NCBI RefSeq assembly: GCF_007991635.1
Contig: NZ_BJYS01000032.1
Coordinates: forward strand, 1-64,000
DNA length: 64,000 bases
Direction: 5' to 3'
Source: Adhaeribacter aerolatus
GTDB lineage: Bacteria > Bacteroidota > Bacteroidia > Cytophagales > Hymenobacteraceae
The notes below the pieces were generated by a model. It worked only from the letters and a program-made list of their open reading frames with translations. It searched no databases and was not told where the DNA came from. Below are positions 1 to 64,000 of the stretch, in pieces. The first letter of the stretch is position 1. The number at the start of each line of letters is the position of its first letter. A program made the position numbers and the translations under genes.

Positions 1-119
1 TCTCACAAATCTAAAGGGAGGAAACTTGTTGGCTGCCTGCTAAATAGTTTCCTCCTGAATGACACCTTTAGATTAGACGTTGCCGCTTAACAAAACTTTG
101 CATAACAATCGTTGATAAT
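1..119. repeat. Family B MITE-like repeat, right part (cut by window start)
   Basis: The segment can fold into a long hairpin: a left arm at about 8-27 (contains ggaggaaact) and a right arm at about 45-75 (contains agtttcctcctgaatgacac). Its right end (aactttgcataacaatcgtt, 94-113) resembles, inverted, the terminal repeat taactgctgttacgcaaa found at 28295 and 33606. The same cctcctgaatgacac hairpin core occurs inside the 28295-28463 copy. The left end lies outside the window. Confidence 0.6.
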
Positions 120-210
120 ATTCAAACAATTACGCTTGGCAAAGGAAAAGCCAAGCAACAAAAAGGCAACGAAACTGGCGTTCTGCTGCAAGCTATTGCC
201 CACCTTTATT

Positions 211-1311
211 TTAATATTTCAACTGGTTTTTCCGGAACTCGGCCAGGAGCAACTCTACCACCATGCTGTAGCTTTCGAGGCCTTCGTCCTGGTCGTTGGC
301 TTTCAGGAATAAATCGTGAATACCATCGCTGACAACCTCAATCGGATTCTGAAATTTTTCCCAGTACGCCTGGTTTTTTTTTAAGTCCTGCTGCAAGCCG
401 GGGCTGAACCTTTTTTCCAACTGTTTAAACGCCACTGAATCTACCGTGCGAAGGCGGTTCATGGCGTACTTCATGGCCATCAGGTTACCCGAATACTGAA
501 ACGCCGGATTGGGGTTCAGGCGACAGGCCAGGTACGATACAAAATTAGCTTCGTCTTCCGAAGCTACACCTATCTGGTGGGCCATTTCGTGACAAACCGT
601 GGCGGGTAGTAAAAAATTAGGCGGGTCCATGTTAACGTTGGCTTCGCCGGTAAACGGAAAATAAATACCGCCAATCCCGAAAAACGACATTAATTGGGGC
701 ACATACACTTGCTTTACGGCCGGATAGGTGTACGTTAATTCGGGAAATTGCCTAGACATCACCGCAAAGCCCCGCGTAGCTTCTTCCAGCATTTGCTCGT
801 GGCTGATGGGTAATATTAAAGGCTGCTTTTCCTGCTGCGTTACCTGCTGGCGACTTTGGTTCGTTAGCCCGATCAATTTTACACAAAGGGTGATTAACTC
901 CGGCTTTGCGAGGGTGCGGGGCTGGATGCCGACAATATCGTGGATGGGCCGGCGGTGGTAATTAAGTCCCCACATGAGGGTAAACAAAAAATAAAACACC
1001 GATAAAAAACCCACGGCCGCCAGCCCAACGCGCTTAAAAAATAATTTCAGGCTCACCTGTTTTAACCACATCTGCCGGACCTGCCGGAGCAACCAAAACA
1101 GCATGGCGGCTATAATACCGTAAAAAAGCAATTGCCCGACCGGCACCGGAATAGCCCCGAATACGATGCGGAGCGTTTGGCTTAAGCTTTTGTAAAATCC
1201 GTGGGTATAAACCTGTTCTACCCAGTGGGTCCGCGCCGAAAGAAACTGAACTATAATTATTTGTAGCGGTAAACTTATTAAAAGTAAGCGGTGCCGGTAT
1301 TTTTTTATCAC
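211..1311 (-). CDS. DUF3810 family membrane protein, putative zinc metalloprotease
   Basis: This 366-residue protein has hydrophobic segments near residues 8-26, 50-75 and 97-115, followed by a soluble domain. The soluble domain holds HEMAH at 241-245 and a downstream acidic ASEDEANF stretch at 250-257, the layout of a gluzincin-type HExxH site. This matches the DUF3810 family common in Bacteroidota, whose substrate is unknown to me. Its length suits the family and no truncation is visible. It is transcribed away from the oxidoreductase gene at 1514 and has no operon partner in the window. The membrane topology and peptidase activity are inferred from motifs only. Confidence 0.8.
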   Translation of the reverse strand: MIKKYRHRLLLISLPLQIIIVQFLSARTHWVEQVYTHGFYKSLSQTLRIVFGAIPVPVGQLLFYGIIAAMLFWLLRQVRQMWLKQVSLKLFFKRVGLAAVGFLSVFYFLFTLMWGLNYHRRPIHDIVGIQPRTLAKPELITLCVKLIGLTNQSRQQVTQQEKQPLILPISHEQMLEEATRGFAVMSRQFPELTYTYPAVKQVYVPQLMSFFGIGGIYFPFTGEANVNMDPPNFLLPATVCHEMAHQIGVASEDEANFVSYLACRLNPNPAFQYSGNLMAMKYAMNRLRTVDSVAFKQLEKRFSPGLQQDLKKNQAYWEKFQNPIEVVSDGIHDLFLKANDQDEGLESYSMVVELLLAEFRKNQLKY

Positions 1312-1513
1312 TTTATAAATTGTTTAATCTTAATATTTGTAAGGCCGGAGGCACTTAGAATAACGCTGGCTAAGCCTTTGTTTGTATTCTGGCTGTCCCG
1401 GTTATGCCCAATCTGCTCCAGCTTTTCCTGGTTACGGCAGGCTTACTTATTCAAAAGGTTTAAGTATCTTCCGGTGGTAATATTAAAGAAATTCCGCCTT
1501 AAAATTTCCGGAT

Positions 1514-2599
1514 ATGAAGTACGGCTTGCTAACCTTTATGCTGATAATGCTTATGTTCCAGACTTTTGCCCAATCACCGGTAAAAATTGCCGTAGCCGGT
1601 TTAAGTCACGGCCACGTCGATTGGATTTTTAACCGGCCGGGTAAACAGGATATTTTACTGGTGGGCATTTACGAGCCTGATAAAGAACTGGCGAACCAGT
1701 ACGCGCAAAGATACAAGCTCGACCCCAAGCTCTTTTTTACGGATTTAAATAAAATGCTGGACCAGGTAAAGCCCGAGGCTGTTTCGGCTTTTGGTGCCAT
1801 CAGCGAGCATATAACCGTGGTGCGGGCTTGTGCGCCGCGCAAAATTCATGTAATGGTGGAAAAACCCCTGGCTACCACTTTGGCCGATGCCCGGAAAATG
1901 CAGACCTTGGCCAAAAAAAATAATATTCAGGTACTCACTAATTTTGAAACCTCGTGGTACGCCAGCAACCAGCATGTAAACGATTTACTGAACCAGGGCA
2001 AACTGGGCGAAATCCGGAAAGTAATGGTAAACGACGGCCACCAGGGCCCGAAAGAAATTGGCGTAAGCCAGGCATTTCTGGAAATACTAACCGACCCGGT
2101 AAAAAACGGAGCCGGCGCTTTAACTGATTTCGGCTGCTACGGTGCTAACCTGATGACCTGGCTTTTAAAAGGCCAACGGCCGGTTTCGGTAACCGCCGTG
2201 GTGCACCAGAATAAACCGGAAATTTATAAAAAGGTAGATGACGAAGCCACCATCATTCTGCAATACCCCAAGGCCCAGTGCATCATTCAGGGTTCCTGGA
2301 ACTGGACCTTTGCCCGCAAAGACCTGGAGGTTTACGGCGATAAAGGCTACGCCATTGCCGTAAATGCCACTACTGTCCGGCAACGGCTGGATGAAAAATC
2401 GTCCGAAACCACCTTAAAACTGGAACCGCGACCCGAGCCTTATACCGATCCTTTTTCTTTACTGGCAACCGTGGTAAGCGGTAAACTTACGTTGGATAAA
2501 AATGATTTATACGGTTTACCCATTAATATTACCGTTGTAGAAATACTGGAAGCCGCCAAGGAATCGGCCCGGTTAAACAAAACTATTTTCCTGAAATAG
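1514..2599 (+). CDS. Secreted Gfo/Idh/MocA family oxidoreductase
   Basis: The protein has 361 residues. Residues 1-20 form a signal peptide ending in QTFAQS. The mature part starts with a modified Rossmann segment (VKIAVAGLSHGH) and carries the family motif VEKPLATTLADA, where EKP contains the usual catalytic-region lysine. Members of this NAD(P)-dependent family oxidise or reduce sugars and cyclitols; export to the periplasm is common in Bacteroidota. The exact substrate cannot be read from sequence. It stands alone, convergent with the MFS gene ending at 2607, only 7 bases away. Two further family members occur at 7601 and 36241. Confidence 0.85.
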   Translation: MKYGLLTFMLIMLMFQTFAQSPVKIAVAGLSHGHVDWIFNRPGKQDILLVGIYEPDKELANQYAQRYKLDPKLFFTDLNKMLDQVKPEAVSAFGAISEHITVVRACAPRKIHVMVEKPLATTLADARKMQTLAKKNNIQVLTNFETSWYASNQHVNDLLNQGKLGEIRKVMVNDGHQGPKEIGVSQAFLEILTDPVKNGAGALTDFGCYGANLMTWLLKGQRPVSVTAVVHQNKPEIYKKVDDEATIILQYPKAQCIIQGSWNWTFARKDLEVYGDKGYAIAVNATTVRQRLDEKSSETTLKLEPRPEPYTDPFSLLATVVSGKLTLDKNDLYGLPINITVVEILEAAKESARLNKTIFLK

Positions 2600-2606
2600 A
2601 GGTAGC

Positions 2607-3833
2607 CTAAGCTTTTCTGCTTTTCTCTACATCCGGTAAAAAACCGGTGAGTAAACCAATCAGCGGCAAAAAGGCACAAAGCTGGAATACGTAGCCGATG
2701 CTGGTGCGGTCGGCTACTTCGCCGAGCACCGCCGATCCAATACCGGCTACACCAAAAGCAAACCCAAAAAATAATCCGGCAATCAGGCCAATTTTACCCG
2801 GCACCAGCTCCTGGGCATACACCAATATAGCCGAAAACGCCGACGACAGAATCACCCCGATAAGCACGATGAGCACGCCGGTCCAGAATAAATTGGCGTG
2901 GGGCAGCAGTAACGTAAACGGTGCTACACCCAGAATAGAGCCCCAGATAACGTATTTACGGCCAAAGCGATCCCCTACCGGTCCACCAATAAAAGTACCC
3001 GCCGCTACCGAAAACAAAAACACGAACAAATACATTTGTGAGCTTTGCACCGATACCCCGAATTTATCGATGAGGTAAAAGGTGAAATAACTCGTCATGC
3101 TCGATAGGTAAATATGCTTCGAGAAAATAAGCGTTAATAATATTACCAGCGACAAAATAATTTTTGATCTGGATAAACCGGTTGGTACTTCCGGGTGCAC
3201 AGTTACGGCTTTCTGCCGGATTTGAGCCGTGTGGTTTTGCTGCCACCGGCCAACCCGCCACAGTACCAAAATAGCCAGCAACGCCACTCCCGAAAACCAG
3301 CCGATAGAAACCTGCCCGAAAGGCACAATTACCAAAGCCGCCAGAATAGGCCCCAGCGAACTGCCTGCATTGCCGCCCAACTGGAACAACGACTGCGCCA
3401 TGCCCCGTCGTCCGCCGGAAGCCAGGTGCGCCATGCGCGAAGCCTCCGGGTGAAAAACCGCCGAACCCATGCCCACCAGGGCCACCGAAAACAGCAAAAA
3501 CGAAAAACTCGCCGCCTGCGATAACAGCAATAAACCCAGTAAGGTAAAGCCCATCCCTATCGCCAGTGCATAAGGCTGCGGCTTTTTATCGGTATAAAAC
3601 CCAACAAAGGGCTGCAGAATAGAGGCCGACAACTGGAAGGTTAAAGTAATTAAACCAATCTGCGCAAAATCCAGCCGAAATGAATCTTTCACCAGCGGGT
3701 AAATAGACGGGATCAGCGATTGCATGGTATCGTTGAGCAGGTGCGAGAAGCTAAGGGCAAACAGCACCGGGAAAACGGCCTGCTGGGCTACGCGTTGAGA
3801 TACTGTGTTCTCGCCCGATAAGGTATTATTCAT
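2607..3833 (-). CDS. MFS transporter, Fsr (fosmidomycin resistance)-like
   Basis: This is a 408-residue integral membrane protein with about 12 hydrophobic helices. The opening HLLNDTMQSLIPSIYPLVK and the helix-2/3 loop FVGFYTDKKPQPYALAIGMG resemble the fosmidomycin-resistance (Fsr) branch of the major facilitator superfamily; a second-half loop DRFGRKYVIWG is the duplicated MFS signature. Such proteins act as proton-driven efflux pumps, but the substrate here is unknown. The start ATG at 3833 is preceded by a separate intergenic region shared with the divergent deacetylase gene at 4048. No operon partner is evident. Confidence 0.8.
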   Translation of the reverse strand: MNNTLSGENTVSQRVAQQAVFPVLFALSFSHLLNDTMQSLIPSIYPLVKDSFRLDFAQIGLITLTFQLSASILQPFVGFYTDKKPQPYALAIGMGFTLLGLLLLSQAASFSFLLFSVALVGMGSAVFHPEASRMAHLASGGRRGMAQSLFQLGGNAGSSLGPILAALVIVPFGQVSIGWFSGVALLAILVLWRVGRWQQNHTAQIRQKAVTVHPEVPTGLSRSKIILSLVILLTLIFSKHIYLSSMTSYFTFYLIDKFGVSVQSSQMYLFVFLFSVAAGTFIGGPVGDRFGRKYVIWGSILGVAPFTLLLPHANLFWTGVLIVLIGVILSSAFSAILVYAQELVPGKIGLIAGLFFGFAFGVAGIGSAVLGEVADRTSIGYVFQLCAFLPLIGLLTGFLPDVEKSRKA

Positions 3834-4047
3834 GGGGTATTACCTATTGTATTTACTGCGGGGCTACTGGTTTAAGTTTCAGCATAAACGCAAACCCGCC
3901 CGCAAAGTTAAAGCCATTCCGGCAGGCTTCCTAACCAAAAAAGCCCGCAGAAAGTTTAGCAGAAATTTGTTTGGCCGGAGATAGCTTAATAATTGGGAAG
4001 AATTATTAAATTTCTGACTTGACCAACTTCCATCACCTTTATCCACC

Positions 4048-5370
4048 ATGCTTAAAAATTTAATTTATTTCTCCCTTGTGCTGGCGCTGTTTAGCGCCTG
4101 TAATGCGCCGGAAAAATCGTCTAATGCCACCGAAATTACCAAATGGCAGTACAACAAGAAAGCCGCCGTTTCGCTGACTTACGACGACGGCTCTACGAAC
4201 CAGTTTGCCAAAGCCCTGCCCATTATGAACCAGTTGGGTTTACCGGCCACCTTTTTCATTATTACCGGGCAAATACCGGGTTCGCAGTACCAGGGGAAAT
4301 TTCTTGGCCGGCCGGTAAAAGAAATTATTCAGGAAACAGCTACGGTACCTACTAATAAAGATAACTTTTTCGAGCGGGCTTCGGCCGTAGGTTTTCTGGG
4401 TTATCAGGGCACCATCGATTATCATACCCAGGCGGGCGCTTTGATAGATGCGGGCAAAGAAGCAGAGGCTTATAAGGTAATAGATGAAGTCTATAAAAAA
4501 GTAAGAGACGGTGCGTTTAAACCCGGTTACCAGAGCAACAACGAAGTAGCCGAAGCCCGGGGTGTAACCTGGGATAAAATAAGAGCTTACGCCAAACAAG
4601 GCCACGAATTTGCCAGCCATACCGTTACGCATCCCCGCTTAGCGGCTTTAGATGAAGCCAACCTGGTGTACGAGTTGGAGAAGAGTAAAGAAGATATTCA
4701 GAAGCAATTAGGTCCGGCCTACACTTTTTCGGCCGAAGGCCCCTACGGTACCGAGAACGAGCGGGTAATGGAATATGCCTATAAGATATACCCGGCTCTG
4801 CGCAACCGGATGCCCGAACCGTACCTGACAGAAATAAACCGGGGCAGCAAAGTGCAGCCCGGCACCTCCGATAAAGAATACGTGCAATGGCAGCGGGGCG
4901 CCACCACCAAAACCCCTTTGCCCCTCATGAAATCCTGGGTAGATACCGTAGCCGCCCACGATAAAGATTGGCTGGTACTGGTATTTCACGGAGTGGATGG
5001 TATTGGCTGGGAAGCCTTGTCATCGGAGTTGCTGAAAGAATATTTCGAATACATTAAAGCGCAGGAAGATAAACTTTGGGTGGCCACTTTTGGCGATGTT
5101 ACTAAATACATGCGGGAGCGCATGAACGCCAAAGTACAGGTAGCGGAAAAAGAAGACAAAGTAACGGTTAATCTTACCCACGACCTGGATAAAACGATGT
5201 ATAACCTGCCACTTACCTTAAAGTCGTACGTTTCCCCGGACTGGAAAACGGTACAGGTAAAACAAGGCGAGAAGACGCAGCGCGTGCAACCGCAGCAGGA
5301 TGCGAAAGGTACTTATGTGCTCTACCAGGCCCAGCCCAATGCCCAACCGATAGAATTATCGGGTATTTAA
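4048..5370 (+). CDS. Polysaccharide deacetylase (NodB-type) lipoprotein
   Basis: This 440-residue protein starts with a lipoprotein signal (VLALFSAC, lipid-acceptor Cys18). The NodB motif-1 segment VSLTYDDGS places the catalytic/metal Asp pair at 46-47, and the motif-2 metal site SHTVTH gives H191 and H195. These are hallmarks of carbohydrate esterase family 4-like deacetylases acting on acetylated sugars or peptidoglycan. The last 90 residues form a separate beta-rich extension after the barrel. A long insert between the two motifs makes it longer than a minimal NodB domain. It is monocistronic; a repeat-rich gap follows it. Confidence 0.85.
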   Translation: MLKNLIYFSLVLALFSACNAPEKSSNATEITKWQYNKKAAVSLTYDDGSTNQFAKALPIMNQLGLPATFFIITGQIPGSQYQGKFLGRPVKEIIQETATVPTNKDNFFERASAVGFLGYQGTIDYHTQAGALIDAGKEAEAYKVIDEVYKKVRDGAFKPGYQSNNEVAEARGVTWDKIRAYAKQGHEFASHTVTHPRLAALDEANLVYELEKSKEDIQKQLGPAYTFSAEGPYGTENERVMEYAYKIYPALRNRMPEPYLTEINRGSKVQPGTSDKEYVQWQRGATTKTPLPLMKSWVDTVAAHDKDWLVLVFHGVDGIGWEALSSELLKEYFEYIKAQEDKLWVATFGDVTKYMRERMNAKVQVAEKEDKVTVNLTHDLDKTMYNLPLTLKSYVSPDWKTVQVKQGEKTQRVQPQQDAKGTYVLYQAQPNAQPIELSGI

Positions 5371-5387
5371 AGGCAACCTATAGAGAT

Positions 5388-5575
5388 TATTGTTATGGAA
5401 TTTATGGCGCGAGGCTCCGCCTCGTGTCTTTTTATTTTCCGGCCTCTGGCCCGTGTAAACGTACCAGCTGAGAAAAACTAAAATACTACTATATCGGCCA
5501 GAGGCCGGAAGAAATCACGAGCGGGACGCTCGCGATAGTTGAGTCTTACTAATTTTAATTCCACAGCTTCTAAAT
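5388..5575. repeat. Palindrome-rich intergenic element (family D)
   Basis: The outer ends are inverted (gttatggaattt near 5392, ttaattccacag near 5560). Inside are two nested pairs: cgaggctccgcctcg (5410-5424) as a hairpin and ccggcctctggcc (about 5439-5451) matched by ggccagaggccgg (about 5496-5508). A further gcgggacgctcgc palindrome follows at about 5521-5533. It has no coding potential. It looks like a non-autonomous element; no second copy is seen in this window. Confidence 0.5.
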
Positions 5576-5618
5576 CAACATTAGACATATGCGGAATATC
5601 GGCAGCTACTGGCAACTG

Positions 5619-5810
5619 ACATCAGTTTGGGCGATGAGGGCCTTTTGGAAGATGCTCTTCTGGGTTTCCGGTGCGCAGCATTGCGAGACACGAGCAAAGG
5701 AAAGATGAGCAGCCCGAATGACCAAACGGAGCCCGCCGGCCGGGAGGCTACTTAGACCTCTCAATACAGTTAGCACCTGAATATTGAAGGATGAAATCTT
5801 TCAAAAGGCG
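5619..5810 (+). ncRNA. Candidate structured RNA or repeat, copy 1
   Basis: This block is strongly alike to 35989-36160, including the blocks gatgagcagcccgaatgacc, ttccggtgcgcagcatt and atcagtttgggc. The first copy carries an extra 11 or so bases near 5645-5656. A hairpin closes the element (5786-5802, gaaggat / atctttc) and uses a G-U pair where copy 2 has A-U. Two alternative long-range pairings are possible: tttgggc (5626-5632) with gcccgaa (5712-5718), or gtttgg (5625-5630) with ccaaac (5722-5727). No ORF runs through it. The strand is a guess from the pairings; it may equally be a mobile repeat. Confidence 0.4.
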
Positions 5811-6050
5811 GCCCCATTATATTCCATGTTTAAATAGATATTCTAACAAGTATTATGTTTCAGAACCTTATTCTGTGTAATCGAAGCTATTAAACTCCGA
5901 AAAGGTTTTGTTTTAACCTTTCATTAATTATATTTAGCATACTCCTGATAAAGTGTTGTGTCTGATGTCTTTTCTGCTGAAGCAGCATTGGTATAATTAT
6001 TAAAATTACTACGGCAGAATAAAGAATCACGGAAGGAATATTTTAAAGCA

Positions 6051-7331
6051 GTGCCAGAAAAGCCTTATTACCCCAAATCTGATAAGCCAACTATATCCAC
6101 CAAACGCATGAAAAATCAACCTGCTTCTGTCTCCTGGTTTGCTTCCGTAAAGCAATTGGTCAATCCCGAAAGTGCTGCGGAAATCGCGCCAGCCACAACC
6201 TCAACCAAACCCTTACAACCGGCCGGATCAGCTAAAAAATCAACCCGGCTCCTTTCCATCGACGCGCTCCGGGGCTTCGATATGCTGCTGATTGCCGGTG
6301 GTGGTACTTTCCTGGTGCTGATGAAAGATTTAACCGGCTTGGCCTGGGTGGATTGGATAGCGGACCAACTAACGCACCCGGCCTGGCACGGCTTTACTTT
6401 TTACGACTTTATATTTCCGCTATTCTTATTCCTGGCCGGGGTATCGCTGCCTTTCTCTTTAAACCGGGGCCTGGAAATGGGCCTGAGCAAATCCGATTTG
6501 TACCGCAAGGCTTTCTGGCGCATGGTTATTCTGATTGCACTGGGTATATTGGATAAAAACGCACCCTTCCCCTTTTTCGAACCTTCGCAAATTCGGTTAG
6601 GCAGTGTGTTGGGCCGGATTGGGTTAGCCGGTTTTGTTACCACGCTGCTCTATTTAAACTTCTCGGGCCGCAAACGGTTATCGTTGGTCGGAATTATTTT
6701 GGTTTTGTATTATGCGGCGCTCTTTTTAATTCCGGTACCGGGCTACGGTGCGGGTAATTTAACCATGGAAGGCAACCTGGTTGGCTGGATCGACCGGACG
6801 TTTCTGCCGGGCCGGCTGCTGCAAAAAATATACGACGAATTAGGTTTGCTCACCCAATTCCCTGCTATCTGCCTGACAATACTCGGTGCCATGGCCGGCG
6901 ATATTTTACGCACCAACTGGAAAGATAACCGGAAAATACAGACCTTGCTGCTGGCCGGGGTAACTGGTATCGCTTTGGGGCTTCTGTGGGACCTGCACTT
7001 TCCCATTAACAAACACCTTTGGTCCAGCTCATTTATTTGCCTCACGGCCGGCATGGCTTTTATCTTCCTGGCTGGTTTCTATTTTGTTATCGATGTGCTG
7101 CAATTCCGGAAATGGGCTTTCTTTTTTATGGTAATCGGCATGAACTCTATTACCGTTTACCTGGCCTACCGGTTTATTAACTTTTCGCACACCTCTAAAC
7201 TGCTTTTTGGTGGCTTGTACGCGCCCGCCCCGGAACCCTGGCAGGAAGTTTTTCAGGCTTTTGGCGCCATGATGCTGGTGTGGCTGTTCCTCTACTTTTT
7301 ATACCGCCAAAAAATATTCCTGAAAGTTTAA
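6051..7331 (+). CDS. DUF5009 / heparan-alpha-glucosaminide N-acetyltransferase-like membrane protein
   Basis: After a hydrophilic N-terminus, this protein has the family signature RLLSIDALRGFDMLLIAGGG, followed by about ten membrane helices. The domain resembles the catalytic membrane domain of HGSNAT-type acetyltransferases, which pass acetyl groups across a membrane to glucosamine-containing sugars. The longest frame starts with GTG at 6051 (426 residues); an ATG at 6108 (407 residues) is an equally good start because the first 60 residues are low-conservation linker. The neighbouring secreted oxidoreductase at 7601 is on the same strand but 270 bases away. A sugar-acylation role is inferred. 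Confidence 0.75.
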   Translation: MPEKPYYPKSDKPTISTKRMKNQPASVSWFASVKQLVNPESAAEIAPATTSTKPLQPAGSAKKSTRLLSIDALRGFDMLLIAGGGTFLVLMKDLTGLAWVDWIADQLTHPAWHGFTFYDFIFPLFLFLAGVSLPFSLNRGLEMGLSKSDLYRKAFWRMVILIALGILDKNAPFPFFEPSQIRLGSVLGRIGLAGFVTTLLYLNFSGRKRLSLVGIILVLYYAALFLIPVPGYGAGNLTMEGNLVGWIDRTFLPGRLLQKIYDELGLLTQFPAICLTILGAMAGDILRTNWKDNRKIQTLLLAGVTGIALGLLWDLHFPINKHLWSSSFICLTAGMAFIFLAGFYFVIDVLQFRKWAFFFMVIGMNSITVYLAYRFINFSHTSKLLFGGLYAPAPEPWQEVFQAFGAMMLVWLFLYFLYRQKIFLKV

Positions 7332-7339
7332 AGTGGATG

Positions 7340-7395
7340 TTGGTAGCAGGTAGTTGGTAGCAAGTATCAGGTATCAGGTAGCAAGAATCAGGAGA
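7340..7395. repeat. Short imperfect tandem repeat (ggtagcaggtag-like units)
   Basis: Units of the type ggtagcaggta, ggtagcaagtatcag and ggtatcaggtagcaag follow one another directly after the stop of the acyltransferase-like gene. A second low-complexity stretch (aacaatttaacaatccaaca and neighbours) lies at about 7538-7575 just upstream of the next gene. No function is evident. Confidence 0.45.
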
Positions 7396-7600
7396 TGGGT
7401 ATTTCGCCATGGTGTTATCACCGCCAATTCTAACACTTCTGCCCGACTATTAACCGGTTTAAACACAAGGCCAGAGCTACTGACTAGCGAATATTAATGT
7501 TTAATACAGCTTACTATTTAGAATATTAATATTGGATTAACAATTCAACAATTTAACAATCCAACAATCTATTAATCAACTAAATCATAATATTTCCATA

Positions 7601-8950
7601 ATGGGTGAAGAGTTAATACAACGCCGGGCATTTATCCGGAAAACATTAACCGGGGCGGCCGTAGCCGGTTTGGGTGGCATTTTGCCAGGTTTTAGCGCGC
7701 AGAGTTATGGCAATATTTTAGGGGCGAACGATCGGATTCGGGTAACTTGTATGGGCGTGAATTCGCGGGGTTTTGCTGTAGCCGATAACTTTGCGGGTCT
7801 GCCGAACTGCGAGGTGTTGTACGTATCGGATGTGGATCGCCGGGCGGCCGAGAAATGCATCGCCAGCGTCGGAAAAATTCAAAAAAAACAACCCAAAGCC
7901 CGGCCCGATTTCCGGAAAGCTTTGGAAGATAAAAATGTAGATGCCCTGGTAGTTACCGCCCCCGACCATTGGCACGTGCCGGCAGCGCTCCTGGCCTGCC
8001 AGGCCGGCAAACATGTTTACCTCGAAAAGCCGGCCAGCCATAATCCCCGCGAAGGAGAACTGGTGGTAGAAGCAGCCAAAAAATATAATCGGGTAATACA
8101 ACTAGGCAACCAACGGCGCTCCTGGCCCAACGTAGCGGCAGCCATTAAGGAACTGCACGGTGGCGCAATCGGCCGACCTTATTTTGTGAAGACCTGGTAC
8201 GCCAATAACCGGCCTTCCATTGGCATTGGCAAAGAAACAGCCGTGCCCGAGTGGCTCGATTATGAATTGTGGCAAGGCCCGGCGCCGCGGCGGGCATTCC
8301 GCGACAACGTAGTACATTACAACTGGCACTGGTTCTGGCACTGGGGTACCGCCGAATCGGGTAACACCGGTATGCACCAGATAGACCTGGCTCGCTGGGG
8401 CTTAGGTGTGGATTATCCCACGCGGGTGACTTCGGCCGGCGGTCGTTACCGCTACCAGGACGACCAGGAAACGCCTGACACGCAGGTCATCACCCTCGAA
8501 TTTAAAAACAATACCAGTATTTTATATGAGGGGCGCAGTTGTAACGGCAAGTCGGTAGATGGAAGCGGCACCGCTTTAATATTTTATGGTGATAACGGCT
8601 CTATGTTAATCGATGGCAATGCTTATACCATTTATGACCCGAAGAACAAAGTAGTAAAAGAGGTAAAAAATCAGGTAAAAATGGAGTCGCTTAACACGAC
8701 CAGCCCGGCCCAGCAATTAGATGCCCCGCATATGCAAAACTTCCTGGATGGTATTCGCACCGGCACTAAGCTGATTTCAGATATTTTAGGAGGGCACCAG
8801 AGTACCTTGCTGTGCCAGTTAGGTAATATTGCCTTGCGCACCGGTTATACCCTGAATATCAATCCGGAGAACGGCCATATTCTAAACAACCCCGAAGCCA
8901 TGAAATTCTGGGCCCGCGAATACCAGCCCGGCTGGGAACCCAAAGTGTAA
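7601..8950 (+). CDS. Secreted (Tat-type signal) Gfo/Idh/MocA oxidoreductase
   Basis: The 449-residue protein begins with a twin-arginine-like leader (RRAFIRKTLTGAAVAGLGG) ending near residue 35. A Rossmann half follows (IRVTCMGVNSRG), then APDHWHVPAALLA and the family motif YLEKPASHNPREG. The C-terminal half contains the WHWFWHWGT stretch seen in many Bacteroidota periplasmic members. It should act on a sugar in the periplasm with a prebound NAD(P), but no substrate can be named. It resembles the gene at 36241 more than the one at 1514, since both carry Tat leaders and this length. No operon is evident. Confidence 0.85.
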   Translation: MGEELIQRRAFIRKTLTGAAVAGLGGILPGFSAQSYGNILGANDRIRVTCMGVNSRGFAVADNFAGLPNCEVLYVSDVDRRAAEKCIASVGKIQKKQPKARPDFRKALEDKNVDALVVTAPDHWHVPAALLACQAGKHVYLEKPASHNPREGELVVEAAKKYNRVIQLGNQRRSWPNVAAAIKELHGGAIGRPYFVKTWYANNRPSIGIGKETAVPEWLDYELWQGPAPRRAFRDNVVHYNWHWFWHWGTAESGNTGMHQIDLARWGLGVDYPTRVTSAGGRYRYQDDQETPDTQVITLEFKNNTSILYEGRSCNGKSVDGSGTALIFYGDNGSMLIDGNAYTIYDPKNKVVKEVKNQVKMESLNTTSPAQQLDAPHMQNFLDGIRTGTKLISDILGGHQSTLLCQLGNIALRTGYTLNINPENGHILNNPEAMKFWAREYQPGWEPKV

Positions 8951-9149
8951 GTTTTATCAGCATGACATAATTCCTGGTGCTGAACCCGTGAGGTTGTTGG
9001 TTTATATTCAAGACGCTCTTAATTAATCCTATCGGGTTATTGCCCTTACTAAATCAAGTACGGCAGATATTTATTTTATAAGAACAGAAAGGCTCGGCCC
9101 TCTACCGGGAATCCGGTGGGTGTTTTCTTCTTGGTAAAGAGGTTATACT

Positions 9150-9157
9150 TATCTTTG
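9150..9157 (+). promoter_or_regulatory. Candidate Bacteroidota -7 box (TAtcTTTG)
   Basis: tatctttg matches the TAnnTTTG consensus of the Bacteroidota primary sigma factor. It lies 46 bases upstream of the start at 9204. A TTGG at 9131-9134 is a possible but closely spaced -33 partner. Confidence 0.4.
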
Positions 9158-9203
9158 TAACCGGTACGTTCACTATTAAAAAGCTTTATAAGCTTCAGCT
9201 GGT

Positions 9204-9608
9204 ATGGATAAAAGAAGACGAAGATATTTAATGGGTATGGCAGTGGCCTTGCTGCTGGTTTGGATAATTGCCGATGCCACCAATGAGCCGGGCGTAAATG
9301 ATTTGCCGGGCAATTTTGAAGAGGTTGCCTTGTACCGGAACGAGAACAATACTGGTCCTATCATTCGGGTTTATGCCGTTACCCTCACCGATACCCTTTG
9401 GACTGAAATGAAGGACTACGGCAATTTTATGCCTCATACCAAATACGGGAACACGAAAGTTTACTTTTTTCGTAAAGGCAGCCCTGTGCCGGATAAATTA
9501 ATACCGGGAGCGGAGAATTTTAGCCCGGAACTAAAACAATATGTCCTGGCTACCTACGAGAAGGATGCAATGGGCACCGTTTCCTTCCGAAAGTACCCGT
9601 TCTTGTAA
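9204..9608 (+). CDS. Hypothetical membrane-anchored protein
   Basis: I do not recognise this 134-residue protein. It has a short basic start (MDKRRRRY), one hydrophobic segment at about residues 9-25 (MGMAVALLLVWIIADA), and then a soluble domain of about 105 residues that is probably extracytoplasmic. The soluble part is mixed alpha/beta in appearance, with no cysteines and no obvious metal-binding motif. A TAnnTTTG box sits 46 bases upstream, which supports it being expressed. It has no close neighbour on either side. Confidence 0.65.
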   Translation: MDKRRRRYLMGMAVALLLVWIIADATNEPGVNDLPGNFEEVALYRNENNTGPIIRVYAVTLTDTLWTEMKDYGNFMPHTKYGNTKVYFFRKGSPVPDKLIPGAENFSPELKQYVLATYEKDAMGTVSFRKYPFL

Positions 9609-10143
9609 AGCTTTTCTTTTTCTTCTTATACCAAACAGTGTTAGATATCTTCCATAAATATTCTCGCTGTCATGTTGGAAGAATCTGTTGTTTAAACACC
9701 TTCACACACATCAACAGGTAAAGGCTATATGGCCCACTTGATTTTCTAACCAAAAGATCCTGCTAGAATTTTCTGAATTATGAAGATGACAACGATAAAG
9801 TGTCCTTTTATGATAGGTGTTATTATTTGGTATTATTTCTTCCTGGTGAATGCAGTAACAGAATTACCAATGCAAAGGGTTTTCGCATACTGTTGATTTG
9901 ATGAAAGAAAAGAAAATTGCTGAATGAATCCCATTCCTGTCATTCAATAGGAACCTGTTTTTACTGCTTACATTATTACAAACGCTTGGCATAAGCCACG
10001 CATTATCAGCACCATATCTAGAATTTAGAAAAAGGCATATTGGTTTGGGAAGTTCGCGTGAAGGGAACAAAGCCGGACCAGCCTGATATTTAAAATATTT
10101 TCTTATTTTGGGTTTTCGCCTAAATCATTAAAGACTCTCCTTC
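9609..10143. other. Gene-free interval
   Basis: No reading frame with coding character was found on either strand. The sequence is AT-rich. I see no strong hairpin, tRNA or repeat shared with the rest of the window. A tattttggg stretch at about 10103-10111 may be part of the promoter of the gene at 10144. Confidence 0.5.
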
Positions 10144-11025
10144 ATGAAAAAGCTTTATTCGTGTTTATTTCTGTTTTTATTCCTGGCGCAATCGGTTTCG
10201 GCGCAAAGTCCTAAAATCCGGGTTATTGTGTTTGGCGCGCATCCCGATGATTGTGATATTTCGTCGGGCGGACTGGCGGCTTTGTATGTGGCGGCGGGAC
10301 ACGCCGTTAAGTTTGTATCTTTAACCAACGGCGACAAAGGCCACCAGCAAATGGGCGGGCCAGAACTAGCCAAGCGAAGATTAGAGGAAACCCGCGAAGT
10401 AGCCCGCCGGCTGGGCGTTACCTACGAAGTACTGAACAACCACGATGGAGAATTAATGCCTACGCTGGAAAACCGGCTGGAGGTAATACGCCGGATACGG
10501 GAGTGGAAAGCCGACGTGGTGATTGCGCCGCGCCCCAACGATTACCACCCAGATCATCGGTATACCGGGGTTTTGGTACAGGATGCCGCTTACCTGGTTA
10601 TCGTGCCCAATATTTTGCCCAAGGTAGCTCCCCTGGAAAATAACCCTTTGTTTTTGTATACCCGCGATCATTTCCAGCGGCCTAACCCCTTCCGGCCCGA
10701 CATTGCCGTAGATATTACTTCGGTTTACGATAAAAAAGTACACGCTCTGGATGCGCACGTTTCGCAGGTGTACGAGTGGCTGCCCTGGACCGCCCACGAT
10801 AAATCGGTGCCAACTAATCTGCAGGAACGTAAAAAATGGCTTTGGAATAAATATTTAACCCGCGTAAACATCAGCCCGGAAGTAAGGCAATCGCTAGGAA
10901 AATGGTACGGCCAGGAACGGGCGGCACAGACAACTATGGCTGAAGTATTCGAAATTTGCGAGTACGGCAAAAGGCCCACCGAGGCTGATATCAGGCGCTT
11001 GTTCCCGATGCTGCCGCCGCAGTAA
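10144..11025 (+). CDS. Secreted PIG-L family deacetylase (LmbE-like)
   Basis: This 293-residue protein has a signal peptide (residues 1-20, ending SVSAQS). The PIG-L zinc motif AHPDD is at 32-36, and a second motif containing YHPDHR lies near residue 135. The family removes N-acetyl groups from GlcNAc-type substrates such as GlcNAc-PI, mycothiol or bacillithiol precursors. Because this one is exported, a periplasmic glycan or glycoconjugate is more likely than a thiol cofactor. Its length is typical. The quinone oxidoreductase gene starts 58 bases downstream on the same strand and may be co-transcribed, though no functional link is apparent. Confidence 0.82.
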   Translation: MKKLYSCLFLFLFLAQSVSAQSPKIRVIVFGAHPDDCDISSGGLAALYVAAGHAVKFVSLTNGDKGHQQMGGPELAKRRLEETREVARRLGVTYEVLNNHDGELMPTLENRLEVIRRIREWKADVVIAPRPNDYHPDHRYTGVLVQDAAYLVIVPNILPKVAPLENNPLFLYTRDHFQRPNPFRPDIAVDITSVYDKKVHALDAHVSQVYEWLPWTAHDKSVPTNLQERKKWLWNKYLTRVNISPEVRQSLGKWYGQERAAQTTMAEVFEICEYGKRPTEADIRRLFPMLPPQ

Positions 11026-11083
11026 AGGCGATTGGGTATAAGAAATAAACGTAAGCAGTTATCAGAAACTTAAAGTTACCCCA

Positions 11084-12058
11084 ATGCAGGCCATCATTAT
11101 TACCCAACCCGGCAACCCCGAAGTACTGCAACCACAGGAAAGGCCAACGCCCACGCCGTCGCCATACGAAATATTAATCCGGGTAAAAGCAGCGGGCGTA
11201 AACCGGCCCGATGTTTTCCAGCGCCGGGGTGGTTATCCGCCTCCCATTGGCGTACCGGCCGATATACCGGGCCTGGAGGTGGCGGGTGTAGTAGAAACAA
11301 TTGGCGCTGAAGTTACCCGCTGGCAACCCGGCGATGCGGTTTGCGCTTTGCTGGGCGGCGGTGGCTACGCGGAGTTTGCGGTAGTAGATGCCCGCCATTG
11401 TTTGCCCTTACCATCTAGTTGGTCTTTTACCGAAGCCGCCTCTTTGCCCGAAACGGTATTTACGGTTTGGCACAATGTATTTCAGCGGGGCGCTTTACAG
11501 CCCGGCGAAAGCTTTTTGGTACACGGCGGCAGCAGCGGCATTGGCATTACAGCCATTCAGTTGGCCAAAGCCTTCGGGGCGCGCGTATTTACCACTGCCG
11601 GCAGCTCCGAAAAATGTGCCCGCTGCGAAGACTTAGGTGCCGAACGGGCCATTAACTACAAAACCGAAGATTTTGCCCAGGTGCTGCAAGCTGATGGCGT
11701 AGACGTAATCCTGGACATGATAGGCGGCGACTATACCCACAAAAACCTGAACTTGCTGCGGCCGGATGGTAGGTTAATATTTATTAATGCCATGCAGGGC
11801 GCACCCGCCGAGTTTAATATCCAGCACCTGATGCGTAATCGGTTAACCATTACCGGCAGCACCCTACGCCCCCGCTCTGCCCAATTTAAAGCAGACTTAA
11901 CAGCAGCTATTCTGGAAAACTTTTGGCCGGTGTTGGAGAGCGGGAAATTTAAGCCCGTTATTTACCAGGAGTTTCCTTTGGCCGAAGCCGCCCAGGCCCA
12001 TGCCCTGATGGAAAGCAGTCAACACATCGGAAAAATAGTATTGCGTGTTGGAGAATAG
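11084..12058 (+). CDS. NAD(P)H-quinone oxidoreductase, PIG3-like (zinc-free MDR family)
   Basis: This 324-residue cytoplasmic enzyme has the medium-chain reductase layout. The GroES-like half contains AAGVNRPDVFQRRG and lacks the zinc-ligand cysteines of alcohol dehydrogenases. The nucleotide-binding half contains VHGGSSGIGITAIQLAKAFGA (an AxxGxxG-type NADPH loop). The C-terminus has the usual LAEAAQAHALMESSQHIGKIVL. Family members reduce quinones with NADPH. It lies 58 bases after the PIG-L gene and is followed by a repeat-rich gap. Confidence 0.85.
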   Translation: MQAIIITQPGNPEVLQPQERPTPTPSPYEILIRVKAAGVNRPDVFQRRGGYPPPIGVPADIPGLEVAGVVETIGAEVTRWQPGDAVCALLGGGGYAEFAVVDARHCLPLPSSWSFTEAASLPETVFTVWHNVFQRGALQPGESFLVHGGSSGIGITAIQLAKAFGARVFTTAGSSEKCARCEDLGAERAINYKTEDFAQVLQADGVDVILDMIGGDYTHKNLNLLRPDGRLIFINAMQGAPAEFNIQHLMRNRLTITGSTLRPRSAQFKADLTAAILENFWPVLESGKFKPVIYQEFPLAEAAQAHALMESSQHIGKIVLRVGE

Positions 12059-12299
12059 TTTTTCAGTTGCTTTAACTACTCGAAGAAACAGAAGTAAATC
12101 AAGTACTAAGCAGGGGAAGAGAATGCGCTATTTCACTTTTAAGATTAATGCTTCACTTTGACGTTTAATTAAATTAACAAGTTTTATGCTATATAAAACT
12201 ACATAACAATTTCATAACTCTAACACGTTGTCAGTAGGCAATCAAAAGGTTATTTATAAATACATTCCCAAAAGAAGGCAGTGGCGTTCCGGAATAGCT

Positions 12300-12331
12300 T
12301 ATTCCCCTCCGCGGAGGGGTTAGGGGTGGGT
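12300..12331. repeat. Left 32-bp inverted repeat of the DUF559 element
   Basis: Contains ccccuccgcggagggg (as DNA, cccctccgcggagggg) followed by the G-tracts ttaggggtggg. It is the reverse complement of 12726-12757 with one mismatch in 32. It also supplies the stop codon region of the DUF559 frame. Confidence 0.85.
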
Positions 12332-12706
12332 CAACTGTTGAGACAACCGATTCTCCATCCAGATTTCAATCGTTCGGAGCACATTTTCCATATTCTTTTT
12401 TACTTCCGTATCCGTAAAACGCAAAAAACAAACCCCAAAGGATTCCAGCCGTTTCTGGCGCATTATGTCTTCCGTATAGGTATAATTGTGGCTGGCGCCA
12501 TCTATTTCAATTACTAACCCTAACTATTTACAATAGAAATCCACAATATAGGCATCCAGGGGCTTTTGCCGGTCAAAATCATAACCATTCAACTTTTTAC
12601 CCTTTAATTCATTCCAGAGAAGCACTTCGGCCAGGGTGCTGTTATTGCGGAGCTGCCGGGCCAGTTGCTTTAAGTGGGGCTGATAGGGAATAATTCTGGA
12701 CTTCAT
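12320..12706 (-). pseudogene. DUF559 endonuclease-domain gene interrupted by an in-frame TAG
   Basis: Read on the minus strand, this is a single 129-codon frame of the DUF559 family, which is related to very-short-patch-repair endonucleases. Residues 1-60 hold RNNSTLAEVLLWNELKGK and FDRQKPLDAYIVDFYCK. A TAG at 12524-12526 then falls exactly where homologues have an acidic residue, and the same frame continues with LVIEIDGASHNYT and GVCFLRFTDTEV to the stop at 12320-12322. Both catalytic-fold halves are present and in frame, so one base change explains the break. The gene fills the space between two 32-bp inverted repeats. It is either a recent pseudogene or needs readthrough. Confidence 0.85.
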
Positions 12707-12725
12707 ACGGTAGCTGCTATATTGA

Positions 12726-12757
12726 ACCCACCCCTAACCCCTCCGTGGAGGGGAATA
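12726..12757. repeat. Right 32-bp inverted repeat of the DUF559 element
   Basis: Contains acccacccctaacccctccg and gtggaggggaata. It pairs with 12300-12331 with a single mismatch (gtg against cgc). It begins 20 bases upstream of the DUF559 start codon, so it could also be the promoter or 5' leader of that gene. Confidence 0.85.
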
Positions 12758-13060
12758 GTTCCTCCGGCGGGCTGCTATTTCTACCATACGCATCTGTTTA
12801 CCCATTTTGTGTATAACTCTAGCAAAGCATTACTTGAAAATTTCTTTAAAGCAATTTGTAGAACTTTGGGGTAAAACAAGAATAATTCTACCGATGTACA
12901 GCCGGGCCTTTGCGTAAAGTAACAAGCCAGGCTTCTTTTAGTTCTAGCACCAAAGGAGTAAATGCCCGAAAAAATTTATTCTCCGAGAGCGGCTTGTTTC
13001 AGAAAAGGTAAAAAGATAAGCTTAATTTTGAGCCGGAACAAAAGCTAACTACGGTAGCCG
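12758..13060. other. Gene-free interval upstream of the MFS gene
   Basis: The interval has no coding character on either strand. It contains the candidate promoter of the gene at 13061 near its right end. No hairpin or repeat was found beyond the inverted repeat ending at 12757. Confidence 0.5.
13023..13030 (+). promoter_or_regulatory. Candidate Bacteroidota -7 box (TAatTTTG)
   Basis: taattttg is an exact TAnnTTTG match 30 bases before the ATG at 13061. A TTTC at 12997-13000 gives a spacer of 22 bases to a possible -33 element. Confidence 0.5.
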
Positions 13061-14236
13061 ATGAATAAAAAGCTGATTACATACCTCGTTTCTTTTGCCG
13101 CCTTTTTCGGCCCGTTTACCCAATCTATCTACACCCCTTTGCTGCCGGTGGTGCGAGAGCAGTTCCAAACCACGGAGTTGCTGGTAAACCTGACTATTTC
13201 CATTTTTACGTTTGTGCTGGCTGTTATGCAGATTATTTACGGCCCGCTCACCGATTCCAAAGGTCGGCGCAAAGTACTACTGCCTGGCATTCTGGTGTAT
13301 GTAGCGGCTTCGGTGGGGGCGGCTTTTGCTACTAATATTTACATTTTTCTGGGTTTCCGGGTATTGCAGGCGGCCGGTATGGCAGTGGGTTCGGTGGTAG
13401 CCACTACGGTTATCGGCGATTTGTACGAAGGCAAAAAGCGCGGCCGTGCTATGGGTACTTTCCAGACGTTGGTGGCCCTGGGGCCGGCGGTGGGTCCGGT
13501 AATTGGGGGCTTTGTGGGCGAATATTTTGGCTTCCACGGGGTATTCTGGGTGCTGGCGGGTACGGGCGCTTTGTTGTGGGTGCTTAATTACCGCTACTTG
13601 CCCGAAACCAAACCCGATTCTTTTAGCGGCGACCGCTTCCATGTAAAGCATTTTGCTAAAATATTAACCAAACCGGCCGGTCCGGCTATTGTGCTGCTGG
13701 GCTTTGTGCAATATTTTACCTTTTACAATTTTCTCGTATTTCTGCCGGTGCTGCTTACTTTGTTCTACGGGCTCACCCCGGGGCAAAACGGTCTGGTGTT
13801 CTTGCCCATGTCGCTGATGGTGATAACGGGCAGCCTCGTGGGCGGACGCATCCAGGAATATTTTAACCCGCGTAAATTCCTGCTGGCGAGTGCTACGTTA
13901 AATGTGGTGGCTACACTGTTGTTTGTCTGGCTTTCGGCTGTAAGTTTACCGGCATTAATTTTTAGCATCTCGTTTTTCGGTTTGTGCCTCGGGCTCTCGC
14001 TGCCCGTACAAACCACCTTGCTCACGAACGAATTCCAGCACAGCCGGGCTACCGCCATGGGTATTTATAATTTTTTCCGGTATTTGGGCATGGGCGCCGG
14101 TCCGCTGGTAGGCACCTTTTTCTACCACATTGGCAACCGCGTTGAGTTTATTTTTGCCGGCGTTTTGTTTGGCGCAGCGGTAATATACGCGGCGGTAAAG
14201 TTTTCACGGGCACGCCAACCTGTAGCCGAAGGGTAA
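13061..14236 (+). CDS. MFS multidrug efflux transporter, DHA1 (Bcr/CflA-like) family
   Basis: This 391-residue protein has about 12 hydrophobic helices. The helix 1 region has SIYTPLLPVVREQF, the helix 2-3 loop has GPLTDSKGRRKVLLPG (MFS motif A), and helix 5 has GPAVGPVIGGFVGEYFG (motif C, typical of drug/proton antiporters of the DHA1 group). It should export hydrophobic compounds using the proton gradient. A consensus -7 box lies 30 bases upstream. It is convergent with the M20 hydrolase gene ending at 14407 and has no operon partner. Confidence 0.85.
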   Translation: MNKKLITYLVSFAAFFGPFTQSIYTPLLPVVREQFQTTELLVNLTISIFTFVLAVMQIIYGPLTDSKGRRKVLLPGILVYVAASVGAAFATNIYIFLGFRVLQAAGMAVGSVVATTVIGDLYEGKKRGRAMGTFQTLVALGPAVGPVIGGFVGEYFGFHGVFWVLAGTGALLWVLNYRYLPETKPDSFSGDRFHVKHFAKILTKPAGPAIVLLGFVQYFTFYNFLVFLPVLLTLFYGLTPGQNGLVFLPMSLMVITGSLVGGRIQEYFNPRKFLLASATLNVVATLLFVWLSAVSLPALIFSISFFGLCLGLSLPVQTTLLTNEFQHSRATAMGIYNFFRYLGMGAGPLVGTFFYHIGNRVEFIFAGVLFGAAVIYAAVKFSRARQPVAEG

Positions 14237-14406
14237 TTACCATTTGATTAACCGACTTATTCCCTGGCCAACGCTGATACCAGAAAGGCAGGTGCCAGGC
14301 GCATAATCAATGGCAACGAGTTTGATGGCCCAAATTAATAAATAAAAGTTTAAAAACTTGCTCCCATTTACACCAGGTGCGCTGCACTTAAGATTAGCCT
14401 CCTGAA

Positions 14407-15717
14407 TTATTGCCGGGCCGATTGCATATAATCCAGCACCAGATTGCACATGGCTTTTACACCTAACTTAAAACCGCTTTCATCGAGGTAAAAATCGGGG
14501 GTGTGGTGCGAGGGCGCTTCTTCGGGCTTTTTGCCTTTGGGCATCCCGCCCAGAAAAAAGAACAGACCCGGCACTTTTTCCTGGAAGAAAGAAAAATCTT
14601 CGGCCCCGGTAACGGGCGGACGTAACACCACATTATTAGTACCGGCCGTGCGCTGTAAGGTGGGTAACATTTTTTCGGTTAAAGCCAGGTTGTTGTAGGT
14701 AACCGGGTAGCTGGTGCCATACGGAACCAATACCTCTGCGGTAGCGCCGGCGCTTTCGGCGGTTTTAGTGGCTACTTCTTTTACGCGCCTGATTATCATT
14801 TTCTCATCGTCGGCGCTCAGGGCCCGGATGGTGCCTTCCATTTCTACCTGCTCCGGAATAATATTTGCCCGTACCCCGCCGTGAATAGAGCCCACCGTTA
14901 CCACCCCGGGATTTTGGGTTACATTCAGGTTCCGGCTTACAATAGCTTGTAAATTATTAATAATCTGGGCGGCGGCCACCACCGGGTCTACCGACGACCA
15001 TGGGTAAGCGCCGTGCGCCTGCTTGCCTTTTACCAATATTTTAAAGCCATTCACACTGGCCATGGTGCCGCCCGGCCGGTAAGTTAGCTGCCCTACCTCG
15101 GTTTGGGAATTAATGTGCAGGCCAAAGATAACGTCTACTTTGGGGTTATCCAGCACGCCTTCCTTTATCATGAGTTGCGCACCGCCCTCCTCTCCAGGGG
15201 GAACGCCTTCCTCGGCCGGTTGAAAAATAAATTTCACCGTTCCGGCCAAATCGTTTTTCATTGAAGCCAATATTTCGGCGGTGCCCATTAAAATAGCTAC
15301 GTGCGAGTCGTGGCCACAGGCATGCATTACTCCTACCTGCTGACCGTTATAAGTGGTTTTTACTTTAGAGGCAAAAGGCAGCGGCACCCGTTCAGTTACC
15401 GGCAAAGCATCCATATCAGCCCGCAACGCAATTACCGGCCCCGGTTTACCCCCTTTTAAGATACCCACTACGCCGGTTTTGGCTACGCCGGTTTTCACTT
15501 CTATTCCCAAGCCTTTCAAATGTTTGGCCACAATAGCAGCCGTGCGCTTTTCGGCGTTGCCCAGTTCCGGGTTCTGGTGAATGTCGCGGCGCCAGGCAAT
15601 CACTTTCTGCTCTATCTTGTCGGCCGCCGGGTTAATGCGAGCATCAAAATTATTGTTTTGGCTAAAAGCCGGTATGGCCAGCGTCAGGACAAAACCCAGG
15701 GCGTATATATTTTTCAT
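14407..15717 (-). CDS. Secreted M20 family amidohydrolase (IAA-amino acid hydrolase/carboxypeptidase type)
   Basis: I start this at the ATG at 15717, which gives 436 residues and a clean signal peptide (YALGFVLTLAIPAFSQNN); the open frame extends 39 codons further without signal-like sequence. Motifs of the M20D branch are visible: ALRADMDALPV, HACGHDSHVAILMGTAEIL, FQPAEEGVPPGEEGG and ANIIPEQVEMEGTIR. These carry the metal ligands and the catalytic Glu pair. It should hydrolyse an amide bond of an N-acyl amino acid or related compound in the periplasm. A paralogue with the same architecture is at 53741. Confidence 0.87.
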   Translation of the reverse strand: MKNIYALGFVLTLAIPAFSQNNNFDARINPAADKIEQKVIAWRRDIHQNPELGNAEKRTAAIVAKHLKGLGIEVKTGVAKTGVVGILKGGKPGPVIALRADMDALPVTERVPLPFASKVKTTYNGQQVGVMHACGHDSHVAILMGTAEILASMKNDLAGTVKFIFQPAEEGVPPGEEGGAQLMIKEGVLDNPKVDVIFGLHINSQTEVGQLTYRPGGTMASVNGFKILVKGKQAHGAYPWSSVDPVVAAAQIINNLQAIVSRNLNVTQNPGVVTVGSIHGGVRANIIPEQVEMEGTIRALSADDEKMIIRRVKEVATKTAESAGATAEVLVPYGTSYPVTYNNLALTEKMLPTLQRTAGTNNVVLRPPVTGAEDFSFFQEKVPGLFFFLGGMPKGKKPEEAPSHHTPDFYLDESGFKLGVKAMCNLVLDYMQSARQ

Positions 15718-16389
15718 GTAGGCGCTCTTTTGGTGAGTTAAGATAAATAATTCTAACCGGAAAAAAGAATAAGAAGAAAGATACGAGCTACAAGCTCGCA
15801 CCAGCAAATAAAAATCTGATGGTGGTCTGGACACAACATTTTTTCAACCACCAGGTTAGTTAAACTTTATGGGCACCTTCCCAACCTTAAAATATGCAGT
15901 CCCCACGCTACCGCCAGTTTTAAACGAAGTGTACTTGGTGTCTATAAACAACCCTAAGTCTTCAGGTTTACTTACTACTGCCAAAGAAAGTTAGCTACTA
16001 CAAGTTAACGGCAAAAGCTGCATTACCAGGCTCCCCGCCTATTTTAGGAGGGGCTGGGGGTGGTAAATTTTGTTTACCCTCTCCAAGCAAAGGAGAGCCG
16101 GTCCAACATTCATTTCTTTACAACGCTTTATATATAGCCTTCTACAGGTAACCCTTACGCCCTGCGGACACTGTCCCTAAATCATGGCTACAATTAGGGC
16201 TTATTCACCCAGCCAATTAACCCATAACATTCCCGTCCTTAAACTGTTAACCTAACACTAGGAAACCAGCTTTGCACAAAAAAGACAGAAAAAAACAGGT
16301 TCGCAGCTACCGGGTAAGCAAAGCCTGCCGCGCTGGCCGTGCCAAATCAACCAGCCTAACCAAATGACCAACCCCAACCAAAAAAGCTT
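15718..16389. other. Repeat-bearing intergenic interval
   Basis: No gene is supported here. At 16031-16063 there is a ccccgcc...ggaggggctgggggtgg unit, akin to the inverted repeats around the DUF559 gene. It is followed by a ctctcc / ggagag hairpin (16079-16097). The left part (15780-15960) shows no clear structure. Promoters for the divergent genes on both sides must lie here, but I could not place them. Confidence 0.5.
16031..16100. repeat. Palindrome plus G-tract repeat, degenerate
   Basis: ctccccgcctattttaggag runs into gggctgggggtgg. The pattern (C-run, short loop, G-run, then two more G-tracts) is the same as in the 12300/12726 repeats, though diverged. A small hairpin follows at 16079-16097. 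No nuclease gene is attached to this copy. Confidence 0.45.
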
Positions 16390-17877
16390 ATGAAAATATT
16401 GCTGACGGGTGCCACCGGCTATATTGGCAAAAGATTGCTGCCGGTGCTCCTGGAACAGGGGCACGAAGTAATTTGCTGCGTCCGCGATATTGACCGGTTT
16501 CCGCAGGAAGGCATTTACCAGCACCCCAATATTGCCTTGCTCGAAATTGATTTCCTGGAACCTATTCCCGCGGCCGGGGCCAACCCGGATAACGAAAAAA
16601 GCCGGAATGAAAAAATCCGGGAGATAGAAGTGGCTTACTACCTTATCCACTCCATGAGCACGAACAGCAAAGATTTCGGGCAACTGGAAGCCACTTCGGC
16701 GCACAACTTTATCCAACTGGTAAAACCCACCGCCGTGCGGCAAATTATTTATCTGGGCGGCATTACCAACAGTACCCAGCTCTCGCGGCACCTGGCTTCG
16801 CGCAAAAAAGTAGAAGAAATATTAAGCCAGAGCGGCATACCGGTAACTGCCCTTCGGGCCGGCATTATTGTGGGCTCCGGCAGTGCCTCTTTCGAAATTA
16901 TCCGCGACCTCGTAGAAAAGCTACCGGTCATGATTGCCCCCAAATGGCTGAACACCCGCACCCAGCCCATTGCCATCCGGAACGTTTTGGAATATTTAAC
17001 CGGCGTTTTGGGTAAGCCCCAAACCCTGAACCAGGCCTACGATGTGGGCGGACCGGATATTTTATCTTACAAAGAAATGCTGCTCCAGTTTGCCCAGGTG
17101 CGCGGACTCAAACGGTTCATCTTTACGGTGCCCGTCATGACGCCGCGGCTGTCGTCGTACTGGTTGTATTTTGTGACGGCTACCTCTTACCAGTTGGCTA
17201 CCAACCTGGTAAACAGCATGAAAGTAGAAGTAATTGCCAAAGATAGAACCCTGGAGCAACTGTTGGGCATTACCCCCATCCCTTACCAAAAAGCGGTAGA
17301 ACTGGCTTTTCAGAAAATAGAACAAAACAACGTGGTTTCGAGTTGGAAAGACTCGCTGGTATCGAGTAACGTCGATAATTCTTTGCTGGAACACATAAAA
17401 GTACCCGAAGCCGGCTGCTTTACTGACTGCCGGCAGAAGCCCATTACCACCAGTGTAAACCAGGTGCTCGATAATATCTGGTCGATTGGGGGCAGGCGCG
17501 GGTGGTACTACGGCGACTGGCTCTGGCACATACGCGGCCTGCTGGATAAGCTGGTGGGCGGCGTAGGTTTGCGCCGCGGCCGCACCAACAAGCACACCAT
17601 AAACACCGGCGACACGCTCGATTTCTGGCGGGTGCTGGCCGCCGACAAACAAAACCAACGCTTGTTGCTGTATGCCGAAATGAAATTACCCGGCGAAGCC
17701 TGGCTGGAGTTTAAAATTATGCAAACCGACCACGGGCCTTTTCTCCGGCAAACGGCCACTTTCCGGCCCAAAGGGTTGCTGGGCCGCTTATACTGGTATG
17801 CCGTGTTACCGTTTCATTTTTTCGTGTTCGAGGGCATGGTGAATAATGTAATCCGGTATGGCAATTCTTTAAAATAA
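16390..17877 (+). CDS. NAD(P)-binding SDR-like protein with C-terminal DUF2867
   Basis: The 495-residue protein starts with an atypical short-chain dehydrogenase domain (ILLTGATGYIGKRLLPVL, the TGxxGxxG nucleotide loop, residues 2-20; YLIHSMSTNSKDF and QIIYLGGI further on). The last 160 residues (from about RGWYYGDWLWHIRG) are a DUF2867 domain with WRVLAADKQNQRLLLYAEMKLPGEAWLEF. This two-domain form is a known bacterial family without a firmly established substrate. It is monocistronic, and no truncation is seen. Confidence 0.85.
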   Translation: MKILLTGATGYIGKRLLPVLLEQGHEVICCVRDIDRFPQEGIYQHPNIALLEIDFLEPIPAAGANPDNEKSRNEKIREIEVAYYLIHSMSTNSKDFGQLEATSAHNFIQLVKPTAVRQIIYLGGITNSTQLSRHLASRKKVEEILSQSGIPVTALRAGIIVGSGSASFEIIRDLVEKLPVMIAPKWLNTRTQPIAIRNVLEYLTGVLGKPQTLNQAYDVGGPDILSYKEMLLQFAQVRGLKRFIFTVPVMTPRLSSYWLYFVTATSYQLATNLVNSMKVEVIAKDRTLEQLLGITPIPYQKAVELAFQKIEQNNVVSSWKDSLVSSNVDNSLLEHIKVPEAGCFTDCRQKPITTSVNQVLDNIWSIGGRRGWYYGDWLWHIRGLLDKLVGGVGLRRGRTNKHTINTGDTLDFWRVLAADKQNQRLLLYAEMKLPGEAWLEFKIMQTDHGPFLRQTATFRPKGLLGRLYWYAVLPFHFFVFEGMVNNVIRYGNSLK

Positions 17878-17974
17878 ACTGGTGGGTCCAGACAATGTCT
17901 GAACGCCCTGGCTGCTTCCGCAAACCGTTAAGTATGCAAAGCCGCCGCGAAACAATGATTTTGTATGGGTAGGG

Positions 17975-18274
17975 TTAGGCGGCGTTTTTCTCAAACCTTT
18001 TTATACCCGCTAACTCTTTCTGCATATTTATTTTTTCTTCTTCTAAATCATAGTCGTCTTGTAGCCCAAGCCAAAATTTAGGAGAATTTCCAAAATAACA
18101 GCTTAATCTAAGAGCGGTATCGGCTGTAATTCTCCTGTTACCTTTAAGAATTTCTGAAACTCTGGTTTGAGGAATATGAATGTCTTTAGCTAGTCGGTAA
18201 GCGGTAATATGGAGAGGCAGGAGAAATTCTTCCTGCAACACTTCTCCCGGATGAATATTAGGTATCTTTTCCAT
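17975..18274 (-). CDS. higA: HigA-family antitoxin (XRE-type HTH)
   Basis: This 99-residue protein opens with the HigA signature NIHPGEVLQEEFLLPLHIT. A helix-turn-helix follows (AYRLAKDIHIPQTRVSEIL, then GNRRITADTALRLSCYFGNS). The frame can be extended to a TTG at 18292, but the ATG at 18274 is preferred because it lies four bases after the toxin stop codon. It should bind and neutralise the upstream RelE-like toxin and repress the operon. Toxin-before-antitoxin order is typical of higBA. Confidence 0.9.
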   Translation of the reverse strand: MEKIPNIHPGEVLQEEFLLPLHITAYRLAKDIHIPQTRVSEILKGNRRITADTALRLSCYFGNSPKFWLGLQDDYDLEEEKINMQKELAGIKRFEKNAA

Positions 18275-18278
18275 TTTT

Positions 18279-18563
18279 TTAATGATAGTCAATAATCTCT
18301 ACTGCGGCGGCTTGTCCATTGTTCCATTGAAAAATGATTCGCCACTGGTCGTTTATACGGCGGATGCTATAAAATTCTTTTAAATTCCCGGATAGCTTTT
18401 CTAAACGGTTAGACGGCGGAATCCGCAAATCGGCAATGTTCTGGGAGTTATTTAACATTCTTAATTTGCGGCGGCCAATTGCTTGGATATCCAAAGGTAA
18501 TTTTGCCACTCTTTCCCCGTTCCAAATCTTTTCTGTTTCTTTCGAACCAAAAGACATTATCAT
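18279..18563 (-). CDS. higB: HigB-family RelE-like mRNA interferase toxin
   Basis: This 94-residue protein matches the HigB/RelE fold. It has the early LPLDIQAIGRRKLRMLNNSQ helices, DLRIPPSNRLEKLSGNLKEFYSIRRINDQWRIIFQW across the beta sheet, and a closing VEIIDYH. Such toxins cleave mRNA on the ribosome. The stop is four bases from the antitoxin ATG, so the two are co-transcribed. The module stands at the edge of the defence-like island. The sequence is intact, with the basic Arg-rich centre and final Tyr-His kept. Confidence 0.9.
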   Translation of the reverse strand: MIMSFGSKETEKIWNGERVAKLPLDIQAIGRRKLRMLNNSQNIADLRIPPSNRLEKLSGNLKEFYSIRRINDQWRIIFQWNNGQAAAVEIIDYH

Positions 18564-18700
18564 ACTTTCGCCTTACGGTACTAACGTCCAAAGTAAGTAT
18601 TTTTTTCATTTTTAATAGCAAAAGAGAAAATTCTTAAATGCCGCTTGTCTTACTGGCATTGGTAACTAAAGCCCGGTGTACGAATTCCCCCCTAAAAATT

Positions 18701-19015
18701 TCAGGTACCCGCGGTATTCGTTTCGGCTTCGTTTACCAGGCGCAGGGCGGTTTCCTTTAAACCCGCCTCCGGAATAAATTCGTCGGAGATAGTTAGCACC
18801 GAAAACAAGGAGCGCTGCAAATGCTTTGTACTGAGTTCATCGCCTTTCAGGGCGGCTTGTACCAGGTGCAACGATAAATCGGCGAGTAATAAGCGGCGTT
18901 TCTGCGCGTAGGCCGGCGTACCTTTGGCGGCCAGGTTTTCCAGGTAGGCTTGTTCTACACGACTGTGCGCTTCGGCTACCAAATCCAGCACCGCCTGTTT
19001 TTCTTCTGGTTGCAT
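18701..19015 (-). CDS. Hypothetical alpha-helical protein
   Basis: I do not recognise this 104-residue protein. It is Leu/Ala/Glu-rich and predicted by eye to be nearly all helix, with no membrane segment, signal peptide, Cys or metal motif. A small cytoplasmic helical bundle is likely. Its GC-rich codon use matches the core genome rather than the AT-rich cluster starting at 19257, so it may mark the left edge of the inserted DNA. It is separated from that cluster by about 240 bases. Confidence 0.55.
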   Translation of the reverse strand: MQPEEKQAVLDLVAEAHSRVEQAYLENLAAKGTPAYAQKRRLLLADLSLHLVQAALKGDELSTKHLQRSLFSVLTISDEFIPEAGLKETALRLVNEAETNTAGT

Positions 19016-19089
19016 AATAATTGTCTAAACGATAATACAGGTAAGTTACGGGCTAGAAATATTTATTCCAATAGCGGTTGCAGCTAAAA

Positions 19090-19256
19090 AACTTGTCTAG
19101 CGCCAGTGTTGAGCTTAGCGTCACTGGTGCCTGTTTATGTTAGCCAGTTTTTAAATTAGCGGAAGCTGAAGTTAAAAAATAAGTCTGAAGACTTACATTC
19201 ATAGCTAGACACAAGCCACGCTTCGCTTAAGATTTGCGCCAGAGGGGGAGTTAAAC
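19090..19256. repeat. Palindromic sequences at the left edge of the deazaguanine/HerA cluster
   Basis: gcgccagtg (about 19098) is matched by cactggtgc (about 19122), and there is a perfect taagtc-tgaa-gactta hairpin at 19180-19195. Outer tracts aacttgtctag (about 19089) and ctagacacaag (about 19204) are roughly inverted. The hairpins may terminate the minus-strand operon ending at 19257, or belong to a small repeat element. Confidence 0.4.
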
Positions 19257-20303
19257 CTATTTTTTAAATAAAGTATGTACCTGCTTTTCTTTAATTAAAT
19301 AATCAATTAAAGGTTTATATGTTGAGTTACTTACGTGAGAAGGATACCATTCAGAATAAGAATTATTAAGAAGATGATATTTAATTAAACGGTCCTCCTC
19401 TAACAATACCCATAAATTATGAGCTGCTCTGTTCATGAATCCTGTTAAGCCTTTTATCTTTAATCCTTCAATACCATTATTCCGACAGGATGGACAACCA
19501 CATTGAGTTAAAACATCCCATTCATTTTCATCGCAATTTCGTCCACGCCATTTACCCAATTCAGCAACTAAGCGATCACCTTTGCCAGGAAGCTGTATTA
19601 TGCCGCGAGCTGCTCGGTTACGCCACCCAGTCGAATCTATTGAATCCATTTGAAGCAAAGCTGCTATATGTAGCGTAGCCGTTCCGCCTATTCCGAATAC
19701 ATGTATTTTCTTATCTTTAAATACCTTCCTAATATTTTGCAAGTGCCCCAATATATCTTGATAAGGCATAGCTTTAGGAGCCCGTAGTAAGTTAGGCACA
19801 ATACCTCCTAAGGCAATTCTTTTCTTCTGATTTAATAAATGATCACCTTGAAGATGCGTCACATATTCATTTAAATAACGGCAGATGTGGAGAACTGGAA
19901 CAAAGCCATCGTAATTATATGCAAGATTTATTTTCATGGTATCTAACATGCAATTATACTGCTGCCCATCTGACATAGCAGGAGCAGGAATAAAATCTTG
20001 TGGGGTTGGATACCAATCTGGTTTTGCTCTTTCTATAAATTCTTTATATTCTTGCTGATTAATTTGACTGGACCGGCGCAGGAAGCTAAATGAGCCGTTG
20101 TCAAGGTAAATTGAAATATCTTTGGGAACTTCAAGATATTGGTGCAAACCAACTTCCATCGCCTTCTTCCGCTTGGTAGGTGTTTTATCAAATTCTGCAT
20201 AAGACACCATCACCGCCCGTACTTCAGGTAAAAAATAAGGTGAACTTGAATTCCATACTTTAGGATTAGGGTTACTTAAATTAAGACCGACGACTATTTC
20301 CAT
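19257..20303 (-). CDS. TGT/DpdA-like guanine transglycosylase
   Basis: I use the ATG at 20303, giving 348 residues; a longer frame to 20381 would lie wholly inside herA. Core features of the tRNA-guanine transglycosylase superfamily are present. LDNGSFSF (67-74) stands at the DSGGFQ position, with D68 as the base-recognition Asp. ALGGIVP is at 164-170 and FGIGGTATLHIAALLQM at 203-219. DSIDSTGWRNRAARG (220-234) puts D223 at the catalytic nucleophile. The zinc site is C268-x-C270-xx-C273...H295. Family members swap a guanine for preQ0/preQ1 in tRNA, or for preQ0 in DNA (DpdA). It lacks the length and order of a standard bacterial Tgt. It overlaps herA by 23 bases. DNA as substrate is inferred from the HerA-NurA context. 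Confidence 0.8.
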   Translation of the reverse strand: MEIVVGLNLSNPNPKVWNSSSPYFLPEVRAVMVSYAEFDKTPTKRKKAMEVGLHQYLEVPKDISIYLDNGSFSFLRRSSQINQQEYKEFIERAKPDWYPTPQDFIPAPAMSDGQQYNCMLDTMKINLAYNYDGFVPVLHICRYLNEYVTHLQGDHLLNQKKRIALGGIVPNLLRAPKAMPYQDILGHLQNIRKVFKDKKIHVFGIGGTATLHIAALLQMDSIDSTGWRNRAARGIIQLPGKGDRLVAELGKWRGRNCDENEWDVLTQCGCPSCRNNGIEGLKIKGLTGFMNRAAHNLWVLLEEDRLIKYHLLNNSYSEWYPSHVSNSTYKPLIDYLIKEKQVHTLFKK

Positions 20304-22089
20304 TTTGTTTTGTTTGCTCCATCTCAAGACCCTTCTGTGCATTTTCAAGCGCAACAAAAGCATCTTCTTCTTCCCTCTCACCTTGCGATTCTGATTTCTT
20401 TATTCGTACTAAGACCGGAAAGTTAATTAATTGACCGGATAAAATTGCTTCCCCAACATCTAAATCAGGAAGCATTTTGGCTTCATCTTCTCCAAGTGAT
20501 TCTATTACCCTACGTACAAAATTTTGGTCAGCAGGGTTTATCATTCTCATAATGATGTAAGAATTGCACATTGATAATGCAGTTTCATCTAAACGAGATG
20601 GTCGTTGGCTAACCATTATTAAACCAACACCAAATTTACGGCCTTCTTGAGCAATTTGCTTTGTAATAGCTATGGAACGCTCTTCGGCTGTGGTCAAAGC
20701 TTTACCAGGAACAAAGTTGTGTGCTTCTTCTAACAATAGAACAACCGGAAGTTTTAGTTCATCGCGTACTTTAGCTTCAAAAATACTGTTAGCAATAATT
20801 GTGTAAATAGTTGCTTGAAAATTACCCGTATATCCGGCCAGTGATATCACACTAATCTGACCATATTTTACAAGTTCTAAACGATTAATAGGTAATGGGT
20901 TAGCACTACGAGCAACCTTTTTATTGGTTGTTTCCATCCGCTTAAGTGCCGCTGCCGCTTTAAATACTCTCTTCTTAATACCCTCAATGGTTCTCTTATC
21001 GGTTCTACTATAAGTATCGATACGAGCCCATCCCCATTCCTGTAATTGCGTTTCAAGCTGCTGCCAATCTCCTTCATTATCCGCTTTCATCTGCACAATT
21101 CGTTCTCCGGCTTCAGCTAAATAACCTACCAACCACATATCTTGCTTAATTCCGTATTGTTCAATAGTATCTCGTCTCAAGAGTAAAGCGAGCCATTGTT
21201 CCCGCCGCTTTCTTTCACCCCCATCTTCTATAAAAAATTGTTTTGCAGCATAAAATACATCATCAAATACACCTTGCATCGTGGGAGTTAATTCATACCC
21301 TAGTGTATCTACGACCTTAGCAACTGTTTCACTCTCTTCTTCAAATACTGGAAACTCGGCATAATATCGTTGTACTTTTCCTTTCAACTTCTCAACATCA
21401 GCTAATCCTGTATAATCACCATGTGGATCAAAAATAACAATAGGATAATTCCTCTCTGCCAATTGTTCCACAATTCGACGAGCTGTAACACTTTTACCTG
21501 CTCCGGTCATTGCTAAAATCGCCAAATGCCTACTCACAATTGCATGCCCGTCAACCTTAACTGTCACACTTGGGCGATTAGATAAAGTGGCAATGTCTAA
21601 TGCACGACTCTGCTTAGTACCTAATTCTCCAATTACAACTCTTTCCAAATCGGTTGAATTTGGCATATAAGCTTGAGAAGCCGGCTGAGGAGGATACCGC
21701 ACATGGTCTAATCTGCCGCCAGCTGATCCATCAATAGGTTCTGATCCTAAAACTTGACAAACTGCTGTTACCATTTCTCTACTTAATGAAAGTACGGTAT
21801 CAAAAGGGCTAGTTCTAGTTTCAGCAAGTTCATGGCCGGCTTCCACTGGGAAGAGTGGATTAATCCGTTCGATTTGTTGAACCTTTGCCCAAAGTCGCGT
21901 TTTTTGTTTAATACTATTTTGTTCGGTAGATTTTAGATCAACATCCACAGCAATAATATCCTGTTCACGAATTGTTTCATGAGCAACAGCTAATCGGAAG
22001 GTTCGACTAGTACTTTCACCAACAAGGGTTCCTACAAAACTCTGCTTTTCGAGTTTTTCAGGTAATTCTTCAGTAGCAATTTGAGGCAT
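20281..22089 (-). CDS. herA: HerA-type hexameric DNA translocase ATPase
   Basis: This 602-residue protein has an N-terminal HAS-barrel (FVGTLVGESTSRTFRLAVAH, 18-37). A HerA/FtsK-type RecA core follows: Walker A MTGAGKS at 194-200, FDPHGDYTGL soon after, and Walker B VVLLLEEAHNFV near residue 460. Then come QEGRKFGVGLIMVSQRPSRLD and the late arginine-finger region. HerA forms a ring that pumps DNA to the NurA nuclease. The gene follows nurA by 22 bases and runs 23 bases into the TGT-like gene, so translation is probably coupled. In bacteria HerA is often found in anti-phage loci with nuclease or NADase partners. Confidence 0.92.
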   Translation of the reverse strand: MPQIATEELPEKLEKQSFVGTLVGESTSRTFRLAVAHETIREQDIIAVDVDLKSTEQNSIKQKTRLWAKVQQIERINPLFPVEAGHELAETRTSPFDTVLSLSREMVTAVCQVLGSEPIDGSAGGRLDHVRYPPQPASQAYMPNSTDLERVVIGELGTKQSRALDIATLSNRPSVTVKVDGHAIVSRHLAILAMTGAGKSVTARRIVEQLAERNYPIVIFDPHGDYTGLADVEKLKGKVQRYYAEFPVFEEESETVAKVVDTLGYELTPTMQGVFDDVFYAAKQFFIEDGGERKRREQWLALLLRRDTIEQYGIKQDMWLVGYLAEAGERIVQMKADNEGDWQQLETQLQEWGWARIDTYSRTDKRTIEGIKKRVFKAAAALKRMETTNKKVARSANPLPINRLELVKYGQISVISLAGYTGNFQATIYTIIANSIFEAKVRDELKLPVVLLLEEAHNFVPGKALTTAEERSIAITKQIAQEGRKFGVGLIMVSQRPSRLDETALSMCNSYIIMRMINPADQNFVRRVIESLGEDEAKMLPDLDVGEAILSGQLINFPVLVRIKKSESQGEREEEDAFVALENAQKGLEMEQTKQNGNSRRS

Positions 22090-22111
22090 AAGTTATATTT
22101 TAACCTAATAT

Positions 22112-23602
22112 TTAAGGATTTGGACGGAAAAGCCAATCTCGATGTGTCATATAAATAGCCTGAACAAGCAGATGTCGCATTTCAGCATCTTTAATTTCTC
22201 CCTTTTGCAAACTAACGCTTAAATGGTGTTTGATTAATTTACTATATGCATTAGTAAGCCATGTGGGTACCTTTGCGAATTTATCAGCTACATCTAAGCC
22301 AACAGGAAACCCATAACCAGGTATTAACAATGAATATAAATATGCTCGCTTAGCTGCTTCTTCAATTTGTTGTTCTCCTAAGCATTCAAACACTTCAACC
22401 CTAATTGGCTCTGTTCTGTCGGACACACTTATATAACAACCTTTAATTTTAGGAAAGCCAAGCAATGGATCTTTTAAAATACTCCAATCCATATTTGTTG
22501 CCCGAGCCTCACCTGTTAATATTGTTTGACCAGTACGAAGGCCTTTAAGTTTATTTATTATCCAAGATTCTGAACGTTGGCCAGGCTTCATTAGCATTGC
22601 CATTAGGATAGCATCAGTATAGGCTAAACGATCTAATAAAATTCCTGGAGTTTTTAAATCTGTTCTACCAAATAAATTATTGAAGTAATTTTGATTATTC
22701 TTTTTCCTTAAGCTAACAAATATGCGCTCTAGTAGTACATCTTCGCTAAATTCTCTTAATCTTCCACGCTCAACAACACCTGCAATTATAGGAACAGGAC
22801 TACGCTTCTTTGCCTCAGATATAAGTTGCTGATATAGAAATGCCATCCACGCTAAAGGATCAAACAACTTTTTTTGAATCATATCTGTATCTACACCGGG
22901 TGCTAACTTCGGATATATTTGGATACGAGCTTCCTCTAAAAATTTATTCTTTAGATCAGAGGCTAGTTGAGGGTTTGCGGCATAACTTCTCAGAAATAAA
23001 TCAATATCATTTTCAGTAAATGGACTATGTCCAGCGTAATTACCCATTAAGTACATTAAAGGACCATGAAACATTAGCAACCTCAAATTAGGTGTACGTT
23101 TCAATGCAGAAAGACCGCCTAGAAGCTCGGCAGTAATTCTAACTATATCTATAAAATCCTTGCGCTCTTTACTACCACCTTCTAAATCTCCTAAGATAAC
23201 AGGATAATAACCAAATTGCTCTCTTTCTGCTAAGTTACGTTCACCGGTTCGGACGGCATAGGAGCCTACCCGTAATAAAATAGGAATTTGTCCAGAAATT
23301 TCTACTTGTCCAACTCCCCCATCTATAAATGTTACAACTTCTCCTTGAACTTCCTGCCAATTTGCCCCATTAATATTAGAGATAGAAATAATTGGATCAG
23401 ACTCGCCACTTTTAGCTAATAATATTTTCTTCCTTAGATCTTTTATAAATTTGGATGTGTTTTCAAAATAATTTCCTCTTAGATTTTCTGCTACAATAAA
23501 AGCATTTTCTACAAGGCGCATCAACACATAAGGTTGGCGTTGTAAATCTTCTCGAACCCCTTCCTCCGTTAGATGATAATCTTGTCCATTATTTTCACTC
23601 AT
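22112..23602 (-). CDS. nurA: NurA-domain nuclease, HerA partner
   Basis: The protein has 496 residues. The NurA core shows motif I VVTFIDGGVGQVEI (Asp near residue 92, metal ligand), a middle motif IIAGVVERGRLREF, and late segments TEPIRVEVFECLG and GYGFPVGLDVADKFAKVP that resemble the C-terminal NurA blocks. NurA is an Mn-dependent 5'-3' exonuclease/endonuclease that works in the HerA ring. The N-terminal 85 residues are helical and outside the core. The start ATG overlaps the stop of the DUF6884 gene in an ATGA junction. The composition is AT-rich: 23 of 60 bases are G or C at 22501-22560. Confidence 0.82.
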   Translation of the reverse strand: MSENNGQDYHLTEEGVREDLQRQPYVLMRLVENAFIVAENLRGNYFENTSKFIKDLRKKILLAKSGESDPIISISNINGANWQEVQGEVVTFIDGGVGQVEISGQIPILLRVGSYAVRTGERNLAEREQFGYYPVILGDLEGGSKERKDFIDIVRITAELLGGLSALKRTPNLRLLMFHGPLMYLMGNYAGHSPFTENDIDLFLRSYAANPQLASDLKNKFLEEARIQIYPKLAPGVDTDMIQKKLFDPLAWMAFLYQQLISEAKKRSPVPIIAGVVERGRLREFSEDVLLERIFVSLRKKNNQNYFNNLFGRTDLKTPGILLDRLAYTDAILMAMLMKPGQRSESWIINKLKGLRTGQTILTGEARATNMDWSILKDPLLGFPKIKGCYISVSDRTEPIRVEVFECLGEQQIEEAAKRAYLYSLLIPGYGFPVGLDVADKFAKVPTWLTNAYSKLIKHHLSVSLQKGEIKDAEMRHLLVQAIYMTHRDWLFRPNP

Positions 23603-24342
23603 ATACGTTTAATTTCCACACCTAACTGAGTAAGAATCTTTCGCGCATCCAGAGTTCGGAACTGTCCTACTGGCACACCGGTTAGAATACTAAGAAGCCA
23701 CTTTGGAGCCACCCTCAATTCTCCAATTGGAACAAACCAAGATTCAAATCGTGCTGCACCTATAGGATCTTCTTTAGCCTTTATAAATGCAATATGTAAA
23801 ATTTCATTTACATTATATTTTATTTCTTTGCCGTGGAAAGTGATTATTTGTGCTAATCCAGTCGCATCAATCTCTGGCGGTGGGGCTTGATAAAGCCATT
23901 CATATAAATTAGAGACTTGTTTACCTATACTTCCTTGCGTATGAATAATTTTAGGCTCACTTTCTTGTACATACCCGGTTAGCCTATTTAACTGGGAAGG
24001 ATTTAAAGCTTCAAGATAATTATTTGACATACAAACCATTACCTCTTGAAGTAACTCAGTTTTACGTTGAATAAGCCCATTCAGCTTTTCTTCAACTAAT
24101 GGTTGAAGTTCGCGAGCCCTAACAAGAGTCATTTTCCTATCATAATTACCAATTAGCTCATCGGCTGCTATTAAAGAATGTTCGGCAGAAAGGATAAAGG
24201 TTAAAGGAAGGTTACTATTGGGAGATTCGCGATATTTACGTAAAACTTTAAAAAATGGCCCATCATATCTTTCAATTGCCGGTAATAAAACTGTTGTGTT
24301 TTTTTTTAATTGCGAGCAAGACAATAATAATAATCGAGTCAT
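23599..24342 (-). CDS. DUF6884-like protein
   Basis: This 247-residue protein resembles DUF6884 in its first 90 residues: LLLLSCSQLKK (4-14), RYDGPFFKVLRKYR (25-38), FILSAEHSLI (49-58) and IGNYDRKMT (64-72). The Ser-Cys-Ser and Ala-Glu-His motifs suggest a catalytic or nucleotide-binding pocket, but I know no established reaction. The remaining 150 residues include a basic helical part. The C-terminal VAPKWLLSILTGVPVGQFRTLDARKILTQLG may be a DNA- or nucleotide-binding helical unit. It ends in an ATGA overlap with nurA, so it belongs to the same system. A role in handling the deazaguanine product is a guess. Confidence 0.65.
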   Translation of the reverse strand: MTRLLLLSCSQLKKNTTVLLPAIERYDGPFFKVLRKYRESPNSNLPLTFILSAEHSLIAADELIGNYDRKMTLVRARELQPLVEEKLNGLIQRKTELLQEVMVCMSNNYLEALNPSQLNRLTGYVQESEPKIIHTQGSIGKQVSNLYEWLYQAPPPEIDATGLAQIITFHGKEIKYNVNEILHIAFIKAKEDPIGAARFESWFVPIGELRVAPKWLLSILTGVPVGQFRTLDARKILTQLGVEIKRI

Positions 24343-24461
24343 TTAAATAAAACTTGGGAATAGTTTATTAAAAGCTAAAGATTAAACAAATTGATAGGCG
24401 ACTGAATTATTTAATTAGAGGTAAAGCTTTTTTATTAGATAACGTTACTTGTGAGTTACAA

Positions 24462-25145
24462 TTAAATCCAACCTTTCGCTTTAGCTTCTTCAAATCCTCT
24501 GGCGCGCAAAATAGAAGCTGGGTTATCAAGCTGACCATAACCCCATTCATTGAGCACATTTCTATTCCCATTATAATCGGTATGAGAATCAAATCTTACG
24601 ATATCTAGTACTCCTAGTTCTTTGGCCATCTTCCAGGTTTCAGCTTTAGAAAGATACATCAGGGGTGTATGAATACTTACATCTGTATCCATTGCTAACG
24701 ATAATGATGTTTGTAAAGAATCTAAAAAAGCCCTGCGACAATCAGGATAGCCAGAGTAATCAGTTTCGCACATTCCACCAACTAAATTAGTTATGCCTTT
24801 GTTGTATGCATAACTAGCAGCAATTGTAAGAAAAAGGGCATTACGACCTGGAACAAAAGAAGAAGGTAAATTTTTATTCCGCTCATGTGGTTCAGCAATA
24901 TCTTTATTATACTCAATAAGTGAAGAACCACTAAGTGTACCTTGTATATTAAAAATAGTGAATTCAACTCCAGCTTTAGCGGCTATAATCCCTGCCTGCT
25001 CTAACTCTACGTTATGTTTTTGCCCGTAATCAAATCCTAAACCTTCTACATGATTAAAAATTTGCTTTGCCCAAAACAAACACGTTGTAGAGTCTTGCCC
25101 ACCTGAAAGTAGTACTACGGCTGCATCCCTTCTTTCATTTTCCAT
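24462..25145 (-). CDS. queC: QueC-like 7-cyano-7-deazaguanine synthase homologue lacking the zinc cysteines
   Basis: The 227-residue protein has the QueC PP-loop VLLSGGQDSTT (11-21), FDYGQKHNVELE, VPGRNALFLTIAASYA and the substrate motif CETDYSGYPDCR. These support an ATP-dependent deazaguanine (CDG to preQ0) reaction or a related adenylation. The C-terminal zinc knuckle is altered: canonical HTCY is HTDY, and the aligned CGxCxxC block reads GYGQLDNPASILRARGF, without a gap. All four cysteine ligands are gone (D, Q, N and S in their places). It is therefore a divergent QueC, as seen in QueC-like proteins of immune operons. QueD lies 42 bases upstream. Confidence 0.85.
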   Translation of the reverse strand: MENERRDAAVVLLSGGQDSTTCLFWAKQIFNHVEGLGFDYGQKHNVELEQAGIIAAKAGVEFTIFNIQGTLSGSSLIEYNKDIAEPHERNKNLPSSFVPGRNALFLTIAASYAYNKGITNLVGGMCETDYSGYPDCRRAFLDSLQTSLSLAMDTDVSIHTPLMYLSKAETWKMAKELGVLDIVRFDSHTDYNGNRNVLNEWGYGQLDNPASILRARGFEEAKAKGWI

Positions 25146-25187
25146 TAATAAATAATTTTTAGAGTCTCGTACTAAGGATTTGCGCAG

Positions 25188-25664
25188 TTATATATTTACT
25201 ACAGAGTAGGCGCTATTAGGTATTTCTTCTTCACTTAGTATTACTGAACGCTCTAACTCTGCATAACAGGTGTCTGTCTCTCTAATCAGTACCCGAATTT
25301 CGCTGATACTATTTTTAATTAGAAACGAATAACCATCCTTTATTATAAAATCAATAACAAATTGGCAAAGATTCTCCGAAGTACTATTATACGGTAATAC
25401 AAAATATTTCGAACCTAATGTATTGAGCACATTTATCAAATCTTCGTCGCCTTCTGCTACTAGTGTTGCATGGTCCCAAGCTTCAATAAGTGGATTAATC
25501 AACGCTTTTAGGTCTGCAAAGTCAACAACCATACCTTCCTCATTAAGCATTCCCTTTAATTCAATTGTCATTTTATATGAATGCCCATGTAAATTTCTAC
25601 AATTACCCTTATGGTTAGGAAGCCGATGAGCACCTTCCCAGCGGAATTGCTTAGCAATCTTCAT
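25188..25664 (-). CDS. queD: QueD-like 6-carboxy-5,6,7,8-tetrahydropterin synthase
   Basis: The 158-residue protein has the 6-pyruvoyl-tetrahydropterin synthase-like fold signature. Zinc ligands are H13 (GAHRLP), H26 and H28 (NLHGHSYK), and the catalytic Cys22 fits CxxxHGH. The Asp-His pair is WDHATL (D64, H65). STSENLC and VLIRETDTCYAE match the substrate pocket. QueD converts dihydroneopterin triphosphate to carboxy-tetrahydropterin, the step before QueE in preQ0 synthesis. It is the first gene of the six-gene cluster. No folE or queE is present in the window, so these steps must be supplied elsewhere. Confidence 0.92.
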   Translation of the reverse strand: MKIAKQFRWEGAHRLPNHKGNCRNLHGHSYKMTIELKGMLNEEGMVVDFADLKALINPLIEAWDHATLVAEGDEDLINVLNTLGSKYFVLPYNSTSENLCQFVIDFIIKDGYSFLIKNSISEIRVLIRETDTCYAELERSVILSEEEIPNSAYSVVNI

Positions 25665-25693
25665 AATTTATTTATTTTAGTTTAATTAGGCGA

Positions 25694-25711
25694 AGGTATA
25701 GCAAAATACCT
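25694..25711. promoter_or_regulatory. Operator-like palindrome upstream of queD
   Basis: aggtat-agcaaa-atacct is a perfect 6+6 inverted repeat 30 bases upstream of the queD ATG. On the minus strand it overlaps tattttgc (25701-25708), which is one base short of the TAnnTTTG -7 box. A repressor site over the operon promoter is possible. The site is short, so chance remains plausible. Confidence 0.3.
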
Positions 25712-25814
25712 AATATTTGCTCTGTAAAATATCAACATCAAAGGCTTTCATTTTCTCTCTTGTTAGCCCCAACTTCTCATTAAAATATTAAATTCAATTA
25801 GATAGAGCTATTTA

Positions 25815-26705
25815 TTACTCCCTATACCCTCCCTTAAAAACCTCATTTACATGCCAGGCAGTAAAATCCGGATTAGGATAGAAGGCTTTTTTCTGCGGCG
25901 GTTTAATATTCTTCCCGTGATGCTGGATTAGCCACATATCGGCACCCTGTCCGTTTACTTCATCCGAAACCAGCATTCGTAATTCCGGGCTTACCGTAAA
26001 AGCTCCCAAGTCGAAAAGTTTGTGGTGGGTGGCACATAAAGCCAACCCATTTACTTCTTCATCTGGCCCGCCCGCCTGGTGCCATTTAATATGAGCAGCT
26101 TCCAGGGCCAATATTTTATTCTTCAGCCGCACGCTAAACCCACAAATGGCACATTGGTATTCGTACGCTTTCAGAATACTTTCGCGGAACTGCGGGTCAC
26201 GCCTTCGGATTTGTTTGGCACCAGTTGGGGTTAGAGCAATATTTAAACCTACTGCATCCAGAATATCCTGGTGCAGGGTTTCGGGAAAATTCTGATCCAG
26301 TATTCTTTCGGCAATAGTTCTCAATAAATCCGGGTTAGCCTTTAGCCGTTGTACTACTTCTTCCGGGAACCGCCCCTGCACATTATTGGTCAGCAAATAT
26401 TTAGAACGGTAATCGTGTTTGGTATTCAGCAATTCAGGTTTATTAAATTGCCAAAGGCCATCGTTAGCCAAACGAATAAAAGGATAATACGCGTGGGTTT
26501 TGCGGGGTGGGCCAAAATCAGCTAATAAATTATTCAGCTTTGGTTCTATAGCTGCGTAAGAGATAAACCCGAGGTTGCCCCGTTGTATTTCGCCGAGGGC
26601 CAGCAGCATTAAAAGCGGCTTATGTGGGGCGCGGGTGCCTTTGCTTTGCCAGGTTTTAATATTGCTGAATTGCTCTAATACTTGTTTGTCGTCCATCGGG
26701 TGCAA
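25815..26705 (-). CDS. SBD-HNH restriction endonuclease (phosphorothioate-dependent type IV-like)
   Basis: The 296-residue protein has an N-terminal domain with RAPHKPLLMLLALGEIQRG (25-43) and GPPRKTHAYYPFIRL (66-79), the pattern of sulfur-binding domains that read phosphorothioated DNA. A C-terminal HNH domain has CAICGF (C185, C188), LEAAHIKWHQAGG (H205) and NGLALCATHHKLFDLGAFTV (N219, H227-H228). The pair resembles ScoMcrA-type enzymes that cut modified foreign DNA. The whole frame is intact. Its GC-richer codon use differs from the adjacent queD cluster, so it may be a separate acquisition. Its start could also be the ATG three codons in. Confidence 0.85.
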   Translation of the reverse strand: MHPMDDKQVLEQFSNIKTWQSKGTRAPHKPLLMLLALGEIQRGNLGFISYAAIEPKLNNLLADFGPPRKTHAYYPFIRLANDGLWQFNKPELLNTKHDYRSKYLLTNNVQGRFPEEVVQRLKANPDLLRTIAERILDQNFPETLHQDILDAVGLNIALTPTGAKQIRRRDPQFRESILKAYEYQCAICGFSVRLKNKILALEAAHIKWHQAGGPDEEVNGLALCATHHKLFDLGAFTVSPELRMLVSDEVNGQGADMWLIQHHGKNIKPPQKKAFYPNPDFTAWHVNEVFKGGYRE

Positions 26706-26965
26706 AATCTCCTTAATGTAATATTTTGCACAGAGCTTTAATAAGCTTTTACCATTATTTTAATAATTTATGACTTTTGTGAAAACAGGATTTAATGCCC
26801 TTAGAATTTGGTCAACAGGTTGTTGGCTTTTTCAACTAGCAAATAGGCAACAGCTTGTTGCCTGATTACATTTTGCATGTGATAAAATCGGGTAGGATTC
26901 ATCTGACTATTTTCAGAATTTGCTTTAACATCCATTTGGCTTAGCTTCCACAACTTGCCTCCATA

Positions 26966-27580
26966 CTACTGCAATTTATTCCGGATAAAATTTTCCAGTT
27001 GTTCTTTAGACGGCAGTTGTACCAGGTACTTCGACACAAATAGCTGGATATCGAAGCCGGCGGTGGCGTATTGCACCAGGGCATCGTTTTTATGGGCTAC
27101 TAACAAAATACCTACCGGCGGCTGATCATCGGGCCGCATCACCTCCGCTTTGTAGCAATTTAGATAAGTGTTGAACTGACCGGCGTTTACATGATTAAAG
27201 TCGGCTAATTTTAACTCGGAGAGTACATGGCATTTTAATAGGCAGTGGTAAAATACCAAGTCGATAAAGAAATATTTATCGCCTATTAAAATACGTTTTT
27301 GGCGGCCTTCCAGCCAAAAGCCGTGTCCTAGCTCCAGTAAAAATTCCTGCAAATGGTCGGGTAATGCCTATTCCAGGTTATTTTCGGTTACCAAGGCTTG
27401 CTACGGTAGCCCAAAAACTCAAAAGCGTAGGTGCTTTAGATAAAGTCGGGCGGGTTTGGTAGGCACGTTGTTAGTTTCGTGTACCAGTTGCGCTAATTTT
27501 TCCGGCTGCCGACCCAGGCCCATCCGTTCAAAATAAAGACTAATTATTAGCCGCTTTCCTTCGCGTACACGCCAGTTGCC
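26966..27580 (-). pseudogene. DUF1016 (YhcG-type PDDEXK nuclease) pseudogene, C-terminal part
   Basis: Read on the minus strand in one frame from about 27580, the sequence gives SLYFERMGLGRQPEKL, then QALVTENNLE, then HLQEFLLELGHGFW and ILIGDKYFFIDLVFYHCLLK, matching the DUF1016 catalytic half. Three in-frame stops break it: TGA 27419-27421, TAG 27401-27403 and TAG 27368-27370. Both TAGs replace positions that are commonly Gln. The last 128 codons are open, but only from a TTG, so no functional protein is expected. A matching N-terminal remnant lies at 28470-28625. Confidence 0.85.
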
Positions 27581-27649
27581 TTTTATAGCTTTTAGTTAGG
27601 CACCAGCTAAGAGATCACCTTATTTTGAAAAAAACGTATATTTGACATT

Positions 27650-27892
27650 ATGACAAATATCAAAGACTACATCAGCATAGACCAGGAAATCTTAAGCGGA
27701 CAACCTGTTTTCAAAGGAACCCGGGTTCCGATTGAGACATTGTTTTTGCATTTAGAAAAAGGGGTTTCTCTGGACGAATTTTTAGAGGATTTTCCTACTG
27801 TGAGCAAAGAACAAGCAATTGGCGTTTTAGGAATTGCCGAAAAAATAATGACTTCTAAAAATATAGAAAAGTTATATGAAACTGCTGCTTGA
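27650..27892 (+). CDS. DUF433 antitoxin
   Basis: The 80-residue protein is a typical DUF433 member: ISIDQEILSGQPVFKGTRVP, then a winged helix region with LEDFPTVSKEQAIGVLGIAE. DUF433 proteins pair with DUF5615 PIN-like toxins and act as DNA-binding antitoxins. It overlaps the toxin gene by 17 bases, so they are translated together. It sits between the two halves of the broken DUF1016 gene and on the opposite strand, which suggests insertion into that locus. Confidence 0.9.
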   Translation: MTNIKDYISIDQEILSGQPVFKGTRVPIETLFLHLEKGVSLDEFLEDFPTVSKEQAIGVLGIAEKIMTSKNIEKLYETAA

Positions 27893-28199
27893 CGAAAACT
27901 TACCCAAGCGGCTTAAACTTGACTTTCCTGAACATGAGATTTACACAGTTAGCGACAAAGGCTGGAATGGCAAGAAGAATGGAGAATTAATGAAGCTGTT
28001 AATATTAGAAGAATTCGACGCTTTATTCACCTTTGACAAAAATTTACAATACCAACAGAACTTTAAAAAATACGCTATTCCTGTTTTAGTGCTGAATGCT
28101 ACTGACAATACTTATCTGACGTTAAGTAAACTTGTGCCTAAAATGAAAGAAACACTCAATACCCAATTAATCTCCGGGCCGACAATTCTAAATAAATAA
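27876..28199 (+). CDS. DUF5615 PIN-like toxin
   Basis: The 107-residue protein begins MKLLLDENLPKRL, the standard DUF5615 opening with an acidic PIN-type residue (D6, E7). It continues YTVSDKGWNGKKNGELMKLLI and ALFTFDKNLQYQQN, which carry further acidic residues. PIN-like proteins are metal-dependent ribonucleases. The start lies inside the antitoxin gene. The reading frame is complete and appears functional, in contrast to the decayed nuclease gene around it. Confidence 0.9.
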   Translation: MKLLLDENLPKRLKLDFPEHEIYTVSDKGWNGKKNGELMKLLILEEFDALFTFDKNLQYQQNFKKYAIPVLVLNATDNTYLTLSKLVPKMKETLNTQLISGPTILNK

Positions 28200-28287
28200 A
28201 AAGAAAACCTGTGGCTAATACGGTATATACAAAATCCTGGCTCCGCTACGGGTTTCGCATATTCCAACCGTTCGTAATAGTTAAGTG

Positions 28288-28469
28288 ACTTACTTAACTG
28301 CTGTTACGCAAAAGTTTAAAAAATATAGGTTTAGGAAACCCACTCGTGTCATTCAGGAGGAACCTATGTAGCAGGTAGCCAAAAAGTGTCCTCCTGAATG
28401 ACACGAGTGAACACCATAGCCTTATAAAACATTATACAAGCAAATATTGCGTAATAGCAGTTACTAAGT
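28288..28469. repeat. Family B MITE-like element, complete copy
   Basis: Terminal inverted repeats are taactgctgttacgcaa (28295-28311) and, inverted at 28447-28463, taactgctattacgcaa; the match extends outward to about 28288 and 28469 (acttac/acttag). Inside is a perfect 21-bp inverted repeat (28341-28361 with 28389-28409) that contains gtcattcaggagga. There is no ORF. It looks like a non-autonomous transposable element mobilised by an absent transposase. No clear target duplication was found. Confidence 0.75.
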
Positions 28470-28625
28470 GCATCAATAGCTTATAGCCGTACTGCGCCAG
28501 CTCTTCGCCTTTCTGCTCGTATTCTACCCTGTTCGTATTCTACAATGTAAAGCCAATGAGCCAGTTGCGGAGTTACGGATGGTGAGCAATTTATTTACCG
28601 CTTTAGCCGCGGCATGGTGCAGGTG
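28470..28625 (-). pseudogene. DUF1016 (YhcG-type) pseudogene, N-terminal remnant
   Basis: On the minus strand three frames in turn give VNKLLTIRN, then WLIGF, VEYEQ and finally EYEQKGEELAQYGYKLL, which together match the conserved DUF1016 N-terminal domain. Frameshifts and a short tandem duplication (cgtattctac twice near 28530) break it. The remnant ends at the family B element. The C-terminal remnant lies at 26966-27580 in the same orientation, with about 890 bases carrying a toxin-antitoxin pair between. Confidence 0.7.
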
Positions 28626-28717
28626 CACATGAGTGCTTTTAATATTTTGAAGCAGTAGCAGAAATTGCATAGGGCATCTTTTAGGAAAGATACAATGGTT
28701 CTGTAAGAAAATTCTGG

Positions 28718-28867
28718 TTATTTATAATAAAAAAGTCTTTCACTATTTGCCCGGGCATCTAAGTTAATAAAGCCGGTAATACTATTATTTTCGGGTTCCT
28801 TGCCGCTGGCCCGGTTGGCCTTATTCTTTATAGTATCCAATTTATTTAAAACGCTGTCTCTTACCAT
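28718..28867 (-). CDS. Unrecognised short ORF, possibly a gene remnant
   Basis: This 49-codon frame from ATG 28867 encodes KLDTIKNKANRASGKEP and GFINLDARANSERLFYY. Upstream, another frame reads EVSKEAFERG, so a frameshift from a longer ancestor is possible. I recognise no family. The surrounding DNA is part of the decayed island edge, so a remnant is more likely than a working gene. Confidence 0.25.
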   Translation of the reverse strand: MVRDSVLNKLDTIKNKANRASGKEPENNSITGFINLDARANSERLFYYK

Positions 28868-29012
28868 CTTCGCCCCGTTCAAAAGCTTCTTTACTGACTT
28901 CCGCCTGAAAATAAATTACTTATAAGAACCTATATATAGAAACACGCGTAAACCGGCAGACATTTATTTAATTTTCGTTTCGTAACAAAATCCAAACTAA
29001 CCTGAAAAAACT

Positions 29013-29654
29013 ATGGCAGATTTAGATGTACAACCCAAAAAAAGCCGTCCCTGGTGGATATGGCTTTTATTAGCACTAATAGCAATTGCGGTAATATTTG
29101 TTTTGTCGCGCGGTTGCAACCGTACCAACGACGATGCTGACGCAGTTGGCACTACTATGACCGATACCACAACTACCACTGCGGCTGCCGACGGCACCGC
29201 CACCGATGATGGCTGGGGTACGGTAGATTTTAATGCGCCGGCCGCTACCTACGAGGAAATAACCGACCGGGATATTAACGTGCGCGGCAACGACGATTAC
29301 GCCATTTACAGCGTAGACGAAACCGTTTTGTTTGATACCGATAAAAGTACGATTAAGCCCCAGGCCGCTGAGAAGCTGAAGCAGATTGCGGGCTCGATGG
29401 GCAAACGCTTTGCCAACAGCCAGGTTCGTATTTACGGCTACACCGATGCCCAGGGCAGCGCCAGCTATAACAAAGAACTGGCCGAACAACGCGCCGCCGC
29501 CGTACAAACCTGGCTGACCCAGAACGGGAATATTGCCCAGGATAATGTTACGCTGCATCCCGTTGGCGAGTCGCGGCCCGTAGCTTCTAACGAAACGGCC
29601 GCCGGCCGCCAGCAAAACCGCCGCGTAGAAATTGTTGCCCGCCGGTCGGAATAA
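29013..29654 (+). CDS. OmpA-family protein with N-terminal membrane anchor
   Basis: The 213-residue protein has a short cytoplasmic start, one membrane helix (WIWLLLALIAIAVIFVL, about residues 16-32) and a Thr/Asp/Ala-rich linker. A C-terminal OmpA domain follows: LFDTDKSTIKPQAAEKL, IYGYTDAQGSASYNKELAEQRA and GRQQNRRVEIVAR. OmpA domains bind the diaminopimelate of peptidoglycan. Being anchored by a helix rather than a beta barrel or lipid, it should tether the inner membrane to the wall. It lies 88 bases before the PRC-barrel gene on the same strand and may share its transcript. Confidence 0.87.
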   Translation: MADLDVQPKKSRPWWIWLLLALIAIAVIFVLSRGCNRTNDDADAVGTTMTDTTTTTAAADGTATDDGWGTVDFNAPAATYEEITDRDINVRGNDDYAIYSVDETVLFDTDKSTIKPQAAEKLKQIAGSMGKRFANSQVRIYGYTDAQGSASYNKELAEQRAAAVQTWLTQNGNIAQDNVTLHPVGESRPVASNETAAGRQQNRRVEIVARRSE

Positions 29655-29742
29655 CCTTTCCGGGCTAGTACGTAAACAATAGATACCTTTGGTTTACAAT
29701 GTTTTAACCAGCGCCCATCCCGGCGCCCTTAACTAAAAAATT

Positions 29743-30810
29743 ATGGAAAGAGATAATAATTATAACGAAACCAACCGCCTGCAGGAGTTAGGCGGCAGCG
29801 ATTTCGAAATTGCCGACGGCCAACCCAATATTAAAGGCTGGACCATCAAAAACCCGCAGGGCCAAACCATTGGCGAGGTAGAAGAACTTATATTTGATGT
29901 GCAATCCAGGAAAGTACGCTACATGGTAGTGGATTTGGAAAACAGTGTGCTGGACCTGGAACCGCGCAATGTACTGGTACCCATTGGCCTGGCCCAACTA
30001 AACGAAGACGACGATGATGTAATATTGCCCAACGTTACCGCCGACCAGTTACGCGCTTTACCCGTGTACGAGAAAAATCGGATTGGCCGCGATACCGAAA
30101 CATCTATCCGCTCGATATTTGGCGGCCTGGGGGCAGCGGCCGGAGCTGCCGGGGCTGCCATTAGCGGTGCTGCCCACCGGGCCGGCGATGCCATCACCGG
30201 CGACACCGATACCCGCGATGACTTTTACGAACACAACCACTTTAGCGACCGCGGCCTGCACCGTAATCGCCGGGACTTAACCGATGATTATACCGATGCC
30301 AATACGACCCGCGACCTCACCGATAGCGATTATACCACTGCCAACACCAATCGCGACCTAACCGACAGTGATACTACTATTCCGATAATAGAAGAAGACG
30401 TAGAAATAGGTAAGCGCGAAGTAGAAACCGGGGGCGCTCGTATTAGCAGCCGGATTGTGGAAGAAGATGTTGAGGAAAATATTACCCTCCGGGAAGAGCA
30501 CATAAACGTGGAGCGTACGCCGGTAAACCGTCCGGCCACCAATGCCGATATTAATGCTTTTAGAGAAGGTGAAATTGAACTGACCGAACATGCCGAAGTA
30601 CCGGTGGTAAACAAGGAAGCCCGCGTGGTAGAAGAAATAACCCTCGACAAAGAGGTAACCGAACGCGACGAAGTAATCCGCGACACCGTGCGCAAAACCG
30701 AAGTAGACGTAGAAAACCTGGATGCTGATACCAATCGGCCCCGCCTCGACGACGATGATACTTACCTGACCGACGAGGAGCGAAACCGCAACAGGCCTAC
30801 CAACATTTAA
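29743..30810 (+). CDS. PRC-barrel and DUF2382 stress protein
   Basis: The 355-residue acidic protein has a PRC-barrel at about residues 15-105 (IKGWTIKNPQGQTIGEVEEL, VRYMVVDLE). A glycine/alanine segment (GGLGAAAGAAGAAISGAAHRA) and imperfect repeats of DLTDSDYTTANTNR follow (about 175-205). A DUF2382 domain from about 210 has IPIIEEDVEIGKREVETGG and the EEITLDKEVTERDEVIRDTV helix. DUF2382/PRC proteins are linked to desiccation, salt and oxidative stress in several bacteria. The exact role is unknown. It probably shares a transcript with the OmpA-like gene. Confidence 0.85.
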   Translation: MERDNNYNETNRLQELGGSDFEIADGQPNIKGWTIKNPQGQTIGEVEELIFDVQSRKVRYMVVDLENSVLDLEPRNVLVPIGLAQLNEDDDDVILPNVTADQLRALPVYEKNRIGRDTETSIRSIFGGLGAAAGAAGAAISGAAHRAGDAITGDTDTRDDFYEHNHFSDRGLHRNRRDLTDDYTDANTTRDLTDSDYTTANTNRDLTDSDTTIPIIEEDVEIGKREVETGGARISSRIVEEDVEENITLREEHINVERTPVNRPATNADINAFREGEIELTEHAEVPVVNKEARVVEEITLDKEVTERDEVIRDTVRKTEVDVENLDADTNRPRLDDDDTYLTDEERNRNRPTNI

Positions 30811-30820
30811 ACTAATATTA

Positions 30821-30933
30821 CAGAACTTGCGCCAAGTTATTTAAAAGTCCCTCTAAATTATCGGACAGTCCCCCTTCGGAGGGGGCAGGGGGAGGATTTA
30901 AAGCGTAAACAGCAACCTGGCGAAAGCTTTTAA
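30821..30933. repeat. Family A MITE-like element, degenerate inverted copy
   Basis: The core gtcccccttcggagggggca ggggga (30868-30893) is the reverse complement of the core of the 53407-53495 element with few changes. The flanks agaacttgcgccaa and cctggcgaaagctt are degenerate versions of its 14-bp terminal repeat. It follows the PRC-barrel gene directly. Confidence 0.6.
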
Positions 30934-30946
30934 TGATTTAAAACCC

Positions 30947-30986
30947 AAAGCAAAACGGCATCTTAACTAAGATGCCGTTTTGCTTT
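30947..30986. terminator. Bidirectional terminator
   Basis: Perfect 18-bp arms (aaagcaaaacggcatctt and its complement) flank a 4-base loop, with A and T runs at the ends. It separates the convergent genes ending at 30810 and 31011. Confidence 0.85.
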
Positions 30987-31010
30987 TACAAGCCAGAAAA
31001 TTCGTAATTA

Positions 31011-31328
31011 TTAATTATCAGCGGCTTTGCGGGCGGCTTTATCGGCTTTCTTGCGGGCACGCTGGGCCCGGGCTTCGGTTTTGGCTGCTTTTTTGGTTTG
31101 TTTGGCTACTTTCTCGGCGGCATCATCCAGTTCTTCGGTTCTCCGGGCTTCGCGCTTGGCTTCCCGGGCGCTTCTTTTGGCATCGGATAAGCGTTCTTTA
31201 TCCTGTCGGGGGTCAGAAGTCTGCACGGGCGCAGTCTGCGCCGGGGTGGTCTCGGTGGTTTGGGCAATAGCATGGTTACTTAATAAAGTAAACAGGCCTG
31301 CAATTAAGGCAAAAAATAGTTTTTTCAT
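31011..31328 (-). CDS. Secreted Lys/Ala/Arg-rich helical protein
   Basis: I start at the ATG at 31328, which gives a 105-residue product with a signal peptide (LFFALIAGLFTLLSNHAIAQ). The mature part is highly charged and low in complexity: AKRSAREAKREARRTEEL, then alternating Ala-Lys/Arg runs to the C-terminus. It should form a single long basic helix or coiled coil and may bind a polyanion such as DNA, LPS or RNA in the periplasm. No family is recognised. It is convergent with the PRC-barrel gene across a strong terminator. Confidence 0.7.
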   Translation of the reverse strand: MKKLFFALIAGLFTLLSNHAIAQTTETTPAQTAPVQTSDPRQDKERLSDAKRSAREAKREARRTEELDDAAEKVAKQTKKAAKTEARAQRARKKADKAARKAADN

Positions 31329-31786
31329 TTCTTTAAAGGTTATAAACCTACTACGCATAATCTGCAAAATAAGCCATCGGGCATCCAAAAAATACAATTG
31401 CAATTACCAGGCAACTAACCCGTTTTTATTTAAGCAGCGCTCCGGAGAAAATTAATTGATTACGTGAAGAAGAAAGGCAATAAACCGGAAGGCCTCGCCG
31501 TGTATGCCTCAATTTAACCAGCGGCTTTACCTTTGCAGGTTGTTTAAGTTATTTTCTAATTCATGGGAGGAAGGTAATTCGGATTGTAAGCCTTCGGGTA
31601 ATATTTTAGTATCCTTAAATGCACTTGCGCGAATTGCGAATCATCAAAAGATTTTCTCAAATTTTGAATTAGGCTTTAATCCGCCATTTTGAGGGTTGCC
31701 ATGTTAAATCCAGTTATCCTTAAATATTGTTCAGCTTTGTGGTAAGAAAAACTTCACCGGGTAATCACTTGAATATATTTACTAAA
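31329..31786. other. Gene-free interval upstream of umuD
   Basis: A 62-codon frame at 31504-31692 lacks any recognisable character and is not called. No repeat family was detected. The far right end leads into the umuD operator region. The promoter of the secreted basic protein must lie at the left end. Confidence 0.4.
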
Positions 31787-31857
31787 ATATTTAGCATATA
31801 AATAAACTATATTTAAAATTAGCCAGTATATTTAGCATAAATATCTCTAATGCTAAA
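31787..31857 (+). promoter_or_regulatory. Candidate SOS-type operators upstream of umuDC
   Basis: The 12-mer atatttagcata occurs at 31787-31798 and again, identical, at 31828-31839, exactly 41 bases apart (about four helical turns). A third, inverted copy of its core (taatgctaaa) lies at 31848-31857, six bases before the umuD ATG. The arrangement suits a repressor of the SOS response that would be released on DNA damage. Confidence 0.5.
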
Positions 31858-31862
31858 CCCGA

Positions 31863-32291
31863 ATGCAACTACTAGCTACTTATTCCCCTATTGGTCAGCC
31901 CAGCCAGGTGCGGGTAAAATTGTACGAGCACAATGTACCGGCCGGCTTTCCTTCGCCGGCCGCCGACTTTACCGAACGCACCTTAGATTTAAATGAGTTT
32001 ATCGTAAAACGCCCGTCCTCTACCTTTTTTGTAAAAGTAAGCGGCGACTCGATGCAAAACGCCGGCATTTACGAAGGCGATATTATTGTGGTAGATAAGT
32101 CGTTGAAAGCTGTACACGGCAATATTGTGCTGGCAGTGGTACACGGTGAGTTTACTGTAAAACGGCTGCACTATGCGGGTAAAAAAGTTTTTCTGCGGCC
32201 CGAAAATGAACACTACGAACCCCTGGAAATATTACCCGACATGGGCTTTACAGTGTGGGGCGTGGTTATTCATGTACTGCATAAAGTATAA
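31863..32291 (+). CDS. umuD: UmuD-like S24 peptidase (polymerase V accessory protein)
   Basis: The 142-residue protein aligns with E. coli UmuD throughout. The self-cleavage site is A27-G28 in VPAGFPSPAADF, the catalytic Ser is S63 (SGDSMQNAGI) and the general-base Lys is K100 (FTVKRL), each shifted by three from UmuD. There is no DNA-binding domain, so it is not LexA. It should cleave itself when RecA filaments form and then join UmuC as polymerase V. umuC starts six bases after its stop. Repeats just upstream look like operators. Confidence 0.93.
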   Translation: MQLLATYSPIGQPSQVRVKLYEHNVPAGFPSPAADFTERTLDLNEFIVKRPSSTFFVKVSGDSMQNAGIYEGDIIVVDKSLKAVHGNIVLAVVHGEFTVKRLHYAGKKVFLRPENEHYEPLEILPDMGFTVWGVVIHVLHKV

Positions 32292-32296
32292 GTTTT

Positions 32297-33577
32297 ATGC
32301 TGGCGCTGATTGATTGCAACAACTTTTTTGTATCGTGCGAGCGTGTATTTCAACCTGGGCTAAAAAACACACCCGTGGTGGTGCTGTCGAATAACGATGG
32401 CTGCATTATTTCGCGCTCCCAGGAAGCCAAAGATTTAGGCATAAAAATGGGAGAACCTTTATTTAAGGCGCGGCCCATTATCGAACAGGCAGGCGTGCGG
32501 GTATTTTCGTCTAACTTTATGCTCTACGGCGATATGTCGCAGCGCGTGATGCAAACCCTAAAAAAATTTGGAGCCGTAGAGGTTTATTCTATCGACGAAG
32601 CCTTTGTTGATTTATCGCATGTGCCAGCGGCTAATCTGGAAAAATGCGCTGCGACCATCCGGGAAATTATTTACCAATATTTGGGCTTGCCGGTATGCGT
32701 AGGCATTGCTCCTACCAAAACCCTGGCTAAAGCCGCGAATCACCTGGCCAAGAAAAACCCCGCTTACAACGGTACTATGCTGCTCGATACACCCGCCAAA
32801 CAGGCCGCTGCCCGCCGCCATCTGGCGGTAGAAAACATCTGGGGCGTAGGCCGCCGCTATGCCGCCAAACTGCACCAGCACCAGGTTTATACCGTCGCCG
32901 ACCTCGTAGATCGCAGCTCGGGCTGGGTGTACAAACACCTGGGCGGCGTGGTAGGCGTGCGATTGCGGCAGGAATTATTAGGTCAACCCTGTCAGGAACT
33001 AAGTTTTAAGGAAGAACACGTACGTAAAAATATCGCCTGCACCCGTTCTTTCTCGCAGTACATTACCACCCTCAACGACCTGCAGGAGGCCGTAGCTACC
33101 TACACCTCCCGTGCCGCCGAAAAATTACGGCGACAACGCAGCGCTGCCAAAGCCATTACAGTTTTTATCCGGACGAATAAGTTTTCGGTACAAGCGCCTC
33201 AATACCACCGGGCCACCACGGTTTCGTTACCCCTTGCTTCCGCCGATACCGGCGAGCTGATTCGGTATGCCCTGCAAGGCCTGCAACAAATTTACCAACC
33301 GGGCTATTCCTATAAAAAAGCCGGCGTTATTTTGTCGGAGATTATACCGGAACACCAAGTACAAACCGATTTATTCCATACCACCGACCGAAGTAAAAGC
33401 CAGAAACTAATGCAGGCCCTGGACAAACTGAACACCAAAATGAGCAAGAACGAGTGGGCCATAAATGCAGTAGGTTACGCTGCAGCCGGTATTGAAAAAG
33501 ATTGGAAAATGATCGTTACGCGCCGCAGTCCCCGTTACACTACGCATTGGCAAGAGATATTAGAAATTAATATTTGA
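32297..33577 (+). CDS. umuC: UmuC-like Y-family translesion DNA polymerase
   Basis: The 426-residue protein shows the Y-family active site: LIDCNNFFVSCERVF with D6, and YSIDEAFVD with D100 and E101. The helix-hairpin-helix part has GVGRRYAAKLHQHQVYTVADL, and the little-finger domain follows. A C-terminal segment (YKKAGVILSEIIPEHQVQTDLF) is the UmuC-specific DUF4113-type tail. It copies damaged DNA during SOS and is mutagenic. It forms an operon with umuD. The length is typical, and no truncation is seen. Confidence 0.95.
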   Translation: MLALIDCNNFFVSCERVFQPGLKNTPVVVLSNNDGCIISRSQEAKDLGIKMGEPLFKARPIIEQAGVRVFSSNFMLYGDMSQRVMQTLKKFGAVEVYSIDEAFVDLSHVPAANLEKCAATIREIIYQYLGLPVCVGIAPTKTLAKAANHLAKKNPAYNGTMLLDTPAKQAAARRHLAVENIWGVGRRYAAKLHQHQVYTVADLVDRSSGWVYKHLGGVVGVRLRQELLGQPCQELSFKEEHVRKNIACTRSFSQYITTLNDLQEAVATYTSRAAEKLRRQRSAAKAITVFIRTNKFSVQAPQYHRATTVSLPLASADTGELIRYALQGLQQIYQPGYSYKKAGVILSEIIPEHQVQTDLFHTTDRSKSQKLMQALDKLNTKMSKNEWAINAVGYAAAGIEKDWKMIVTRRSPRYTTHWQEILEINI

Positions 33578-33605
33578 TTCAGATATCATATAGGCTTCTG
33601 ATTGG

Positions 33606-33790
33606 TAACTGCTATTACGCAAATTTAAGTTAAGCGGTAATATCTAATCCAGAGTTGTTATTCTGGGAATCCAAGGATTCCGGGCGGAAACTTGTTAGCA
33701 GGTCACGAACAAGTTTCCGCCTGCATGACAATAATTTACCCCTTCATGAGTTTCTTTCAACCTGACCTTCGTTTTGCGTAACATCAGTTA
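33606..33790. repeat. Family B MITE-like element, complete copy
   Basis: Ends are taactgctattacgcaaa (33606-33623) and, inverted, taactgatgttacgcaaaa (33772-33790). The interior contains a 13-bp perfect hairpin (gcggaaacttgtt at 33684-33696 with aacaagtttccgc at 33708-33720). The interior is diverged from the 28288 copy, but the ends are well kept. Confidence 0.75.
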
Positions 33791-34020
33791 ATAAGATAAG
33801 AATCCGGAAAAACTCACCTTGCTGCATTATCTGGTTCTGTATTAACGAAGTGTAACTTGGACCTATAGATAAGAGTCAGTTTTTAACTGGCAGGCTGTCC
33901 GAAACTTCCTTAATCGGCACCCACTTGCTAAAAGCTGGTTCGAGTGGAAGATAAAAATCACAAATATTCCTTAGCCTGACGGCTATGCGCTGATGGCCTA
34001 ATATTTAATATATCTTTTGT

Positions 34021-34107
34021 GAGCTTTTGCACAGTAGTTTTTTAACCTTGAAAATCCTCCCCCTACCCCCTCCAAAGGGGGACATTCAATAATTTTGCGA
34101 AAGCCCT
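34021..34107. repeat. Family A MITE-like element, second copy
   Basis: The core aaaatcctccccctacccc plus tccaaagggggac matches the 53407 copy in the same orientation. The right end ttttgcgaaagccct is near-perfect, the left end (gagcttttgcac) degenerate. Length is about 87 bases. Confidence 0.65.
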
Positions 34108-34136
34108 ATCTTTTTATATCTACATACTTCCGTCCT

Positions 34137-34235
34137 GTCATTCCGAAGGAATCTTCTGCTTAGAGGGCGTTACAAGCAAATAACAGAATTGGTTTATTAC
34201 CTGTTTTCCTAATTCAAGCATAAGATTCTAATAGC
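34137..34235. repeat. Family C repeat, copy 1
   Basis: Starts gtcattccgaaggaatcttc and continues through gggcgttacaagcaaata, both blocks shared with 52468-52572. The right half has decayed more than in copy 2. Confidence 0.6.
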
Positions 34236-34520
34236 ATTTTGCGAATTCTACGGCATAGCACCAACTATAAGGGCCTAATTCACAGAAACAATTTATTTTC
34301 AGAATAACAATGGCTTTAAATCTCCTTGGCACCGCCATTCTAAAATAAAAGGCCGTTTAATCAGACCACAAAAACTTCATCCGGATTAAAAATTTTCTGT
34401 TTAAATAAACGCTATGCTTTATATTTAATTTCTCGGGGAGACTGGCAAATTGCTTATCAAAGGGGCTGGTACGGGAAAGATTAAAAACTTGTAAAACCAG
34501 TATAAGAACCATTTGCCAGT

Positions 34521-35801
34521 ATGGAAAAATTAATTGCCAAAGCGCGTTGGTACCGCCTAATACCGTTAGCCTTTATCACCTACAGCCTGGCTTACCTGGC
34601 TAGGGCTAACTTTGGCTTTGGTGCCGCCAGTGGCATGGCCGCCGACCTGGGAATTACCCCGGCCATGTCTTCGCTCTTAGGCTCTTTGTTTTTTCTGGGT
34701 TATTTCTTTTTCCAGATTCCGGGAGCCCATTATGCCGCCCATAACAGCGCCAAACGTTTAATTTTCTGGTCTTTGATTATGTGGGGTGGTTTAGCCACGG
34801 CTACCGGCCTGATTAGTAACGTAAATCTCCTGATAATTATCCGGTTTATGCTGGGTGTAGCAGAGAGTGCCGTTATGCCGGCCATGCTTATCCTGCTCAG
34901 CAACTGGTTTACCAAAGCCGAACGCTCGCGGGCGAATACTTTCTTAATTTTGGGCAATCCGGCCACGGTACTCTGGATGTCTATTTTGTCGGGTTATTTA
35001 GTAGAAACGATGGGTTGGCGCTGGATGTTTATTCTGGAAGGATTACCAGCTATTATATGGGCTTTTTTCTGGTGGCGATTGGTAGAAGATAAACCCGCCG
35101 CTGCTACCTGGTTAACCGAGCCTGAAAAGCAAGCTTTAGCCGACCAACTGCACGCCGAGCAACAAAGCTTGAAACCAGTAAAAAATTATACCGAAGCTTT
35201 CCGCTCCCGGACCGTAATATTACTTAGTTTGCAGTACGCTTTCTGGAGCATTGGCGTATATGGTTTTGTAATGTGGCTGCCTTCTATCATTAAAGCAGCG
35301 CCGAACATGAGCATGATAGAAACCGGCTGGCTGTCTTCGGTGCCTTACCTGCTGGCTATTGTTGGTATGTTGGGAGCTTCTTATTTCTCGGATAAAACCC
35401 TGAATCGGAAAGTCTTTGTGTGGCCGTTTCTGTTAATTGGGTCACTGGCCTTTTATGGTTCTTACGTACTGGGCACGAGTAATTTCTGGTTATCGTTTGG
35501 GCTGCTTACCCTGGCGGGTGGCGCCATGTACGCGCCATACGGTCCGTTCTTCGCCATTATTCCGGAAATATTACCGCGCAATGTGGCCGGCGGAGCCATG
35601 GCTTTAATTAACAGTATGGGTGCCCTGGGCTCATTTGCCGGGTCGTATCTGGTGGGGTATTTAAATGGTTATACTGGTGGCTTCGGTGCTTCCTATATTT
35701 TCATGGCTGGTTCGTTGTTGCTGGCCGCTGTCTTTACGTTATTGGCAGTAAAAACCAAGCCCGCTACTTACCAATCCAAGCTGGCGGTTAATCCCGCCTG
35801 A
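34521..35801 (+). CDS. MFS transporter, anion:cation symporter (ACS)-like
   Basis: The 426-residue membrane protein has about 12 helices. Helix 1 holds SLAYLARANFGFGAASGMAA, the pattern of ACS-group carriers (YxxRxN), and later motifs include FLGYFFFQIPGAHYA and RFMLGVAESAVMPAMLILLSNWF. Members import organic anions such as hexuronates, galactonate, tartrate or sugar acids with protons or sodium. It lies near a Gfo/Idh/MocA gene and a sugar isomerase gene, which fits sugar-acid uptake. The substrate is inferred. A candidate structured RNA copy follows it. Confidence 0.82.
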   Translation: MEKLIAKARWYRLIPLAFITYSLAYLARANFGFGAASGMAADLGITPAMSSLLGSLFFLGYFFFQIPGAHYAAHNSAKRLIFWSLIMWGGLATATGLISNVNLLIIIRFMLGVAESAVMPAMLILLSNWFTKAERSRANTFLILGNPATVLWMSILSGYLVETMGWRWMFILEGLPAIIWAFFWWRLVEDKPAAATWLTEPEKQALADQLHAEQQSLKPVKNYTEAFRSRTVILLSLQYAFWSIGVYGFVMWLPSIIKAAPNMSMIETGWLSSVPYLLAIVGMLGASYFSDKTLNRKVFVWPFLLIGSLAFYGSYVLGTSNFWLSFGLLTLAGGAMYAPYGPFFAIIPEILPRNVAGGAMALINSMGALGSFAGSYLVGYLNGYTGGFGASYIFMAGSLLLAAVFTLLAVKTKPATYQSKLAVNPA

Positions 35802-35988
35802 TTGTGCACTAACTTATAAAAAAATAGAAACAACTGTGCACTTAATTAATTGCTATGGCTGGCGTGCCGCTAATGATAGTTTCTCACAGGCTTTTGGCCG
35901 TTCGTCTTAATTACCCACAGGAAAATATTAGGAAGTCCAGCAAAATAGTAAAGGAATAGTTTGTAAAGGCGACAACTATAGGGAAACT

Positions 35989-36160
35989 ACATCAGTTTGG
36001 GCAATGAGGGCCTTTCAGATTTCCGGTGCGCAGCATTCCGACGGAGGAGGAAAGGAAAGATGAGCAGCCCGAATGACCAAACGGGGCCGCGCGGCCTGGA
36101 GCTAACTTAGTAAGTAACTACCAGTTAGCACCTATACCTTGAAAGATGCAATCTTTCAAA
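35989..36160 (+). ncRNA. Candidate structured RNA or repeat, copy 2
   Basis: Same blocks as 5619-5810: atcagtttgggc (35991), ttccggtgcgcagcatt, gatgagcagcccgaatgacc and ttagcacct. The closing hairpin is perfect here (gaaagat 36141-36147, loop gca, atctttc 36151-36157). The alternative pairings are tttgggc (35996-36002) with gcccgaa (36067-36073), or gtttgg with ccaaac (36077-36082). Between the copies, differences cluster in presumed loops. It lies between convergent genes, so it is not a leader of either. Confidence 0.4.
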
Positions 36161-36181
36161 AGATCTAAACCTTACTTTTTT

Positions 36182-36230
36182 ATATTAAAAATAGCACTTC
36201 AAGTTTATCCAGAAGTGCTATTTTTAATAT
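36182..36230. terminator. Bidirectional terminator
   Basis: Arms of 19 bases (atattaaaaatagcacttc and its complement) flank an 11-base loop. It ends the minus-strand gene finishing at 36241 and may also stop transcripts from the plus strand. Confidence 0.8.
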
Positions 36231-36240
36231 CTATACTAAT

Positions 36241-37602
36241 TTAAACTACTTTTGTAACACCAGGCGTTGGAATCGGGTACCGGCCGTTAGCGTCGGGCTT
36301 CGTTGGCGTTTCGGCATCAAAGGCAAAAGTTTTTGGCATAATGCTGATTTCAGAATTCAGCGCCTCTTCCCAATTAATCACCTGGCCCGAATAAGTTGCC
36401 ATGCGGCCCATGATAGCCGTCATGGTACTCTTAGCTGCAATTTCGGCGTTGTTGTAAGGTTTATTTTCCCGAATAGCGGCAAATAAAATGTCGTGCTCGG
36501 TCTGGTACGGATTCGGATCGTCTTTGCCGCGGTGATTGTAAAGGACTTTACCAGTCAGGTCAGTGATAATACCTTTGCCGTCGCCGGACAGGGTAACCCG
36601 GCCTTTGGAGCCGGAGAAAGTTTCTTCTACCCGGTTCATGGTATTGGGTATATGACGGCACTGGCTGTTCAAGATAGAACCGTCGGCGTAGGTATATTCT
36701 ACGTAGTGGTGGTCGTAAATTTCGCCGTGGTCGATGCCGTTGCGCACCTGGCGGCCACCCATGCCCTGGGCACTCACCGGATAACCGTTTTTCACCCAGT
36801 TTACCACGTCGATGTTATGAATGTGCTGCTCGTTGATATGGTCGCCGCACAGCCAGTTAAAGTAATACCAGTTACGCATCTGGTATTCCATTTCGGTTTG
36901 GCCAGCCTGCCGCGGACGTACCCACACCCCGGCATTATGCCAGTAAGCTTGGGCTCCCAATACATCGCCAATCATACCATCGTTAATACGTTTGATGGTT
37001 TCGAGGTAAGCATTCTGGTAGCGGCGCTGTAAACCCATAACCACTTTCAGGTTTTTCTTTTTGGCTTCTTCAGCTGCCGCCAGAACCCGGCGGACACCGG
37101 GCGCATCGGTAGCTACCGGTTTTTCCATAAATACGTGCTTGCCGGCTTTTACCGCTTCTTCAAAATGAATCGGGCGGAAACCCGGCGGTGTAGCCAGAAT
37201 AACTACATCGGCTAAGGCAATCGCTTTTTTATAACCATCGAAACCGACAAACTTGTTTTTTTCAGGTACATCTACCCGCTTTTTGTCGCCTTCAAATTTC
37301 TTCTGAATATTGGTATAGCTGTCGTCGAGGCGGTCGCGGAAGGCATCGGCCATGGCTACTAGCTTTACATTGCCTTTGGTGCTCAGGGCCTGAATGGCAG
37401 CACCGGTACCACGGCCACCGCAACCAATAACGGCTACTTTCAGGGTATCGCTACCGGCAATGTAAGCGCCGGCGCTGGCGCTGCTAAAAGGTATCTGGCT
37501 AACCAGGGCCCCACCCAACAGGGCAGCTGATCCTTTTACAAAATCCCGGCGGGAGAAGCCACCGCTGGCTAGTGCTTTTTCGTTGTATTCTTTCTCGCTC
37601 AT
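36241..37602 (-). CDS. Secreted (Tat-type signal) Gfo/Idh/MocA oxidoreductase
   Basis: The 453-residue protein opens with a Tat leader (SRRDFVKGSAALLGGALVSQ). The Rossmann fold has LKVAVIGCGGRGTGAAIQAL, and the family motif is HVFMEKPVATDAPGVRRVLA. The substrate domain has GLQRRYQNAYLETIKRI and the HNIDVVNW block with a likely catalytic His. It is a periplasmic sugar oxidoreductase whose substrate is unknown. It follows the SUMF1-like gene by 45 bases on the same strand, so the two probably form an operon, read divergently from the isomerase gene. Confidence 0.87.
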   Translation of the reverse strand: MSEKEYNEKALASGGFSRRDFVKGSAALLGGALVSQIPFSSASAGAYIAGSDTLKVAVIGCGGRGTGAAIQALSTKGNVKLVAMADAFRDRLDDSYTNIQKKFEGDKKRVDVPEKNKFVGFDGYKKAIALADVVILATPPGFRPIHFEEAVKAGKHVFMEKPVATDAPGVRRVLAAAEEAKKKNLKVVMGLQRRYQNAYLETIKRINDGMIGDVLGAQAYWHNAGVWVRPRQAGQTEMEYQMRNWYYFNWLCGDHINEQHIHNIDVVNWVKNGYPVSAQGMGGRQVRNGIDHGEIYDHHYVEYTYADGSILNSQCRHIPNTMNRVEETFSGSKGRVTLSGDGKGIITDLTGKVLYNHRGKDDPNPYQTEHDILFAAIRENKPYNNAEIAAKSTMTAIMGRMATYSGQVINWEEALNSEISIMPKTFAFDAETPTKPDANGRYPIPTPGVTKVV

Positions 37603-37647
37603 GCTCTTTTAGTTTGGGTAATAATGAAATTTATGGTGGTGAATATT

Positions 37648-38676
37648 TTAAATATCTTTAATTGGCTCCGACCAGTATTTGGCTATTTCCTCTGGTGATG
37701 GTTGTTTCAAAGGCCGTACTACCCGGAACCCGATAAACGGGGCATCGGTAAACCACCATTGGCTTTTCGGCATTTGTGGGTCGCGTTGCTTCCAAACAGG
37801 CTTCGAAAATTGGCGGGCCGCACTGCGCAAAGCGTCAGGATCATCGTCCCAGGAGCCACCACGTAAGCTGTGGGGGTACAGTTTGGTAGGTTTCAGCCAC
37901 GAATTGGTAGCCGTACCTTTGGCAAACTGGGCGTAATAATTAGGGTCGTACTGGTCCATGGTCCACTCGGCTACGTTACCGTGCATATCGTAGAGGCCCC
38001 AGGCATTTGGCTTTTTGCTACCTACTTTTTTGGTACCGGCCTGGCTATTGTTGTAGTGCCAGCCGTATTCATCTATTTTACTCGCGTCATCGCCGAAAGC
38101 AAAAGCCGTGGTAGAACCGGCGCGGCAGGCATATTCCCATTCGGCTTCGGTGGGCAGGCGGTAAAAATGGCCAGTTTTAGCGGTAAGCCACTTGCAATAA
38201 GTTAAGGCAGCAAACTGGGTCATGTTGATGGCCGGGAAACCATTTTTACCCATGCCAAAGGTCATATCGAGGTAAGGCGGACTGGGACGTGAAACGGCAT
38301 CGGAACCGGTTTTACCGGTGGCCGACGAAGCACTCATCGATTGCTTTTCAAGTTCGCGGTACACAAATATTTCAAATTCGTCCCAGGTAACTTCGTGGGT
38401 GCCCATCCAGAAAGGCTCAATCTTTACTTTATGTTGCGGACCTTCGTCAGGTTTGCGTTTGGCTTCGGAGGCCGGGCTGCCCATCAGAAATTCGCCGCCG
38501 GCAATAGGCACCATCCCGAAAGAAACTTTGGTACCGGGTATTTGTTCGGTGTACTTTTCAAAACCAGGGGTATCGGTTTTAGAAGGGTCTTTAACCTGGG
38601 CGGCTACCAGCATAAAAAGCCCGATTATTGCTACAATTCCTTTTTTACCTTTACTTTGCCACCCGTTATTTACCAT
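37648..38676 (-). CDS. SUMF1/FGE-domain secreted protein
   Basis: From ATG 38676 this is a 342-residue protein with a hydrophobic leader (GIVAIIGLFMLVAAQV). The domain signatures are IAGGEFLMGSP, DEGPQHKVKIEPFWMGTHEVT, RLPTEAEWEYACRAG, WGLYDMHGNVAEWT, SLRGGSWDDD and FIGFRVVRPL. The late Cys pair needed by true sulfatase-activating enzymes is absent, so a structural or EgtB/PvdO-like role is more likely than formylglycine formation. The frame extends 25 codons upstream but without a signal. It is probably co-transcribed with the oxidoreductase at 36241. Confidence 0.83.
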   Translation of the reverse strand: MVNNGWQSKGKKGIVAIIGLFMLVAAQVKDPSKTDTPGFEKYTEQIPGTKVSFGMVPIAGGEFLMGSPASEAKRKPDEGPQHKVKIEPFWMGTHEVTWDEFEIFVYRELEKQSMSASSATGKTGSDAVSRPSPPYLDMTFGMGKNGFPAINMTQFAALTYCKWLTAKTGHFYRLPTEAEWEYACRAGSTTAFAFGDDASKIDEYGWHYNNSQAGTKKVGSKKPNAWGLYDMHGNVAEWTMDQYDPNYYAQFAKGTATNSWLKPTKLYPHSLRGGSWDDDPDALRSAARQFSKPVWKQRDPQMPKSQWWFTDAPFIGFRVVRPLKQPSPEEIAKYWSEPIKDI

Positions 38677-38913
38677 TATTTTATTTAAAAGCTTACTACT
38701 GATTTTACGCCAATTAAATCCGAAATTAAATAAATATTGTAAAAAACACAAAATGTTAACCGGTTTCTATTTCAGTTTTATTATATTTGAAATAAAGTAG
38801 GGTTTATAGGCGACAAAACTGTAACATTCAGGCTTTTATTGAATATTTTTAAAAGGGCATTCTCCTACCCAACTCTAAACATTACCTTATTAGTTCAATA
38901 TATTATAAATTTT

Positions 38914-39867
38914 ATGCACTCCAACCGACGTGATTTTTTAAAAAATTTGGGGCTGGCTGCCGCCAGTTACAGCTTTCTTTCTTCAATACCCGGTTTTTCG
39001 CTGGGCCAAGCCGAAGCAGCCGGTTTAGCCGAAGCCAGCACCCTGGCTAAAAAACCTTTCTTCCAGATTTCGCTGGCCGAGTGGTCGCTGCACAAAACGC
39101 TGTTTGCCGGCAAGCTCGATAACCTCGATTTTCCGCTGAAAGCCAAAAATGATTTTGGGATTACCATTGTGGAGTACGTGAGTCCTTTTTTTAAGAAACA
39201 GGAAAAAGACCCGAACTACCTGAAAGAACTAAAAAAGCGCACCGATGACAACGGCATTACCAACCACCTAATAATGGTTGACGGCGAAGGCAATTTAGGT
39301 GACACCGATGCGGCCAAACGGATGCAGGCGGTAGAAAACCATTACAAGTGGATAGATGCGGCAAAATATTTGGGCTGTAAAACCATTCGGGTAAACGCGG
39401 CGGGCCGCGGCACCGCCGAAGAAGTGCAGAAAGCTGCCATTGAGGGCCTGGGTAAGCTATCGGAATACGGCCAAAAAAACAAGATTAATGTAATTGTAGA
39501 AAACCACGGCGGTTATTCTTCTAATGGTGCCTGGCTGGCCGGCGTAATGAAAGGCGTTAATAACAAATATTGCGGTACGTTGCCCGACTTTGGTAATTTT
39601 AAAATTAGCGCCACCGAAAACTACGACCGGTACAAAGGCGTGCAGGAATTATTGCCTTACGCCAAAGGTATCAGTGCCAAGTCGCACGATTTTGACGCCA
39701 GCGGCAACGAAACCGGCACCGATTACCAGCGCATGTTTAAAATGATAAAAGCTGCCGGCTGGAAAGGCATTGTGGGCATCGAATACGAAGGTTCGCGCCT
39801 GGGTGAGGAAGAAGGAATCCGGGCTACCAAAGCCTTATTGGATCGCATACAACAGGAAATGGTTTAA
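38914..39867 (+). CDS. Secreted TIM-barrel sugar phosphate isomerase/epimerase family protein
   Basis: From ATG 38914 the protein has 317 residues with a Tat-type leader ([20 protein letters not shown]). The xylose-isomerase-like barrel is seen in [57 protein letters not shown] and [11 protein letters not shown], whose Glu/His/Asp residues are the usual metal ligands. Such proteins isomerise or epimerise sugars or inositols. It is divergent from the SUMF1-like and oxidoreductase operon, suggesting one pathway with shared control from the 240-base spacer. Confidence 0.85.
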
Positions 39868-39885
39868 TAAAAATATATTAACCTG

Positions 39886-39930
39886 AATAAAGAAAGGCTG
39901 CCTCTAACCGAAGCAGCCTTTCTTTATTAT
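39886..39930 (+). terminator. Rho-independent terminator
   Basis: Perfect 16-bp arms (aataaagaaaggctgc and its complement, 39886-39901 and 39913-39928) flank an 11-base loop with a T-rich end, 19 bases after the isomerase stop. Confidence 0.85.
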
Positions 39931-40075
39931 TATCTTTTATAAGCTAATTTTTTAGTTGGTTATAACAGGCAAAGCACCATAAAATCTTATTTCTTTACCC
40001 CACAACTATCCATCAATAACCTGAATTTCCTAATTTCTTATTCACATAAGAATTTCCCAGACCCTCGCCTAAAAA

Positions 40076-40205
40076 TATTTGAAAGTCCCGAAGGGACGCA
40101 ATATCTCAGCGATAGGTGCAGCCCATCGAAATACTCCACAAAAGCCCTGAAAGGCGTAATAATTAATACCAGATATAGGATTTTGCCCTTTCAGGGCTGA
40201 GGTAA
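40076..40205. repeat. Palindromic intergenic repeat (gtcccgaagggac / agccctgaaagg type)
   Basis: gtcccgaagggac (40085-40097) is a hairpin. agccctgaaagg (40143-40154) pairs perfectly with cctttcagggct (40187-40198). gccatcg-like words lie between. This pattern is a common Bacteroidota intergenic repeat as far as I recall. There is no ORF. Confidence 0.5.
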
Positions 40206-40222
40206 ACTGACGCACCTTACAC

Positions 40223-40468
40223 TCAAACCTCTTTTAACTGAATGGTATCGAGGTAGGGTTCCAGCGATGGTTTGCCGGAGAGCACCCGAATCAGCCCCAC
40301 AGTGTGGTCGTTATGCAGATACCAGACTTCGACGTAAAATTTATAGAACCAGTAAAGCTCTATCTTGCACCAGCCCTTATACCGGTAATGAATATAATTG
40401 CCATGATTTTGCAAAACAGCTACTTGTTCGGGGGTGGTTAAAACTTTAAATTCTTCCTGTGCCAGCAT
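40223..40468 (-). CDS. Hypothetical small protein
   Basis: I do not recognise this 81-residue protein. It is rich in aromatic residues (YIHYRYKGWCKIELYWFYKFYVEVWYLH) with a hydrophilic C-terminus, and has no clear membrane helix. It ends beside a repeat element and lies 45 bases after the next small gene on the same strand, so the two may be an operon. The aromatic pattern suggests a compact beta protein. No signal peptide is seen. Confidence 0.6.
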   Translation of the reverse strand: MLAQEEFKVLTTPEQVAVLQNHGNYIHYRYKGWCKIELYWFYKFYVEVWYLHNDHTVGLIRVLSGKPSLEPYLDTIQLKEV

Positions 40469-40513
40469 TTCTCCCTGCTCTAAAATAAAAATGATGCTTG
40501 CACCTACGAGAAT

Positions 40514-40774
40514 TTAATTCAAACAGATGCTAAAAATTTCGAAACGGTCGGAGGCAAAGCTCCAGTGTGAAGGCGACGGATGAATCTCTTCGCCGTCGGC
40601 GTCCAGGATAGTAACGGCAAAGCCTTCGCTATTATTTAAAGCTTCGGTATAATGCTTTACCTGATAGATGCGCCCTTCCTGAATCCATTCCTGGGGCTCA
40701 AAGGCCGGCAACGAGTCGTCGATGCACTGCGCATACACGGCCATGTATTTGGGAGGAAATATTAAATTAACCAT
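40514..40774 (-). CDS. Hypothetical small protein
   Basis: I do not recognise this 86-residue protein. It is acidic (QCIDDSLPAFEPQEWIQEG, VTILDADGEEIHPSPSHWSF) and looks like a small beta-rich SH3-like fold. There is no signal peptide or membrane segment. It lies directly upstream of the 81-residue gene on the same strand, with a 45-base gap. Confidence 0.6.
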   Translation of the reverse strand: MVNLIFPPKYMAVYAQCIDDSLPAFEPQEWIQEGRIYQVKHYTEALNNSEGFAVTILDADGEEIHPSPSHWSFASDRFEIFSICLN

Positions 40775-40883
40775 GCTCTTAAAACTCCTATAAAAATATT
40801 TTTGTTCCGGGCCGGCCAGATAATCCGGCTAAAACAACGTACCAACGGGCAAATACTTTTGATTACCTATTTATAAAGTAAAT

Positions 40884-40911
40884 AAAAAAGGGCCATTTAT
40901 CATAGCCCCTT
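40884..40911 (-). terminator. Terminator of the Hsp20-like gene
   Basis: On the minus strand aaggggc pairs with gcccttt (one G-U) across an 11-base loop, followed by a run of T. It lies 26 bases after the stop of the gene ending at 40937. Confidence 0.6.
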
Positions 40912-40936
40912 CTATCTATTTTTATTTAATGCCTTT

Positions 40937-41341
40937 TTATGACCGCTCAATACTAATAGTTTTCCGGTGGTTTAACCGGCCTTCGGCAAAAGGTAAGTTA
41001 ATGTTTAATTTGCCGTTTTCAAAAACCGCGTAGATCTGTTCTACGTCTACGTGAAACGGTATCTGGATTACCTGGGCAAACAACGGAAAGTTTACGTTGG
41101 CCTGGTCGGTACCATTTTCATCTTTCTGCGGTAAAGTAGCATATACCATTAGCTTGTTGTATTCTACCTGTACCTGTATCAGTTCCGGACTAACAGACGG
41201 GGCCACCACGGTTACCACCATTTTATCCGGTTTATTCGAAACTTTAAACTGGGCCATACTCACGCCCCCGCTTAAAGTGTTCAGTTGGTCAATCTGCTGA
41301 CCAAAGCTTTTTAATATTTTTTTATTTTTTATGATATACAT
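40937..41341 (-). CDS. Hsp20/alpha-crystallin-like small heat shock protein
   Basis: The 134-residue protein has an alpha-crystallin-type beta sandwich: VTVVAPSVSPELIQVQVEYNKLMVYATL, then FHVDVEQIYAVFENGKLNINLPFAEG (the conserved A-x-x-x-N-G-x-L-x-I-x-x-P stretch), and KTISIERS at the end. It is a holdase-type chaperone for unfolded proteins. The N-terminal arm is short, and the C-terminal IxI anchor is present as ISI. It is divergent from the disordered Asn/Arg-rich protein at 41756, which may be a stress pair. Confidence 0.82.
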   Translation of the reverse strand: MYIIKNKKILKSFGQQIDQLNTLSGGVSMAQFKVSNKPDKMVVTVVAPSVSPELIQVQVEYNKLMVYATLPQKDENGTDQANVNFPLFAQVIQIPFHVDVEQIYAVFENGKLNINLPFAEGRLNHRKTISIERS

Positions 41342-41755
41342 CGTCTTTTCCCTTCTAGCTCTTATGCCTTTTTAAGAACAAATCTTATACCACAATGTAA
41401 TAACGGCTGGTTTTTGCGGATACAAGCCAAATAATAAGACAAAATGACATTAATCTAATAGCCTTTCGCAAGAAAGCCACTTATAATAATTATACCGATT
41501 TGTTTTACAAACCGTTACACTAAACCACCATTCTCCCCTGCCCCACCAGAATAACATTATTGTCAGATGCTCTTAAATATTCTTCTTTCAGGAAAAATTA
41601 AAGGCCGGTTACGTGGGCAGGAGAATTTTCGATTTGGTTTTAATTTCCCGAGTGTCTGGTTAGTTCAGTTTATTTATCAACTCTCTTAAAGTTATTCCCG
41701 TAAAAAAGACAATCTTTTTAGAAGAAATATTTAACCTATTTAACAAAATACAACT
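41342..41755. other. Divergent promoter interval
   Basis: This interval lies between the Hsp20-like gene and the disordered protein gene, which are read away from each other. It is AT-rich. I could place no confident -7 box, and no repeat family or hairpin was found. Confidence 0.45.
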
Positions 41756-42559
41756 ATGGATTATAACAGAAGATATTCAGACGAAGATGATCAAAACCAA
41801 CACCCCGACCGCAGGAACTTACCAGAAAACCAACGGGTAGGCAAAGATATTTACCGCAATCGCGGCGATCAGAATCCGGCCGACCAGTACCGGAGTGGAC
41901 AGAGCTACCATAACCGCAACGAAGGTTTTGGACCGAATCAGACCCATTACGGTGCCCGCCCTGATAGCGCCTATCGCGATCCAAACCGCATTAATTACGG
42001 CGATAACCGGCAAAACCAGAACCGGTACCAGGACAGAAATCAGAATTATAATAAAAACCAGGACTGGAACCGGAACCAAAACCGGAATACGAACGACAAT
42101 CAAAATTACCGAAGCCAGAACACCTACGGCGATCGTAACCAAAATTACTACAACAACCCGCCGGAAGGCGATCATGCCGGTACCCGGTTCTGGGGCGAGC
42201 GCGAAGGTTATAAGCAAGATGATTACCGTTATACCAGCGGCAACCGTGGCAACTGGGAAGCCCCCGGCATTGGCCGCAACGACCGGGATGAAAATGACCG
42301 GAACCGCTACCGGAAAGATTACCGCCCCGACCGCCACTACGATCAGGACCGGGACCGCGGTTTTTTTGACCGGATAGGCGATAGCATCAGCAATACCTGG
42401 AACCGCATGACCGGCGACGATGATGATAATTACCAGAATCGTGACCGTAATCAGCACAACCGCCCCTTTAACCGGGGCTACGAATCCGGGCCCCGCTGGG
42501 CCGACGAAGATGACCGCTATGACCGCGAACGGCGTAACCGCCGCCGCTACGATGACTAA
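41756..42559 (+). CDS. Intrinsically disordered Asn/Arg/Asp/Tyr-rich protein
   Basis: The 267-residue protein is almost entirely low-complexity: repeated NQN, RNQN, DRNQNY and YRDxN words through residue 140, then charged RDE/DRN segments. One short amphipathic island stands out near 205-220 (RGFFDRIGDSISNTWNRM). It ends in RRNRRRYDD. There is no signal peptide. Such composition suggests a hydrophilin-like or condensate-forming stress protein. The terminator at 42671 follows. The antisense strand is also open for 212 codons, which is a composition effect. Confidence 0.75.
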   Translation: MDYNRRYSDEDDQNQHPDRRNLPENQRVGKDIYRNRGDQNPADQYRSGQSYHNRNEGFGPNQTHYGARPDSAYRDPNRINYGDNRQNQNRYQDRNQNYNKNQDWNRNQNRNTNDNQNYRSQNTYGDRNQNYYNNPPEGDHAGTRFWGEREGYKQDDYRYTSGNRGNWEAPGIGRNDRDENDRNRYRKDYRPDRHYDQDRDRGFFDRIGDSISNTWNRMTGDDDDNYQNRDRNQHNRPFNRGYESGPRWADEDDRYDRERRNRRRYDD

Positions 42560-42670
42560 CTGGTAGTTTTTAGCAGAACCGACAGGCTAGTACCTAGACA
42601 GCTACCGTTGAATACCTGCCGGCACCGCAACCACCCCTTGGGTATTTATAGATTACCCAGTACTGATTAA

Positions 42671-42703
42671 AATAAAAAAGCCGGGTAAACCGGCTTTTTT
42701 ATT
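42671..42703. terminator. Bidirectional terminator
   Basis: Arms aataaaaaagccgg and ccggcttttttatt are perfect over 14 bases with a 5-base loop. It separates the convergent genes ending at 42559 and 42725. Confidence 0.85.
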
Positions 42704-42724
42704 TTAAGTATCTTGAGCGGATGC

Positions 42725-43741
42725 TTAGAATTTAGCAATACCGGATAGAAAACTCTTATCTATAAAATCGATGGTATTATTGCGGCGACGGATAGCTAAA
42801 ACGGCCATACCGGCCAACGCCACCAATCCCACACCTACCATTATTTTAGGAACGGGGTCGGGCACCGGCGGCGGTAAAGATATTACTCCGCTCTCATCGG
42901 CTTCGGCGGCCTGATGGATGTAGCGCCCCTGGTGCGGCAACGCCCGTTGGTCGAACTCGCGGAATAAAAGGCCTAGTTGGTCTAATAATTCATCGCCGTA
43001 CATGGGCAAGCCGTGGCCGGTTGCAGCCACCTTGGGCCGCAGCAGTAAGAGCCGCTCAATCGAACGTTTGGCGGCCTCCCAGTTAGGTGTGTAATAAGCC
43101 GGCGGGCCGTGCACTTCCTGTTTCTGGGTCATCACGGCCAGCATCGACTCCTGTTTCACGGTTACAAAGGCATCGCCGGCTACCAGCACACTATCGCTAT
43201 CGCGAAAAAGAGATATATGCCCGGCCGTGTGGCCCGGCGTGTGCAGGTAAGTCCAGCCCGGCAAATGCGGTACGGTGCCGTCGTTTGGCAGCGCTTGCAC
43301 GTGCCGGCTGATGTCGATTGGTTTATTCGGATAAATCCGCGACATAAAGGCCATGGCGCCGCCGCCTACCGTTGGGTCCGGGGGTGGATAAGCGGAGCGG
43401 CCCGTTAAATAAGGTAATTCGAGCAAATGAGCATAAACCGGCACATCCCATTCTTCCAGCAACTGGCGCAAAGCCCCTATATGGTCGAAATGGCCGTGGG
43501 TGAGGATAATTGCCCGGGGTTTGGTGCCTTTGCCGTACAATTTTTCGGCGGCCCGTTTAATCCGGCTGGCCGAACCAGCCAGGCCGGCATCTACCAGTAC
43601 CCAATTGCCGTTCGTATCGGCCGGGTCGCTGATGAGATAAACATTTACCATTACTATTTGTAAACAACTAACGCCGGGGGCAACCGTCAGGAAGTCGTTG
43701 CGTTTGAGGTTCTGATAAATTGCTTTAGTGTGACTCTGCAT
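42725..43741 (-). CDS. MBL-fold metallo-hydrolase with C-terminal membrane helix
   Basis: The 338-residue protein has the metallo-beta-lactamase site THGHFDH (H82, H84, D86, H87), then HTPGHTAGHISLF, VLVAGDAFVTV and AATGHGLPM. These give the two-zinc centre of glyoxalase II-like hydrolases. After about residue 285 a Pro-rich linker (PPPVPDPVPK) leads to one membrane helix (IMVGVGLVALAGMAVLAI) and a basic tail. The substrate is unknown; a thioester or lactone is plausible. Confidence 0.85.
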   Translation of the reverse strand: MQSHTKAIYQNLKRNDFLTVAPGVSCLQIVMVNVYLISDPADTNGNWVLVDAGLAGSASRIKRAAEKLYGKGTKPRAIILTHGHFDHIGALRQLLEEWDVPVYAHLLELPYLTGRSAYPPPDPTVGGGAMAFMSRIYPNKPIDISRHVQALPNDGTVPHLPGWTYLHTPGHTAGHISLFRDSDSVLVAGDAFVTVKQESMLAVMTQKQEVHGPPAYYTPNWEAAKRSIERLLLLRPKVAATGHGLPMYGDELLDQLGLLFREFDQRALPHQGRYIHQAAEADESGVISLPPPVPDPVPKIMVGVGLVALAGMAVLAIRRRNNTIDFIDKSFLSGIAKF

Positions 43742-43856
43742 ATATTTTCTTTTACAGGTACATAAGAGGTCTGCATCTGTTATCGACGCATGTTAACTTA
43801 GAGTTACGCACAAATATGCTCTTTAGTTTATATTATATACGCTTCTTATAAAAACC

Positions 43857-44822
43857 TTATAAATGCACAATTGCCCAATAAACGCCTTTTACCACTTCGG
43901 CCATTTTAGAGAAATCCAGGGTATCAATTGTGTCGGATTCGAGGTGGTAGTGGGGGTTGCGGAAAAAAGCGGTATTGGTTATCATGGCGGCCGGGTAGTT
44001 GTAACGCCAGTAGTTCAGGTGGTCCGAAAAATCTACCCCTGGTACCGAGGCCGGCGCAGTTAAAGATTCTACGTCGATTTGGCTGCCCGCCTGCATGTAT
44101 TTTTTCAGGTGCTTTACCAGATTGCCCTGCCCCATGTTGCCTACTACCGAAATAAAATTACCTTTATCGGGGTAAATAGCTTTTAAAGCCGCCGGGTACC
44201 GTTGCGAATTCTTTTTCTCGGAGTAATACCCAATCATTTCGAGGCAAACCATCCCTCTTAGTTTAACGCCTGCAGCGGCTAAAGATTTTGCGTGCACCGC
44301 ACTGCCCATGTCGTCGGTTTTAAAATACGGGGGTTCTTCCAGGGCAAAGGCCACAAAATCGATCCGGTATCGCAGGTCCGGCTTTTGCTCGTGTACCATC
44401 CGTGCTATTTCCAACAAGCCGGCCACACCGCTGGCATTATCATCGGCGCCGGGCTGATCGCCGCATACATCGTAATGTGCCCCAACCACAATGCGCTCAC
44501 CGGTTTCGGGGCCTACCGAAAGAATAATATTTTTATATTCCTGTGGCCCTACTTTAAAGGTTTGGTAAATTACCCGGTCAGATATCTTCCCGAACTGCTG
44601 GTAAATATAGGCGGCGCTTTTGTTTAGCGAAGCCACGTTAAAAGCATTGCGCGGCGGTGTAACTTGGGTCAGAAATTCTACATCGGCGTAAAGCCGGTCT
44701 TTGTTTACCGGTAGCAGCTCTTTAGCGGTCATGTTTTTATGATAGAAGTTTTTGTGGATATAAGTAGCCACCAGGACACCCACCCATGCCGTTAATATTA
44801 AGATCAGGAGTGCTTTATTCAT
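43857..44822 (-). CDS. Membrane-anchored M28 family zinc peptidase
   Basis: From ATG 44822 this is a 321-residue protein with an N-terminal helix (ALLILILTAWVGVLVATYI). The M28 metal ligands are visible in VVGAHYDVCGDQPGADDNASGVAGLLEIAR and in FVAFALEEPPYF, and the C-terminal DFSDHLNYWRYNYPAAMITNT holds another. It should be an aminopeptidase acting outside the cytoplasm. A longer start at 44864 only adds a non-signal stretch. It is divergent from the FRG-domain gene. Confidence 0.85.
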   Translation of the reverse strand: MNKALLILILTAWVGVLVATYIHKNFYHKNMTAKELLPVNKDRLYADVEFLTQVTPPRNAFNVASLNKSAAYIYQQFGKISDRVIYQTFKVGPQEYKNIILSVGPETGERIVVGAHYDVCGDQPGADDNASGVAGLLEIARMVHEQKPDLRYRIDFVAFALEEPPYFKTDDMGSAVHAKSLAAAGVKLRGMVCLEMIGYYSEKKNSQRYPAALKAIYPDKGNFISVVGNMGQGNLVKHLKKYMQAGSQIDVESLTAPASVPGVDFSDHLNYWRYNYPAAMITNTAFFRNPHYHLESDTIDTLDFSKMAEVVKGVYWAIVHL

Positions 44823-45032
44823 ACCGCATGTAGTAGCTTTGCTGGTGTCCGAGCCCACCGGCAATTGTCGTGGGTAACCTATAAAGCCATACGCATACCT
44901 TTATTTCTGTTTAAACTCCCGGCAGAATTACGTATAAACCTGCGGCTATTTTACGTACATATCACCGTTAAAAAGAGCAGTTGTTGCCGTATACTCAACA
45001 AACTTCTGAATCTATTATAAAAGAGCACCTTT

Positions 45033-45824
45033 ATGGAGCTAGACAATGACATTGTGGTTCAATCCTGGGAAGAATTACAAAAAGCTTTATTCCATAACTC
45101 CTGGGACGAACGCATCAACCGCTTCCGGTCGCCGTATATTTACCGGGGTTTGGGCAGCAAAAAATACGACTTAAAAACCAGCCTGATCCGTTTGGGTGGT
45201 GATTATGGCAAGCTGGAACATCACTTACTCCGGAATTTTAAGAAATACGCCCACGAAGATGCCTCGCCGGGCAATTCTATCTGGAACTGGCTGGCGGTAG
45301 CCCAACACCATGGTTTGCCAACCCGACTCCTCGACTGGACTTATTCGCCGTACGTAGCCCTGCATTTTGCCACCGCCGATTTTAATAATTTTGACAAGGA
45401 TGCTGCTATCTGGTGCATTAACTATGTAAAAACCAACAATTATATTCCGGAAATACTGCGGGAAACCATTTACGCCGAAGGCTCTAATGTGTTTACCCCC
45501 GAAATACTGGAACCGGTTTGTTCTTCTTTAAAAGAGCTGGGTACTTTTCAGGAAGATGATTTTGTGATTTTTCTGGAGCCGCCTTCGCTCGACGCCCGCA
45601 TTGTGCACCAGTTTGCCTTGTTTTCGATGATGTCGAGTCCTCACGCGGTTTTAAACGATTGGCTGGCCGACCATACTAATTTATATTTCCGGATAATTAT
45701 ACCCGCCCGCCTGAAATGGGAAGTGCGCGATAAACTGGACCAGGCGAATATTACCGAACGCGTGCTGTTTCCGGGCCTGGCCGGCCTGAGCCAATGGCTC
45801 CGCCGCCATTATACCACTACCTGA
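45033..45824 (+). CDS. FRG-domain protein
   Basis: The 263-residue protein has the FRG signature at residues 32-48 (YIYRGLGSKKYDLKTSL). The conserved WLAVAQHHGLPTRLLDWTYSPYVALHFA and a C-terminal LFPGLAGLSQWLRRHY follow. FRG domains are widespread, of unproved biochemistry, and are often seen beside phage-defence and toxin genes. This one is solitary, and its local base composition matches neighbouring core genes. No signal peptide or membrane segment is present. Confidence 0.85.
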   Translation: MELDNDIVVQSWEELQKALFHNSWDERINRFRSPYIYRGLGSKKYDLKTSLIRLGGDYGKLEHHLLRNFKKYAHEDASPGNSIWNWLAVAQHHGLPTRLLDWTYSPYVALHFATADFNNFDKDAAIWCINYVKTNNYIPEILRETIYAEGSNVFTPEILEPVCSSLKELGTFQEDDFVIFLEPPSLDARIVHQFALFSMMSSPHAVLNDWLADHTNLYFRIIIPARLKWEVRDKLDQANITERVLFPGLAGLSQWLRRHYTTT

Positions 45825-46064
45825 TTAGAATAAGTAAATAAGTGAATTTTAAAGAAATAAATATTTATGGAATTTTGAAGGTGTTATATTTCATAATTAA
45901 ATGAGGTAAAACAGGTTTCTGGTCCAGATTAGTTTTGTGTGATATAAAAACAGTTTTAGGTTTTCCAGATTAGTGAGTAGTAAGATTCACTTACCTTCCA
46001 TAAATAAAATCTAATTATTCCTTTATTCACTCATTCACTCCTTAACACACTTACTCATTCAATT

Positions 46065-47342
46065 CTACTCTGCCCAGGGATATAATTCCGGCGGTTGCGT
46101 ATGGTCCTGGTGAATGGCCAAGGGATGCAGCGCCCGGGTAGTATCGATGTAAACAAAAGCATCGTAACGGCGCGGTATAATGGTGGGCACGTAGTTGCCA
46201 AATCGTTCCCGTCGCGGATGATACACCACGCCAATAGCCCGGTGGCCGATGGTTTTTTCCAGTTCTTTCAGGTGGCGAAGGTCCTTGGAGAAAATAAGTT
46301 TATCGTTGGCGCCTATTTCGTGGAGCATATATTCCCAGGTACCCGGCGGGGCGGGCGGCACTTCCATTTCTTCCATCTGTTCGCCCCACTCATCGGCGGC
46401 AATTACCGAACCTTTGTAAGAGCCAAATCCGACAATATACACGTTTTCTTCGCCGTATTGCTCGCGGGCTAATTGCCCGACGTTTACCATACCGGCGCGA
46501 GCCATATCGGTATACCGGGCATCACCCACGTGCGTATTATGTTCCCAAATAATGGCTTTTGAATCAGGCCCATGCAAATCCAGCAAGCGGGTCAGGGTTT
46601 CCATCATGTGGCGGTCGCGTACGTTCCAGGAATTGCCCCCACCCCGGACCATGGCCCGGTAATAGCGCTCCGCGTTAACGGCTACCAGCGCATTTTGTTC
46701 GGCATCAAAATCCGATTCGCGGGTAATACCGGCACCCAGGGCTTTGGTACGTAAGGTATGCAGCATCTCTATCACTTCGTCCTCGCAGTCCTGCGACACA
46801 AAGGCCACTGCCCGGGCATATTCCTGCGGGTCTTCGCTGTAGGGTTCAAAACACCGGAAAGCTTTGCGGGCGGCCGCTACGGCCGCGCCATCTTTTTTCT
46901 CTAAATAAGCCAGAATTTCCTGCAGCGAATCCCAGAGGCTGTAAACATCCAGTCCGTAAAAACCTACTTTCTCTTTTTCGGGTTTGCCGTTATTATGCTG
47001 TTTCAGCCAGTCGGCCAGGGCGGCTACTTCCCAGTTTCCCCACATCCAGGTTGGCCAGCGGTTGTAAGTTTGCAATACTTCCAAAGCCGTAGCATTATCT
47101 GTCTTGTGGCTTTTAATAAAATTATTTACCTCAAAACAATCCGGCCAGTCGCCTTCTACCGAAATAAAGTTAAAGCCTTTTTCCTGAATCAGGCGCTTGG
47201 AAATAGCCGTTCGCCAAGTATAATATTCGGAAGTGCCGTGCGAAGCTTCGCCCAATAACACAATGCGGGTATCGCCAATTTCCTGAGTTAATAAGTCTAA
47301 GTCATGGGCTCCTTGCAGGGGATAATGCGGAATATTTGCCAT
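46065..47342 (-). CDS. Erythromycin esterase family protein
   Basis: The 425-residue protein has LLGEASHGTSEYYTWR (about 31-46), VEGDWPDCFEVNNFI, AIIWEHNTHVGDARYTD and IGVVYHPRRERFGNYVP, which match the erythromycin esterase/succinoglycan-related family. The conserved His and Glu residues in the first and third blocks form the hydrolytic site. Most genomic members are not macrolide esterases, so the natural substrate is open. It is divergent from the small hydrophilic protein at 47513. Confidence 0.87.
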   Translation of the reverse strand: MANIPHYPLQGAHDLDLLTQEIGDTRIVLLGEASHGTSEYYTWRTAISKRLIQEKGFNFISVEGDWPDCFEVNNFIKSHKTDNATALEVLQTYNRWPTWMWGNWEVAALADWLKQHNNGKPEKEKVGFYGLDVYSLWDSLQEILAYLEKKDGAAVAAARKAFRCFEPYSEDPQEYARAVAFVSQDCEDEVIEMLHTLRTKALGAGITRESDFDAEQNALVAVNAERYYRAMVRGGGNSWNVRDRHMMETLTRLLDLHGPDSKAIIWEHNTHVGDARYTDMARAGMVNVGQLAREQYGEENVYIVGFGSYKGSVIAADEWGEQMEEMEVPPAPPGTWEYMLHEIGANDKLIFSKDLRHLKELEKTIGHRAIGVVYHPRRERFGNYVPTIIPRRYDAFVYIDTTRALHPLAIHQDHTQPPELYPWAE

Positions 47343-47512
47343 AATTTCTCTCTTTTGCTACCCTCTGTTTTTACGATAATTACCAAAGGAGTTTCGGTGC
47401 AACGCACAATTGTAAAAGAGAATATTTTAAATCCTATCCGTACTTTTCCCCGAACCAGCCGTAAAAGAATAATCCAAGAGTATTTTAAAAACACTTAAAG
47501 CACTTAAAAACA

Positions 47513-47743
47513 ATGGAACCACAAGATAAAAACGATCAGGCCACCCAACGGGAAGCCGAAAACAACAGCACCGAAGGACTTAAAAATAAATCAGCAGACG
47601 AGCAGGCCAAATTTGCCCAGGGCGGTCAGCCGGCCGGCCATTCGCAAGGCGGCCAGGGTGGTAACCAGACCCCACACGGTGGTGAAAACCCCCGCCACGA
47701 TAAGAATGATGAGTTAAGCGAATTTGCCCGCGAAGACAGCTAG
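47513..47743 (+). CDS. Small hydrophilic Gln/Gly/Asn-rich protein
   Basis: The 76-residue protein is strongly hydrophilic with no hydrophobic core: NSTEGLKNKSADEQAKFAQG, then GG-rich QGGQGGNQTPHGG. It is probably disordered and may be a stress hydrophilin. I know no named family. A perfect terminator follows 24 bases after its stop, which supports real expression. Confidence 0.6.
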   Translation: MEPQDKNDQATQREAENNSTEGLKNKSADEQAKFAQGGQPAGHSQGGQGGNQTPHGGENPRHDKNDELSEFAREDS

Positions 47744-47766
47744 GCAATATTTTTTATATTAAAGTG

Positions 47767-47810
47767 AAAAATCCTGTATAGAATTGTTTTTAACTATACA
47801 GGATTTTTTA
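47767..47810. terminator. Bidirectional terminator
   Basis: Arms aaaaatcctgtata (47767-47780) and its complement (47795-47808) flank a 14-base loop and end in T. It serves the hydrophilic-protein gene ending at 47743 and may also serve the minus-strand DUF6934 pair ending at 47831. Confidence 0.8.
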
Positions 47811-47830
47811 TGGGTTGTAAAGAACAAATA

Positions 47831-47977
47831 TTATTTCTTTGGTAGCCCAACTGTTTTTAAAATTTCATTTGCATTATCCAGTTTCTCCTTAAACAGCACT
47901 TTTGCTTTGTAATTTTCAAGTGTCTTGTCGATGGTAATAATTGGGGTTTTAGCGTTATTTAATTTTTTTATATTCAT
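47831..47977 (-). CDS. Small 48-residue protein paired with DUF6934
   Basis: The protein is MNIKKLNNAKTPIITIDKTL, then a mostly helical rest that ends LPKK. It is basic and lacks a signal or membrane segment. Its ATG lies 11 bases after the stop of the DUF6934 gene and it ends beside a terminator, so the two genes form an operon. The short basic partner next to a compact 148-residue protein resembles a toxin-antitoxin pair. That is inference. Confidence 0.55.
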   Translation of the reverse strand: MNIKKLNNAKTPIITIDKTLENYKAKVLFKEKLDNANEILKTVGLPKK

Positions 47978-47988
47978 GTCAGTATAAA

Positions 47989-48435
47989 CTATTTCTTTTT
48001 ACGTTTCACAAGAAAAGCGTCGTATGTAATTTCTTTTTCAAACACCTCCCATTGGTTTCCTTTTAATCCATATACTACAAAGTCCTTCTGAATTTCGATG
48101 AGATTATTTGTTATTCCCATTCGATATAGTCTTGTACGAATAATATTGCTGCCAGTAGCGTAAATCCAGGAATCAGGATATTTTTCGGTAAAAGCATAAA
48201 CTGTTGCTGCAACCGTTGCTAATGCTTTCTGGCTATCACCATTATTGGTAATAATAGTGTCGTCAATTTCCCCGGTCCGCTCGTCTTTGTCACCAAAGCC
48301 AAGATTATAAAAATCTTTTAGGTTAGTCTCGCTGTACTGTATCAGTTTTTTTATTTGTCCTTGTGGCCCCTCACTAACAAACTCAAAAACCATTAATGTA
48401 CTTTCTGCTTTGAGTTGGTATCTATCTAACTTCAA
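47989..48435 (-). CDS. DUF6934 family protein
   Basis: The 148-residue protein matches the DUF6934 pattern known from Bacteroidota: YQLKAESTLMVFEFVSEGP, then the acidic FGDKDERTGEIDD, TNNGDSQKALATVAATVYAF, DSWIYATGSNIIRTRLYRMGI and a C-terminal basic AFLVKRKKK. No function is established. The central TGS-xxRTRLYR segment could bind nucleotide or nucleic acid. It is followed by the 48-residue ORF on the same strand. Confidence 0.7.
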   Translation of the reverse strand: MKLDRYQLKAESTLMVFEFVSEGPQGQIKKLIQYSETNLKDFYNLGFGDKDERTGEIDDTIITNNGDSQKALATVAATVYAFTEKYPDSWIYATGSNIIRTRLYRMGITNNLIEIQKDFVVYGLKGNQWEVFEKEITYDAFLVKRKKK

Positions 48436-48553
48436 TATTATGCCGCTATTCTAACAAAAATAGAAATTACTATGGATTGATCAATTATTAATTCTCAATA
48501 TAAGCCAACTACCAGTATAATATTCGACTATACTCACAAAAAAATCATCTTAT

Positions 48554-49552
48554 TCAAATAACCGGTGGAAAGCTAACAATATTCCGGAGAGCACCGGTTT
48601 CGTCGTATAGCATCGTCATGGGTTCCTGCGGATTTTTTAAAATCTGCTCACGGGTAATTTGCCATTTCTTCCACATTTCTTCCAGCACTTTGGCGTAAGC
48701 CGAGTTTTCCCAGGGGTTAAAAATATCCATGGTTATATCATCTATTAGAGTATCGTAAGTGAGGAAATCATCGGAAGGAGAAGCTTTGCGTTCAAAATAT
48801 TCCGGAATAATATTCAGCAGATAGGCGGCATAATAAACGCGGGCGGTAAACTCAGCTACTTGTATCGGGTGCAACGGCTTGTCATTTATAGTATCGTAAA
48901 CCCTTTGCAGGGCTTGTTGCAGCAAACCATTATCTAACAGGCAACAAATTAAAACCACCCGACCCATTTTAATGCTAAACATCATGGTGGTTAGTTCGTC
49001 GCGGTACTCAAAAGGTACAGTATCATCGGTTTCGGCTACTTCCAGCACAAACAAGCTGCACGGCGTAAAATCGTCGAAAACAATGGGTACCCGCAACGCC
49101 TGCAATAATTTATAAAAAGCCTGAAATTTGATAAACATTTTAGGATTTTCGCCTACAGCGTGTTCCGGCATTATCAGCGGATTTTTTTCATTCATCAGTT
49201 CCCGCACCAGTATCCCGTAAAATATTTTACTCAGCCACAGAAAAACATCTTTCTCGTCGAGGGCTTTAAACCCGGCCACCCCTTGGTCGTGTGCCGCTTC
49301 TACTTTGTCTTCCAGCGGCTGCAAGTGCTGCTCCCAGCAAACCGGGCAACACGGAATCGTCAGATCGGGATAGGTAATAATGCTTTTATCTAATAGTTGT
49401 AATTGCTTGTTGGTTAAGTTGTAACGCTGCTGCAGCCACCCCGGAAATACCGGTATGGTATCGGTGGCGCTGGTTGGCGTGCCGCATAAAAAACAAATAT
49501 CAGACCCAAACTGCATCCGGTCGAAAGGATCATATAAAGTAAGAGAAATCAT
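48554..49552 (-). CDS. Hypothetical protein with N-terminal zinc-ribbon-like cysteines
   Basis: I do not recognise this 332-residue protein. The N-terminus carries CFLCG (residues 21-25) and, about 45 residues on, CCPVCWEQHL, together a plausible CxxC...CxxC zinc site akin to HNH or treble-clef leaders. The remainder is helical with few motifs (FKALDEKDVFLWLSKIFYG, MPEHAVGENP). It has no signal peptide or membrane segment. It lies alone, between the DUF6934 operon and the SIMPL gene. Confidence 0.65.
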   Translation of the reverse strand: MISLTLYDPFDRMQFGSDICFLCGTPTSATDTIPVFPGWLQQRYNLTNKQLQLLDKSIITYPDLTIPCCPVCWEQHLQPLEDKVEAAHDQGVAGFKALDEKDVFLWLSKIFYGILVRELMNEKNPLIMPEHAVGENPKMFIKFQAFYKLLQALRVPIVFDDFTPCSLFVLEVAETDDTVPFEYRDELTTMMFSIKMGRVVLICCLLDNGLLQQALQRVYDTINDKPLHPIQVAEFTARVYYAAYLLNIIPEYFERKASPSDDFLTYDTLIDDITMDIFNPWENSAYAKVLEEMWKKWQITREQILKNPQEPMTMLYDETGALRNIVSFPPVI

Positions 49553-49727
49553 AGCCAGTATATTAATTCCTGCAAAGATAACTTATAACCGTTAAAGCTT
49601 ACCAGTAACAAGGCCCACAAAAAATAAGCTGCTTCAGTTAAAATATTTAGGTATATTAACAGGTTGTATATAGAAATGGCATGATACTTGGATAAGCCGG
49701 GTTATAAATACTAAGGTCTTTACCCCT

Positions 49728-50462
49728 ATGAAACGCCTCCTGTTGTACCCGATTCTTTTTTTAAGTTTATTCTCCGGTTTTGCCGTTTCGGCCCAAGCCC
49801 AGCTGCAAGCGCCGGCGGTTTTACCGCCCCTGGTAAATGTATCGGGCATAGGCGAAGTGAAGGTAGAGCCCAACGAAGTAATGCTGAATGTGGGCATTGA
49901 TATCCGGAACAAAAGCTTGGAAGCGGCCCGTCAGGAAAGCGATAACAAAGTAAGAGAACTGCTTAATTACCTGAAAAAAGCCGGCATCGACCAGAAAGAT
50001 ATACAGGTTACGAATATAAGCGTGTACCCGCAGTACGTGGGCGAATACGGCCAGACCACGCCGGAATTTTACATGACCCAGCGGTCGGTATCGGTGCTGA
50101 TTCGAAAAATTAACCGCTTCGACGAAATATTAACTGGTATTTATAACACCGGCGCCAACCGGGTAGAAGGCATCGAGTACCGTACTTCGGATTTACAAAA
50201 ATACCGCGAACAGGCCAGGAAACTGGCGGTGCAGTCGGCGAAAGAAAAAGCCACGGTCCTGACGAAAGAACTGGGGGCCAAACCGGGCCGGGTTTATAGC
50301 ATTACCGAATCCAGTTCGGAATATACGCCGCGGCCTTATGCCCGCCTCCAAATGGCCAATAAAATGATGGAATCGGCTGATATGGCTTCCGGCGGCCCTA
50401 CTTTGGCAGTTGGCCAGATTTTGGTAAAAGCGGCCGTAGAAGTAAGTTTTGTAATAGAATAG
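49728..50462 (+). CDS. SIMPL (DUF541) domain exported protein
   Basis: The 244-residue protein has a signal peptide (LLLYPILFLSLFSGFAVSAQ). The SIMPL domain starts with VSGIGEVKVEPNEVMLNVGI, the conserved G-x-x-x-V-x-P-x-x-x start, and contains VSVLIRKINRFDEIL and ARKLAVQSAKEKATVLTKEL. Homologues form oligomeric rings in the periplasm or outer membrane and are implicated in stress. It ends directly before a strong terminator and is monocistronic. Confidence 0.88.
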   Translation: MKRLLLYPILFLSLFSGFAVSAQAQLQAPAVLPPLVNVSGIGEVKVEPNEVMLNVGIDIRNKSLEAARQESDNKVRELLNYLKKAGIDQKDIQVTNISVYPQYVGEYGQTTPEFYMTQRSVSVLIRKINRFDEILTGIYNTGANRVEGIEYRTSDLQKYREQARKLAVQSAKEKATVLTKELGAKPGRVYSITESSSEYTPRPYARLQMANKMMESADMASGGPTLAVGQILVKAAVEVSFVIE

Positions 50463-50489
50463 TTGTTGTTTATTTAGTGTTTGTGTTGG

Positions 50490-50520
50490 AGCCGGCCCTT
50501 TGTTGGGGGCCGGCTTTTTT
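50490..50520 (+). terminator. Rho-independent terminator
   Basis: agccggccc pairs with gggccggct over nine bases with an 8-base loop, followed by six T, 27 bases after the SIMPL gene stop. Confidence 0.9.
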
Positions 50521-50580
50521 CGTTAGCTTAGGTCCGGATAAAAGTTTAAATTAGAGCCGTACCAAAACTATGAAACCCGA

Positions 50581-52311
50581 ATGAAATATCTTTCTTATGC
50601 TTTTTTGCTCCTGGGGCTGCTCAGCGGCTGCAGCGAAAAAGCCCGTAAAACCGCTGAAACCCAAACCAACACCGCGACCACTACCGATACCATTGCCACT
50701 GCAGCCATTCAGCCCGCCTTGGCCAGTTTTAGCGCCGATTCTTTACTCGGCCACATTAAAATATTAGCTTCAGATGCTTTCGAGGGGCGCAGCCCCGGCA
50801 CCCGGGGCGAAGACTCTACCGTGGCTTACCTGACCCGCCAGTTTACCCAAATGGGTTTAAAACCCGGCAACCCCGATGGCACCTATGTGCAGCAGGTACC
50901 CCTGGTAGGCTATATTGCCCAGCCCACCGCGTCGGTAACCATCGGCGGCAAAAAAACGAATCTGAATTTTCCATCGGAGTACGTGGCGGTAACCCGGCGG
51001 TTTGTACCGCAGGTGCAGGTAAATAATTCGGATATAGTGTTTGTGGGTTACGGCATTGTAGCGCCCGAGTACGGCTGGGACGATTACAAAGGCCTGGATG
51101 TAAAAGGCAAAACGATTGTGATGCTGGTTAACGATCCACCCATTCCTCATCCGCAGGATACCTCAAAACTCGACGACAGTATGTTTAAAGGCCGCGCCAT
51201 GACCTATTACGGCCGCTGGACTTATAAATACGAAATAGCCTCCGAGAAAGGCGCCGCCGCTTGTATTATTATACACGAAACCGGTCCGGCCGGTTATCCT
51301 TACGAAGTTATTTCGGGCGGCTGGAGCCAGGAAAATTTCGATATTAAAAACCCGAGCAAAAACATGGACCGCGTGCCGGTGGAAGCCTGGATAACGGACA
51401 CCAAAGCCAAAGAATTATTCCGGGCCAGCGGTAAAGACTTTAACGCCTTAAAAAAACAAGCTATCAATAAAAACTTTAAACCCGTACTGCTAGGGGCTCA
51501 GGCTAACTTTACCATCAACAATAAACTGCGCGATGTCCAGTCGAAAAATGTGATCGCTAAACTCGAAGGTTCCGACCCGGAACTGAAAGACGAGTACGTC
51601 ATTTATTCTGCCCACTGGGATCACCTGGGCCGCGATTCGAAGTTACAGGGCGACCAGATTTTTAACGGCGCCTTAGACAATGCCTCCGGCACGGCCGGCC
51701 TACTCGAACTGGCCAAAGCTTATACCCGGCTGCCCGAGCCGCCCAAACGCTCTATCCTGTTTTTAGCGGTTACCGCCGAAGAGAAAGGTTTACTGGGCTC
51801 AAAATATTACGCCAATAACCCGCTTTACCCGCTAAATAAAACCCTGGCAAATATTAACATGGATGGCCTGAACCCCTACGGCCGCACCGAAGACGTCATT
51901 ATTGTAGGTTACGGCAACTCTACTCTGGATGACGTGCTGGCCCGGGCTGCCGCCACCCAAAATCGCGAAATAGTACCGGAAGCTACCCCCGAGAAAGGCT
52001 CCTTCTATCGCTCCGACCATTTTGAATTTGCCAAGCAAGGCGTTCCGGCACTTTACGCCAAATCCGGGATAAGAGCCAGAAACCACGAGGCTAAATATTT
52101 ACAGGAAAAAGCCGACATTTATACCGCTCAGAATTACCACAAAGTATCGGACGAGGTAAAACCCGACTGGGATTTTTCCGGGGCCGTAGAAGATTTGCAG
52201 CTTTATTTTAGAGTAGGTTACCAGGTAGCCCAGGGCAATAACTGGCCCGAATGGAAACCCGGCACTGAATTTAAAGAGCGTCGCGAGAAAATGCTGCAGC
52301 CCCAACAGTAA
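50581..52311 (+). CDS. M28 family zinc peptidase lipoprotein
   Basis: The 576-residue protein begins with a lipoprotein signal (LLGLLSGC, Cys17). A Thr-rich linker follows, then an M28 catalytic domain: [54 protein letters not shown] and a late [18 protein letters not shown], holding the two-zinc ligands and catalytic Glu. An inserted region ([20 protein letters not shown]) is a PA-like domain. It is a surface or periplasmic aminopeptidase. It differs from the shorter M28 protein at 43857, which is anchored by a helix. Confidence 0.88.
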
Positions 52312-52467
52312 CTGCAACAATAGATTAACTTTAAAAGATGAGCTTGGGACGTGGATTGGGCTCTTCTGCTGTAAGAACGAACTTTTTACCTATTTTTTCT
52401 AGGCTTTAAACCACTTAGTATAGAAGAGCATCCATATTTAAAGATATAAATCATCCTCTCCCCACCG

Positions 52468-52572
52468 GTCATTCCGCAGGAATCTTCTACCTAGAAGGCA
52501 TTACAGGCAAATACCCGAATCGGTTAATTACTTGTTTTTCCAGCTCATGCAGAAGATTCTTAACAGAATGAC
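52468..52572. repeat. Family C repeat, copy 2 with inverted ends
   Basis: Starts gtcattccgcaggaatcttc and ends agaagattcttaacagaatg ac, so the ends are inverted over about 20 bases with small gaps. The central blocks (ggcattacaggcaaatac) match the 34137 copy. There is no ORF. It is a small non-autonomous element. Confidence 0.65.
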
Positions 52573-52668
52573 ATACAGGGAAAGTCATGCGCCGGATTGC
52601 TATGGAACTCTACATTTGCTATTTGGTAGTATAAACCTGCTATGGAAAGAATGACATTTAAAATAATT

Positions 52669-52705
52669 AAAAAGCGTCCTCAAAATAATTCAGAGACGCT
52701 TTTTT
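52669..52705. terminator. Terminator-like hairpin
   Basis: aaaaagcgtc pairs with gacgctttttt across a 16-base loop. No gene ends close by on the plus strand, so it may be a residual element or end an unseen transcript. Confidence 0.5.
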
Positions 52706-52912
52706 CTTTTACAAAAATTTGGTATTGTTCAGTGCCTATTTACTCCTTAAACAGAGAAGCTGTTTATCATTTTCTAAATCAGAATAACCCCTGCCCTGCT
52801 GCATGTTTTCACCAACAAATAGATCGGCAGAAGCTTTACAAATGGCGATGATAACACCACCAATGGCGGCTTATGCTGCTCGAATCAGAAATATGAAACA
52901 GCTTTTAACCTG

Positions 52913-53134
52913 TTAAATAAATCCGCCCCCAATCATCAACCTAAACATGGCTAATAACAGCGCAATAATATTTAAATAGAGGCCGCTTCTTTTAGAAGAG
53001 AAAGCACCGATAATGGCGCCGACTACCGCCAGCGGAATAACAAACCAGTTACCCCAACCCAGTAACGGAATAAAACTGATTACCGCCAGCAGCAGGGTAA
53101 TAATACCCCATAACACCGAAAAAAAGTTAAGCAT
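52913..53134 (-). CDS. Small membrane protein
   Basis: This 73-residue, very hydrophobic protein has two to three membrane helices (VLWGIITLLLAVISFIPLLG, VIPLAVVGAIIGAF, LYLNIIALLLAMFRLMIGG) and a short SSKRSG loop. It resembles small Bacteroidota inner-membrane proteins without a known role. It lies between two repeat-bearing intervals. Confidence 0.65.
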   Translation of the reverse strand: MLNFFSVLWGIITLLLAVISFIPLLGWGNWFVIPLAVVGAIIGAFSSKRSGLYLNIIALLLAMFRLMIGGGFI

Positions 53135-53740
53135 AATATTTATTTTTAAAGTTTTGATGGTTGAACGTTATAAACCTGTTACGCTAATTAGGATTGCCGC
53201 AATATTTAAGCTGCTAATTACCAAAATTTCTATCCTGCTCTTAGGCCGCGAAATGCTACCGCCAAGGTACCAAAAATCTTATTAATTGTTTAATCTGCGC
53301 CCGAAGCTGATTTGAAAATGGAGGTGTTAACCCTTATCATCAATACACCGGTATTACCAGGTAAAAAAATAAAGAACAGCAATTATTTTGGGGCATAGAA
53401 TAAATTAGGACTTTCGCAAAGTGGTTTTTTAACCTAGTAAATCCTCCCCCTTGCCCCCTGCGAAGGGGGACTTTGGATAATTTTGCGAAAGTCCTGTAAA
53501 TATTAACCTTGAAAACAATTTAAAAATATGCTTATCGATTTCGGCCGATGGCTACGCCGGTAAGCTTTACATTTAACCGGTAGATTAATGAGCGCTAATT
53601 AAAAGTATTGCCTTAGAGCGGAATATTGTCATAAGCGTTAAATTTCATTCTGTTTCCTTTTCAAGCCTAACGGAAAACGCATCTAAACCGGCCTTAATGA
53701 TTTCTTTCGGCGGGAAACAGTCTTCATCGCTAATTAAATT
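53135..53740. other. Gene-free interval with family A element
   Basis: No supported gene. The only clear structure is the complete family A element (53407-53495). The left 250 bases include a run of possible short frames with no recognisable character. Confidence 0.5.
53407..53495. repeat. Family A MITE-like element, best-preserved copy
   Basis: This 89-bp element is bounded by perfect 14-bp inverted repeats, aggactttcgcaaa at 53407-53420 and tttgcgaaagtcct at 53482-53495. The core holds atcctcccccttgccccctg and cgaagggggactttgg. Diverged copies occur at 30821-30933 (inverted) and 34021-34107. No transposase is present in the window. Confidence 0.8.
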
Positions 53741-55090
53741 TTATTTCCGGTTAAATAAATCCAGTACGGCCGTGCTCATGGCCAGCACACCGGTTTTAAT
53801 GGTAGGCTCCGGCAAGGGCGCAAATTTACTCGAATGTAAACCTGGCAGTTCGGCACCTTTGGCTTTGCTTTCGGCTATCTTTTTAGGGTCTACGGTACCC
53901 AGCCAGAACATGCAAACAGGAATTTTAGCTTCGGTGCGGCCGTAGAAAGAGAAGTCTTCGCCCACCATGGAGGGCGGTGTTTCTACTACTTTATCGGGCC
54001 CCAAAACGCGTTTAAAAGAAGCCGTGAGGCGGCGGGTCAGTGGAATATCGTTATAAGTAAAAGGAGTAAACTGATCGCGCACAGTAACTAGGGGCAGGCG
54101 GTTTTCGGGCAGGCCCGCCTCCCGGCCCAAGCCATCGCACATGCGTTTAATACTAGCAATGGTATTGTTGCGCACCTCGTCGCTGTAAGATCGCAAAGTA
54201 AGTTGCAGCTTTACCTCGTCGGGGATTACGTTAAAAGAAGTACCGCCGTGGATAGAACCTACTGTAACAACTGCCGGTTGAAACGGCGAAGTCTCGCGAC
54301 TAACAATGGTTTGCAGGGCCATTACCAGTTGCGAGGCCAGCACGACCGGGTCCTTAGCTTTGTCCGGCACGGCCCCATGGCCACCAATGCCGCGTACCGT
54401 TATATCTACCGCATCTACATTAGCCATAATATTGCCTTCGGTGTAGCCGACCTGCCCGGCCGGAATACTGGCATTGGTGTGCAGCGCCACCACGTAATCC
54501 GGTTTCGGAAACTTGGTAAATAAACCTTCCTGCAGCATGGCTTTCGCGCCACCGCTTCGTTCTTCGGCAGGCTGACCAATTAAAACCAGCGTGCCTTTCC
54601 AGTTATTCTTAAACTGCGCCAGGGTTTTGGCTACGCCGGTAAAAACGGTCATGTGCACATCGTGACCGCAGGCCTGCATAACTGGTACGTCTTTGCCATC
54701 GTCGGATTTACCTAAAGCCTTACTCGCGTACGGCAACCCGGTCTCTTCCAGAATAGGCAGGGCATCTAAATCGGTGCGGATTAAAACGGTGGGGCCGCTG
54801 CCGTTTTTTAAAACCCCTACTATCCCATAACCACCAATATTTTGCGTAACGGCATAGCCCAGGCTTTTTAACTCGGCAGCCATCCGGGCCGACGTATTTT
54901 TTTCCTGAAACGAAAGCTCCGGATGCTCATGCAGGTGCTGGTATAATTTAGCTAAATCGGGGTAAGCCGATTGAATAAACTGCACGAAAGCTTTGTCCGG
55001 TGCCGGCGACTGGGCCGCAACCATCCGGACCAGCCCGGAAAAGATAAAAAGCAGGATACCAAACCGCTGGAAAAACATAATTTGCTGCAT
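53741..55090 (-). CDS. Secreted M20 family amidohydrolase (paralogue of 14407)
   Basis: The 449-residue protein has a signal peptide (GILLFIFSGLVRMVAAQS). M20D motifs are LIRTDLDALPI, QACGHDVHMTVFTGVAKTL, GQPAEERSGGAKAM, VTVGSIHGGTSFNVIPDEVKLQLTLR and SMVGEDFSFYG. These supply the metal ligands, and the catalytic Glu lies in PAEER. It shares architecture with the 14407-15717 protein, but has HTNASIPAGQVGY where that one has INSQTEVGQLTY, implying different substrates. It is convergent with the preceding interval and monocistronic. Confidence 0.87.
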   Translation of the reverse strand: MQQIMFFQRFGILLFIFSGLVRMVAAQSPAPDKAFVQFIQSAYPDLAKLYQHLHEHPELSFQEKNTSARMAAELKSLGYAVTQNIGGYGIVGVLKNGSGPTVLIRTDLDALPILEETGLPYASKALGKSDDGKDVPVMQACGHDVHMTVFTGVAKTLAQFKNNWKGTLVLIGQPAEERSGGAKAMLQEGLFTKFPKPDYVVALHTNASIPAGQVGYTEGNIMANVDAVDITVRGIGGHGAVPDKAKDPVVLASQLVMALQTIVSRETSPFQPAVVTVGSIHGGTSFNVIPDEVKLQLTLRSYSDEVRNNTIASIKRMCDGLGREAGLPENRLPLVTVRDQFTPFTYNDIPLTRRLTASFKRVLGPDKVVETPPSMVGEDFSFYGRTEAKIPVCMFWLGTVDPKKIAESKAKGAELPGLHSSKFAPLPEPTIKTGVLAMSTAVLDLFNRK

Positions 55091-55358
55091 TATTTATAAG
55101 CTGGTATTTTTTCAAAACTACAAAGCTTTAGGTATTTCCAAAAATATCTTTTCCGGACCGAAATACGCGGGCAGTTTAAAGATGGCCGCCAACACAAAGC
55201 AGGGTTTTTAATATTTTTTTTAGCGGATAACCTATCTGATAATAAGTTCTTTAGCCCGCTTGAACAAAAAACAGATAAAATTTTTCTGAAAAAGCGGGTT
55301 ACCTTCTTTTGCACCCGGTATTAACGGTATCAGAAACTAAAACCCAATTAAAACAACA

Positions 55359-55571
55359 ATGAAAAACTTATCAAAAATCACTGTATTAGCTTTTGCTGCT
55401 ATCTCTTTCACTTTTGCTTCTTGCGGTGGCGAAACTAAAACTACTGAAACTACTGAAACTGAAACTACAGTTGAAGGTACTGAAGCTACTGAAGATGCAG
55501 CTGCAACCGATGCAACTACAACTGATAGCACCACTACTACCACTACTGACTCTACTACTGTTGCTCAGTAA
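55359..55571 (+). CDS. Small Thr-rich lipoprotein (paralogue of 55742)
   Basis: The 70-residue protein has the leader KITVLAFAAISFTFASC (lipid Cys22). The mature part is almost only Thr, Glu, Asp and Ala, ending TTDSTTTTTTDSTTVAQ. It should be a disordered, heavily charged surface lipoprotein or a membrane spacer. Its leader is nearly identical to that of the 55742 gene (differences only at two sites), so they are tandem duplicates with diverged tails. A perfect terminator follows. Confidence 0.75.
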   Translation: MKNLSKITVLAFAAISFTFASCGGETKTTETTETETTVEGTEATEDAAATDATTTDSTTTTTTDSTTVAQ

Positions 55572-55593
55572 TTTTTAGATAATTGCAATATTA

Positions 55594-55630
55594 AAACAGC
55601 CCGACCGCTTATACCGGTTGGGCTGTTTGT
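55594..55630 (+). terminator. Rho-independent terminator
   Basis: aaacagcccgaccg (55594-55607) pairs with cggttgggctgttt (55615-55628) with one G-T, across a 7-base loop, followed by T. It ends the Thr-rich lipoprotein gene. Confidence 0.85.
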
Positions 55631-55741
55631 TTTAGAAGTAACTTACGTTAGCCCTTCTACGGATATCACTACGCAATTTCTTAAGTAGTTGGGTTACTTT
55701 TTCTTAAATCCGGTATTAAATCAAAATAGAAAAATAAAGTT

Positions 55742-55969
55742 ATGAAAAATTTAGCAAAAATTTCCGTCCTGGCTTTTGCCGCCATTTCTTTCACTTTTGC
55801 CTCCTGCGATTCTAAACCCGCTGAAAATGCAGAAGATGCTACCGAAAGCACTGTAGACGCCGCTGAAGCAGAGATGGATTCGGTAGGTATGGCCACCGAA
55901 GGTGATACCGCTACTGTTCAGGACCAACCCGTAAAGGATGGCGTAGTTGATTCGATGAAAGCTCAATAA
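55742..55969 (+). CDS. Small acidic lipoprotein (paralogue of 55359)
   Basis: The 75-residue protein has the leader MKNLAKISVLAFAAISFTFASC (Cys22) followed by an acidic tail (AENAEDATESTVDAAEAEM). It is separated from its paralogue by 170 bases and has its own terminator at 55988-56022. The tail is less Thr-rich. No function is known. It may be a stress-associated envelope spacer. Confidence 0.75.
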   Translation: MKNLAKISVLAFAAISFTFASCDSKPAENAEDATESTVDAAEAEMDSVGMATEGDTATVQDQPVKDGVVDSMKAQ

Positions 55970-55987
55970 GCACTAAAAAATGTATTT

Positions 55988-56022
55988 AAAGCCTTTGCTC
56001 TTAATTGGGCAAAGGCTTTTTT
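55988..56022 (+). terminator. Rho-independent terminator
   Basis: aaagcctttgc pairs with gcaaaggcttt over 11 bases with a 10-base loop, followed by T, 19 bases after the stop of the second lipoprotein gene. Confidence 0.9.
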
Positions 56023-56169
56023 ATTCGGGTTAATCTGGTAATCCACTCGTGTTTATTTACCGGCTCGCTGTCTAATACTTATTTTGAGGAGTTTAATTCA
56101 ACCAATCAGATTAAGTTTTTCGTATTATTACCCAATCTGGAACGCAACCTGTTTTGATCTGACACGACC

Positions 56170-57108
56170 GTGGACTACAAAGATTATTACAAAATACTGG
56201 AAGTTGACAAGAAAGCCCCCAAAGAGGAGATAAAGAAGCAGTACAAGAAATTAGCCCGTAAATATCACCCGGATGTAAACCCGGGCAACAAAGAGGCCGA
56301 AGAAAAATTTAAAGCTATAAACGAGGCACACGAAGTACTCAGCGACGATGAAAAACGCCAGAAGTACGATACCCTGGGTGCTGACTGGAAACGTTACGAA
56401 CAGGCCGGTGGTGGTGCGGGCGGATTTGACTGGTCGCAGTACGCACAAGGCGGCCGGCCGGGTGGCAGCTACACCTACAGCAACATGGGCGGCGATTTTG
56501 AAGGTGCTGATTTCTCGGATTTTTTCCGGGATATTTTTGGCGGCATGGGTGGCGGTGGCGGACAACAGGCTGGTTCCCGGCGCACCCGCTCGTTTAAAGG
56601 TCAGGATTATACCGCTGAACTGACCTTACCGCTGCACGAAGCCTATACCGGTGGCCGCAAAACCATAACGGTTAACGGTAAAAACCTGCGCATTAACATT
56701 AAGCCCGGCGTAGAAGATGGCCAGACCATCCGGCTGAAAGGAAATGGTGGCCCCGGTGCCAACGGCGGCGAACCCGGCGATTTATATATTACCTTCCGGA
56801 TTGAACCCGACCCGCACTTTACCCGCCGCGGAAACGACTTGTATGTAGATGCTGATATACCTGTTTATAAAGCCGCTTTAGGAGGCGATGCCTTTATAGA
56901 TACCATGAGCGGACAGCTCAAAATTAAAGTAAAACCCGAAACGAAGAACGGCACCCTGCTGCGGCTGCGCGGCAAAGGATTCCCGGTTTATAACCAGCCC
57001 GACACGTTCGGCGATTTGTATGTAAAAATAAATTTGCAATTACCCGAAAATTTAACCGAGAAAGAAAAAGATTTATTTCAGCAACTGGCTCAAGCCCGGG
57101 GGGAGTAA
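56170..57108 (+). CDS. cbpA: CbpA-type DnaJ co-chaperone
   Basis: The 312-residue protein uses a GTG start at 56170 with no better ATG nearby. The J-domain has [20 protein letters not shown] and YHPDVNPGN with the HPD motif at 33-35. A Gly-rich linker follows (residues 75-135). The C-terminal DnaJ substrate domain holds [20 protein letters not shown] and [20 protein letters not shown]. The zinc-finger cysteines of DnaJ are absent, as in CbpA. It stimulates DnaK. cbpM lies 107 bases downstream. Confidence 0.9.
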
Positions 57109-57215
57109 TTCGTTTTTCGTTAATCGTTGTCCGTTATTCGATTAGTGTTGTTTGTTCGTTGTTGATTCTTGTTTCCTAATTACTAATAGCTAACAACTAA
57201 TCACTATAGACCGCT

Positions 57216-57545
57216 ATGAAATATATTGCCATTGAAGAATTTTGTAGCCACCACGGCGTAGAAATTACCTTAATTCGGGAGTTCGCCGCTTTTGGATTGG
57301 TACCCTTGCACGTAGAGAACAACCGCGAGTTTCTGCCGGACAAAGCTATTACCCGCCTGGAACGCACTTTGCGGCTATTTCGGGATTTAGATGTTAATAA
57401 AGAGGGGATTGAGGTGATTTTGCGCATGCGCAAACAATTGAAAAAATTACGCCGCGAACACGAAAAATTACTTAACCGTCTTCAGCAACTGGAAAATCCG
57501 GGAATAGCCCGCAACTATATTATTCAGGAAATTGACTTGGAATAA
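57216..57545 (+). CDS. cbpM: CbpM-like chaperone modulator (MerR-like)
   Basis: The 109-residue protein starts with a winged-helix-like segment (YIAIEEFCSHHGVEITLIREF, then FGLVPLHVENNREFLPDK) and ends in a coiled coil (VILRMRKQLKKLRREHEKLLNRL). CbpM binds the J-domain of CbpA and keeps it from acting with DnaK. Its position right after cbpA supports this. It is read in the same direction, with a short low-complexity spacer between. Confidence 0.85.
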   Translation: MKYIAIEEFCSHHGVEITLIREFAAFGLVPLHVENNREFLPDKAITRLERTLRLFRDLDVNKEGIEVILRMRKQLKKLRREHEKLLNRLQQLENPGIARNYIIQEIDLE

Positions 57546-57599
57546 CCAGTCTCTTTTCTTAGCTGGTATATTTAAAGTATTTATATAGCAAGGCGGCTC

Positions 57600-58829
57600 T
57601 TAAGGCACCAGCAACTTACCGGTTGCATAATCGTGCAGGTATTCGTAGCGGAGCAATAGTTTACCGTGACTGGCAATGGTAGCCCGCTGAATAATGCCTT
57701 GCGCATCGTTCCGGAACAAATGGGGAAATACTACGTCTATTAACTGCCGGCCAAAGTCGCGGGAAGCGTTGCGAGGCAATTCACAAGGCAAATTATCTAC
57801 GGCCATTACCGTAATATTCTTCGATCGGCTAAAAGCTGGTTCCAGTAATTCCGTTTGGGGGTTGTAATCGTAAACCGGGTCCAGGATGGTAGAAGCCCGT
57901 TTGGTGCTGGGTACCGAGCCATCAATATCGCAGGTAATATCGGCAATGGTGTTTATCTTAAAATTAGGGTGGCGCATTTCGGCTGGGGTAAATAATACAG
58001 GCGCGGCCGGATTCCAGTAAGCCCCCGCCATTAATAAATCTGTTACTTCGCTAAATTTCCCAAACGTAGATTGATATTCTTTCGGGTGGGCATAAAAGTC
58101 CGGCGTATCCCATACTTTGCCGTCGCGGCGGGCATTATAATCCGACGAGTGCAGTTGCGCGTAAACCGGTTCCGCAAATTCTTTATACAAATAATCAAAT
58201 ACGCTCACTTTCCGGATGCCCATGCGGGTAAGCACCTCCATGGCGCCGGTTGCTACGCGGCCGCCACCGGTTACAGCAATTTTAATTGGCGGCAAGGCTT
58301 TTACTTTAAAATATTCTTCTTCCATGTCGTCCATGTCCACGCATTGCCAGGCTGGTTTCAAGTCGAAAAGGCCCCATTTTTTACCGTAAGTCTTTATTCC
58401 GTTGTAAGCGCCCACAATACCGGCGTAGTAGCCAAATGCCACCATGCGCTCGCCTTTATCGGTGGTTAATAATTCATAATCGATGAGGGTAATATTTTTT
58501 TCCAGAATGGCTTTTAACAACTTCTGGTTATGCGGCTGCTTTTTAATGGTGTGGGAGAAAAACAAATAAGTTTTATTTGGAATCAGTTGGTCTACGGGCA
58601 CTTCTTTTACACCCATCAAAATATGGCAACTAGTTAAATCTTCCTGCACCGGTATGCCTAGTTCTAAATATTCCTCATCAGCGTAACTGCGCACCGGGCT
58701 GGCCTGCACAATTATTTCTACTTCCGGAAAAGCTGCTAAAGTCTCCTGGCACTTTAAAGGGGTTAAGGGCACACGCTTATCCGGCGGTATACGCCCTTCC
58801 CGGATAATGCCTAATTTTATTTTATTCAT
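57600..58829 (-). CDS. Saccharopine dehydrogenase (lysine-forming, LYS1-like) / alanine dehydrogenase fold
   Basis: From ATG 58829 the product is 409 residues. The N-terminal alanine dehydrogenase-like domain has LGIIREGRIPPDKRVPLTP and ILMGVKEVPVDQLIPNKTYLFF. The nucleotide-binding half has IKIAVTGGGRVATGAMEVL, and DITCDIDGSVPST follows. The pattern fits lysine-forming saccharopine dehydrogenase or lysine 2-oxoglutarate reductase, used in lysine metabolism. The longer frame adds five residues only. Confidence 0.82.
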   Translation of the reverse strand: MNKIKLGIIREGRIPPDKRVPLTPLKCQETLAAFPEVEIIVQASPVRSYADEEYLELGIPVQEDLTSCHILMGVKEVPVDQLIPNKTYLFFSHTIKKQPHNQKLLKAILEKNITLIDYELLTTDKGERMVAFGYYAGIVGAYNGIKTYGKKWGLFDLKPAWQCVDMDDMEEEYFKVKALPPIKIAVTGGGRVATGAMEVLTRMGIRKVSVFDYLYKEFAEPVYAQLHSSDYNARRDGKVWDTPDFYAHPKEYQSTFGKFSEVTDLLMAGAYWNPAAPVLFTPAEMRHPNFKINTIADITCDIDGSVPSTKRASTILDPVYDYNPQTELLEPAFSRSKNITVMAVDNLPCELPRNASRDFGRQLIDVVFPHLFRNDAQGIIQRATIASHGKLLLRYEYLHDYATGKLLVP

Positions 58830-59198
58830 ATACAGAATAAACAACAGCAGTTGCCGCGTGTTTGCAGCTTTAATTCAGAACCGAATAATAATCCCAAAAC
58901 CAGTTGCCGCGCTTAGTCAGGTAAAATAAGGAATCTTCCGGTAAAATACAATTGGGTCGGCACAAGTCTTAAGTGTAATAAGGTAGCTTATAGTTTTTTG
59001 GTGCGCGCTAAAAACAACAATAGCAAACCTTCAAATACCAGCCTATTACTTTTAAATATCTATAGCATTGGGTTATACTGATAGGGCTTTGGGAAAATAA
59101 TACAACTGGTTTAAAATTCTAAATTATTCCCGTTACTTTTGTGTTAAGAGGTTATTAAGACCAGATTCATCCTAATTCTCAGCTCATAATATTCTTAT
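58830..59198. other. Divergent promoter interval
   Basis: The genes on either side are read away from each other. A TAnnTTTG match is at 59134-59141. No repeat or hairpin is evident. Confidence 0.5.
59134..59141 (+). promoter_or_regulatory. Candidate Bacteroidota -7 box (TActTTTG)
   Basis: tacttttg fits TAnnTTTG exactly and lies 57 bases upstream of the gcvP start. The -33 partner near 59108 is imperfect. It leaves a short leader, and no glycine riboswitch structure was recognised. Confidence 0.5.
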
Positions 59199-62123
59199 AT
59201 GTCCTATAAAATTAAGCCTGCCGATATTTTTAAAGAGCGCCACAACGGCCCGGTAAAAAGTCAGATTCAGGCGATGCTTAAAACCGTTAAAGTTGATTCG
59301 CTGGACCAACTGATTGATGAAACCGTACCGGCGGCTATCCGGCTGAAAAAACCGTTAAATATTCCGGAGGCTTTAACCGAGCGTGATTTTCTGAAGAGGT
59401 TTAAGAAAATTGTCCAGCAAAATAAAGTTTTCCGTTCCTACATTGGCCTAGGTTATCACGATACTGTTTTACCTCCGGTAATTCAGCGGAATATTCTGGA
59501 AAACCCGGGTTGGTATACCGCCTATACGCCTTACCAGGCCGAAATTGCGCAAGGCCGTCTGGAAGCCCTGATAAATTACCAAACCATGGTAATGGACCTG
59601 ACCGGGATGGAAATTGCCAATGCCTCGCTGCTCGACGAAGCTACTGCCGCCGCTGAGGCCATGGGTATGTTTTACGCCCAGCGCAAGAGCACCCGCAAAA
59701 ACGCAACCCGCTTTTTTGTGTCGGAGCAGGTATTGCCTCAAACTTTAGATGTACTTAAAAGCCGTTCTACGCCGTTGGGCATTGAACTAATAGTAGGCAA
59801 TCACCGCGAAGCTGACTTAACCGACGAAACCATTTTTGGAGCGCTGCTGCAATACCCTGGTGCCGACGGCGAAGTTTTTGACTATACTAATTTCTTTAAG
59901 CAGGCCCACGATAGCGATATTATGGTGGCCGTAGCCGCCGATTTATTAAGCCTGACCTTATTAACTCCTCCGGGTGAACTGGGTGCCGATGTAGCCGTGG
60001 GTTCGAGCCAGCGTTTTGGCGTACCCATGGGCTATGGTGGTCCGCACGCGGGCTATTTTGCCACCAAAGATGCCTTTAAACGTAATATTCCGGGCCGGAT
60101 TATTGGGCAGTCGGTAGATGCACACGGCAACAAAGCTTATCGCATGGCGCTGCAAACCCGCGAGCAGCACATCCGCCGCGAAAAAGCTACTTCTAATATT
60201 TGTACGGCCCAGGTATTATTATCGGTTATGGCCGGTATGTACGCGGTTTATCACGGTCCGCGCCGCTTAAAATATATTGCCCTGAATGTGTATCTGCTTA
60301 CCCAACTCCTGGAAAAAGCTTTACAGGACTTAGGCCTGGAGCAGGTAAACGAATATTATTTCGATACTTTAAAGATTCGGGTGGAAAGTGCGGAACTTAA
60401 AAATGCGATTCGCCAGGAAGCCGAGGCCGCCCAGATAAACCTACGTTACTTCGAAGATAATTTTATCGGTATCTCGCTTAATGAAAATACTGATTTAGCT
60501 GATTTACAGGAACTGGTGGCAGTATTCTCGAAAGTAATGAATAAAACTACCGAAGCCGCTAATTTATCGGAATTGCCGAACGAAGCCGACATTAACTGGC
60601 CAGAGGCATTAATTCGGAAAACCACTTACCTGGAGCACGAAGTTTTCAACCGCTATCATTCCGAAAGTGAGCTGTTGCGCTACATGAAATACCTGGAGAA
60701 CAAAGATTTTTCTTTAACCAACGGCATGATTCCGCTGGGCTCCTGCACCATGAAACTGAATGCCACCGCCGAAATGATACCGGTTACCTGGCCCGAAATC
60801 GGCAACCTGCATCCCTTTGCGCCCGCCGACCAGGCCCAAGGTTACCAACAGATATTCGCAGATCTGGAAGGTTGGTTATGCGAAGTTACCGGGTTTGCCG
60901 GCATCTCACTGCAACCTAATTCCGGTGCGCAAGGCGAATACGCCGGTTTAATGGTTATCCGGGCGTACCACGAAGCGCGCGGCGACCACCACCGGAACGT
61001 AGCTTTAATTCCCACTTCGGCCCACGGCACCAACCCGGCTAGTGCCGCTATGGCCGGTATGAAAATAGTGCTGGTGAAATGCGATGAGAGCGGTAATATT
61101 GATGTAGCCGATCTACGTGCCAAAGCCGAAGCTCATAAAAACGACCTCTCCTGCCTGATGGTAACGTACCCGTCTACCCACGGCGTTTACGAAGAAAGCA
61201 TCATCGAAATTTGCCAACTGGTACACGAGAACGGTGGCCGGGTTTATATGGACGGCGCGAACATGAACGCCCAGGTAGGCCTGACCAGTCCGGCTAATAT
61301 TGGCGCCGATGTGTGCCACCTGAACTTGCATAAAACTTTTTGTATCCCGCATGGTGGCGGCGGACCGGGCGTGGGCCCGATTGGCGTAGTAGCGGATTTG
61401 GTGCCATTTTTGCCAGGCCACGCCATAGTGCCCATTGGTGATGAAAAAGCTATTTCAGCGGTATCGGCAGCTCCTTGGGGCAGTGCCAGTATTCTGCCTA
61501 TTTCTTACGCTTATATTTCGATGATGGGCGGCGAGGGCTTAACCGAAGCCACCAAGTTTGCTATTCTGAACGCCAACTACATTAAAGCCCGCCTGCAGGA
61601 TCATTACCCGGTATTGTACACTGGCACCAACGGCCACTGCGCCCACGAAATGATTCTGGATTGCCGGGCTTTCAAAAAAGCCGGGGTAGAAGTAGAAGAT
61701 ATTGCCAAACGTCTGATGGACTACGGTTTCCACGCCCCGACTGTATCGTTCCCGGTACCGGGCACTTTAATGGTGGAGCCTACTGAAAGCGAGCCAAAAG
61801 AAGAACTCGATCGTTTCTGCGATGCCATGATTTCTATCCGGGAAGAAATAAGAGAAATAGAAGAAGGCCGCGCCGACCAGAAAAACAACGTACTTAAAAA
61901 TGCCCCGCACACTGCTCAGGTTGCGTTGGCCGAAAACTGGGACAAACCTTATACCCGCGAAAAAGCCGTTTACCCTTACGAGTTCTCCCGTATTGCTAAA
62001 TTCTGGCCAGCCGTTAGCCGCGTAGATAACGCTTACGGTGACCGTAACTTAATTTGTAGCTGTACACCGCTGGAAGCCTATGCGCAACCCGAAGAAGTTA
62101 CAACTGCTACGGGTATTGAGTAA
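59199..62123 (+). CDS. gcvP: Glycine dehydrogenase (decarboxylating), P-protein of the glycine cleavage system
   Basis: The 974-residue protein is full-length and fused in one chain. The N-terminal half has [17 protein letters not shown] and [40 protein letters not shown] follows. The C-terminal half carries the PLP site [20 protein letters not shown], with Lys712 as the Schiff-base lysine. It decarboxylates glycine and passes methylamine to the H-protein, which is not in this window. It is monocistronic, with a consensus -7 box upstream and a terminator downstream. Confidence 0.96.
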
Positions 62124-62151
62124 TATTTAATAATTCTTACTTTTTTAAGAG

Positions 62152-62180
62152 GCCCGGTTACTTAGGTAACCGGGCTTTCT
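62152..62180 (+). terminator. Rho-independent terminator
   Basis: gcccggttac pairs perfectly with gtaaccgggc around a four-base loop, followed by T-rich sequence, 28 bases after the gcvP stop. Confidence 0.85.
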
Positions 62181-62335
62181 ATTTGTATACATATGAAGGT
62201 AATGCCTATTCTTCCGGTATATCAAAATCGTTATAGAATATAACTCCTGCTTGACCACTTCGTAAAAATTAAGAAAAAATGGTCCCATTATTGCTATAGG
62301 TAAATAGCATTTAATTAACAAAAACCTAATCAGAG

Positions 62336-62878
62336 ATGAAAAAATATAGTAGTATTTTAATATTATTCTTATTTGTACTCCTGGCTTCCTGTTCGCCGGG
62401 TTTGCAGGTTAGCAGCGATTACGACGTTGCCACGAACTTCCGGGAGTTTAAAACTTTTGGCTGGTATACCGATAAAGTTAAAACCAAATCCGATTCAGTA
62501 GGGTACGATACCTTCTTCGATAAGCGTATGAAAAGATCCATCGAAACCCAGTTGAAAGGCCTTGGTATGACCTATACCGATAACAATCCGGATGTGCTGA
62601 TTAACTATTCTGTTAATGTGTCGAATCAGCAGCGTTACCGTAACAACTCGCCTTATGGATATGGCTATTATGGCTACCCGTTCGGCATGGGAACCACCGT
62701 ACAGCAATACAAAGAAGGAACCATTACCATTGACATGGTTAACGCCAACAAAAAAGAATTACTTTGGCGTGGGGTAGGCGAAACGGAAGTTGGTAACCGT
62801 AATATCAGCGAAGAGAAAGTTCACCAGATTGTTACGAATATTCTGCGGCAATATCCACCGCGGCCCGATAACCGGTAA
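62336..62878 (+). CDS. DUF4136 lipoprotein
   Basis: The 180-residue protein has a lipoprotein signal (FVLLASC, Cys19). The DUF4136 domain has SDYDVATNFREFKTFGWY, SIETQLKGLGMTYTDNNPDVLINY, a Gly/Tyr loop (YGYGYYGYPFG), ITIDMVNANKKELLWRGVGE and VHQIVTNILRQYPP. This family is an outer-membrane-associated lipoprotein of unknown function, common in Bacteroidota and Proteobacteria. It is followed by its own terminator. Confidence 0.88.
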   Translation: MKKYSSILILFLFVLLASCSPGLQVSSDYDVATNFREFKTFGWYTDKVKTKSDSVGYDTFFDKRMKRSIETQLKGLGMTYTDNNPDVLINYSVNVSNQQRYRNNSPYGYGYYGYPFGMGTTVQQYKEGTITIDMVNANKKELLWRGVGETEVGNRNISEEKVHQIVTNILRQYPPRPDNR

Positions 62879-62905
62879 TATTTATTAGTTTCGTTTAAAC
62901 AGGAG

Positions 62906-62935
62906 AGCCTTAGCAATTTTTTGCTAAGGCTTTTT
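62906..62935 (+). terminator. Rho-independent terminator
   Basis: agccttagcaa pairs with ttgctaaggct over 11 bases and is followed by T, 27 bases after the DUF4136 gene stop. Confidence 0.9.
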
Positions 62936-63084
62936 ATTTGCATAGGTACTCACCTGAAAAAATTACCTATATTAAACCCCTTATAGCTCAAAGCTTAAAT
63001 TCTGATAAAAATATATTGGCTATATTAAGTTCTTACTAGCGGTCTTTGTAATAAAGGCCAAAATCAACCTTGTTAGAGTAAAAA

Positions 63085-64000
63085 ATGGAATATCGCAGAT
63101 TAGGTAAAACCGATATGGACGTTTCGGTGCTGGGCTTCGGCGCCTCGCCGATGGGAAATGTGTTTGATGTAGCCACTGAGCAGGAAGGCATTCAGGCCGT
63201 GAACGATGCCATTAACCAAGGTATCAACTTTTTTGATGTAGCTCCTTTTTATGGCTTTACCTTAGCCGAAGAGCGGCTGGGCAAAGCACTGGTCGGCAAA
63301 CGAAAAGATATATTTTTAGCTACCAAATGCGGCCGCTACGGCCTGGATGATTTTGATTTCTCCTACAACCGGGTTTTGCAAAGCATCGACGAATCGCTAA
63401 CCAGGCTTAAAACCGATTACGTTGATATTTTACAATTGCACGATATTGAATTTGTTGACCGGGAACAAATATTAAACGAAGCTATTCCGGCTGCCCTGAA
63501 AGTAAAGGAAATGGGGAAAGCCCGCTACATTGGTATTACCGGTTTGCCCGTGCGCTACCTCGCCGATATTGCCCGGCAAGTAGAAATAGACACGGTACTT
63601 TCGTGGGCGCACTATAATTTGCTCGAAGATGAAGTTAACGACGAATTAGTACCGCTCTCGAAAGAAAAAGGGTTTGGCCTGATGAACGCGGCGCCTTTAC
63701 TGCAGCGGATTTTATCGGACGCCCCCCTGCCCGAATGGCACCGTTCACCTCAGGCCGTGAAAGACATGCAGCCTCGTTTATTAGCGTTATGCAAAAATTA
63801 CGGCGTAAACTTAAGCGAAGTAGCGATGCGTTACGCCATGGATCACCCGGATATTGCCACTACCATTGTGGGCATGTCTAACCCTACCCACGTGCAACAA
63901 AACCTGAAAGCAGTAGTTTTGCGGATACCCGACGGGCTTTTAGCCGAAATAGAAGATTTAGTGGCACCCGTTAAAAACCAGATGTGGTTTGAGGGCAACC
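63085..64000 (+). CDS. Aldo/keto reductase, L-fucose/L-galactose dehydrogenase-like (cut by window end)
   Basis: The frame opens with ATG 63085 and stays open to the window end (at least 305 residues, no stop seen), so the C-terminus is missing. The AKR signatures are EYRRLGKTDMDVSVLGFGAS, NFFDVAPFYGFTLAEERLG (catalytic Asp and Tyr), IFLATKCGRYG with the Lys, DYVDILQLHDIE with the His, and TIVGMSNPTHVQQNLKAV. It is an NAD(P)H-dependent oxidoreductase of the L-galactose/L-fucose dehydrogenase branch and should act on an aldose in the cytoplasm. Confidence 0.85.
   Translation, partial: MEYRRLGKTDMDVSVLGFGASPMGNVFDVATEQEGIQAVNDAINQGINFFDVAPFYGFTLAEERLGKALVGKRKDIFLATKCGRYGLDDFDFSYNRVLQSIDESLTRLKTDYVDILQLHDIEFVDREQILNEAIPAALKVKEMGKARYIGITGLPVRYLADIARQVEIDTVLSWAHYNLLEDEVNDELVPLSKEKGFGLMNAAPLLQRILSDAPLPEWHRSPQAVKDMQPRLLALCKNYGVNLSEVAMRYAMDHPDIATTIVGMSNPTHVQQNLKAVVLRIPDGLLAEIEDLVAPVKNQMWFEGN

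What the first reader, a model, noticed from the sequence alone, without database searches (positions are those of the whole stretch)
19257..25664. Compact queD - queC-like - DUF6884 - nurA - herA - TGT-like cluster: candidate deazaguanine-based DNA modification or immune system
Six same-strand genes overlap or lie close together (ATGA junction at 23599-23602, 23-base overlap at 20281-20303, gaps of 22, 42 and 119 bases). Together they combine preQ0-type synthesis (QueD, QueC-like), a base-exchange enzyme of the TGT/DpdA superfamily and a HerA-NurA DNA translocase-nuclease. From established knowledge, DpdA swaps guanine for preQ0 in DNA in the dpd system, and QueC-like plus TGT-like pairs occur in type IV CBASS. 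HerA partners with nucleases in anti-phage loci. This combination, lacking queE, folE, tgt/queA and the usual dpd helicase genes nearby, is not one I know. The block is also AT-rich (23/60 G+C at 22501-22560 against 37/60 at 16921-16980) and sits beside TA and restriction genes. Inference: a small modification/restriction or immune operon.
Basis: partly seen in the sequence, partly recalled or inferred. Interest (0 to 1): 0.93.

Follow-up and report, generated by a model that had tools for sequence, protein, structure and literature searches.

The report
Deazaguanine DNA-marking operon with HerA-NurA nuclease
A small set of neighbouring bacterial genes appears to mark the cell's own DNA with an unusual base and to destroy unmarked invading DNA with a motor-driven nuclease; the same four core genes recur in distantly related bacteria, a combination I did not find described.

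Summary
In detail: six same-strand genes, queD-queC-DUF6884-nurA-herA-TGT, with the stated gaps and overlaps, on an AT-rich block (37% G+C against 46%). Four of them form a conserved unit. DUF6884-NurA-HerA-TGT recurs in the same order in three cyanobacterial genomes. A second form, DUF6884-HerA'-NurA'-TGT, with barely related HerA and no detectable NurA similarity, occurs in four more; a plasmid form has HerA-Mre11-Rad50. TGTs 77% identical sit beside different HerA-NurA cassettes, as expected if a base-marking module is paired with exchangeable nucleases. In dpd islands DUF6884 (DpdC-like) is fused to the TGT (DpdA) beside preQ0 genes, which ties both proteins to deazaguanine DNA chemistry. 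The queD-queC pair is local: none of seven other genus members has a full-length QueC, while five of five other carrier genomes tested have one elsewhere. A phage contig carries the TGT alone behind a HerA remnant, as an anti-restriction gene would look. Best reading: a dpd-like restriction-modification system whose DpdD-K effector is replaced by HerA-NurA. It fails membership tests for Dpd (no DpdB or DpdD-K seen) and type IV CBASS. Function is inferred; no modification was measured.

The parts
25188..25664 (-). queD: 6-carboxytetrahydropterin synthase family (PTPS), 158 aa; local preQ0 supply (inferred)
   Evidence: PF01242 95.2 bits; TIGR03367 QueD 87.5 bits, just under its cut-off 89.25
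24462..25145 (-). queC: 7-cyano-7-deazaguanine synthase, 227 aa; SGGQDS, YGQKHNVE, VPGRN and YPDC motifs kept, all four zinc cysteines lost
   Evidence: TIGR00364 QueC 211.7 bits over cut-off 150.3; alignment with 9 other QueC-family proteins
23599..24342 (-). DUF6884 protein, 247 aa: DpdC-like candidate (preQ0-to-ADG step, inferred) with a C-terminal extension of roughly 95 aa shared with cyanobacterial homologues
   Evidence: PF21818 45.6 bits; PDC-M57A 1.9e-10 and weak DpdC 0.0028; full-length homologues; same domain fused to DpdA in dpd islands
22112..23602 (-). NurA nuclease, 496 aa (FIDGG motif at D94, read by eye)
   Evidence: PF09376 31.7 bits, cut-off 21; 59-64% identical in L019, L067, L068, L069
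20281..22089 (-). HerA hexameric DNA translocase/ATPase, 602 aa; Walker A MTGAGKS and Walker B LLLEEAH read by eye
   Evidence: PF01935 88.1 bits; PADLOC HerA 197 bits; 57-71% identical in L067-L069
19257..20303 (-). TGT/DpdA-like base-exchange enzyme, 348 aa from the ATG at 20303; D68, D103, D223 and zinc ligands C268/C270/C273/H295 conserved
   Evidence: PADLOC DpdA 1.8e-9; family profiles match ArcTGT 1iq8 and DpdA 7ui4; residues invariant in 11 of 11

Best explanation
A 7-deazaguanine restriction-modification system, related to Dpd, in which HerA-NurA replaces the DpdD-K effector. Proposed working: host FolE and QueE, with the operon's QueD and QueC, make preQ0 (genes shown, chemistry inferred). 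The DpdA-like TGT exchanges guanine in the cell's DNA for preQ0, and the DpdC-like DUF6884 protein hydrolyses it to 7-amido-7-deazaguanine (inferred from homology and from the DUF6884-TGT fusion in dpd islands). HerA pumps DNA into NurA, which degrades it, probably from ends; the marked chromosome is spared and unmarked phage or plasmid DNA is not (inferred). The marking pair is constant and the translocase-nuclease cassette exchangeable (shown by comparison: two HerA/NurA lineages and one HerA-Mre11-Rad50 set beside the same TGT family). The queD-queC pair was added in a lineage that lacks QueC (inferred).
For: Same order in L067, L068 and L069, with the ATGA junction kept in L067 and L068. 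Second lineage DUF6884-HerA'-NurA'-TGT in L032, L033, L034 and L065. Of 388 genomes of a cyanobacterial class, 9 had a TGT match; 7 scored 564 bits or more, 6 of those have both flanks readable and all 6 carry DUF6884, HerA and a NurA or NurA-like gene alongside; the seventh starts inside HerA at its contig edge. TGTs of L032 and L068 are 77% identical but their HerAs 22% and their NurAs not detectably similar. Catalytic and zinc residues invariant in 11 of 11 TGTs. DUF6884-TGT fusions in 4 cyanobacterial genomes; two of the four loci were scanned with PADLOC: L085 queD-queE-queC-fusion-DpdE-DpdF-DpdG and L088 fusion-DpdE-DpdF (queE). Haloarchaeal plasmid DpdJ-DpdK-DUF6884-TGT. QueC: full length in 0 of 7 other genus members but over 200 bits in 5 of 5 other carrier genomes. 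QueE and FolE in the host. Phage L045 carries the TGT alone behind a HerA remnant.
Against: No DNA modification or phage protection was measured. No DpdB homologue among the cluster proteins scanned. The TGT is just under the Pfam TGT cut-off, far below the DpdA equivalog cut-off (33 against 200 bits), and its family profile matches archaeosine tRNA TGT better than DpdA among solved structures (1iq8 7.2e-9, 7ui4 4.3e-5). DUF6884 matches DpdC models only weakly (0.0028), and its profile found no related solved structure. In form B the NurA assignment is weak: Pfam NurA 6e-4 in L034, 0.04 in L033, none in L032, and hhalign found no link between the two NurA sets. L069 nurA has an in-frame stop near its start. 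G125 has DUF6884, a truncated NurA, no HerA and a TGT only 24% identical that lacks the zinc motif. The host QueE is under the cut-off of every QueE model. Of 19 plasmid records with a DUF6884 match, 5 were examined: 3 have a TGT close by, 2 do not.
Confidence: 0.62

Rival explanations
1. Reversed polarity: the TGT writes a deazaguanine mark onto foreign or replicating DNA, or the system senses deazaguanine already in phage DNA, and HerA-NurA destroys marked DNA, like the GrwAB modification-dependent system.
For: Systems that attack deazaguanine-modified phages exist (GrwAB, PMC12137116, passages read). HerA-based defence systems are known as effectors (recalled; references seen).
Against: A system that only senses marks needs no TGT, QueC or DpdC-like enzyme of its own. 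A phage carrying the TGT alone (L045) would be marking itself for destruction.
Confidence: 0.1
2. A tRNA-modifying TGT (archaeosine-like or other) that merely neighbours a HerA-NurA repair or defence pair.
For: The nearest solved structure by profile is archaeosine tRNA TGT. Among NCBIfam models the L067 TGT scores higher to TgtA (48 bits) than to DpdA (35 bits), whereas the window TGT scores higher to DpdA (33) than to TgtA (25).
Against: The four genes travel together with two HerA/NurA lineages in two phyla. The match covers only residues 68-327 of the 582-residue ArcTGT chain. DUF6884-TGT fusions lie in dpd islands, whose known target is DNA.
Confidence: 0.1
3. Protein deazaguanylation as in type IV CBASS (Cap9 QueC-like ligase, Cap10 TGT-like protein), activating HerA or NurA.
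For: QueC-family plus TGT-family proteins together, as in type IV CBASS (abstract listing of PMC11996544).
Against: None of the six window proteins begins Met-Gly, the acceptor described for NDG (PMC13279940, passages). No CD-NTase among the proteins scanned. No queC in the nine recurring stretches L032-L034 and L065-L070. The QueC is canonical in size and profile. TGT catalytic residues are all kept.
Confidence: 0.05
4. A DNA-repair module: DUF6884 senses damaged bases (as suggested for YfjM), HerA-NurA resects ends, and the TGT repairs or tags lesions.
For: HerA-NurA and Mre11-Rad50 are end-resection machines; Pfam authors link a DUF6884 protein, YfjM, to DNA lesions (PMC11701544, passages).
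Against: Rare and patchy: 3 of 395 genomes of the host phylum have any TGT match, one being the host. AT-rich, beside restriction-type genes; cassettes swap. A local queC-queD argues that the deazaguanine product matters.
Confidence: 0.07

Closest known systems
Dpd system (dpdABC modification plus dpdD-K restriction; S. Montevideo type)
   Same: preQ0 genes, a DpdA-family TGT and a DUF6884/DpdC-like protein in one cluster; cyanobacterial dpd islands even fuse DUF6884 to DpdA.
   Different: No DpdB and no DpdD-K among the proteins scanned; HerA-NurA (or HerA-Mre11-Rad50) instead. The TGT is a distant homologue (35 bits to the PADLOC DpdA model against 433 for the L085 dpd fusion).
BREX-Related Capture (BRC) systems (PMC12839542)
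   Same: HerA/FtsK translocase with, in a subset, a TGT; proposed deazaguanine self-marking.
   Different: BRC is built on PglZ, DUF6079, STAND-NTPase and DUF4007, with TGT and GNAT only in a subset, and its authors found no DpdB or DpdC homologue (passages). None of those four was found among the window proteins scanned, which include NurA and DUF6884.
HerA-effector anti-phage systems (HerA-SIR2, HerA-DUF4297) and archaeal/Deinococcus HerA-NurA
   Same: HerA hexameric motor paired with a nuclease or other effector.
   Different: No base-modifying partner in those named (recalled; their references seen).
Type IV CBASS (Cap9/Cap10) and qatABCD
   Same: QueC-family protein; in CBASS also a TGT-family protein.
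   Different: No CD-NTase or Qat partner among the proteins scanned; no N-terminal glycine substrate; QueC here is of the preQ0-synthase type.
PDC-M57 (PADLOC candidate defence system)
   Same: Its component M57A is a DUF6884 protein and matches the window gene (1.9e-10).
   Different: None of the other eight window proteins scanned matched a PDC-M57 component.

Membership tests
Dpd system | DpdA DNA-guanine transglycosylase | tested here: inconclusive
   Homologous (PADLOC 1.8e-9; NCBIfam DpdA 2.5e-8) but 33 bits against an equivalog cut-off of 200; catalytic residues kept
Dpd system | DpdB partner ATPase | tested here: not met
   No DpdB match among the 9 cluster and neighbouring proteins scanned; the rest of the genome was not searched
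Dpd system | DpdC (dPreQ0 to dADG) | tested here: inconclusive
   DUF6884 above cut-off; DpdC model only 0.0028; DUF6884 is the domain named for dpdC in PMC11888242 (passages)
Dpd system | DpdD-DpdK restriction proteins | tested here: not met
   HerA and NurA stand in their place; no DpdD-K match in the 9 proteins scanned
Dpd system | preQ0 supply genes at or near the locus | tested here: met
   queD and queC in the operon; QueE and FolE elsewhere in the genome
Dpd system | deazaguanine in genomic DNA | not testable with these tools
   needs LC-MS/MS
Type IV CBASS | CD-NTase gene in the operon | tested here: not met
   no CD-NTase among the proteins scanned (9, 9 and 7 proteins)
Type IV CBASS | substrate with N-terminal glycine | tested here: not met
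   N-termini MKIA, MENE, MTRL, MSEN, MPQI, MEIV
BRC system | PglZ, DUF6079, STAND-NTPase, DUF4007 with HerA | tested here: not met
   only HerA and TGT present among the 9 proteins scanned; definition from passages of PMC12839542
HerA-NurA pair | HerA (DUF87) with adjacent NurA | tested here: met
   both above Pfam cut-offs and adjacent; Pfam also confirms both in L067 and NurA in L068
Queuosine tRNA Tgt | the genome's canonical Tgt | tested here: not met
   the canonical Tgt (523 bits) is on contig C45; the operon TGT scores 22 bits

The most novel reading that the evidence does not exclude
An undescribed family of deazaguanine restriction-modification systems in which one marking pair (DpdA-like TGT plus DpdC-like DUF6884) is combined with interchangeable DNA-end-processing motors (two HerA-NurA lineages, HerA-Mre11-Rad50). 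The base mark would tell a resection machine self from foreign DNA, a base-level counterpart of Chi for RecBCD, and phages escape by stealing the TGT.
Probability: 0.5. Interest if true: 0.88.

Novelty: new variant of a known kind. Interest (0 to 1): 0.78.

Why it matters
If true, it links the HerA-NurA and Mre11-Rad50 end-processing machines, known mainly from repair, to self/non-self discrimination by a modified base, and shows that dpd-type marking is a portable module that can be paired with different nucleases. It gives a compact four-gene system, smaller than dpd islands of up to eleven genes, in which the roles of DpdA- and DpdC-like proteins can be tested, and it proposes a role for DUF6884, a Pfam family of unknown function. 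The host case also shows an operon bringing its own QueC into a genus where I found no other, so the dependence on preQ0 can be tested cleanly.

Tried and rejected
Rejected: tRNA Tgt of the host (a separate Tgt exists). Host queuosine gene: none of the seven other genus members (one only 78% complete) shows a full-length QueC. The tally itself reads otherwise (38 of 39 relatives match PF06508 at E 0.001 or better, 37 over the cut-off). Apart from the host, G1143 (216.8 bits) and G1134 (72.9 bits), no listed match exceeds 32.4 bits; nearly all are partial hits in frames of about 370-680 aa, which I read as other ATP-pyrophosphatases; the 32.4-bit one (G1140, order level) spans most of the model in a 442-aa frame. 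Type IV CBASS and BRC: defining genes not found.

Led nowhere: the TGT scan of viral contigs with a two-sequence alignment (a later scan with five sequences gave L045) and the NurA searches of viral contigs and plasmids found nothing. NurA matched only the host among 395 genomes of its class. G176's TGT (30%) has no neighbour matching the other cluster proteins in the 18 kb read. Of 19 plasmid records with a DUF6884 match I examined 5: Aulosira, Haladaptatus and one Natrinema have a TGT close by, Shinella and another Natrinema have none annotated; 14 were not examined. An empty-site comparison with four genus members showed no copy of the operon beside the flanking epimerase-like gene in the 19.5 kb read from each, but synteny beyond that gene is not kept, so the insertion boundaries are not defined. 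Promoter and terminator scans were at chance level. The Pfam link of the form-B NurA is weak and hhalign did not help. No sequence match of DUF6884 to a related solved structure.

Papers: PMC13329287, parts 1 and 2 of 5; passages only of PMC11888242, PMC11701544, PMC12839542, PMC6884629, PMC13279940, PMC12137116, PMC12977600, PMC10855626; search listing and start of abstract only of PMC11996544. Searches for a prior description (DpdA/7-deazaguanine/HerA/NurA; DUF6884; HerA/NurA/transglycosylase/YaaA; DpdA/DpdC/defense/operon; HerA + NurA + 7-deazaguanine; transglycosylase/HerA/cyanobacteria) showed none in their listings (the best 20 of 600 and of 44); the one paper holding all three terms does so in its reference list. 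The library holds open-licence papers only.
Full report
The six genes are there. On the minus strand between 25664 and 19257 lie queD, queC, a DUF6884 gene, nurA, herA and a TGT-like gene. The TGT-like gene is best started at the ATG at 20303 (348 aa). Neighbours are a phosphorothioate-DNA-type HNH endonuclease (NF045808, 333 bits), a YhcG nuclease-domain protein of 128 aa and two small gene pairs that look by eye like toxin-antitoxin genes.

What the genes are. QueC scores 212 bits to the QueC equivalog model and keeps the ATP and substrate motifs defined in PMC13329287, but the four zinc cysteines are gone; of ten QueC-family proteins aligned, only this one and that of G1143 lack them. The TGT is a distant relative of DpdA and of archaeosine TGT. 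D68, D103 and D223, which align with catalytic and substrate positions (numbering of canonical TGT recalled; alignment to 1iq8), and C268, C270, C273 and H295 are invariant in 11 of 11 members. DUF6884 carries the CxxxK motif; its LSAxxG motif reads LSAEHS in the window (motifs from PMC11701544). HerA and NurA are above their Pfam cut-offs.

The cluster recurs. Among 395 genomes of the host phylum 3 have a TGT match, one being the host. Relatives came from a cyanobacterial plasmid (Aulosira, one of 3 plasmid records with a TGT match), one Acaryochloris MAG found by the single scan of genome contigs with NurA (its genome is G730), and two samples drawn around that genome. With DUF6884, 10 of 386 genomes of its phylum matched: 4 strongly (G730 itself, G815, G933, G943), 4 as fusion proteins (G757, G831, G835, G915), one stand-alone 239-aa protein (G777) and one 26-residue stub (G821). 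With the TGT, 9 of 388 genomes of the class of G933 matched: 7 at 564 bits or more, one cut by a contig edge (G848), and one weak, the G835 fusion. G943 is not among the matches; it was presumably not drawn. G730 has no TGT of this family in its assembly.

Three forms. Form A, DUF6884-NurA-HerA-TGT, has all four genes in the window, L067, L068 and L069; L069's nurA has an early in-frame stop. L066 starts inside HerA, and L019 ends inside an ORF that joins an HNH domain to HerA. Form B, DUF6884-HerA'-NurA'-TGT, is in L032, L033, L034 and L065, of which L032 and L065 are near-twins (TGT 98%); its NurA' is supported only weakly. Form C, on the Aulosira plasmid, has other genes, a divergent HerA, Mre11-like and Rad50-like genes between DUF6884 and the TGT. 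The TGT of form-B L032 is 77% identical to that of form-A L068, while their HerAs are 22% identical and their NurAs not alignable; the tree groups form-B L032/L065 with form-A L066-L068 and the phage copy (100% support). So the marking gene stays and the motor-nuclease cassette changes, as in restriction-modification loci. Against this, in the window-L068 pair HerA (71%) and NurA (60%) are more alike than TGT (55%) and DUF6884 (36%), so the units also evolve at different rates.

Link to dpd chemistry. In four cyanobacterial genomes DUF6884 and the TGT are one protein of about 700 aa; Pfam was run on three of the four, and both domains pass their cut-offs in all three. PADLOC was run on two of the four loci. 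L085 reads queD-queE-queC-fusion-DpdE-DpdF-DpdG, with DpdA 3e-130, DpdE 2.5e-250 and DpdF 2.4e-222, and its DUF6884 part matches DpdC (4.2e-9); L088, whose fusion was not run against Pfam, reads fusion-DpdE-DpdF with DpdC 9.6e-10. The GATOR-GC preprint names DUF6884 as the domain found for dpdC (passages). On a haloarchaeal plasmid, DUF6884 and a TGT follow DpdJ and DpdK homologues. I therefore read DUF6884 as the DpdC-like partner of the TGT, by inference.

Why queD and queC are here. Among 39 relatives, only the host and G1143 have a QueC above 200 bits; none of the seven other genus members (one only 78% complete) shows a full-length one, although most pass the lenient Pfam cut-off with short partial matches. 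The host has QueE (139 bits to the E. coli-type model, under its cut-off of 200) and FolE elsewhere, plus two further PTPS genes. The five other carrier genomes tested (G730, G815, G933, G943, and G125 with its degenerate cluster) all have a QueC above 200 bits away from the cluster, and no queC or queD was found in the nine recurring stretches L032-L034 and L065-L070. So the two genes look like a local repair of the preQ0 supply. That QueE is present in a host whose relatives show no QueC is itself unexplained.

A phage copy. IMG/VR contig L045 has a major head protein and a terminase and a TGT 54% identical to the window's. Directly upstream in the same frame is a 22-residue match to the window-type HerA (73%), so the phage seems to have taken the end of such an operon and kept only the marking enzyme. 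This fits self-marking against restriction; the remnant is short (E 4.8e-5).

Limits. DpdB was not sought outside the proteins scanned. In the open-licence library the one paper holding HerA, NurA and 7-deazaguanine together has them in its reference list, so I call the combination undescribed there, not unknown.

Noticed in passing
window 24462-25145; L036 (G1143): A QueC subgroup without any of the four zinc cysteines but with the other catalytic motifs; 2 of 10 QueC-family proteins aligned.
   Followed up: partly
host genome G000 and genus members G1116-G1122: None of the seven other genus members shows a full-length QueC, yet the host has a QueE-like gene on contig C17; QueE was not searched in the other members. 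How queuosine precursors are made or salvaged here is unclear.
   Followed up: partly
L045 1-17041: Phage contig with a lone TGT behind a HerA remnant, and upstream genes resembling PAPS reductases and, by eye only, CRISPR RAMP proteins.
   Followed up: partly
L019 11473-12444: HerA with an N-terminal HNH domain and a sub-threshold TRADD-N-like match.
   Followed up: no
L085, L086, L087, L088: DpdC-DpdA (DUF6884-TGT) fusion proteins; dpd genes confirmed by PADLOC in L085 and L088, the other two not scanned.
   Followed up: partly
window 25815-26705: Phosphorothioate-DNA-type restriction endonuclease (NF045808, 333 bits) just upstream of queD, same strand.
   Followed up: no
L047 8649-11265; L049 8674-11276: Haloarchaeal DUF6884-TGT followed by a GHKL-type ATPase, possibly another partner for the marking pair.
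   Followed up: no
L016, L017 (haloarchaeal plasmids): Distant TGTs (24-32%) next to genes annotated as BREX ATP-binding proteins, in L017 also GNAT and queC-queE-queD: resembles the BRC systems of PMC12839542.
   Followed up: no
Sulfolobus virus records STSV1, STSV2 and a STSV4 record: Archaeal virus TGTs about 26% identical to the window TGT; five phage-collection records matched, all Sulfolobus viruses.
   Followed up: no
L014 8797-11003 (G125): Degenerate relative: DUF6884, NurA cut to 219 aa, no HerA, and a divergent TGT without the zinc motif.
   Followed up: partly
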